DNA of 29,801 nucleotides, from IMG/VR virus record IMGVR_UViG_3300026519_000198, positions 1 to 29,801 of that record; one strand, given 5' to 3'. The notes under the pieces were generated by a model, which made no database searches, had not been told where the DNA came from, and worked only from the letters and a program-made list of their open reading frames with translations. The DNA is from a virus. Positions 1 through 29,801 of the stretch are shown here, piece after piece (the first letter of the stretch is position 1; the number at the start of each line of letters is the position of its first letter). Made by a program: the position numbers and the translations under genes.

Positions 1-243
1 GGATGTATCTTTTATGGTGGCGGACTTTTCGCTTACGTAGAACTCGCACCCAAGTATAGGCTTCTTTCCTGCTTTATTCATTTTCTTGAGAAAGCTGATA
101 TGCCCACTAATATTTCCGTGGTCGGTTAGAGCCGATCCTGGTAGATTAGCTGAGACACAACGTTTTGCAATCTGTTCGGGCGAACTTACTCCATCAAGTA
201 AACTATAGTGGCTATGAACATGCAATGGGAAATATGTATTCAT
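1..243 (-). CDS. dnaE: DNA polymerase III alpha subunit (DnaE), N-terminal PHP part, cut by window edge
   Basis: Only the first 81 codons are visible; the gene runs off the left edge. The translation begins MNTYFPLHVHSHYSLLDG, the signature start of the PHP domain of bacterial C-family replicative polymerases: the HVHSHYS metal-binding histidines, then a LTDHGN motif near residues 60-65 and GCEFYV near residue 90 in the usual family numbering (about 70 here). The protein should be the phage replicative polymerase, acting with the helicase and primase encoded just upstream. Its ATG overlaps the stop of the macro-domain gene by four bases (ATGA), with a GGTGAT-type ribosome site about eight bases before it. 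Integrity of the rest cannot be judged. Identification is confident; whether it is a full polymerase or a PHP fragment is not visible. Confidence 0.9.
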   Translation of the reverse strand, partial: MNTYFPLHVHSHYSLLDGVSSPEQIAKRCVSANLPGSALTDHGNISGHISFLKKMNKAGKKPILGCEFYVSEKSATIKDTS

Positions 244-740
244 TTTGATATCACCGCCAATCTAAAGCGCGACAAAATGCTTTTATTATGAAGTTGTTGT
301 TCCAGTTGACTTTTAACCTTTGGCCATTCTAGTCCACCAAGTCCACACCCAGGTGGCGTCATTAGAATATTCTCCCATCCCATTATTCTAATTGTGTCCA
401 GTAATGTAAGAAATGAAGACCTAATAAGATGTATTGATGACTTGTCTTTCCAGTGATATTTTGTGGGAAATGATACTAAGCTTATTGTTCTCAGTCCGCC
501 AAAAGATATATGCTTTGTTGTTACCATAAACCCATTTATATGGCGGTTGTCGTTTAGCCTTGATCCCCACTCTTTGTCTATGCCGATAAATGTATCCCTA
601 AACTGACGAGCTATTCCAGCGCCCATAACTAAACAACCATTCTTTTTGACAATCTTGTTTGTGGTGCAAACTAGGGCGTCGTATGTAGGGCTATCGCCCA
701 TAGCTTCCTCCCAGTAGTCTCCCTTTATTTCTACTATCAT
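240..740 (-). CDS. Macro-domain (ADP-ribose-binding) protein
   Basis: A 166-residue single-domain protein. The pattern NKIVKKNGCLVMGAGIA (about residues 28-44) matches the first ADP-ribose-binding loop of macro domains. The later MTPPGCGLGGLEWPKV (about 127-142) matches the second, phosphate-binding loop, with the G-C-G-L-G-G-L-x-W order seen in ALC1/DarG-like macro domains and their phage relatives. Members bind ADP-ribose or its derivatives; some remove ADP-ribose from proteins or DNA or dephosphorylate ADP-ribose 1''-phosphate. In a phage it could reverse a host ADP-ribosylation defence or recycle NAD products; that role is inference. It lies between the exonuclease and DnaE, five bases after the former. 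No strong ribosome site precedes the ATG, so translation may be coupled. Confidence 0.82.
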   Translation of the reverse strand: MIVEIKGDYWEEAMGDSPTYDALVCTTNKIVKKNGCLVMGAGIARQFRDTFIGIDKEWGSRLNDNRHINGFMVTTKHISFGGLRTISLVSFPTKYHWKDKSSIHLIRSSFLTLLDTIRIMGWENILMTPPGCGLGGLEWPKVKSQLEQQLHNKSILSRFRLAVISK

Positions 741-745
741 GATGC

Positions 746-1792
746 TTAATCAGTACTTCCAGGCGCCTTATAAAAATCTATATTATGATTTGGTGCTGAC
801 ATATTTTTTATTACTGTATTTATAGGTCTATGTTCTAAACAGTATGCCGTCTGTTCACACATTGTCATAGGTTCTCCCATAGCACAAACTTGGTTATCAC
901 GTCTTTCATGTATAACAGGTATATTAGTGCCACTAAATGTATTTTTCCCAAAATGGCAAAACTTAGTACATTTCCACGATCTATTACGCCGTGGTATTTC
1001 GGTGTGTTTTATATCCTCAAACTTTTTCTGCAACATTCTTTCGATTCTAGGTATATCCTCATCTGAAAAGCATATCGAGAACGGCCCACCATCATTAATA
1101 AAATAAATAGTAATCATTATATGTGGTATGTCTGGATATATATGGCGTGCTGCATAATAATACATTAATAGTTGGGAATCATTATTTAGGTGTTCATATG
1201 TTTTTTCGTGATCTTTCGCCCAATTCCATCGTCTTCCAGTCTTAAAGTCCAAAATCATATATGTTTCATTATCTATTTTGGATACTTGGTCAATTGTTCC
1301 CTTTATGGCAAGAAGGCCGCTGAGCGTGGTTCCATCTGGCATATCGTATTCATACATCGCCCACGGCTTATTAATCGTGATATCAAACGCTTGTTCTGCT
1401 GATACCATATCCATATTAAGCGGGTTGAACTCACCATTATTATATGATAGGGATTTATGTGTCCAATTAACGCACTCTCGAAAGTCAGCTTCATCCCATA
1501 TATTTTCTGATCTACTACTATAGTACTTATAAACTTTTTCTATTATATGGTCGAGCTTAAATTTGGTTGTATGTACTCTACCAACAACGTCATCATCAAA
1601 TGTTTTTCTTTTGCCTTCTTGTATAGTTAGTTTGATGTTACCCAATATCTCCATTACTTTATGTACTATTGTGCCCTTTTCGGCCTTTTTATTACTTGGA
1701 CCTCTCCACCCCAAATTGTATTCAATAAAGTATCGCATAGGACACATTTCATGGGCAGTATATGAACTGCTACGTAAATATGTAATTATCAT
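746..1792 (-). CDS. Cas4/RecB-type PD-(D/E)XK exonuclease with likely Fe-S cysteines
   Basis: A 348-residue nuclease-like protein. It begins with the S-x-x-x-x-C-P-M-R-Y-F-I-E-Y motif typical of RecB/AddB/Cas4 nucleases, giving one early cysteine. EKGTIVHKVME (about residues 38-48) supplies the histidine of motif I; GTIDQVSK followed by MILDFKTGR (about 165-187) supplies the D...D-x-K catalytic core, and NDSQLLMYYYAARH (about 205-218) is the QxxxY motif. The C-terminal part has cysteines in CTKFCHFG and in CAMGEPMTMCEQTAYC, which with the first could hold a 4Fe-4S cluster as in Cas4 and AddB. A DNA-processing exonuclease in recombination or genome degradation fits its place in the replication module. 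Its start overlaps the dNMP kinase stop by four bases (ATGA). Confidence 0.85.
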   Translation of the reverse strand: MIITYLRSSSYTAHEMCPMRYFIEYNLGWRGPSNKKAEKGTIVHKVMEILGNIKLTIQEGKRKTFDDDVVGRVHTTKFKLDHIIEKVYKYYSSRSENIWDEADFRECVNWTHKSLSYNNGEFNPLNMDMVSAEQAFDITINKPWAMYEYDMPDGTTLSGLLAIKGTIDQVSKIDNETYMILDFKTGRRWNWAKDHEKTYEHLNNDSQLLMYYYAARHIYPDIPHIMITIYFINDGGPFSICFSDEDIPRIERMLQKKFEDIKHTEIPRRNRSWKCTKFCHFGKNTFSGTNIPVIHERRDNQVCAMGEPMTMCEQTAYCLEHRPINTVIKNMSAPNHNIDFYKAPGSTD

Positions 1793-2655
1793 CTAGGTGA
1801 TGTCGCCTCCTCATTATTAAAATTATCATCTGATACTTCATCCATCCATCCCCACTTATATAATAAATTTAGAATGGCCTGGTTTTGTTCTCCTATTGTC
1901 ATATTAGCATTGTCCAACACCGCATCGAAGTTATCCCAATCATATCTATCTTTATCTAAAACTTTTTCGCTTTCGTGTTCATCTGTATTAGAACCTCTAG
2001 TAAAACGTATAATTTTTCCACCAGCCTGTTTGATAGCTTCAACTTCATTAGGGAATCTACAATCTGTTATAACTGCCAAGTCAGGCTGATCTCTGTTGAT
2101 TTTGTTTATGCACGACTTAGCCCACACGTCATCGTACATTTTTCTGAATATTTGAGTCCCTAAGAACTGCATTACGTCTCTAGCCGTCATATATCCTGGC
2201 TCGTGATATACAACGGTAAGCCAGCCAAGTTGTAAAGTATCCCAATTATTTTTTTGTACTTCTGTCCTTGTTACGACTCCAGGCATATCCTCCCATTTTA
2301 GGTGCGTTGGAAGGTTTTTGTCTTCATCGGAACCATAACACATATCATACGAGAGCCCTAGTATATTAATACATATATCTCGCTTTAGAGCATCGGCGAA
2401 GCTATAGTTCTTTATAAATGGATGAATATATTCTCCCAAAAACGCCCTCATAGTAGGGTTATCACGGTCTGCATCGAAAATGCCTTGGTATTCGACATCA
2501 CCAAATATATCACTAATCCATAACTTTCCATTATCTGTAATCTCTATTTTTTCTCTTACGATTGCCAACTTCAACATTTCTATGCCAAGTAGCAGATTAA
2601 ATGCCGTGTTTTTCCCAGATTGCTTTTTGCCTGATAGTCCTAATATTTTAGTCAT
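1789..2655 (-). CDS. Deoxynucleoside monophosphate kinase, T4 gp1-like
   Basis: A 288-residue P-loop kinase. LGLSGKKQSGKNT at residues 5-17 is the Walker A motif in the form found in phage dNMP kinases. SFADALKRDI (about 85-94), the TARDVMQFLGTQIFR stretch (about 158-172) and AVITDCRFPNEVEAIKQAGG (about 195-214) are also characteristic of this family. These enzymes phosphorylate dNMPs to dNDPs, so this one should serve the phage dNTP supply with ThyA, the reductase, the deaminase and dUTPase in this window. At 288 residues it is longer than T4 gp1 (about 240), the extra length being in the middle. It overlaps the primase gene by eight bases and the exonuclease start by four, in a tightly coupled run. 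Confidence 0.85.
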   Translation of the reverse strand: MTKILGLSGKKQSGKNTAFNLLLGIEMLKLAIVREKIEITDNGKLWISDIFGDVEYQGIFDADRDNPTMRAFLGEYIHPFIKNYSFADALKRDICINILGLSYDMCYGSDEDKNLPTHLKWEDMPGVVTRTEVQKNNWDTLQLGWLTVVYHEPGYMTARDVMQFLGTQIFRKMYDDVWAKSCINKINRDQPDLAVITDCRFPNEVEAIKQAGGKIIRFTRGSNTDEHESEKVLDKDRYDWDNFDAVLDNANMTIGEQNQAILNLLYKWGWMDEVSDDNFNNEEATSPR

Positions 2656-3814
2656 CTAAGTATAACTCCTGTTTAATTTGGCGTATAAGTGGTACAAGTA
2701 GTCTTTGTATTGCTTCAACTGTCATACTACCGATGTCTGAAACCAATATTGGCCTATAAATAGAATATAGACTTCCCATTTCGTCTGTTATAACTTTACT
2801 TATTAGATTTCCAGCGTGATCTGGGTCGGTCAGTATTATTATCGCCATCGCTCCAGATTTGTCAATGATGGAGCGCTGACTATCCGTTAAGTGGGCGCCT
2901 AGAGTTGCCACGCCAATTTTTATTTGAGCTTCTTCTAGCCTCCATATATCTCCAGGCCCCTCACAAATCGCTATTATTTTTTCTTTTCTTATGTGTTCTT
3001 TTGAGAACCAGTAATTATATAGGACATTATCACCAGGAAACCCTTTGTTATTCTTCCATTTTCTATATATCCATTTATCTTCTTTGCTTGGACATTTATG
3101 TGTTGGATCATGATACATTTCACAAATAGCACACTTATCAAATATTGATCTCCCGCAACATCCTATTATATATTTGTGGTTTATATCGTAGACTGGTACA
3201 ACGGCCCTCTTATACATTTGTTTTCCAGGTTGATTGCAAAATCCAACGTCATATCTATCCAGTATAGCAGAAGAAAAGTCTCTATGTAAAAAATATTCAC
3301 ACGGATATATGAGGGATTTGCGAAGTATTTTTCGCTCTATGTTTAGGGGCGAATTACCGTTTTCCTCTCTATAATAAATTTTGTGTATTTGCGATATAAA
3401 GCGCTTCTTGTCTATGTCCTCATAGTCTACAATTATTGAATCTAAATCTTTGTTGCAAAATTCAGATAAAAATGATAGAGCCTCCTCGAACGGACATATT
3501 TCGTCGCCTGGTTCAACCCACCCATATCTTGTTCTCGACAAAACTCCCCGTATAAACCCAAGTAGTGTAGACTTGAACGTTTCTTGACAGTTATGTGTAA
3601 AACATTTCCAGTTTCCAACTATTGAATGTCCACTATGATATAGTACAAATGCGCTGTCATTATCCCCACAATGAATTGGACATGAGCCCACATAATACTT
3701 TTTTCCCTGCCTCAAATTTATACCAAGAACCGAAAACAATTCTGCGAGACGTTCGGACGCCAATCTTTCGAGTTCGTTGATTTTACTATTAGTCAATCGG
3801 TATTTCGTCGTCAT
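2648..3814 (-). CDS. DNA primase, DnaG-type with Toprim domain
   Basis: A 388-residue primase. An N-terminal zinc-binding module is visible as GSCPIHCGDNDSAFVLY followed by WKCFTHNC (about residues 43-76), the CHC2-like pattern. A central region has a second cysteine/histidine cluster, CCGRSIFDKCAICEMYH with THKCP after it (about 213-237), probably a zinc-stabilised insert in the RNA polymerase domain. The Toprim domain is shown by IAICEGPGDIWRLEEA (glutamate, about 290) and IILTDPDHAGN (DxD-like, about 340). It synthesises RNA primers for lagging-strand synthesis, presumably with the DnaB-type helicase encoded immediately upstream, whose gene it overlaps by 26 bases. It is shorter than bacterial DnaG (about 580), lacking an obvious C-terminal helicase-binding domain, as is usual in phages. 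Confidence 0.88.
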   Translation of the reverse strand: MTTKYRLTNSKINELERLASERLAELFSVLGINLRQGKKYYVGSCPIHCGDNDSAFVLYHSGHSIVGNWKCFTHNCQETFKSTLLGFIRGVLSRTRYGWVEPGDEICPFEEALSFLSEFCNKDLDSIIVDYEDIDKKRFISQIHKIYYREENGNSPLNIERKILRKSLIYPCEYFLHRDFSSAILDRYDVGFCNQPGKQMYKRAVVPVYDINHKYIIGCCGRSIFDKCAICEMYHDPTHKCPSKEDKWIYRKWKNNKGFPGDNVLYNYWFSKEHIRKEKIIAICEGPGDIWRLEEAQIKIGVATLGAHLTDSQRSIIDKSGAMAIIILTDPDHAGNLISKVITDEMGSLYSIYRPILVSDIGSMTVEAIQRLLVPLIRQIKQELYLDD

Positions 3815-5234
3815 CTTGATAGTTCACAAATCCATCTAGTTGGTTATCTAATTGACTTTTCCAAGAACCTTCTTTGATACTTGCGGTTTTACCATCAAAA
3901 TGACAGTTAATATAATCTCCGAACGGTATTTCGTGGCCGTGCCTAGACACCAAAAGAACTAATTTTCTGTTGCCAGCTAGCGGTCCATCTTCGGCGACTT
4001 CCTCTTCTGATTTACGCTTAAATATTGTGAAGTTTGAGCATAGCCAAATAATTCGGTCTGACCCAGATGCTACATCAGTATTCTCCCTATCAATTCCATC
4101 TCTGTTGAGCTGCATAAAAATCAGAAATGGTATTTTGTATCTAACGGCGAAGTTGTGTAGTGCCGTCATCATAAACCCTAGCATTTGAAATTCTCTTAGG
4201 GCGTCACTAATACCCTTAGAATCCATAAGTTTTAGATAGTCATATATTATTACGCACTTTTTGGCGGTCCCATCTGCATTTAGGCCAACTTCTTTTTGGA
4301 CCCATCGCCGCATAATAGATAGTTGATCTTCAAAAGAAACTCCAGCTATTGATTTATGATAGTATGGTATATCTTCTATAATTTTGGCGGAATCATAAAT
4401 CTTTTTGCGTTTAGTTTGATCGAGTGAAAACTTTCCAGTTTCAATATCATTTATTGTAACGCCTGATAAACTAGCCAAACTCCTATGTTGATGGTCCTCC
4501 TTTAACATTTCAGTATCTAAGTTTAGTATTGGTATATTATGTGTTTTCGCTATGTATAGACCTATATTATCTGACAACACCGTTTTGCCCACTTTTGGCC
4601 TAGCACCTATTACATTTAATGTCCCATCTCGTAAACCTCCACCGATTGCCCTATCCCAATTAGGAAATCCAGTAGATATTCCCATTTGTTCTACTGGGTC
4701 TTCTTCTAAGTATTTCAAATATTCATATAAATTCGATCCTAACTTTGATGGCGCCGAGTCTGGATCATCCATAAGACTGGTGAAATCAAATATTACTTCT
4801 TCCGCTATACCTAATAGCTGGCTTATACTTTCATCGCCCTTTATTTCTACCATACGGTCTTGAAGTACTTGGCCTTGTTTATGAAGTAATCTAGCGACTT
4901 CAAGTTTACGTATTTTGGCGGCGAACCGTCTTACATTAGATTTATTTACGTGTAATTGTAGTATGCCATTTAGATGTTTTGCTTCTTCTGTTCGTTCTAC
5001 TATATGGGTTAAACCAAGCTCTTGGGCAGAAGAAAGTATGGATGGTAGGTCAATTTGTGCGGAATCAGAGTTTTGGCAAATATGTTCTAGGCATTTCCAT
5101 ATACACTGATTAGATTTGACATGAAATGTATTAACCTTTACTATGTCGCATATATCCAGATACATTTCTGATCCATATTCGCACACACCAGCAAGAACAG
5201 CTCTTTCTGCTGCTGGATCGCTTAAAATTCCCAT
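3789..5234 (-). CDS. DnaB-type replicative DNA helicase
   Basis: A 481-residue replicative helicase. The N-terminal domain reads AAERAVLAGVCEYGSEMY, as in the DnaB N-terminal family. The RecA-like motor has Walker A in LNVIGARPKVGKTVLSDN (about residues 207-224) and Walker B in KKCVIIYDYLKLMDSKG (about 325-341). The stretch IFMQLNRDG (about 370) is the sensor region. The open frame reaches a TTG at 5273, but the ATG at 5234 is preceded by GGGAGAG at a good distance and starts the recognisable domain, so I use 5234. It should unwind the phage fork and partner the primase. The gene overlaps the primase start by 26 bases and lies 14 bases after the zinc-ribbon gene. Confidence 0.92.
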   Translation of the reverse strand: MGILSDPAAERAVLAGVCEYGSEMYLDICDIVKVNTFHVKSNQCIWKCLEHICQNSDSAQIDLPSILSSAQELGLTHIVERTEEAKHLNGILQLHVNKSNVRRFAAKIRKLEVARLLHKQGQVLQDRMVEIKGDESISQLLGIAEEVIFDFTSLMDDPDSAPSKLGSNLYEYLKYLEEDPVEQMGISTGFPNWDRAIGGGLRDGTLNVIGARPKVGKTVLSDNIGLYIAKTHNIPILNLDTEMLKEDHQHRSLASLSGVTINDIETGKFSLDQTKRKKIYDSAKIIEDIPYYHKSIAGVSFEDQLSIMRRWVQKEVGLNADGTAKKCVIIYDYLKLMDSKGISDALREFQMLGFMMTALHNFAVRYKIPFLIFMQLNRDGIDRENTDVASGSDRIIWLCSNFTIFKRKSEEEVAEDGPLAGNRKLVLLVSRHGHEIPFGDYINCHFDGKTASIKEGSWKSQLDNQLDGFVNYQDDDEIPID

Positions 5235-5248
5235 GTGATTTTCTCTCC

Positions 5249-5767
5249 CTAGCCTCTGGGGTTTTGTGAGCAATCATTACACCGAAAATATGGTTGTTTG
5301 GTATCTGGATCAATAAATATTAGATTTGGGTGTGCGTCAAACCATAACTGACAATCTATACATTGTACTTCGACAAATTCAAACTTTTCTGGGCGCTGAG
5401 AAGGTTCTCTATTGGACCATAACTTTTGATCTATTTTGGAATCTTTTCTTTCGGCGTTTCTTTCTCTCATTTGGAAAAACTTGTTTTCGCCGCTTATTTG
5501 GACTGGTTCTGTGCGGGCCGCGACCCCTTTTCGCGGTCGGTTTTTAGGTCCGTTGGCCAAGCGTTTATTTCGTGCTTGCCTAGGCTCTGTGCGGCCCTTA
5601 GATTTAAGATTTCGCGGGGCCTTTCTCCCAGGACCATGTTCTGTTTTTGGTGCCTTTTTGGGCTTCTCAGGGCTTTTTTTGCGTTTGACAAATTTGTTGA
5701 TAAGTCTACCTACAGCCTCAAGTTCTTCGTCTGTTAAATTGTTAAGATCATCTATTATATTACCCAT
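5249..5767 (-). CDS. Unknown basic linker protein with C-terminal zinc ribbon
   Basis: No family recognised. The 172-residue protein has three visible parts: a short acidic helical N-terminus (IIDDLNNLTDEELEAVGRL), a long lysine/arginine/proline-rich low-complexity stretch of about 90 residues that should be disordered and nucleic-acid binding, and a C-terminal zinc ribbon with VQCIDCQLWFDAHP and FRCNDCSQN (two CxxC pairs). It sits between the UvsY-like candidate and the helicase, so a role as a DNA-binding or helicase/primase accessory is a guess from position. I use the ATG at 5767, preceded by GGGTGAA, rather than a GTG nine bases upstream. It overlaps the end of the upstream gene by eight bases. 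The basic part is locally richer in G+C than its neighbours. Confidence 0.72.
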   Translation of the reverse strand: MGNIIDDLNNLTDEELEAVGRLINKFVKRKKSPEKPKKAPKTEHGPGRKAPRNLKSKGRTEPRQARNKRLANGPKNRPRKGVAARTEPVQISGENKFFQMRERNAERKDSKIDQKLWSNREPSQRPEKFEFVEVQCIDCQLWFDAHPNLIFIDPDTKQPYFRCNDCSQNPRG

Positions 5768-6257
5768 TATTTTCACCCATCTTGTTTTTGGCTATCATTG
5801 TAAGTACATAACTTAAATTTCTTAGACCAGATGATATATCTAACAACCTAGTAATTCTTTGTTCTGCATAAACAGCTATATTCTTTAGTTCTCTAGCGGC
5901 ACTATTTTCTCTGCATACCAACTCTGTTTTATTAGGAGTATATTTGTCATATTGTAGAGCCTCTTTGCATACTATTGAGGCTAATTGGGACTCGGCCCAT
6001 ATTTTGTTGGCCTTTTCTCTATTGATGGCGCGCTGAAAATAAAACGCAAATTGTGAGAGTCTAGCAGATATGGCTAGGGCGGTCGTTGAATCTAATGCCT
6101 CTATTTGATTTCTCGTCATACTAAGATATTGTGATAACTCATTTTCCTCAGCATTGATTGAATTTTGAGGTAGTCCAATACTTTGTTCATATTCATCTAA
6201 TAATGCTTGTCGTCTTTGTAATAGTTCCTTTTGACTCATTTTAGGAGTTCTTCCCAT
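5760..6257 (-). CDS. All-helical protein, candidate UvsY-like recombination mediator
   Basis: A 165-residue protein with no enzymatic motif, predicted by eye to be almost entirely helical. From about residue 50 it reads LDSTTALAISARLSQFAFYFQ, then a long charged helix, and ends in a helix around LLDISSGLRNLSYVLTMIAKN. The order and spacing resemble T4 UvsY (DST..., a tyrosine/tryptophan-containing helix, a long basic helix, a C-terminal assembly helix), and the gene lies one gene downstream of a UvsX-like recombinase and just upstream of the helicase module. UvsY loads UvsX onto single-stranded DNA coated with single-strand-binding protein. The similarity is a by-eye pattern, so the function is an inference. 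It overlaps the nuclease-like gene by 22 bases. Confidence 0.45.
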   Translation of the reverse strand: MGRTPKMSQKELLQRRQALLDEYEQSIGLPQNSINAEENELSQYLSMTRNQIEALDSTTALAISARLSQFAFYFQRAINREKANKIWAESQLASIVCKEALQYDKYTPNKTELVCRENSAARELKNIAVYAEQRITRLLDISSGLRNLSYVLTMIAKNKMGENNG

Positions 6258-6634
6258 TCTTTTTGATTGTTATATGCCAATACTATTAGTTTGATCCCAT
6301 TTATTTCACACCACTCCATCTTATCATTATCTCTTTGTATCTGTCTTATAAAATCATGTCTTGAATTATGATACTTACTATTTATACTAAAGTGTTGCTC
6401 TCCATGAACTTCTATTGCTAATTTTATTAGTGGTATATAGAAGTCCAAATAAAGCGTTTGTTTTTTTCGCACCTTTATTGGCACTTCCTCTAAAATCTGC
6501 ATGGTGGGAAATCTGCTTTTGAGTATTGTTCGAGCAGACTTATGCAGAAAAGAAGTATGTCTGTGGTCGAGAACAACCTCGCGCCCTTTTATTTTCCAAT
6601 CCGACTTGTTGCCGTCAAGGTCGATTACAAGCAT
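6236..6634 (-). CDS. PD-(D/E)XK-type endonuclease-like protein (Vsr/DUF559-like)
   Basis: A 132-residue protein with the compact Vsr/DUF559 type of restriction-endonuclease fold. LYLDFYIPLIKLAIEVHGEQHF (about residues 61-82) gives the catalytic D and E-x-x-G-x-Q-H. It is followed by a helix with RDNDKMEWCEINGIKLIVLAY, the usual (R)D-x-x-K-x-x-x-C-x-x-x-G-I-x-L pattern. Such proteins cut or nick DNA, as repair nucleases, homing-type nucleases or recombination endonucleases. Its place directly after the UvsX-like gene, overlapping it by 10 bases, suggests a recombination or repair role, not a free-standing homing element. The start is an ATG with no strong ribosome site, consistent with coupling. 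Confidence 0.68.
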   Translation of the reverse strand: MLVIDLDGNKSDWKIKGREVVLDHRHTSFLHKSARTILKSRFPTMQILEEVPIKVRKKQTLYLDFYIPLIKLAIEVHGEQHFSINSKYHNSRHDFIRQIQRDNDKMEWCEINGIKLIVLAYNNQKEWEELLK

Positions 6635-7722
6635 AGTTCAAGGTACTCTTCGGGGATAGTTGGAAGACCCATCATCTCCCTAAATTGTGTGTATAATTTG
6701 GTAGTTGATTTTGGGTTTTCAAGTAGAAATTGTCGGGCTGCTGGTAGGCCCTGGAGTTTTGTAGTAGTATTATTGTCATCTTGTAGTTCATACCATGCAC
6801 CACTCTTCTTGATTAGGCGAAGGTCGGCAGCAACATTTAGAAGTTCTGTGTGTTTATCAATACCCCACCCAAACCTAAATTTCGATGAGCACTTCTCAAC
6901 CGACTCTCCGTTTTGTAGAGGAGACGCATAACATTCCCAAAATACCTCTATCCCCACTTTTGTTTCGTCCGATGGTTTATTTTTCCATATTTGGTTATGG
7001 GTGGCGTGCAATTTTACATCAACTTGATACTGAACTTTATTTCCGCTAGCCTCGGCCCACGGACTAAACCCTATACCAGTATTTGCAATCCTGTGCGTAA
7101 TGCCAATAAAAATAGATTCATTAATGGGAATTACTTGGCATAGCCGCTTACAAAAATTTGAAAGTAATACTGGCGTATCGTCCCTGAATGTCTTACCGTC
7201 ATGCCAATCTTTTTGACGGCGAGAAGAACTACATAGCTGAGACATGGAATCCATAATAAATATACAGCCTGGTTTTTCATTTATAAGCTGTTCAGCTATA
7301 TCAAGGAAGTCTTCGGCGTTTAATATCTTTCCGCGCCTAGACTGAATTATTGTTATTTTACTGTCAACATGTTCTTTTAGGTGATGTATCCCAAGTAAAT
7401 CTCGCGGTTGTAATCTACCCTCCACCTTAAAATAGTATATATGGCGCGGATTGTCAAATTTCGTGGGAATGTTTACAGCCGTTGCCGCCAAATCAATTGA
7501 TAGGCTCGTCTTGCCAACTTTTGGCTTTCCCGTAGGGATGATGAAACTACCAAATGGCACACCACCATTCAACATTATATCTATTTGGGGACTTACTGGA
7601 ACGATTGTTAGTGGTTGTTCTACTACATAAGACCCATTAACTATTACTCCATCTCCAAATTGTTCTAGTAATCTATCCTCTATATTATTAGTTGGCGTAT
7701 CTGCCTTCCCTTTTTTTGCCAT
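6625..7722 (-). CDS. uvsX: RecA/UvsX-like recombinase
   Basis: A 365-residue recombinase. LNGGVPFGSFIIPTGKPKVGKTSLSIDLA (its core, GKPKVGKTS, at about residues 65-73) is Walker A in a RecA/UvsX context. GCIFIMDSMSQLCS (about 155-168) is Walker B. SIFIGITHRIANTG resembles the loop region that follows, and QYQVDVKLHATH continues the core strand. It should form filaments on single-stranded DNA and drive strand exchange in recombination-dependent replication and repair. Length is close to T4 UvsX (about 390) and RecA (about 350). The start has GAGGA five bases upstream of the ATG. The gene begins two bases from the end of the 144-residue unknown and overlaps the nuclease-like gene by 10. Confidence 0.85.
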   Translation of the reverse strand: MAKKGKADTPTNNIEDRLLEQFGDGVIVNGSYVVEQPLTIVPVSPQIDIMLNGGVPFGSFIIPTGKPKVGKTSLSIDLAATAVNIPTKFDNPRHIYYFKVEGRLQPRDLLGIHHLKEHVDSKITIIQSRRGKILNAEDFLDIAEQLINEKPGCIFIMDSMSQLCSSSRRQKDWHDGKTFRDDTPVLLSNFCKRLCQVIPINESIFIGITHRIANTGIGFSPWAEASGNKVQYQVDVKLHATHNQIWKNKPSDETKVGIEVFWECYASPLQNGESVEKCSSKFRFGWGIDKHTELLNVAADLRLIKKSGAWYELQDDNNTTTKLQGLPAARQFLLENPKSTTKLYTQFREMMGLPTIPEEYLELCL

Positions 7723-7723
7723 T

Positions 7724-8158
7724 TTATTCCTCGTCTATGTCTAATAATGAGTTAACCTTAGACGTTTTTCTTGAGCGGCCTATAGTTGGTTTGTGTTGTT
7801 CGTTTGTCTTATTATATTCGGCATCTTTTTCTATTTTTATTTTGGGAATTTTTGCCTGTTCTTCTTTGATAATATCTTCGACCCACTTTGGTCTAAGTGA
7901 CCATATGTTGCGCTTTTTGACGGCGTTTATTATGGCTTTCGGTTCATATTTCTTTAATAATTTGTTAACAGCGCGCGTTTGAGAAACGTACTCCTTTTCC
8001 CACTCTGGAAGACGCCAAAACCTGATTGGCAAATCTTTTTTCTTGATACTCGCCTGTTTTTCACATACTAACTCTAAAATAAACTGGGCAGCCGTTATCC
8101 ACCGCCCAGGAGAATACTTACTTGGCCAATTACACTTTTTTGTGCGTTTATTAGACAT
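7724..8158 (-). CDS. Unknown basic protein upstream of the recombinase
   Basis: Not recognised. A 144-residue basic, mostly helical protein. The N-terminal half (NWPSKYSPGRWITAAQFILE and LPIRFWRLPEWEKEYVSQTR) is rich in tryptophan and arginine; the middle has a helix around NKLLKKYEPKAIINAVKKRN, and the C-terminus is a charged tail ending in LLDIDEE. The short acidic tail after a flexible basic linker resembles protein-interaction tails of phage replication accessory factors, but that is only a resemblance. It is three bases from the HTH gene and two from the recombinase gene, so it should be co-translated with the replication module. No signal peptide or membrane segment is visible. Confidence 0.7.
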   Translation of the reverse strand: MSNKRTKKCNWPSKYSPGRWITAAQFILELVCEKQASIKKKDLPIRFWRLPEWEKEYVSQTRAVNKLLKKYEPKAIINAVKKRNIWSLRPKWVEDIIKEEQAKIPKIKIEKDAEYNKTNEQHKPTIGRSRKTSKVNSLLDIDEE

Positions 8159-8161
8159 AAA

Positions 8162-8716
8162 TCAACTGAGTTCTCCAGTGTTTGGATTAAATATACATCC
8201 CCTAGTAGATCGAGATTGACGCTTTTGACCCTTTAGTGAATCATCTGTTCGTGCTGAGGCCGCGCCACTCATTATGGCCACGCCTTTATTACCACCTAAA
8301 GTTCTTTTCTGCATAAAGTGTCCTGCCTTCATTCGCTTTACGCACTCTGAAAATAGATGGTCAGCGTTAATTATTTGGCGCTCTGATTCATTAAAATCCT
8401 TGATTGTCTTAGCTATCACCCAATCAGCATCTTTTTCTAATAGACCAGCGTGAACAAGTTGTCTATATGCCTTTTCAATATCAGACTCACCAATATTGGT
8501 TTGTAGTTCTGTATTTACGGAATCGCTAGAAACTTCCTGCATTTTTGCCTTGGCTATGTGTTCGTGTATTTGGTCTAATTCACCATCAATATAATTTTGA
8601 ACACTTTTTTGCGATCTATTTAAGATGGATGCGATTTCTTCGGTTGTCATATTGTCATGTAACATTTGTTGTATCGCATATTTTTCGACTAATGACAATC
8701 TACCTTTTTTGCTCAT
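8162..8716 (-). CDS. HTH-containing phage protein, possible regulator
   Basis: A 184-residue protein. Residues 8-45 (VEKYAIQQMLHDNMTTEEIA followed by SILNRSQKSVQNYI) form a clear helix-turn-helix of the sigma region 4/resolvase type. The middle is helical and charged. The C-terminal part has an odd, conserved-looking run of glycine, alanine, serine and threonine (GHFMQKRTLGGNKGVAIMSG and SRSTRGCIFNPNTGELS) that looks like a flexible tail with a sequence-specific end. A DNA-binding regulator or a terminase-like DNA recognition subunit are both possible; I cannot choose between them. The start overlaps the preceding stop by one base. It lies three bases upstream of the basic unknown protein. 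Confidence 0.72.
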   Translation of the reverse strand: MSKKGRLSLVEKYAIQQMLHDNMTTEEIASILNRSQKSVQNYIDGELDQIHEHIAKAKMQEVSSDSVNTELQTNIGESDIEKAYRQLVHAGLLEKDADWVIAKTIKDFNESERQIINADHLFSECVKRMKAGHFMQKRTLGGNKGVAIMSGAASARTDDSLKGQKRQSRSTRGCIFNPNTGELS

Positions 8717-9150
8717 TATACCAACTCCCTTTCTGCGTTTTTATGGTATGCAACGTTTTTTGTTTTTAGGAACGCTAAATAGTAATCAAAACATTTATGG
8801 TTAACTTCTTTATACTTCCATTCTTTATCTCCTATCCTATATCTTATTTTATTATGAGAGTTTTCATATGCAATACCTATTGGGTTAAATAGATGATTAA
8901 GTGCATTAACTTTAACATAATATCGCGTAATATTCTTATTGACAAATACTACTTTTGCTAATGCTCTATCATCATTAGGATCATTTATTATTGGTTCACC
9001 CAAGGCGTTTACCTTGTCTTGCCAACCCATATATGTATATGCAACACTTTCATGTTGAGGTTCTCTACCGAAGTCTCTGTCTGGTTCTAAGGTATTTATT
9101 GTAGATGATGGATCAAACACGTCACCATCACGAAGTCTGTTGTTTCGCAT
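8716..9150 (-). CDS. Unknown 144-residue protein
   Basis: Not recognised. The N-terminal third is hydrophilic and probably disordered (RNNRLRDGDVFDPSSTINTL). The remainder mixes strands and helices: ALAKVVFVNKNITRYYVKVN is probably a pair of strands, and KCFDYYLAFLKTKNVAYHKN is a likely C-terminal helix. The repeated tyrosine/asparagine-rich strands (ENSHNKIRYRIGDKEWKYKE) suggest a small beta-rich fold. A GGAG-type ribosome site lies about ten bases before the ATG at 9150. The start overlaps the end of the next upstream small gene by 23 bases, and its stop overlaps the start of the HTH gene by one base. No membrane segment or catalytic motif is visible. Confidence 0.7.
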   Translation of the reverse strand: MRNNRLRDGDVFDPSSTINTLEPDRDFGREPQHESVAYTYMGWQDKVNALGEPIINDPNDDRALAKVVFVNKNITRYYVKVNALNHLFNPIGIAYENSHNKIRYRIGDKEWKYKEVNHKCFDYYLAFLKTKNVAYHKNAERELV

Positions 9151-9340
9151 TTTTTATTTTCTCCATAAATTGTTCAACTTGACAACGAACGTCATCAACG
9201 TCTTGCCCAATGAACGTAAATAGATCAGATAGTTTTTCAACTGGTCTACCACTACACTGACCATTTTGTAGCCTTTCATAAATTTCACACCGAACCAATA
9301 TAACGGCCTGATGAGGAGCGTTTTTATTAATCTTTTCCAT
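9128..9340 (-). CDS. Small unknown protein in a long out-of-frame overlap
   Basis: A 70-residue hydrophilic protein with no recognised family. Its ATG at 9340 is preceded by AAGGAAGG at an ideal seven-base distance, which is strong support for translation. The sequence (EKINKNAPHQAVILVRCEIY, then DLFTFIGQDVDDVRCQVEQF) looks like an ordinary soluble protein ending in a helix. It overlaps by 187 bases, in another frame, the 3' half of the upstream cysteine-motif gene, whose translation in that region looks less protein-like. So either the upstream gene really ends with an overlapping tail, or that tail is read only because the frame happens to stay open. It also overlaps the following gene by 23 bases. 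Confidence 0.62.
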   Translation of the reverse strand: MEKINKNAPHQAVILVRCEIYERLQNGQCSGRPVEKLSDLFTFIGQDVDDVRCQVEQFMEKIKNAKQQTS

Positions 9341-9519
9341 ATAGGCGCCTTCCTTATAAATAGTTTGTTACCATATCCGAATACTATTTCTTCATATCCA
9401 TTTGGGCATACGGCACAATTAGTACATTTCTTGGTTTCTACTGGACCCTTATATTCAAACCAAAATCCAAATGGCTTATCTACTTCAATCTTGTCTTGGT
9501 TAAGAAATTCTTGTTTCAT
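9154..9519 (-). CDS. Unknown protein with CxxCxxC motif, 3' half overlapping another gene
   Basis: Not recognised. From the ATG at 9519 (which shares ATGA with the FmdB-like stop and has AGAAGGA upstream) the protein is 121 residues. The first half looks real: KPFGFWFEYKGPVETKKCTN followed by CAVCPNGYEEIVFGYGNKLF holds a C-x-x-C-x-x-C cluster that could bind a metal. The second half (from about residue 60, KRLIKTLLIRPLYWFGVKFM and onward) has the basic/hydrophobic composition of a shadow translation and coincides with the separate 70-residue gene. The functional part may be only the first 60 or so residues. An alternative ATG 33 bases upstream is possible but would overlap the preceding gene more. 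Confidence 0.5.
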   Translation of the reverse strand: MKQEFLNQDKIEVDKPFGFWFEYKGPVETKKCTNCAVCPNGYEEIVFGYGNKLFIRKAPIWKRLIKTLLIRPLYWFGVKFMKGYKMVSVVVDQLKNYLIYLRSLGKTLMTFVVKLNNLWRK

Positions 9520-9836
9520 TTGTGTTTCATTCCTTCTGTAGTTGAAATCCATGAACTTTCCCCAGGTTTGCGCTTATATTCATTGAACTTTTCAGTAAGT
9601 TCTACTTTGGCGGCGCTACTTAATTCTGCTGACTGTTTATCGGCAAACGAACCAAGCGTTTTGGGAACGTTTACAGACATGGGTGAGAAAATTTGTGGTT
9701 GGAGCGCTTTGCGCTTTTTACATTTTGGACATGATTTTGGCTTTAAGTCGTCTAATTCGCTCATTAGACACTCAAACTCAACAACATGCCCACAACCTCC
9801 GTCTTGAGGGCGACAGAGATATTGATATTTTGGCAT
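9516..9836 (-). CDS. FmdB-type zinc-ribbon protein
   Basis: A 106-residue protein starting MPKYQYLCRPQDGGCGH, with a second pair in KSCPKCKKRKALQP. The start P-x-Y-x-Y-x-C, a loop to GCGHVVEFECLMSELDD and the closing CPKC match the FmdB family of small zinc ribbons. Members are known as putative regulatory proteins and are frequent in phages, with no settled biochemical role. The C-terminal half is helical and charged, outside the family core. I use the ATG at 9836 instead of the upstream GTG because an AAAAAGGTG ribosome site sits about nine bases before it. It overlaps the end of the HNH gene region closely and is coupled to the next gene by an ATGA overlap. Confidence 0.72.
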   Translation of the reverse strand: MPKYQYLCRPQDGGCGHVVEFECLMSELDDLKPKSCPKCKKRKALQPQIFSPMSVNVPKTLGSFADKQSAELSSAAKVELTEKFNEYKRKPGESSWISTTEGMKHK

Positions 9837-9840
9837 AATA

Positions 9841-10401
9841 TTATACACCTTTTTTCTGCAAAAGTTCTGTATATTCCCTAGGCAGGTATGGTATCCACTC
9901 TTTTTGGATTGTTGTCCAGGGCGAAAGTCCTATAATAAAACCATGCGAAGTCGGTCTTTTGGGTTGCCTGATGAGCGACATATCACATTCACTTAGTAAT
10001 TTGTCGCCCTTCTTTTTGTTGCATGGATAACAACACGAAACTATATTTTCCCAACAAGTTGGAGTTGTAGGTTTTGTCCATTTAGCTCGTGGTATAACAT
10101 GATCGTATGTCAAATGGTCTGGTCTAAATCGTTTTCCGCAATATTGGCATCTAAGTTTGTCCCTTATAAATACATTCTTACGAGAGAATGGTATTATTTT
10201 CTTTGTATACTTTTTATATTTTGTTAAGACTACTACTGCTGGTACTGGCCATTTTAGATTACCAGTACACTGTATAAAATCGTTCTTATAAAAATCAACT
10301 ACCTTAACCGCACCCTTAAAGTCCAATACTACTGCTTTGGACCACTCAATAATGCCTATTGGTGAATAGTCTGCATTTAGTACTAATGCCTTTTTGTGCA
10401 T
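9841..10401 (-). CDS. HNH endonuclease
   Basis: A 186-residue HNH nuclease. The core is DKLRCQYCGKRFRPDHLTYD followed by HVIPRAKW (about residues 81-108), with the first zinc CxxC (C85, C88) and the catalytic D-H pair. CWENIVSCCYPCNKKKGDK (about 116-134) supplies the H-N-H asparagine and the second CxxC. The N-terminal domain (KALVLNADYSPIGIIEWSKA) is the module commonly found before HNH domains in cyanobacterial and phage proteins of this type. HNH proteins nick or cut double-stranded DNA; here it may be a homing, packaging or recombination nuclease. It sits three bases after PhoH and is not inserted in another gene, so a simple mobile-element reading is not required. Confidence 0.88.
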   Translation of the reverse strand: MHKKALVLNADYSPIGIIEWSKAVVLDFKGAVKVVDFYKNDFIQCTGNLKWPVPAVVVLTKYKKYTKKIIPFSRKNVFIRDKLRCQYCGKRFRPDHLTYDHVIPRAKWTKPTTPTCWENIVSCCYPCNKKKGDKLLSECDMSLIRQPKRPTSHGFIIGLSPWTTIQKEWIPYLPREYTELLQKKGV

Positions 10402-10403
10402 AA

Positions 10404-11096
10404 CTAATCAACCTGCTTTCCCCAAATATCAAGCATTTTACTAACTAGGTGATGTCTTACAATATCTTGTTTGTATAGTCTAACACAAGATACACTATCG
10501 TCTAAATATTCTTCATACTTACTAAAGAGGTCGAATACATATCGAAAGCCTCCTCTGTCCCGTTTGTCTAGGTCAGACTGTGTTATATCGCCTGTCATGA
10601 CCATCTTTGAGTTCTCACCAAGGCGCGTAAGTATCATTCTTATTTGGTCATATTGTGCGTTTTGGCACTCATCAACCAAAATAAATGAGTTCTTGAATGT
10701 TCTGCCTCTCATAAAACCAATAGGGACGATCTCTAATGTTAGTGAGTTTTTTAATGTTGCTATTTCACTTAGTGAAGCGTATTGTTGCAACTCATCGAAT
10801 ATTGGTCTAACATATGGATCAAGTTTATCATTATGGTCACCTGGCAAATATCCTAAATCTTCGCCAGCTTCCACAACAGGTCTCGCTATTACTATCTTCT
10901 CGACAACCTTTTTGTCAAGAAGGTGCATTGCCATACCAATTGCTACATTCGTTTTGCCAGTCCCAGCAGGCCCCTCGCAAATAATAACGTCGCTTTTTAA
11001 TATAGCCTTTATATATGTTTTTTGGTTTTCGGTTCGGGCAACAACTGGCTTACGCCTAAATTGTTTATTATCTACGCTTTGTTTTTTTCTACCCAA
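10404..11096 (-). CDS. phoH: PhoH-family ATPase
   Basis: A 230-residue PhoH-like P-loop ATPase. IICEGPAGTGKTNVAIGMAM (about residues 38-57) carries Walker A, and NSFILVDECQNAQYDQIRMI (about 136-155) carries Walker B with the DECQNA motif typical of PhoH. KMVMTGDITQSDL (about 164-176) is also diagnostic. PhoH proteins are common in phages of many habitats; proposed roles are RNA or phosphate-related, without settled function in phages. The start is a TTG at 11096, preceded by AAGGGGAT at a proper distance; no in-frame ATG fits the conserved N-terminus better. It follows the reductase gene by 10 bases, so the two are probably co-transcribed. Confidence 0.88.
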   Translation of the reverse strand: MGRKKQSVDNKQFRRKPVVARTENQKTYIKAILKSDVIICEGPAGTGKTNVAIGMAMHLLDKKVVEKIVIARPVVEAGEDLGYLPGDHNDKLDPYVRPIFDELQQYASLSEIATLKNSLTLEIVPIGFMRGRTFKNSFILVDECQNAQYDQIRMILTRLGENSKMVMTGDITQSDLDKRDRGGFRYVFDLFSKYEEYLDDSVSCVRLYKQDIVRHHLVSKMLDIWGKQVD

Positions 11097-11106
11097 GTTT
11101 ATCCCC

Positions 11107-14100
11107 TTAAATTAAGCACTTACCACCAGCGCAAGCTACTTCTTCTTCTAGTTTGGTGTTATCTTCTGTTTCAACTAACTTAGTATAATCAACCTTTTTG
11201 AATGTTCTATTAAGGTCATACCACCGCTTCCAATTAAACACATCTTTCATACAATAAGTTAAGCGTTTATAGTCGCCATCCATATATTTATCTGCAAATT
11301 TGCGCGATCTATTATAAAATTCTTTACGGGCGGCGGCAGTTCTTAACCCCTCTGGAGTATCTAAGTTGATATCTTTATCGTTTGATGGATTATATTTGTT
11401 ATTTAGTAATACTATGCACGCAGTATACAGATGTCCACTAAATGCCTGTAGGGCCAATTCTATCAATCCAGAAGTCCAAAGAGCCGCTTCGCCATATTCC
11501 CTAACAATTTGCCTAGAAGTATATACCGTACAAAATGGAGCTTGTGGATAGTCTTTATCTCCACTAAAAGGTAATAAGCTAACACCCGTAAAATAATCTC
11601 GATTCTCATATATAAAATTAGCTACGTCATTCCATTCATCATCTTTAACAACTACAGTATTACTTACTGAATGTTGAAGGCCAGGATATACACATAATTC
11701 TTCATTTTTTCCCTGCATAACCCAATTTATTTGTGTACTCTTTACTATTTTTAGCATACGTATGGCATCTAACTGGTTTTTGGTTTTCGCGCCGTCGGGC
11801 ACTTCAATTGGGAAATATATTACGTCGTCTGTACCTGTATTTGAAGTTAATGACTTTTCACAGGCTTGTGGATTATACTTCTTGAAGTGTTTATATACTT
11901 CTTCTTCTGTGTTTGCTTGTACTGCTCTTAAGTATCGTGTTGCATGATGTGGATGTATACCACAAGCTAAAATACCGAGACTCAGACTTGCAGACCCCTC
12001 GGGCTTCGTAACCGTAGTTCTAGCCGCTACATTAATTCCAATCTTTTTGGCTATTTCCCTATTAGTCTCTTTAACTACTTCAGCGCCCTTATTTTGAACT
12101 TCTGGAGTTAGGGCTACCTCAAAGTTATCCATCATACCAGTCATGCTGACACCAATCAGGGCCTCACGCCTACAAATTTCTTCTGTAGTTTTTCCAACAT
12201 AATCAAATTTTGTAAAACCAGCCTGTAAAGTTCCCAAAATAGCTGCTGCTCTACATGCTTCAAAAAATTGCTTTTCTTTTTCTTCTTGTGTTCCTTTTAG
12301 TTTACTACAATTAATAGTAGACAAATTACAAAACTCCCACCCTGACTCAACACCATATTGCTTATTATCACCATCCATGAGAGGCTTGGCGGACTTTAAC
12401 CATTCGTCAAACTTCTTGGGGTTTTTGACGAGGTAAGGGAATAGTCCTACTTCTAAACAATTACCAGTACAAATACCGTTAGCAATTATGGAGTTGCGTT
12501 CTGGTTCATGTAGGCAATATACATCTTGATGACCCATATATTTTATCGAAACAATTGGAATGGCTTTAGTAATATTGTCAACATCATAAAAACTAAATAG
12601 TTCGTCTCCTACGGACAGCTCGCGAGTCTCGCGCACTCCAAATGTAGTTGGAAATCTATGATTGGCTGTGACTGTAATACATGATTTATCTTGCAGTAAT
12701 ATTTGATATACTGGAGCCAACTTTTGGGTGAGAGCAACTGGGCTAGCTTTAGATATCACAGGAACACTGTGTTGAAGCGATAGGTCTACTGTATTCCTAT
12801 TCAATAAGCGATGTGATAAGACGCTTACAGCATTACCATCTTCATAGAGTTCCTTGATCGCCTTATATCCATCTTTGGTCAGAATTTGTGTATCACCAAC
12901 AAAACACGGATTAAACATACACTCATAATTATCTACCCATACAAATCCAGGTTCACCAAACTCCCTAGTATTCTTAATGATGTCATCAAATTGTTCTTTT
13001 GTGGTACTATCTCGCAAGAGCATAACGCTATTATTAGCGCGCTGCCTTTGGGGATTTTCTACCCACCAATTTCCAGTTTTGCAAGATAGCATATCATCGT
13101 CATCTATGCTGAATAGTGAAATAAGGGCGGAGTTGTGTGAAACTGTTACTAAGTCACTACCCTTAGATTTTGTATTGTAACAATGTACCTGATCTATTTC
13201 GATATCATATGTTTCTTGTGCATCAATGTTTTCTGTATGTGTTATCTTTATGAACCTAGGCGAAACTACTACATTCCCAGTAACATCAGAACAATTCTGA
13301 ACGAACAAGTATCTATGTGGCTGTTCCTCAATTTGTTTGGTTTCGACCCAATCCATTAGTTTGGTTGTGTCGTCAAACACTAACCACCTATGTTCTGGCG
13401 TAGATATTTGATACCCTTCATCCGTATGAATTTTTATAAGTTCTCTTACCCCCGTACATTCTTGTCGTAATACTAAGTAGTTGTTACCATTATATTTAAT
13501 ATAATCCCCAGCCTTTATATCTTTAATAAACTTATACGTTCCATTAGACATTAATACTTCGCTATCACCTGGCTGACAACGACGTATCCCACCAGACAAT
13601 ACGGCATCTGATATATGACATATTATATCATGGCAATTTATGGGCTTTAGTTTATGCGTTCCTTTTTCTATAAGTGATTCTATTAATTCTTTTACTATAT
13701 TTAATGATCTACGCAACCCATCTGGCCCAGGAGCTTTGCCAGTCCCATCGCCAATGGGAGAGCCTTTGGGCCTAATTTGAGAATAGTCAAACTCAACTCT
13801 ATAACAAGCCCACTGTTCTAGCCAAGGGTCATCAGGATAGTTTTTGCAGGAAAAAAGTGTAGTCATTAGAACGCCCACACTATCGGCCCATCCTTCAATA
13901 CTGTCAGGAATAGTAAATGTTTTTACGGGCAAATTAAAGTATTCGTCCTTAGATTTTAGGGGCGGAAGTTTGTCTACGTGGTGTTTTTGGACTGAGAAGC
14001 CGCAACCGCAACCCGCTAACAGCAAGAATAAACACTCCTGGAAAAACCGTGGCCTATCAACGGGTGAACTTGAACAATTATAAATTCGGGCGTTTATCTT

Positions 14101-14340
14101 GAGGGCGTCTCTACCACCAAATTGTAAGGCGCGCTGAGAACCTAATACGCGCCTTTGTCTCATCATTTCATAGGCCCAGTTTATTTCTTCTTCTATGCCT
14201 TTATCTTTATAAAACTCTAACATCATATTTTTTACGCGGTTTACGGCCTCATTCCACGTTTCTCTGCGCTGTTTGTCTTGGAGCCACCGCGCATACTTAG
14301 ATGTAAAAATATAATCTTGAAGCGCTTTTACACTAGACAT
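11107..14340 (-). CDS. nrdJ: Class II (adenosylcobalamin-dependent) ribonucleoside-triphosphate reductase with two mini-inteins
   Basis: A 1077-codon gene whose product, after removal of two inteins (residues 255-403 and 479-627), should be about 779 residues, close to the 739 of the Lactobacillus leichmannii-type monomeric reductase. The extein shows the family signs: RIYNCSSSPVDRP with the first redox cysteine, the SGGIRR/SALISL join, DNYECMFNP/CLEVGLFPY, CNLSTINCSKL with the radical-site cysteine (likely), TVTKPEGSASLSLG plus GIHPHHATRYLRAV, and the C-terminal redox pair in EEEVACAGGKCLI. It reduces ribonucleotides to deoxyribonucleotides with coenzyme B12 and needs no oxygen or separate radical subunit. 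It follows a small gene that is preceded by a terminator and a structured RNA, so transcription into it may be regulated. It is followed closely by phoH. Confidence 0.92.
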   Translation of the reverse strand: MSSVKALQDYIFTSKYARWLQDKQRRETWNEAVNRVKNMMLEFYKDKGIEEEINWAYEMMRQRRVLGSQRALQFGGRDALKINARIYNCSSSPVDRPRFFQECLFLLLAGCGCGFSVQKHHVDKLPPLKSKDEYFNLPVKTFTIPDSIEGWADSVGVLMTTLFSCKNYPDDPWLEQWACYRVEFDYSQIRPKGSPIGDGTGKAPGPDGLRRSLNIVKELIESLIEKGTHKLKPINCHDIICHISDAVLSGGIRRCQPGDSEVLMSNGTYKFIKDIKAGDYIKYNGNNYLVLRQECTGVRELIKIHTDEGYQISTPEHRWLVFDDTTKLMDWVETKQIEEQPHRYLFVQNCSDVTGNVVVSPRFIKITHTENIDAQETYDIEIDQVHCYNTKSKGSDLVTVSHNSALISLFSIDDDDMLSCKTGNWWVENPQRQRANNSVMLLRDSTTKEQFDDIIKNTREFGEPGFVWVDNYECMFNPCFVGDTQILTKDGYKAIKELYEDGNAVSVLSHRLLNRNTVDLSLQHSVPVISKASPVALTQKLAPVYQILLQDKSCITVTANHRFPTTFGVRETRELSVGDELFSFYDVDNITKAIPIVSIKYMGHQDVYCLHEPERNSIIANGICTGNCLEVGLFPYLVKNPKKFDEWLKSAKPLMDGDNKQYGVESGWEFCNLSTINCSKLKGTQEEKEKQFFEACRAAAILGTLQAGFTKFDYVGKTTEEICRREALIGVSMTGMMDNFEVALTPEVQNKGAEVVKETNREIAKKIGINVAARTTVTKPEGSASLSLGILACGIHPHHATRYLRAVQANTEEEVYKHFKKYNPQACEKSLTSNTGTDDVIYFPIEVPDGAKTKNQLDAIRMLKIVKSTQINWVMQGKNEELCVYPGLQHSVSNTVVVKDDEWNDVANFIYENRDYFTGVSLLPFSGDKDYPQAPFCTVYTSRQIVREYGEAALWTSGLIELALQAFSGHLYTACIVLLNNKYNPSNDKDINLDTPEGLRTAAARKEFYNRSRKFADKYMDGDYKRLTYCMKDVFNWKRWYDLNRTFKKVDYTKLVETEDNTKLEEEVACAGGKCLI
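12460..12906 (-). other. Mini-intein 2 in the ribonucleotide reductase
   Basis: 149 in-frame codons between P478 and C628, splitting the conserved NPC motif of the reductase. Block A is CFVGDTQILTKDGYKAI, block B is CITVTANHRFPT, block F is QDVYCLHEPERNSIIANG, and the end is ICTGN followed by extein cysteine. The nucleophile, block B histidine and terminal asparagine are present, but the penultimate residue is glycine where histidine is usual. Inteins lacking that histidine are known and can splice, often more slowly. No endonuclease domain is present. The two inteins have little visible similarity beyond the blocks, so they were probably gained separately. Confidence 0.88.
13132..13578 (-). 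other. Mini-intein 1 in the ribonucleotide reductase
   Basis: 149 in-frame codons interrupting the extein between R254 and S404. Block A is CQPGDSEVLMSNG (first cysteine nucleophile), block B is QISTPEHRW (T and H), block F is TYDIEIDQVHCYNTK, and block G is LVTVSHN followed by extein serine. All residues for canonical protein splicing are present: Cys1, the block B histidine, and a His-Asn end before Ser+1. There is no room for a LAGLIDADG or HNH endonuclease domain between blocks B and F, so it is a minimal splicing domain. The insertion point interrupts the GGIRRSA segment conserved in the reductase family. Confidence 0.9.
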
Positions 14341-14529
14341 TTATTTTTTGTCTCCATTCTTATTTTTGTTGTGTCTTTTTGGTCTACCTTGATACCGATT
14401 CCAAAATTCGGCGAGTTTGGCTGCACTATCTGTTTTTATGGTGCGCCTAATATTTGTAGGTTTGCCATTCTTATCTTTAACTATCAAATTCAACTCAAAT
14501 GACTTACTTTCTGATGTATCACGAAACAT
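14341..14529 (-). CDS. Small basic unknown protein ahead of the reductase
   Basis: A 62-residue protein, not recognised. It begins MFRDTSESKSFELNLIVKD and ends in a lysine/arginine/asparagine-rich tail (YQGRPKRHNKNKNGDKK). The N-terminal part looks like two or three strands, followed by a helix around DSAAKLAEFWNRY and a basic tail, which would suit nucleic-acid binding. The frame is open further upstream, but the ATG at 14529 has a consensus AAGGAGG nine bases before it, while the longer reading would begin inside a terminator hairpin. It is therefore the first gene after that terminator, and its stop abuts the reductase start (TAAATG), so the two should be translated together. Confidence 0.72.
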   Translation of the reverse strand: MFRDTSESKSFELNLIVKDKNGKPTNIRRTIKTDSAAKLAEFWNRYQGRPKRHNKNKNGDKK

Positions 14530-14547
14530 ATTCCATTCCTCCTTAAT

Positions 14548-14576
14548 AAAAAACCGCCGCACAGGAAGTACGGCGG
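14548..14576 (-). terminator. Rho-independent terminator upstream of the reductase operon
   Basis: On the minus strand a 6-bp perfect stem, CCGCCG / CGGCGG, encloses an 11-base loop and is followed directly by six T residues. It separates the dCMP deaminase and structured RNA from the 62-residue protein and the reductase, so it either ends a short transcript or acts as a controllable attenuator. I see no convincing antiterminator pairing partner upstream. Confidence 0.85.
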
Positions 14577-14587
14577 AGTAATTTTCT

Positions 14588-14767
14588 CAGCGACACTTTT
14601 TGACTAAGAATACTGAATGGGGAAATAAATTGTTCAACTTTACGATTTTACCTATCTCTGTTGCTTTACATTAATGTATTCAGTAAGCTCTTAGTCGATA
14701 GTAGGTTGGTATGTGTCGCTGTAACTCACATTGCCCCTAAAAGGACAAAAGTTCTTTATGACCAACC
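14588..14767 (-). ncRNA. Candidate structured RNA with two pseudoknots, between dCMP deaminase and reductase
   Basis: This 180-base gap has no gene but is full of long-range complementarity, read on the minus strand. Helix A: 14721-14713 (CAGCGACAC) pairs perfectly with 14596-14588 (9 bp). Helix B: 14696-14689 (GACTAAGA) pairs with 14609-14602, plus a G-U pair (9 bp). Helix C: 14685-14678 (TACTGAAT) pairs with 14618-14611 (8 bp) and stacks on B. Helix D: 14768-14761 (AGGTTGGT) pairs with 14710-14703 (8 bp), crossing helix A to make an H-type pseudoknot with a two-base connector. A possible second crossing helix joins 14701-14697 (CTATC) to 14656-14652 (GATAG). A hairpin TGTCC...GGGGCA lies at about 14747-14732. 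A Rho-independent terminator follows at 14576-14548. It could be a cis-acting riboswitch-like leader of the reductase operon or an independent RNA. Confidence 0.72.
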
Positions 14768-15253
14768 TTATTGCGATTTGTCTAATATTTTAAGTGCCTT
14801 TGTAAAAGATGTATTGTCCAACTTAATTTGTCTTATTTGAATATTACCATACTTTATTATACTGTTGTAAACATCCTTTTCGTGTTCTGAATATGCGTTT
14901 ATCATAGCGGCCTTGCCACTTAAAATAACTATTTCTGTTACTCTATTTTGGTATAAAGCCTTCAAACATTCCAAACATGGCATACCATTAACATAACATA
15001 CACAACCGCATATATCCTCTATGGAATTATATATTGCGTTTGCTTCCGCATGTATCATCCAAGGATATTTTTTAGGTCTAATGTTTGGTAATATATCATC
15101 AGGCATAAATCTAGGAAAAGAATTATACCCAGTTCCAATAATCCTTTTGTTTTTTACTAATACGCATCCATACTGACTCTGTGAGTCTTTTGATCTAGTG
15201 GCCGCCATTATGGCCATGCTCATAAAGTATTCGTCCCAGGATGGTGTGTTCAT
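14768..15253 (-). CDS. Deoxycytidylate (dCMP) deaminase
   Basis: A 161-residue zinc deaminase. It opens PSWDEYFMSMAIMAATRSKD, the usual start of dCMP deaminases, followed by YGCVLVKNKRIIGTGYNSFP. The catalytic zinc site is MIHAEANAI (H68, E70) and GMPCLECLKAL (C93, C96). It converts dCMP to dUMP, the substrate for ThyA, and complements the dUTPase also encoded here. The ATG at 15253 is only five bases after a -10 box, so the message may be leaderless (a weak AGGA lies just before the ATG). The stop codon abuts the structured RNA. Confidence 0.9.
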   Translation of the reverse strand: MNTPSWDEYFMSMAIMAATRSKDSQSQYGCVLVKNKRIIGTGYNSFPRFMPDDILPNIRPKKYPWMIHAEANAIYNSIEDICGCVCYVNGMPCLECLKALYQNRVTEIVILSGKAAMINAYSEHEKDVYNSIIKYGNIQIRQIKLDNTSFTKALKILDKSQ

Positions 15254-15258
15254 ATCCT

Positions 15259-15286
15259 ATTTTAGCGCCCAAATCCAGTTTGTCAA
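15259..15286 (-). promoter_or_regulatory. Sigma70-type promoter for the dCMP deaminase
   Basis: On the minus strand, a perfect -35 TTGACA (15286-15281) is followed after 16 bases by TAAAAT (15264-15259, five of six matches to the -10 consensus). The expected start point, six or seven bases on, falls on the deaminase ATG. It overlaps the final codons of the preceding hydrolase gene and marks the switch from the lysis/structural block to the nucleotide block. Confidence 0.8.
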
Positions 15287-15912
15287 GGAACAATCGTAAA
15301 AATATAAAATAAAAGCGGCGACCTGGCAATATCTGACGGCTCCATACTATTATCTGACCTGTGATGAGTCAAGTCATATTTTACTTTAGAAAAACTGTGT
15401 GCTACTGCCGTACTACATACTGGATATACAATTTTATGGTCTGTATCATCAGTTACCGTATCAATATTATAAAATAGTCTCAGTATTGGTAGTTTATAAC
15501 TTGCAATCCACGCTATCCTTTTCCAGCCATATGGAAGGCCCGTCATTCGCCGCATCATATTGGTAACCTTCTTTCCATCAAACTTAACGTCAAATTCCAC
15601 TGGAATACCACTTACTGGAACTATAATCTTACGACTACTAACTGGTCTGTATACGTCTATACTTTTTTCCTGCTCAATATATCTTTCCAGATTTACGCTT
15701 CGACCACCCTTCCATTCCCTAAATTCTACACATTCCCAAATTTTGTCTCCATTAGAACCAACTGAGGAAGCAACGCCTACATGACTATATTTTCCTTCTC
15801 CAGCTCTCTGGATAAGTTTTGAGACTATGCTATTACCACTAAACAGCAATACATCACCCTCTTTTAGGAGGTTTCTGGCTTTTTCAAACCTAGTTTTTAT
15901 TCGGGTGGTCAT
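15283..15912 (-). CDS. YiiX/NlpC-P60-type (permuted papain-like) hydrolase
   Basis: A 209-residue protein of the permuted papain-like group. LLKEGDVLLFSGNSIVSKLI (about residues 15-34) and GKYSHVGVASS (40-50, catalytic histidine H44) are the N-terminal signature. IVYPVCSTAVAHSF (161-174, C166) supplies the cysteine nucleophile, in the circularly permuted order seen in YiiX-like proteins. Members cleave amide or peptide bonds in cell-wall peptides, lipids or proteins. There is no signal peptide. Next to a one-pass membrane protein in the same transcript it could be a cell-wall lytic enzyme or an entry protein; the substrate is not visible. Its start overlaps the membrane-protein gene by 23 bases. 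Confidence 0.75.
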   Translation of the reverse strand: MTTRIKTRFEKARNLLKEGDVLLFSGNSIVSKLIQRAGEGKYSHVGVASSVGSNGDKIWECVEFREWKGGRSVNLERYIEQEKSIDVYRPVSSRKIIVPVSGIPVEFDVKFDGKKVTNMMRRMTGLPYGWKRIAWIASYKLPILRLFYNIDTVTDDTDHKIVYPVCSTAVAHSFSKVKYDLTHHRSDNSMEPSDIARSPLLFYIFTIVP

Positions 15913-16249
15913 GTCGATTTTTATTTTGTTCTTCTATATATTTTAGTGTGCTATTAAGTGTTGCCATTTGTATTCTGAGTTGTTGAATTGCTTCGGTATT
16001 CTTCTCCAAAATCCTAACTAAATTTCGCTTATCTTCTTGCTGTTCTTCCAATATTTGCCTGATGATGCGATTTTCAGAACTAATCATCTTAGATGCTTCA
16101 TCGCGCGTAATATATTTTCTACCTTCCATTAACCAAAATCCACCCATAGCTATGACTATGGTGACTAAGGTTGTAACAACATATCCACTTAATCGCAAGC
16201 ACAAAGAAGAAAAGTCCATGTTGTTGATAGCAATTTTAGATGTTGCCAT
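15890..16249 (-). CDS. Membrane-anchored coiled-coil protein, possible holin or lysis accessory
   Basis: A 119-residue protein from the ATG at 16249 (a GTG three codons upstream is the alternative). One strong transmembrane segment, LSGYVVTTLVTIVIAMGGFW, lies at about residues 20-39. It is followed by a long charged helix with heptad spacing from about residue 55 to 105 (ENRIIRQILEEQQEDKRNLV and IQQLRIQMATLNSTLKYIEE), which should be a coiled coil, and then a short basic tail. One membrane pass plus a cytoplasmic or periplasmic coiled coil is seen in some phage holins and lysis accessories. The downstream papain-like hydrolase supports that reading. No specific family can be assigned. Confidence 0.6.
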   Translation of the reverse strand: MATSKIAINNMDFSSLCLRLSGYVVTTLVTIVIAMGGFWLMEGRKYITRDEASKMISSENRIIRQILEEQQEDKRNLVRILEKNTEAIQQLRIQMATLNSTLKYIEEQNKNRHDHPNKN

Positions 16250-16269
16250 AACGCCCACTTTCTATAACT

Positions 16270-16309
16270 AAAAAATAATGGGGGCGCTAGAATGACTAAC
16301 GACCCCCAT
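16270..16309 (-). terminator. Strong Rho-independent terminator after the structural gene
   Basis: On the minus strand, ATGGGGG pairs with CCCCCAT, extended inward by CGTTAG / CTAGCG with one bulged T, enclosing a five-base loop. The stem is followed by TTATTTTTT. It closes the 16322-17131 gene, consistent with heavy, separate expression of a virion protein. Confidence 0.88.
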
Positions 16310-16321
16310 AAATAAACTAGA

Positions 16322-17131
16322 TTAGCCGTTAGTCTTAGCTGGATAGTCCTTTTGGACTGGTCCGTAAGTACCATCAGACATACCACTATGACGATAAACC
16401 AATTCGCCTGGTTTAGCGCGAGTTGGAGTGGCCGCGTCGTCAGTTCCCCAAGTTGGAGCGTCGTCGGCAACCGCTGGATCAGTGGTCCATTTACCAGTAT
16501 AAACGTTCCAATATCCAGCGCGAATAGCTGTGGCTACACGAACTGTTCTCATGTGCTCTAACTTATGAATACTTCTACGAATACCATAATCTGCACCAAA
16601 ACCAGTACGAGTCTTTTGTCCACCAGCAACCGAACTTGAATAGGCGAGCATAATAAACTCGCCAGTCGTCATAGAGGCAAACCGACCTGCAACTGTCGAA
16701 TAGACACCTGGAGTAGCCGAACTAACAAACGGCTTATCAGTATCAAAAGTGTTGGTTGTAACAGCAGTAATCTTTTGTGGGCCATCCAAATTACCGCTTG
16801 TAGAACCGCTGACATTAATTACAGTGTCTTTACTCAGGCCGTGAGAGTTGAGAGTATATCTACAAAACCCACTACCATTATCAGCAACGCTAGTTATAGT
16901 AACGGTAGACGAATGAAACGCACCAAATAAGTTCTTAGATTTGACAACCTGAGTACCGAAAATAGATACTAAATCACCAAACCTAACTTTGGCTGTTATT
17001 GCAGAATTGGATGGGACTGAGGTTCCAATGGCAAAGGCCGAACCACCATTAATCTTTGTGGAAGTAGCCGTAATACTTGAGCCATTGACCTGTTTCTTAT
17101 CGTTATCGGGAAAAAGAGTATAGTTTGACAT
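16322..17131 (-). CDS. Probable virion/tail structural protein
   Basis: A 269-residue protein rich in Ser, Thr, Gly and Ala and low in Cys, typical of phage structural proteins. The middle segment, LNSHGLSKDTVINVSGSTSG followed by PQKITAVTTNTFDT, is the repeat-like beta unit often found in phage tail and baseplate proteins (a short beta sandwich with a 'HGL...D.V.V.G' and 'I..V..NTF' pattern). The C-terminal third (residues about 185-265) is rich in tyrosine, tryptophan and glycine and could be a surface region. It stands alone between the DeoC-like gene and a strong terminator, which fits independent late expression. An AAGGG site lies about ten bases before the ATG. The exact virion role cannot be stated. 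Confidence 0.7.
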   Translation of the reverse strand: MSNYTLFPDNDKKQVNGSSITATSTKINGGSAFAIGTSVPSNSAITAKVRFGDLVSIFGTQVVKSKNLFGAFHSSTVTITSVADNGSGFCRYTLNSHGLSKDTVINVSGSTSGNLDGPQKITAVTTNTFDTDKPFVSSATPGVYSTVAGRFASMTTGEFIMLAYSSSVAGGQKTRTGFGADYGIRRSIHKLEHMRTVRVATAIRAGYWNVYTGKWTTDPAVADDAPTWGTDDAATPTRAKPGELVYRHSGMSDGTYGPVQKDYPAKTNG

Positions 17132-17190
17132 ATTGCTGCATCCCTTTTGTGGCAGCTATCTTGTCCTATCGTCCAACTACAGATGAAATC

Positions 17191-17841
17191 CTAGTCAGTT
17201 TTGTTATACACCAAACACCTCTCCAGGGCAGTGATTTTATGGAATCTAGCCCCAAATACCTTAGCTTTTCTTATCATTTCAAGGTGTTGTGGCATATAGA
17301 TATTACCATTACATATAGTCGAGATATTATAATCCTTATGGATTTGGTGACACAGCAGCATATTGTCCCTATAATCATCAACATAGTGTCCATTAGACAT
17401 AAACAAATATTCTATATTTAAAGTTTTACATATCACGCAAGATTCGACTATTAGCGGCCAATCTATTACGCGATAATCTATCATAACCCTGAGGGTAACG
17501 CCATTGTCGTCACAAATACGTTTGGCAGAAGAAATGTCAGCAATGTATTCATTTACGCGATCATTCAAAATTAAGACTGATTGTGCCACCAAATCTATCG
17601 CATTGGCCCCACAGTGTATGGCCTTTAGGATCGTGTGCTGTCTGATTTTCGGGTCTGATTTTCCTAGGGGATAATCTATTGGGGCCGATATAACAGTTCC
17701 TTCTGCTAAAATATCAGATAGCTTACCTAAAAATATGTGCGGTACGGATATTCCATGTACTCCAAGATCAAGCGCCCTAAATACATTTTTTCTAACGTCG
17801 GCCTCAACTTGTTCGTCATAGCACGCATATTCAATGTACAC
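17191..17841 (-). CDS. DeoC-like TIM-barrel protein lacking the catalytic lysines
   Basis: A 216-residue protein whose layout follows deoxyribose-phosphate aldolase: VISAPIDYPLGKSD (about residues 50-63, the 'FPLG' strand), NAIDLVAQS (about 80, with the conserved aspartate), then LRVMIDYRVI and later LFMSNGHYVDD and STICNGNIYMP. In DeoC the Schiff-base lysine lies in a K-T-S-T-G motif and a second lysine in K-x-x-G-G; here the corresponding positions read F-M-S-N-G and I-C-N-G-N. So aldolase chemistry looks lost, and the protein may bind a sugar phosphate or act on something else. The start is GTG at 17841 with AGAGGA upstream. It is the last gene of the run beginning at the DNA ligase. Confidence 0.72.
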   Translation of the reverse strand: MYIEYACYDEQVEADVRKNVFRALDLGVHGISVPHIFLGKLSDILAEGTVISAPIDYPLGKSDPKIRQHTILKAIHCGANAIDLVAQSVLILNDRVNEYIADISSAKRICDDNGVTLRVMIDYRVIDWPLIVESCVICKTLNIEYLFMSNGHYVDDYRDNMLLCHQIHKDYNISTICNGNIYMPQHLEMIRKAKVFGARFHKITALERCLVYNKTD

Positions 17842-17842
17842 T

Positions 17843-18466
17843 TTATTCCTCTATTCCATACTCCACGTTAACCATGTTACCCCATATCCCTATCATTTTA
17901 CATGGTGCTAAATCACTTAGTGTAACGCGTATCGTTCGTATTCCAAACCTATTTAATTCTTTCCTTAGCGTTAGTGTTAATTCTTTGTCTGTATCTATAT
18001 GGTTTTTTTGTAAGTATTCCAGACTATGAGATGTTATTACCTTTTTAATTGCTGCTAGTGCTAGGTCTTGTATTGTATCTTCATAGTCATAACATTCAGT
18101 TAATAACTTTTCAACATCATTTACTTCGTATACTAATATACCACTAACACCAACAGCACAACCGTCCTTAGTACACAAATATTGCTCTACTAAGTTGGTT
18201 GTTTGGCGCTTAATAGGAACTATCTCACATTCTGTTACTATAGGCCAATATATATGTATTCCGCTTCTATAAAAACCTAATACTGGTAAACATCCTATGA
18301 GTTTTATGTAGGGAAAGTATATTCCATTATTACATGTTAATACTATTACGCGATTTCCAGTTCTGAATTTTACGCCCTGGTGCGTAGTTTTGATAAGTAG
18401 TAAAGATGGTATTAAGTCTAAAAGCGAACTAAATAACTGGCCTATCCAACCAAAGGCCGATTCCAT
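17843..18466 (-). CDS. SPFH/band 7 (prohibitin/stomatin-like) protein
   Basis: A 207-residue protein with the band 7 pattern: a hydrophobic N-terminus (LFSSLLDLIPSLLLI) that may anchor it in the membrane, then VLGFYRSGIHIYWPIVTECE (the G-x-H-x-x-x-P segment) followed by a strand pair IVPIKRQTTNL. TKDGCAVGVSGILVYEVNDV (about 115-134) is the core of the domain, with the helix DTIQDLALAAIKKVITSHSL after it. RFGIRTIRVTLSDLAP is the typical C-terminal strand of the SPFH domain. SPFH proteins assemble into membrane-associated rings or scaffolds. The long oligomerising coiled coil found in flotillins is absent. A phage could use it to organise replication or lysis at the membrane; this is inference. 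Confidence 0.78.
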   Translation of the reverse strand: MESAFGWIGQLFSSLLDLIPSLLLIKTTHQGVKFRTGNRVIVLTCNNGIYFPYIKLIGCLPVLGFYRSGIHIYWPIVTECEIVPIKRQTTNLVEQYLCTKDGCAVGVSGILVYEVNDVEKLLTECYDYEDTIQDLALAAIKKVITSHSLEYLQKNHIDTDKELTLTLRKELNRFGIRTIRVTLSDLAPCKMIGIWGNMVNVEYGIEE

Positions 18467-18468
18467 AA

Positions 18469-18969
18469 TTAGTCATCCGTGTTGGAGCTAAGAATATTAA
18501 CATTTAGATTTTTCATTATTTGCTCCTTTACTTCTTGACTATTGAACGCTTTACCTATGGCAATTCTCCACCTATATGGCGTAAATATATCTAATGTTTC
18601 CACGCCATCGGTCTGATCTAGAATATCTTGTATTTCTTCTGTCATGCGGAAGTTTGAGTGCATAACCCAAAAGTTGAATACTTTGCTTGGGGTACTCCAT
18701 TCAGTTAGAGGTACTACACCTAGTGGTGTGGCCAAAAGTTTCATTGGTCTTTTGGGCATTTTATGGGGAATCGGAACCTTGCCTTCCATCATATCATAGT
18801 CTAACTCTTCCCAATCTTCTTCGGTAGCAGTTCCGTTTTCTAATTTCTCTATCTTTTTGAGGATTTCGTCACTCTCAAAAGTGCCAATAGCGCCTGGCCA
18901 CTCAATATCTTCTATATCTTCACCATATGGGTCTGCCCATTTTTCCCATATTATTTTTCGTTCTTTCAT
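18469..18969 (-). CDS. Unknown 166-residue protein downstream of ThyA
   Basis: Not assigned to a family. The N-terminal half is acidic (EKWADPYGEDIEDIEWPGAI and helix DEILKKIEKLENGTATEEDW). The C-terminal half, TPSKVFNFWVMHSNFRMTEE then LDQTDGVETLDIFTPYRWRI, looks like a compact alpha/beta domain of a kind that recurs in T4-type phages without known function. There is no membrane segment or obvious active site. Its ATG overlaps the ThyA stop (ATGA), which argues for coupled translation. It ends three bases before the SPFH gene. Confidence 0.7.
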   Translation of the reverse strand: MKERKIIWEKWADPYGEDIEDIEWPGAIGTFESDEILKKIEKLENGTATEEDWEELDYDMMEGKVPIPHKMPKRPMKLLATPLGVVPLTEWSTPSKVFNFWVMHSNFRMTEEIQDILDQTDGVETLDIFTPYRWRIAIGKAFNSQEVKEQIMKNLNVNILSSNTDD

Positions 18970-20405
18970 ACAACTACCTCCCCAAACTTAATCGCTGGAT
19001 GCGGATTATAATTTATTAGTTCTACATCCTCATGTGTCCAATTAAATATACTAAATTTGCCATTATATTTAATCCTTATACTAGGGAGGTTCCTTGGTTC
19101 CCTTGTAAGTTGCTCCTTAACCCCGTCTAATTGGTTTTCATATATATGACAGTCTACCAATACACCAGACAGATTTCCTGGCTCCAGATTGGCTTCTTTA
19201 GCCAAAAGGGTCAACAATAGAGCATATGACGCTATATTAAATGGTACACCAAGCATCAGATCACAACTCCTTTGTATCCAACACAAGTGTAATTTTCCGC
19301 CAATGACGGTAACATTCCACCCCCAATGACAAGGCGGTAACGCCATCATATGTAGGTCGTTTGGATTCCACGCAGAACATACCATACGCCTATCGTTAGG
19401 ATTGTTATGCAATGTGTCCACTATATTTTTTAGTTGGTCAGTTCCACTAGGAGGGAGAATAACATCACTATGTATCTGTACATCACGCTTCCATTCGCAT
19501 GTTGACTTATCATACATTTGACCTTTTACATGAAGGTGGTATCCACACCAATGGTTTACCTTACTTCTCCACCCCCTTATCTCTTGAATGTCTCTTAAGA
19601 AATTAGAAAATATAAGCCAGTCGTTAGACATATAAAATCCACGAGCACCATAATTTTTATAGCTCAAATTAGATGGATTATAGCACCTAGATAACAGTCC
19701 AAGCCAGTAATTATAAATACGTCTACGTTTTTTGGACGAAACACCATCATATTTTACGGTTGGACCCATGCAACCAACGCCATATTGACTTATATGATAT
19801 GGGTCTCTAACTTTACCAGAATTGACCGATGAAGCTCTACACCAATATTTATAAGTAGTTCTTAGAAACTGTATTTGTAATAGCTTCTTCTTTTTTCCTA
19901 TTATTATAAAATCGCCATACTTTTCATTATTATATATTTTACCATCTATTGATTCCTCAATTTTACAGTATGGTATATTTGGTTTAGGCGTTGGAACGTA
20001 ATTTCCACCAAAATTTCGCCACTCCCACCCGTAAATTGGACCCAAGTCCCTAGATGCTAACTGATAACGCTTTCTTTGGTCCCAACTGGCACCAGCAATA
20101 GAACCAGACACAGAACTAAATTCGTCCCAAATTCTACAGCCACGATCTTGATACCACTTTTTGTCGGTAATTCCTTTTATAAATCCCTCCAACTCAACCT
20201 TAATGGCGTGCCAAGCCATCTTTTTGGTGGTTAATAGCGGAAACCCATCTTCCATATTATGCGTGAAAAATACGTTTGGTAGTGCAAGCGTCTTCACTCC
20301 ACCATCAACTGGCTCAAATTTACCAGTATGAATATTTTTTCTAACTGGACACTTAACATGACCATTTTGTATTACGTTTTCTACAATATCTAAATACTGT
20401 TTCAT
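18966..20405 (-). CDS. thyA: Thymidylate synthase with a ~190-residue in-frame insertion
   Basis: A 479-residue ThyA; ordinary enzymes have about 260-290. The N-terminal part shows NMEDGFPLLTTKKM (about 50-63), RIWDEF and DLGPIYGWEWRNFGG (120-134). After the insertion the rest is intact: NPNDRRMVCSAWNPNDLHMM, ALPPCHWG with the catalytic cysteine (C359), QRSCDLMLGVPFNIASYALL with the dUMP-specific asparagine, DCHIYENQLDGVKEQLTREP and INYNPHPAIK. It methylates dUMP to dTMP with methylenetetrahydrofolate, downstream of the dCMP deaminase and dUTPase. The insertion sits between the 'GPIYG.EWR' and 'G.DQL' segments, a loop where length varies in the family, so activity could be preserved. A GGGAG ribosome site precedes the ATG at 20405. 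Confidence 0.9.
   Translation of the reverse strand: MKQYLDIVENVIQNGHVKCPVRKNIHTGKFEPVDGGVKTLALPNVFFTHNMEDGFPLLTTKKMAWHAIKVELEGFIKGITDKKWYQDRGCRIWDEFSSVSGSIAGASWDQRKRYQLASRDLGPIYGWEWRNFGGNYVPTPKPNIPYCKIEESIDGKIYNNEKYGDFIIIGKKKKLLQIQFLRTTYKYWCRASSVNSGKVRDPYHISQYGVGCMGPTVKYDGVSSKKRRRIYNYWLGLLSRCYNPSNLSYKNYGARGFYMSNDWLIFSNFLRDIQEIRGWRSKVNHWCGYHLHVKGQMYDKSTCEWKRDVQIHSDVILPPSGTDQLKNIVDTLHNNPNDRRMVCSAWNPNDLHMMALPPCHWGWNVTVIGGKLHLCWIQRSCDLMLGVPFNIASYALLLTLLAKEANLEPGNLSGVLVDCHIYENQLDGVKEQLTREPRNLPSIRIKYNGKFSIFNWTHEDVELINYNPHPAIKFGEVVV
19422..19985 (-). other. In-frame endonuclease-like insertion inside ThyA
   Basis: About 188 codons (roughly residues 141-328 of ThyA) with no counterpart in ordinary thymidylate synthases. 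The first part (YGDFIIIGKKKKLLQIQFLR, then HISQYGVGCMGPTVKY) and the second (RRIYNYWLGLLSRCYNPSNL, KNYGARGFYMSNDWLIFSNF, MYDKSTCEWK) follow the two-part pattern 'I.F..T.Y......G.V.DPY...GVG..G' and 'Y..W..ML.RCYNP....Y..YG.RG......W..F..F' that I associate with phage homing-endonuclease-like proteins. No intein blocks (no first Cys/Ser, no terminal Asn) and no stop codons are present. The boundaries are approximate. The endonuclease label is inferred from the pattern, not from identified catalytic residues. Confidence 0.6.
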
Positions 20406-20878
20406 TCTGGTCTCCCGTTGGAATGTCCTTGAACCTTTATTCTTTGCTTTCCTATTTGAAATACCTCAGATGGCTTTACCACCTGTTCAGCTACTTTTAT
20501 TGTATCTCGCCAATGTTTAGCGACTGATTTATAAAATAACCTTAAACTCGCATCTTGTTTCATTAACTCTAAAAGTATATATTCACATTGCAAAGCAAGT
20601 CGCCCAGAATTAATAAAATACAAAAGCGTTCCCAGGGCCTCTGATACTTCCTCGCTCTCATCTGTCCAATCTAGTTGAATATGAACATTGCCAGCAATAT
20701 CAACCATAAATGTTACGCTGGCGCCGCCAATAACAACATTCTCACCATCATACTTTTTTTCTGCTACATTTTCCTTTTGGTTTTCTCCATCTCTTTCAAA
20801 TGATGTGTCATATGTATCAACTTTGTTTTTAGACACACGATTACCCCACCCGATAAGTTTGTATAACCATTTAATCAT
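20402..20878 (-). CDS. Unknown protein upstream of ThyA
   Basis: Not recognised. From the ATG at 20878 the protein has 158 residues. It opens with MIKWLYKLIGWGNRV, an amphipathic start that could touch membrane, then a charged low-complexity stretch (residues about 18-48). The folded part, NVVIGGASVTFMVDIAGNVH through LALQCEYILLELMKQDASLR, looks like three strands followed by helices, and the C-terminus is basic. The open frame extends 19 codons further upstream, but that part lies within the preceding gene. It overlaps that gene by eight bases and the ThyA start by four. A role cannot be proposed from the sequence alone. Confidence 0.65.
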   Translation of the reverse strand: MIKWLYKLIGWGNRVSKNKVDTYDTSFERDGENQKENVAEKKYDGENVVIGGASVTFMVDIAGNVHIQLDWTDESEEVSEALGTLLYFINSGRLALQCEYILLELMKQDASLRLFYKSVAKHWRDTIKVAEQVVKPSEVFQIGKQRIKVQGHSNGRPE

Positions 20879-21179
20879 TGTTTGATAATACCTTAATAGT
20901 AGGTTTAATAAATTCAGAATCAAGAGGGACTTCAACGTTATAAAATAGGTTTAAAGTATCGCCATCTAATTCAGCAGAAGAAAGGTATATATTTGCCCAC
21001 TCCTTGTGAAGTTTGACACATTGTTCAAACAATTCCTTAGCACATTCTAGTGGACCTTTATTACTTAATTCGCACGATGGATATATTATACTCTTACCAT
21101 TTGGATCATCAGTAACAGTATATATATCTCCACTAACCCAATCAACCATCCTAAATACTAATTGTATCTTTACCTTCAT
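20871..21179 (-). CDS. Unknown 102-residue protein
   Basis: Not recognised. A compact, acidic protein with alternating strands: MKVKIQLVFRMVDWVSGDIY, a central helix (GPLECAKELFEQCVKLHKEW), and a C-terminal strand pair (DTLNLFYNVEVPLDSEF and KPTIKVLSN). The beta-helix-beta layout loosely recalls small Nudix-like or ferredoxin-like folds, but no Nudix box is present. It overlaps the sigma-factor gene end by 29 bases and the following gene by eight. The ribosome site before the ATG is weak, so translation probably depends on coupling to the sigma-factor gene. Confidence 0.62.
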   Translation of the reverse strand: MKVKIQLVFRMVDWVSGDIYTVTDDPNGKSIIYPSCELSNKGPLECAKELFEQCVKLHKEWANIYLSSAELDGDTLNLFYNVEVPLDSEFIKPTIKVLSNND

Positions 21180-21795
21180 AATATTGTCTTATTTGTTTGA
21201 ATGTTCTACCAAGAAATTCATGGACACTTTGCCTACTAACTCCACGCTTCTTTCCTATTTGTTTCAACGTAAGGCCCTTTAAGAAATAGTCCTTCAAATA
21301 TTCAATCTGCCTATCTGACAAAAACGGCAATGTTAATATTTCTTTAACTTTTTGTTTTGCTTTTTCGTCTTGCTCTTTGCGTTCGGCAATCTGGTCTGGC
21401 GTATCATTATCTACATTTTGTGTAATAAACATAAAACTATTATCTGTGTTATCACTAATAACATCATCTAAAGAGTAGCATCTTTGTTTTGAACCAGCCC
21501 TTGATATATAGTTGTAGATTGCATATATTGCCATTTGTTTTCTGTAGCCGTGTCGTGTACCATTACCATTAAATCTCCAGTCAGCCATCATTATAACGTG
21601 AGCAACATTACAAACGGCGTCCTCATTATTTAGCATTTCTTGTGCTAGGCCAGGCTTGATTCGGGGCGCATGGGCGCATATTATTTTTCGGGCAATATTA
21701 TAGTATTCGCCCAATGATTCAAATTCAACATTATCCTTATCCTGAAATTCAACCTTCTTTTCTCCAATGCTTACTATGTCAATATTACTAGACAT
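21151..21795 (-). CDS. Phage RNA polymerase sigma factor
   Basis: A 214-residue sigma-like protein. The C-terminal part, LSDRQIEYLKDYFLKGLTLK and then QIGKKRGVSRQSVHEFLGRT (about residues 159-198), is a clear region 4 with a helix-turn-helix for -35 contact. The N-terminal half, AQEMLNNEDAVCNVAHVIMM and then YRKQMAIYAIYNYISRAGSK (about 51-104), matches region 2 in the reduced form seen in phage sigma factors such as T4 gp55. It should direct host RNA polymerase to later phage promoters, perhaps those of the structural genes. I do not see which promoter class it uses. A GGAGA ribosome site lies about eight bases before the ATG. It lies in the run led by the ligase promoter, so it would be made before late genes. 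Confidence 0.8.
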   Translation of the reverse strand: MSSNIDIVSIGEKKVEFQDKDNVEFESLGEYYNIARKIICAHAPRIKPGLAQEMLNNEDAVCNVAHVIMMADWRFNGNGTRHGYRKQMAIYAIYNYISRAGSKQRCYSLDDVISDNTDNSFMFITQNVDNDTPDQIAERKEQDEKAKQKVKEILTLPFLSDRQIEYLKDYFLKGLTLKQIGKKRGVSRQSVHEFLGRTFKQIRQYYEGKDTISI

Positions 21796-22309
21796 TCATT
21801 TTCTCCAATGCTGAGGTTCTTAGTTCTGCGAGCCATTCTTTATATTCGTCCGCGTTTTTGTGTAACCAAAATGCGTTCTTATTCATTAGGTCAAAAATCC
21901 AAAATGACTGAACATCATATCTAAACAAAATAATGTAGGCATTACAATTTAATAGTTTCGCTATCGTAACAATAAACTTGCCTTGGGAATCCCTACTAAA
22001 ATATCTATCTAAAATTGATGTTCTATATTTAGCCCACGAGTGACTTTGTAAATCATATTCATCAAAATCATAACGAGTTATTTCAAATAATGCTATTGGG
22101 ACGGGTTTATCATCAACAAATATGTATTCTATTTGGTCAATATCACTTACATAGGCAGTTTTTCTCTTGCGTCCATCTTTATAAGAAGTACCAACCATCC
22201 TTCTATAATCTCTATATGCTAGTGATCTATCCTCCTTATCTTCTCTCTGTCTGGCCTTTGTCCCCTCTTTGGTTTTCTTTTTGCTACTCTGTGATTTATA
22301 ATTAGTCAT
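21788..22309 (-). CDS. Possible PD-(D/E)XK-like protein
   Basis: A 173-residue protein. The N-terminal 50 residues are basic and polar, probably disordered. The folded part carries YVSDIDQIEYIFVDDKPVPI, then ALFEITRYD, where D-x-D-x-x-E-Y followed by a strand ending in E-x-T resembles motifs II and III of PD-(D/E)XK nucleases (with T or R where K is usual). ILFRYDVQSFWIFDLMNKNA and a C-terminal helix complete a small alpha/beta domain. The missing lysine makes catalysis doubtful, so it may be a DNA-binding or inactive relative. Start at the ATG rather than the TTG one codon upstream. It overlaps the sigma-factor start by eight bases and the upstream membrane-protein stop by eight. Confidence 0.55.
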   Translation of the reverse strand: MTNYKSQSSKKKTKEGTKARQREDKEDRSLAYRDYRRMVGTSYKDGRKRKTAYVSDIDQIEYIFVDDKPVPIALFEITRYDFDEYDLQSHSWAKYRTSILDRYFSRDSQGKFIVTIAKLLNCNAYIILFRYDVQSFWIFDLMNKNAFWLHKNADEYKEWLAELRTSALEKMNV

Positions 22310-22514
22310 CAAAATTTACCCATTTATAGATACGAGATAGCACATAAGCATACAATATCAAAAACAACGAAAAATATCCACCAAGAAAAAGTGTTTTTAG
22401 GGCAACCCAATTTCTACACTTTCGGCAACCTTCCTTATATCGGCAATGACTACATACTATTACGCACGCTAACCATCCGCACACAAAATGGAAAAGAAAT
22501 AAGAAAAATAGCAT
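22302..22514 (-). CDS. Small membrane protein with cysteine-rich loop
   Basis: A 70-residue protein with two likely transmembrane segments: LFFLFLFHFVCGWLACVIVC at the N-terminus and TLFLGGYFSLFLILYAYVLS near the C-terminus. Between them is a short basic loop holding CSHCRYKEGCRKC, two CxxC-type pairs that could bind zinc. A GGGAG ribosome site about eight bases before the ATG, and overlap of the ATG with the ligase stop (TAATG), support a real gene. Function unknown; a membrane adaptor or small superinfection-type protein are guesses only. Confidence 0.65.
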   Translation of the reverse strand: MLFFLFLFHFVCGWLACVIVCSHCRYKEGCRKCRNWVALKTLFLGGYFSLFLILYAYVLSRIYKWVNFDD

Positions 22515-23632
22515 TATTCGTACTCCCTAATGGCAATTCCAACTGGGAATCTAGGAACTGGCGGTTTACTATTGGTCCATGAAAAGAACCTAACGGTCAA
22601 CATTTTATTCTTTAGGGAACCGTCGAGCCATCTTTGCCAATACTCCTGTCGTTCTTCATCTGTTCCCTTTGGTTTAACTCCAAATTGAGTTCCGTCAACA
22701 GTCTCACAAATTAATGTACACTGTCCTTGTTGTTTTCCTTTGTTTTCAATGGCCCCAACAATCTTGAACTCCATATCAATAAACTTTTTGTATTTTTGAA
22801 GGTATGATGAACGCTTATTAAGTTCATAAATACCATCTTTGTTTCGTAGCATGATGCCTTCGTAACCGTTTTTTGTATATTTGTTATACATTAAGTCAAT
22901 AGTGTCTTTGTGCGTTACTAAATTTGTATCAACGAGCACTATATGTTTACTCTTATTAATGGATAATATAATGTTTAGTCTACATTCAAAGGTTAGTTTT
23001 GGTATATCCTTATTATAGACATCATATATATGATACTGTATGCGATCTGTCCACTTAGATGGTTTGTCTCTCTTTATTGCCGATACTAATTGCTGAAAAT
23101 CGTCACACAAATCGTGGTTATATAGCTCGCCATCCAATACGCAGGAAGGATTTTGCAGAAAGAAAGTGTGTAGCGTAGGTTCGCTCTGTAAATGCTGTAG
23201 GGCTACAAACTCTTTCCCTTGGCGCGATATAAGCTTGATTGAGTCGCCGTCTTTGTAGACTAGACATCTTATGCCATCAAGTTTTGGTTGAACATATACT
23301 GGAAATGATGTATTTTCTAAGCTAAATGTTTTGGCCAACATTGGACGTAAGGGGACCGATGAGGGAATATTTTCAGAATACCCTTTGCGGTCTCGTTGTT
23401 TTTTCCAGAGAGATTCGGCCTCTAATGTAGTTTGCTCTACTACAGAAGTCTCGTTAGATTTGCCTATGTTTTTCCCAGACTTTACTTCCGTTCTGGTTGT
23501 TTGCTTTTTACCATCAATCAGACCGTGCTTCTGTGAATAATAATAGCGCCCATCTTGTTCGTAACACCATATTTTCCACATTCTAATGCGGCCAGCGCTA
23601 TCCATTTTGTAGAGAGTCGGAAACTCTTTCAT
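22514..23632 (-). CDS. ATP-dependent DNA ligase with WGR-like N-terminal region
   Basis: A 372-residue ligase. The nucleotidyltransferase core has motif I VQPKLDGIRCLVYK (K117 takes the AMP), VLDGELY (about 162), GYEGIMLRNKDG (about 265) and SSYLQKYKKFID for motif V, followed by an OB domain. The N-terminal 85 residues, LYKMDSAGRIRMWKIWCYEQ onward, look like the WGR-type domain that binds DNA or polynucleotide ends. It should seal nicks in phage DNA. The ATG at 23632 has AGAAGGA before it, and a TTG six codons upstream is less likely. It is the first gene after the promoter at 23665-23692. Confidence 0.88.
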   Translation of the reverse strand: MKEFPTLYKMDSAGRIRMWKIWCYEQDGRYYYSQKHGLIDGKKQTTRTEVKSGKNIGKSNETSVVEQTTLEAESLWKKQRDRKGYSENIPSSVPLRPMLAKTFSLENTSFPVYVQPKLDGIRCLVYKDGDSIKLISRQGKEFVALQHLQSEPTLHTFFLQNPSCVLDGELYNHDLCDDFQQLVSAIKRDKPSKWTDRIQYHIYDVYNKDIPKLTFECRLNIILSINKSKHIVLVDTNLVTHKDTIDLMYNKYTKNGYEGIMLRNKDGIYELNKRSSYLQKYKKFIDMEFKIVGAIENKGKQQGQCTLICETVDGTQFGVKPKGTDEERQEYWQRWLDGSLKNKMLTVRFFSWTNSKPPVPRFPVGIAIREYE

Positions 23633-23664
23633 ACAGATTTCCTTCTGCAAAAGTGTCTATTGTT

Positions 23665-23692
23665 AGTGTAACACAAAAACTTTAGTTGTCAA
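23665..23692 (-). promoter_or_regulatory. Sigma70-type promoter with extended -10 for the ligase operon
   Basis: On the minus strand, a perfect -35 TTGACA (23692-23687) is followed after 16 bases by TACACT (23670-23665), itself preceded by TG (an extended -10). It overlaps the last codons of the GT4 glycosyltransferase gene and should give a short leader holding the ligase ribosome site. The host RNA polymerase holoenzyme should read it early. Confidence 0.78.
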
Positions 23693-24773
23693 GTAGGACT
23701 TTTTCTAATATTGACGCCGAATTTTCCCACGATAAAGATTGGGCGGTTTGTATACCAACGTCATTTTTCGGTGGGCCAGACTCTTTATTTATTTTGTGTA
23801 TTCTTTTCATGTACTCTATAAGTTGATCCATTTGACTATCACCAAACTCCATCCAATCACCCTGTTCAAAAAACCACTTACCATCAAATGCTGGCTCCAT
23901 ATTGGTAGGCTCTATGAGTAGAGCGTTATATTCATCACAAAACTCAGTATGCGCCGAATAATTAGTTGTTATAACGGGCTTTCCAAGCGCCATCATTTCT
24001 AATACTTCAAGATTCCAACCTTCGGCTCTTGAAGGAAAAACTCCACACGTAGACATACTCATTATACTAGCTATGTGTTTCTGGGTTGGCTGCCACGGCA
24101 ATATCTTAATTTTTCCTGCTCTACCCATTTCGGTGTTAGTATACATATACTCCCAATTACTGGCGTCCTGCTTACTAATAAACGGATTATGTGGGATCAA
24201 CCATAGTTCAACATCGTCTCTTGGGCTAAATGCAGCATTAAAAGCCTCTCCTAATATATCGTGCCCTTTACGTATTTCCCATTTGCCAACATTTAGAAAT
24301 ATAGTTGTGCCTTCATGTTGTTCATAAATAGTAGGATTGAATATATCTATATCTACTCCAAGAGGAACGACACTTACTGGAACAGTTATATCATTACTTT
24401 TGCATACATCTCTTGCCCAATTAGAACATACTATTAAGTGGTCTGGGTAGTTTAGGTTGTGTTTTTCTACCTCATTAAACCTATCGAGTTCAAAAATAGG
24501 CCACGCGAAATACTTACCTTTTCCGACTCTATAGTATAGGTCGTGCTGATGCCAAATATTAAGGCACGGTGCATTATAATCAAAAAACTGACTATTGGAT
24601 TGAGCAGAGAAAATGATGGCCGCCTCATCGCCCGACCTGCCATGATTGGATGACTTTGGGAATAGTGAAATGTCCCAGTCTTTTTCTAACAAAGCTTTTA
24701 GAATGTTATAGCCAACAACACCATATCCTACATACCCTAGGGGCGCCATCAGATTTAGTTTATTCTTTTCCAT
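23682..24773 (-). CDS. GT4-family glycosyltransferase (GT-B fold)
   Basis: A 363-residue glycosyltransferase. PLGVDIDIFNPTIYEQ (about residues 137-152) is the mid-domain motif of GT4 enzymes. IFLNVGKWEIRKGHDILGEA (about 159-178) starts the C-terminal Rossmann domain, and GVFPSRAEGWNLEVLEMMAL followed by GKPVITT (about 246-272) carries the E-x7-E donor-binding motif. It transfers a sugar from a nucleotide donor, probably in the cytoplasm. It ends the cluster of glycan genes and its stop is within the promoter of the ligase gene. It overlaps the upstream GT-A-like gene by 14 bases. Acceptor unknown: phage structural protein, phage DNA or host surface glycan are all possible. Confidence 0.87.
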   Translation of the reverse strand: MEKNKLNLMAPLGYVGYGVVGYNILKALLEKDWDISLFPKSSNHGRSGDEAAIIFSAQSNSQFFDYNAPCLNIWHQHDLYYRVGKGKYFAWPIFELDRFNEVEKHNLNYPDHLIVCSNWARDVCKSNDITVPVSVVPLGVDIDIFNPTIYEQHEGTTIFLNVGKWEIRKGHDILGEAFNAAFSPRDDVELWLIPHNPFISKQDASNWEYMYTNTEMGRAGKIKILPWQPTQKHIASIMSMSTCGVFPSRAEGWNLEVLEMMALGKPVITTNYSAHTEFCDEYNALLIEPTNMEPAFDGKWFFEQGDWMEFGDSQMDQLIEYMKRIHKINKESGPPKNDVGIQTAQSLSWENSASILEKVLLDN

Positions 24774-25482
24774 GCACTTCCGCTTCTTTCATTATTGTCG
24801 CGTGAACCGACGTGGCAAATGCGGATACCATACCGCTATTAAAATGTTTTATTCCCAATTTTTCTGACATTAGTTTGGCCAATATATGAAATTGGTGTGC
24901 ATCCCACGCAAATGTATGTATTAAATGATAAGCAATCGGATAGATATATCTAATTAACTTAATTCTGGATTTTAGGGCCATTATTGGTAACCAATAGTCC
25001 CACCACGGTTGACCCATAAACATATCGGGCTTTTGATTAATACCGAAATGTACAAATTTGGGCGATACTACAAAATAGTCAAATCCAACTTCATATACTT
25101 TTCCATGCTGACTGTCTCTATGTTTTATATCTGTTCTATGCCCAAAGACTATTCCTTTACTAGAAAGCTCGTTATCTATATGAACTATGCTATCCTTACC
25201 GCATAATATTATATCTGAGTTTACTATCCAACACTTCTCATTATTAGATTCAATATATTTAAGAAACTCTAGTATTGGAATGTATGGCTTATTAAACCCA
25301 AGTATTTCTATGGCTGTCTTACAGACTGTATGAAATTCAACATTATCAAATTCTTGTTCTATTTGTGATAATTCACTTGGATGATTAAACGATACAACAT
25401 CAAACCCAAGGTTTAACCATGATTCGATGGCATATTTTTGAACGTCTAATTTAGTTGGAGCTATGCTTGTTAATATCTTCAT
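24760..25482 (-). CDS. GT-A-like nucleotide-sugar transferase family protein
   Basis: A 240-residue protein with a GT-A-like layout: LTSIAPTKLDVQKYAIESW at the start, EFLKYIESNNEKCWIVNSDI (about residues 72-91) with a N-S-D in place of the usual DxD, and FVVSPKFVHFGINQKPDMF and GQPWWDYWLPIMAL further on. The 'WIVNSDIIL' strand followed by a charged turn is typical of glycosyltransferases that process short nucleotide-sugar chains. I use the ATG at 25482 that overlaps the preceding stop (ATGA) rather than the GTG two codons upstream. Function as a transferase is likely; donor and acceptor are unknown. It is one of seven consecutive glycan-type genes. Confidence 0.65.
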   Translation of the reverse strand: MKILTSIAPTKLDVQKYAIESWLNLGFDVVSFNHPSELSQIEQEFDNVEFHTVCKTAIEILGFNKPYIPILEFLKYIESNNEKCWIVNSDIILCGKDSIVHIDNELSSKGIVFGHRTDIKHRDSQHGKVYEVGFDYFVVSPKFVHFGINQKPDMFMGQPWWDYWLPIMALKSRIKLIRYIYPIAYHLIHTFAWDAHQFHILAKLMSEKLGIKHFNSGMVSAFATSVHATIMKEAEVHGKE

Positions 25483-26429
25483 TTCCACTTACTATCTATG
25501 CCACGAACGTCAGGATAATTTTCTTCAAACCATTTGCACGTATTAATAATGCCAGTTTCAACATCGGTAAACTTGATGTCGCAACCTAACCGTCTTAGTT
25601 TTTCCATACTGGCTGGCTTTCTATATTGACCAGCAAGTTTATTATTTCTGTTGAATGTTATATTACCACTATATCCAAAGTAACCAACAATGATGTCTAT
25701 AATATCACTAATACGAACCTCATCCTCGTTACCTATATTTACTAAGCACGCATGTTCATCGCGTTCGTAAAACCAATTTATTACGCGAGCAACGTCCAAC
25801 GAATATGTAAATTGGCGAAGTTGCGAACCATCGCCCCAAAATTCAACTTCATTTACTCCTTTTATGTGTGCCTCATATATCTTTCTTATTGCGGCAGGAA
25901 CAAAGTGTGATCCACGAGTATGAAAATTGTCGTTGGGGCCGTATATATTCGTTGGAATTAGACAGCAATATGGTAAACTGTGGTCCTGATAATAAGCACG
26001 ACTTTGTATTTCCAGGATTCTCTTAGAATAGGCATAACCAAAGTTGCTATAATGAGGCTCACCAGCGTGTAAATATTCCTCTTTTAGAGGATATGCTGGG
26101 GGATTGTCTGGATAAACACACGTACTTAATAAAGATATTATTTTGTCCACTCCATGACAAGCAGAAACATCTAGGACGTGGGTATTTATTAACAGGTTAG
26201 TTGTTAATATATCAGCATTATTTTTCATATTATAGGAGATGCCACCAACATCTGCCGCTAAATGTATAACAACACTTGGGTTTACTTTCTCAAATAAATC
26301 TTGCACATCTTTATAAAAGACCAAATCAGCCTCACGAGTACCAACATAACGTACTTGGCTGTATTTCTTCCATGTATGTTGAAGGGCACTTCCAACCAAT
26401 CCGCGCCCACCAGTAACTAGTATAGTCAT
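25479..26429 (-). CDS. GDP-L-fucose synthase-like NAD(P)-dependent epimerase/reductase
   Basis: A 316-residue short-chain dehydrogenase. TILVTGGRGLVGSALQ (residues 2-17) is the cofactor-binding GxxGxxG. VVIHLAADVGGISYNMKNNA (about 53-72) and LLSTCVYPDNPPAYPLKEE (about 99-117) are characteristic of GDP-fucose synthase, as are YAYSKRILEIQ with the catalytic Y-x-x-x-K and LIPTNIYGPNDNF. It would convert GDP-4-keto-6-deoxy-mannose to GDP-L-fucose in the cytoplasm. The GDP-mannose dehydratase that supplies its substrate is not in this window, so it may be elsewhere or come from the host. Sits among glycosyltransferases. Confidence 0.88.
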   Translation of the reverse strand: MTILVTGGRGLVGSALQHTWKKYSQVRYVGTREADLVFYKDVQDLFEKVNPSVVIHLAADVGGISYNMKNNADILTTNLLINTHVLDVSACHGVDKIISLLSTCVYPDNPPAYPLKEEYLHAGEPHYSNFGYAYSKRILEIQSRAYYQDHSLPYCCLIPTNIYGPNDNFHTRGSHFVPAAIRKIYEAHIKGVNEVEFWGDGSQLRQFTYSLDVARVINWFYERDEHACLVNIGNEDEVRISDIIDIIVGYFGYSGNITFNRNNKLAGQYRKPASMEKLRRLGCDIKFTDVETGIINTCKWFEENYPDVRGIDSKWK

Positions 26430-26434
26430 AATTA

Positions 26435-26971
26435 TTACCAGCCTTTATTAGTAGCCAAGAAATTGTATCGCGCATCAAGAGGCAGTCTATCGAACCCAAT
26501 TAATACGAACAAACTACTCATAAAATGGACAACATAAGACTGCATAAACTTATATGTTTTGTGGGAGTTTCCAGCAACATTCAGTATCCATATATTATTA
26601 TTGTATATCCAATGTCTTACAGCTCTGACTTCCCTAGATAATATTATTGGATTATTCCTATCAACAGTTATATCAATGCTTGGTTTTTGGTATGTTTTAA
26701 TGGCATTAAGTGTACACTTTTCTCCTGCTGAATCGAAATTACATGCTATTCTAAGAGTTCCGTCCGATTGTTCTACATTAGCGTATGTACGAGCCTTATA
26801 TGACTTCATTGGGTGTTCGACCATCCCAAATAATTCTTTATATTGTGGCCTAGGTCCGTCGTGCGTTCTCCATCCATTTGGCATAAATCCACCAGTTTCA
26901 AGTCTGTATAACTTGGCGGCTATTAAAGCGCCAATATCTGCACCAGTTTGACCACCGCTAATAATTTTCAT
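26435..26971 (-). CDS. Circularly permuted YpsA-like (SLOG superfamily) protein
   Basis: A 178-residue protein starting MKIISGGQTGADIGALIAAK, then TGGFMPNGWRTHDGPRPQYK (about residues 26-45), YKARTYANVEQSDGTLRIAC (about 58-77) and a strand-helix end. This matches the 'putative molybdenum carrier'/cpYpsA family, in which GGQTGAD...GALDAA, GG..P.G.R...G and R...NV..SDGT are the conserved nucleotide-binding elements. SLOG proteins bind nucleotides or nucleotide-derived ligands; a link of this clade to NAD or ADP-ribose metabolism has been proposed. It is embedded between the sulfotransferase-like and fucose-synthase genes, overlapping the former by four bases. Whether it serves glycan synthesis or defence is open. 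Confidence 0.78.
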   Translation of the reverse strand: MKIISGGQTGADIGALIAAKLYRLETGGFMPNGWRTHDGPRPQYKELFGMVEHPMKSYKARTYANVEQSDGTLRIACNFDSAGEKCTLNAIKTYQKPSIDITVDRNNPIILSREVRAVRHWIYNNNIWILNVAGNSHKTYKFMQSYVVHFMSSLFVLIGFDRLPLDARYNFLATNKGW

Positions 26972-27516
26972 CTTGGAAACTCCATGCTGTACCCTAATAT
27001 ATTAAAGTCGTCTCGAAAGATATTACGCACCATATCTACCGTTTCTGGAGTGTAATATTCATACCACTTTTTATCATATCTATTACTAGCCCACCTAATA
27101 TTTTCTGTTGGTGTGTGTCCTATAATGTTACAGACTTGTTGGAATGTATCGCCGTCTTCATACCTAATTATATGATCTACAAACCTATTCCCATGCTTAA
27201 TAAATAAGTGTTGTTTAAGGTGACATATTGAACATATGTTATTCTCAAGATAATATTTTAAAGAATGTGTTCTTCCAGTTATTTGTCTGTCATACATCCA
27301 ATATGAAACCGTATGCTCAAACGGTTCTCTAATAGTAGCAATATACTTTACTTCATCGTCTGGCACTCTATAAAATACAGACGGTATAAATTTTAGCAAT
27401 TCTCCAAATGTACAATGCAGGCTGTTGACTATCAAATTATCAATATCGCCATTCTTTAGGACATAGTGAAATAATGAGTTACCACCAACCCTGGTATTCC
27501 TAACATATACAAACAT
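26968..27516 (-). CDS. Sulfotransferase-like protein
   Basis: A 182-residue protein with a sulfotransferase layout. The start FVYVRNTRVGGNSLFHYVLK corresponds to the 5'-phosphosulfate-binding loop (usually PKTGGTSL). KYIATIREPFEHTVSYWMYD (about residues 57-76) has the R-x-P...S of the 3'-phosphate motif. The end, IFRDDFNILGYS, is the family's typical C-terminus. Members move sulfate from PAPS to a hydroxyl or amine of a glycan or protein. It lacks the lysine usual in the first loop (R/V here), so activity is not certain. Next to glycosyltransferases and an FkbM methyltransferase it suggests a sulfated or methylated glycan. Overlaps the next gene by four bases. Confidence 0.65.
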   Translation of the reverse strand: MFVYVRNTRVGGNSLFHYVLKNGDIDNLIVNSLHCTFGELLKFIPSVFYRVPDDEVKYIATIREPFEHTVSYWMYDRQITGRTHSLKYYLENNICSICHLKQHLFIKHGNRFVDHIIRYEDGDTFQQVCNIIGHTPTENIRWASNRYDKKWYEYYTPETVDMVRNIFRDDFNILGYSMEFPR

Positions 27517-28308
27517 TCAATTAGTAAGCCTTTCTGTTTCTAGTCTAGCCTTATTAAAAGTTTGTTCTCCTCCCCATGACCAGTTTGTTCTTACTTTGGT
27601 TTTGTGGTGTTTTGACTGTTCTCTATTTAGTATAACATAGTTAGAGTCATTCTTACATATGGAGTCAATAAATGCCCCCAAAAAGTTATATTCTGTACAA
27701 TAATGATTCATGGCATACTCATAGAAAGAACAATTGTGTCTATTTTTGCAAAACTTGTGAAATAGGTTGGTTATATGTCTAGTCACTATATATGTAGCAG
27801 TATTCATATAGTGAAACTTATCATATTTATCATAAGCTGGACCAATAAAATTTTTGATAGGGTGGAACCAATACCTTTTGCTCTCATCATCCCATTCATG
27901 CCTTACTACTACTGGGCGATCCATACAACACATTGATTGTGGACTAAAATAATCGCACAGAAACATATCAGAATCAATTATTATTACGGAATCAACATCT
28001 TTGTCTGTATAATCTGGCCATGTCATTTTTACTACTTGTTGATAATTGTAATGGACAGGATTTAGGCCAGGGTGCCCAGCAAACGGACATGGGGCGGTTA
28101 GGTGTTTTGGTGCTGGGGCAGAAAGGAATTTTAGTGGTATGTTATTTGTTTTAACTGGGGGAGGATTAGAACCTTCATCAAATATTACATACCAAGCACA
28201 AAAGCCATTGGCAAATTTGTCGATAGTTTTAGCAAGTAGTTCTAACCACTTGTAATCTTTTTCGCATGTTTTGGTAAAGAGTGCTGTATTTCCTATTGAG
28301 GAACACAT
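27517..28308 (-). CDS. GT-A-like glycosyltransferase with DxD motif
   Basis: A 263-residue protein. The core DVDSVIIIDSDMFLCDYF (about residues 104-121) carries D-S-D, the metal/nucleotide-sugar site of GT-A enzymes. Upstream strands (FCAWYVIFDEGSN) and downstream FIGPAYDKYDKFHYMNTATY and MNHYCTEYNFLGAFIDSICK complete a family that in bacteria and phages is annotated as DUF6492-like glycosyltransferases. A GGAGG site seven bases before the ATG supports the start. It abuts the sulfotransferase gene (no gap), which suggests they act on the same molecule. Donor and acceptor cannot be read from the sequence. Confidence 0.75.
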   Translation of the reverse strand: MCSSIGNTALFTKTCEKDYKWLELLAKTIDKFANGFCAWYVIFDEGSNPPPVKTNNIPLKFLSAPAPKHLTAPCPFAGHPGLNPVHYNYQQVVKMTWPDYTDKDVDSVIIIDSDMFLCDYFSPQSMCCMDRPVVVRHEWDDESKRYWFHPIKNFIGPAYDKYDKFHYMNTATYIVTRHITNLFHKFCKNRHNCSFYEYAMNHYCTEYNFLGAFIDSICKNDSNYVILNREQSKHHKTKVRTNWSWGGEQTFNKARLETERLTN

Positions 28309-28982
28309 ACAATATCCTCCTGATCTGCTCCAGTAAAACCAGTAATGCTATAGTTTAGGCTTTTGATGATTTCGATGAGGCGTTCTGGTGTCTCTGATTG
28401 GCGCCTTAGCATTATCCTATTAGACTCAATAATTAGCTTTGGGCGATCCCTCATAATAAGATTGGTGGCACCCTTTAGTATGAATGGCTCAAATCCCTCG
28501 GCATCTATTTTTATAACATCAACTGCTGAGATCATACCCATAATACTGTCAAGGGAAACGAGGGCGATTTCCAAATCGTCTTCATTATTAGGGTTGAGTG
28601 AGTAATTGTTACTTCTACTCGAAATAAAAGACGCACCATAATTTGGTTGCGAAATATATAGTCTTTCTTTACAACAGTAATCCGAAAGTCCTAGTGGAAA
28701 TACCTTTGTTTTTGGAAGCTTTACATTTCGACACAAACAATAAAAAGCTAATGGCATAGGTTCAAACGAATATAGTTGACCAGACTCGCCAATAATATCT
28801 TCAATTGCCCTACTATATAATCCTACATTAGCACCAATGTCAATAACACACATACCACTATTTATGTGGCTACTAAATGGGAAACGTATTGTTTTTCCCC
28901 AATCATTCTTAAACCACTTAGTAAAGTGACTATCATCTTTTATGAGATATATTCCGTTTACTACTTCTATATTATTTTCCAC
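28293..28982 (-). CDS. FkbM-family S-adenosylmethionine methyltransferase
   Basis: A 229-residue methyltransferase from a GTG at 28982, which has AAGGGGG about ten bases upstream; a TTG three codons earlier is the alternative. GMCVIDIGANVGLYSRAIED (about residues 42-61) is the SAM-binding motif I, SFEPMPLAFYCLCRNV motif II, and VDVIKIDAEGFEPFILKGAT (about 154-173) followed by RPKLIIE is the FkbM core. FkbM enzymes methylate hydroxyls of sugars or small molecules. It lies in the glycan cluster, between dUTPase and the GT-A gene, and overlaps both, so it may methylate a sugar added by its neighbours. Confidence 0.85.
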   Translation of the reverse strand: MENNIEVVNGIYLIKDDSHFTKWFKNDWGKTIRFPFSSHINSGMCVIDIGANVGLYSRAIEDIIGESGQLYSFEPMPLAFYCLCRNVKLPKTKVFPLGLSDYCCKERLYISQPNYGASFISSRSNNYSLNPNNEDDLEIALVSLDSIMGMISAVDVIKIDAEGFEPFILKGATNLIMRDRPKLIIESNRIMLRRQSETPERLIEIIKSLNYSITGFTGADQEDIVCVPQ

Positions 28983-29553
28983 TTGATCCAAACCCCCTTG
29001 AACTTCTAGTAGTATCCCCTAGGACGTTTGCCAACGATATTGTCGATGGAATTATTGGGATTAGTATAGCCTGAGCAATTCTATCGCCCACATTAAAAAT
29101 CTTGCTAGTAGGACTATGATTAATAATATGAATCTTCCATTCTCCCCTGTATGTTCCTTCAATTACACCAGCAGTTATCGTAACATCCTTTACCCCAAGA
29201 CCCGACCTATCGCGCAAAAGAAAGCCGTAATTAGGTGGCGTTTTTACCTTAATACCAGTACTAAACGTCTTAGACTGTCGTGGTGCCAACTCAAAAAACG
29301 GAGTTGTTATTTTAACTCTACTCCACCTACTAATAATTCTAGCTTCGCCCCCAGAATAATTCCACTCATCATCCTCTACGACGTGTATATCATACCCAAG
29401 ATTAAAGATATGTATACTTTCTTCTGCTACAATATGGTCGTTCTTAGAGGGTTCGCCTTTGGTTGGCAGTTTTGCATTTTTATGTATCAGTTGTACTTCG
29501 ATTGGAATTGGGTTTATAAAAGTTGGGCAAAAATTAAATTCATCTTGATCCAT
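28972..29553 (-). CDS. dut: dUTPase (deoxyuridine triphosphate diphosphatase)
   Basis: A 193-residue trimeric-type dUTPase. The five motifs are visible: KLPTKGEPS and YDIHVVEDDE near the start, then STGIKVKTP, FLLRDRSGLG with the catalytic serine, AGVIEGTYRGEWKIHIIN with the uracil-binding hairpin, GDRIAQAILIP, and RSSRGFGSSG, the C-terminal P-loop-like arm. It hydrolyses dUTP to dUMP, preventing uracil incorporation and feeding ThyA. It is about 40 residues longer than most phage enzymes, the extra being in the first third. An AAGGA ribosome site lies eight bases before the ATG. It is the first gene after a terminator that follows the tRNA. Confidence 0.9.
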   Translation of the reverse strand: MDQDEFNFCPTFINPIPIEVQLIHKNAKLPTKGEPSKNDHIVAEESIHIFNLGYDIHVVEDDEWNYSGGEARIISRWSRVKITTPFFELAPRQSKTFSTGIKVKTPPNYGFLLRDRSGLGVKDVTITAGVIEGTYRGEWKIHIINHSPTSKIFNVGDRIAQAILIPIIPSTISLANVLGDTTRSSRGFGSSGK

Positions 29554-29562
29554 TCACATTCC

Positions 29563-29580
29563 TTTCTATACATATAGAAA
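29563..29580. repeat. Perfect 8-bp inverted repeat at the dUTPase leader
   Basis: TTTCTATA and TATAGAAA are separated by CA (two bases). It overlaps the T-tract of the tRNA terminator and, on the mRNA side, the ribosome site of dut (AGAAAGG on the minus strand). It may be an operator, or an RNA hairpin masking the ribosome site, or just the boundary between two elements. Confidence 0.5.
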
Positions 29581-29606
29581 AAGACCCCGCCAAACTAATG
29601 ACGGAG
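29578..29606 (-). terminator. Rho-independent terminator after the tRNA-Gln
   Basis: On the minus strand CTCCGTC pairs with GGCGGGG (seven pairs, two of them G-U) around an eight-base loop, followed by TCTTTTTC. It begins eight bases past the tRNA 3' end and precedes the dUTPase gene, so the tRNA is probably transcribed from a promoter beyond the right edge. Confidence 0.72.
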
Positions 29607-29614
29607 CCTAAAAG

Positions 29615-29685
29615 CAGTGGGCCTAGGACTTGAACCTAAACCATATGATTCAAAGTCATATATGCTACCATTACACCAGCCCACT
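29615..29685 (-). tRNA. tRNA-Gln, anticodon UUG
   Basis: A 71-base cloverleaf on the minus strand. The acceptor stem AGTGGGC / GCCCACT is a perfect seven pairs, with discriminator G73. The anticodon arm TATGA / TCATA encloses the loop CTTTGAA, giving anticodon TTG (reads CAA, glutamine). The T arm has TTCAAGT as its loop with TTAGG / CCTAG. The D arm, GTGT / GCAT, carries the GG pair. No CCA is encoded. A phage carrying this tRNA would favour CAA codons, which are plausible in an AT-rich genome. Confidence 0.9.
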
Positions 29686-29801
29686 ATAAATCCCACCCCC
29701 ATCCCCAATCCTTTATTGGATTGTCACTCTACCACATAATACCGCTTTCCCGTCTTAGGGCGAACTAAGACTCGGAAATGTTCGCCAGGAGCAATTTATA
29801 C
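29686..29801. other. Right-edge interval with no confident gene
   Basis: I see no complete gene here. On the minus strand a 7-bp perfect hairpin, GTCTTAG / CTAAGAC with a six-base loop, occupies 29752-29771 and is weakly extended to 29746-29778. A second hairpin, CAATCC / GGATTG, lies at about 29707-29724. One minus frame (29724-29795) reads IAPGEHFRVLVRPKTGKRYY before its stop, which looks protein-like, but a stop codon lies just upstream and no ATG starts it. It may be the tail of a gene entering from the right, perhaps in a shifted frame. Confidence 0.4.

Follow-up and report, generated by a model that had tools for sequence, protein, structure and literature searches.

A conserved pseudoknotted RNA ahead of phage ribonucleotide reductase genes and its probable role as a transcription-attenuating leader

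The window, by which we mean the whole stretch of DNA analyzed here, is an entire 29.8-kb IMG/VR record from an uncultured phage. Its gene set includes UvsX, DnaB helicase, primase, ligase, thymidylate synthase and dNMP kinase, and the DnaB protein shares less than 30% identity with the nearest isolated phages among the matches listed. On the minus strand, a C92-like amidase gene is followed by the genes for a dCMP deaminase, a 62-aa protein, a class II ribonucleotide reductase (RNR) with an intein, PhoH and an HNH endonuclease; a structured RNA lies between the deaminase and the 62-aa ORF that precedes the B12-dependent RNR (Table 1). An earlier reading of this DNA, made from the sequence only, had placed 180 bases without a gene between the deaminase stop and the reductase operon. 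Two small corrections apply: position 14768, where helix D of the RNA begins, is also the final base of the deaminase stop codon, and the 62-aa ORF is located between the terminator and the reductase.

The RNA folds as an H-type pseudoknot, formed by helices D and A, into which a hairpin (P2) and a long apical stem (P3) are set. The four helices picked out by the sequence-only reading (A, B, C and D) can be read directly from the minus strand, and D crosses A, the 5′ strand of A and the 3′ strand of D being joined by a 2-nt connector (14712-14711), as that reading had it. Helices B and C together make up the long apical stem, P3 (GACTAAGAG plus the stack above it; partner strand 14602-14618). 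A fifth, 5-bp complementarity (CTATC/GATAG) is present in the window, where alone it was read, and nothing supports its pairing. The terminator, which had been called a perfect Rho-independent one, is just that, and begins 12 nt past the pseudoknot. Folding of a 223-nt segment yields -63.1 kcal/mol, as compared to -44.4 ± 4.6 kcal/mol for shuffled sequences (z = -4.05; 0/200 as good). A pseudoknot of the D/A type (two 8-bp helices, 0-6 nt connector) arises in 7/400 dinucleotide shuffles; thus, the window pseudoknot taken alone is an event of about 2%, and it is the homologues that settle the question.

Table 1. Features of the RNA and its surroundings, listed in the direction of the minus strand
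Feature	Position	Strand	Remarks
Promoter-like TTGACA-16-TAAAAT, just 5′ of deaminase	15259..15286	-	nearest good match
dCMP deaminase, upstream neighbor of RNA	14768..15253	-	
Helix D, 5′ strand AGGTTGGT, 8 bp	14761..14768	-	read directly from strand
Joining segment CATAAAG	14754..14760	-	consensus AUAAAG, kept across homologues
P2 hairpin (14753-14742 with 14737-14731 and 14727-14723)	14723..14753	-	covariation, permutations
Helix A, 5′ strand CAGCGACAC, 9 bp	14713..14721	-	AGCGACAC core nearly invariant across family
Helix D, 3′ strand ACCAACCT	14703..14710	-	
Apical domain and stem P3 (earlier helices B and C)	14602..14696	-	sequence variable, stem in most homologues
Helix A, 3′ strand GTGTCGCTG	14588..14596	-	
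A-rich linker GAGAAAATTACT, pseudoknot to terminator	14577..14588	-	consensus nnnAAAAUYAC
Intrinsic terminator: 9-bp stem 14576-14554, then T6 (14553-14548)	14548..14576	-	
Small basic ORF, 62 aa, ATG at 14529, Shine-Dalgarno AGGAGG	14341..14529	-	no Pfam/PHROG match
Adenosylcobalamin-dependent RNR (RTPR-like, class II), intein-interrupted	11107..14340	-	PHROG, tblastn

Viral contigs, scanned with patterns and with RNR proteins, yielded a family of at least 21 distinct members (window included; 25 with near-copies), all of them in contigs of uncultured phages. The window RNR protein led to loci L002 and L003, in which deaminase, noncoding stretch, small ORF and RNR follow one another as in the window; the noncoding stretch in both contains AGCGACAC...GTGTCGCT plus a helix D of wholly different sequence. 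The consensus of the family, an RNA of about 180 nt, consists of D5′, AUAAAG, the P2 hairpin, AA, A5′ (AGCGACAC), 0-5 nt and D3′ in its first half, followed by the apical P3 domain (its stem is absent in L003), A3′ (GUGUCGCU), an A-rich linker of 11-13 nt and the terminator. Every true member lies immediately 5′ of RNR or, where a small ORF intervenes, immediately 5′ of that ORF; near-copy L033 ends short of the RNR, which is present in its contig (L118). The final pattern scan added 15 loci, of which 14 are true members and all 14 are upstream of RNR, and no true pattern match was found away from RNR genes. Six other matches (L016, L017, L022, L024, L034 and L198) do not have the fold and are due to chance; L034 is the single match in 257 Gb, or 85,000 bacterial and archaeal genomes. 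BLASTN of the window, L002, L003, L020, L199 and L209 stretches against named phages gave nothing or short chance matches, among them one in T4-like Klebsiella phages; a scan with the deaminase protein found no relatives, and an exact 17-base pattern found no match. The RNA is a minority trait: only four distinct nrdA upstream regions retrieved by protein alone carry it, and most related RNR loci retrieved in this way do not, so the RNA is not essential to RNR expression.

Do the helices covary? The sequence-only reading had named compensating base changes among homologues as the decisive test of its conserved pseudoknot, and these changes are found. In a register-aligned core, helix D has two-sided compensatory changes at 6/6 pairs examined and P2 likewise has two-sided changes (at its base, AAC/GUU, AGC/GCU, AGC/GUU and GAC/GUU); 99% of structure cells are paired vs 29-44% in slid controls, and no shuffle attains a covariation score as high as the observed one. 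The pair counts come from a 36-column core built by hand, as MAFFT did not bring helix D into register across members; this core favors pairing in helix D, and L028 was excluded from it because its joining segment is much longer. Because the hand alignment has this bias, the strands of D, P2 and P3 were also compared, own vs swapped, in regions located by conserved motifs that lie beyond the helices: for each helix, 0/20,000 permutations reach the observed score. Helix A hardly varies; a single compensatory change, C-G to U-A, is seen in L036 (found through its protein), and the near-invariance is overstated since part of the family was found with patterns that fix helix A. A conserved, structured, pseudoknotted RNA is thus strongly supported by the comparison of sequences.

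The fold matches no known model. An Rfam 15 covariance-model scan of the window found no match to the RNA at the gathering threshold and, at E≤10, only sub-threshold matches to unrelated small RNAs, none of them cobalamin, purine or nrdJ; the same scan of nine homologue loci at E≤1 returned nothing relevant, with no cobalamin and no nrdJ-motif match. This agrees with the earlier remark that no known riboswitch core is discernible. Several known RNAs nevertheless invite comparison. The 2′-deoxyguanosine riboswitch of Mesoplasma florum, a purine riboswitch variant, is linked to RNR genes and senses a deoxynucleoside; purine riboswitches are three-way junctions with kissing loops, whereas the present RNA is an H-type pseudoknot with no Rfam purine match. 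Small pseudoknot riboswitches of the preQ1 and SAM-II types also combine an H-type pseudoknot with A-rich strands in a leader, but share no sequence or model similarity with the present RNA, which has hairpins inserted in both loops. The nrdJ motif of Rfam, reported as a hit in Streptomyces (PMC8388888), is likewise a candidate structured cis-regulator tied to an (adenosylcobalamin-dependent) RNR gene; the present RNA differs from it in giving no nrdJ covariance match and in also preceding class I RNRs. The manA and wcaG motifs are structured RNAs from marine metagenomes and cyanophages (PMC2864571), but adjoin other genes (exopolysaccharide, photosynthesis and the like), and the present RNA does not match them. 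The riboswitch reviews searched, within a literature scope that takes in few subscription papers, do not mention RNR.

How does the RNA sit relative to the signals that start and stop transcription? In most members, a GGTGTATAAT-like (TATAAT-like) box ends a few bases 5′ of helix D, and transcription is expected to start at about the 5′ strand of D in most homologues, directly 3′ of this box. In the window, the promoter scan shows nothing promoter-like ahead of the RNA, in keeping with a cis element within an operon; the site just 5′ of the deaminase (Table 1) is a candidate promoter from which deaminase, RNA and RNR could be transcribed together. In six loci (L018, L020, L027, L036, L199 and L201), an ACTTTT sequence recurs at a variable distance 5′ of the GGTGTATAAT box with no standard -35 element; this arrangement may mark a phage-specific (middle-type) promoter.

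At the other end, the spacing between the pseudoknot and the terminator is 11-13 nt in 17/17 members with a separate U-tailed terminator. In L176, L196 and L202, helix A itself is directly followed by U6-7, with a further hairpin downstream in L196; L203 also belongs to this subtype. In L200, a hairpin is present without a proper U-tract. The distance from the end of helix A to the first ORF or start codon is 26-82 nt (nearly all members; 132 nt in L196) and is mostly taken up by the terminator, so that a promoter could not fit between the latter and the gene. The terminator ends within tens of bases of the start codon, and any transcript of RNR has to pass through it. In related nrdA loci without the RNA, a TATAAT-like promoter immediately precedes the gene; in phages with the RNA, it and its terminator therefore sit between promoter and gene. 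Together with the exclusive association with RNR, the lack of room for a promoter past the terminator supports the suggestion that a regulator is positioned in front of the reductase.

The reductases themselves belong to four families (NCBIfam, Pfam), two B12-dependent and two class I. RTPR-like class II enzymes are encoded in the window, L002 and L121 (the L002 and L121 matches fall below the NCBIfam cut-off, as expected for divergent phage enzymes), and dimeric NrdJ_Z class II enzymes in L018 and L200. Class Ia NrdA of the PRK09103 type follows the RNA in L020, along with its NrdB partner, and in L208; class I NrdA of the PRK07207 type follows it in L197, L201, L202 and L205. Since class I NrdA enzymes do not use B12, cobalamin is disfavored as the common signal, contrary to one of the two options raised in the sequence-only reading; a B12-linked signal would not fit the range of the family, and one linked to an RNR substrate or product would. 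The window RNR has a Pfam Intein_splicing match at residues 486-731, and the L028 enzyme (L028:8071-11601, 1177 aa) is probably also intein-bearing.

Taken together, these data make it probable that the RNA is a cis-acting leader of a new class, which attenuates transcription of the phage RNR operon in response to a signal. Several hallmarks of a riboswitch or transcription attenuator are present: a conserved structured leader upstream of functionally related genes, base-pair covariation (helix D and P2, with the permutations behind them) and an expression platform, the terminator. A mutually exclusive antiterminator pairing was not found: in no member does the 5′ arm of the terminator have a partner better than those in shuffles, and none is conserved, and the 3′ strand of helix A has no conserved competitor (77/300 shuffle totals are as good), in line with the earlier impression that there is no obvious antiterminator.

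With no alternative pairing above chance, how would the leader act? It would be transcribed first, ahead of RNR, and depending on whether the pseudoknot is folded, RNA polymerase would stop at the terminator or read into RNR. Action on a separate terminator would then have to proceed through geometry, with either the linker and the pseudoknot or, as in put RNA, the pseudoknot and the polymerase playing the part, or through the kinetics of pseudoknot folding. In the L176/L196/L202 type, folding of the pseudoknot could itself be the stop signal, helix A being followed by its U-tract; this form suggests that a folded pseudoknot means termination, and the simplest logic consistent with it would be an OFF switch. 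The A-rich strands AUAAAG, UAAAG and AAAAUYAC would surround the pseudoknot junction. The most likely signal would be nucleotide supply (a dNTP, ATP/dATP or a related compound), favored because the RNA tracks RNR function and not enzyme class or cofactor.

Could the RNA act on the polymerase directly? The HK022 put RNA acts on polymerase without proteins, and its anti-pausing at a nearby site is distance-dependent (PMC9378689). By this precedent, the nascent pseudoknot would bind host RNA polymerase and permit or time its passage through the terminator with no small ligand. The present RNA resembles put in being a phage leader near a promoter with terminators involved; its place in most homologues, where it would form the extreme 5′ end of the transcript, the strict distance to the terminator, matching the distance dependence of put, and the empty search for a base-paired antiterminator would all fit. 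Yet put is an RNA of about 70 nt with two stem-loops that bind the zinc-binding domain of RNA polymerase, an architecture not seen here, where the RNA is pseudoknotted and much larger; put elements serve early promoters and operons and act on many genes, while the present RNA precedes RNR only; and helix A running into a U-tract resembles a stop signal, not an antiterminator. We regard a put-like modifier as rather unlikely.

A self-contained small RNA gene (promoter, pseudoknot and terminator) that acts in trans and neighbors RNR by chance is a poor prospect. The TATAAT-like box directly 5′ of helix D in nearly all homologues and the terminator right after the RNA have the look of such a unit, and in this respect the notion of a free phage RNA, entertained in the sequence-only reading, retains some ground. 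However, it leaves the constant position directly before RNR unexplained, across four RNR families and with no true match elsewhere; the promoter scan shows no promoter-like site ahead of the window copy, and the terminator lies beside the ribosome-binding region of the next gene, so that RNR messages cross it anyway.

Small proteins of about 60-110 aa with a VRDxxGxPTG motif and a K/R-rich tail are encoded between the RNA and RNR in three of the RNR families (the window ORF, L002, L003, L028, L121, L128, L197, L200 and L202) and have no Pfam or PHROG match. Their basic tails, and their place right after the RNA in many members, might suggest a protein operator, with the operon autoregulated through binding of the pseudoknot by this protein, by RNR or by a further phage protein. 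We consider this very unlikely: the small ORF is missing at eight RNA-bearing loci (L018, L020, L027, L036, L176, L201, L205 and L208) and occurs without the RNA in L004, and a single operator could not easily serve RNR families as different as these four. A cobalamin riboswitch, which the adenosylcobalamin-dependent RNR of the window and the L002 relative would bring to mind, is scarcely credible given the Rfam scans and the NrdA/NrdB genes that follow the same RNA.

If the RNA is an attenuating leader, as we favor, a more specific version of this model can be put forward, tentatively: a riboswitch class confined to phages may sense the supply of deoxynucleotides or DNA precursors and shut off RNR, having been kept through exchanges between B12-dependent and class I enzymes, with one subtype in which the ligand-binding pseudoknot doubles as the terminator stem. 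RNR genes are among the commonest metabolic genes of phages, and RNR sets the DNA-precursor supply of an infection. An RNA that tracks RNR function over four families would be, as far as could be found, the first known case of phage RNR control by an RNA element, and the family offers a ready candidate sensor of a DNA building block. Its covariation is sufficient to define the structure, and with the family at hand one can go directly to transcription assays and ligand screens; the subtype with helix A followed by a U-tract would make switching unusually simple to test.

Some minor features deserve mention. The P3 domains of the window, L002, L121, L197 and others contain a recurring AAAGCAAC...GUUGAA element, and another group of members has GGUUGA...ACAACAAA, in the reverse order; these are possibly a conserved inner helix, P4. 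Elsewhere in the window, the 479-aa thymidylate synthase (18966-20405, minus strand) contains an internal HNH-endonuclease-like stretch at residues ~150-305, which may be an in-frame insertion or an intein, and the sole tRNA of the record is a tRNA-Gln (anticodon TTG; 29614-29685, minus strand).
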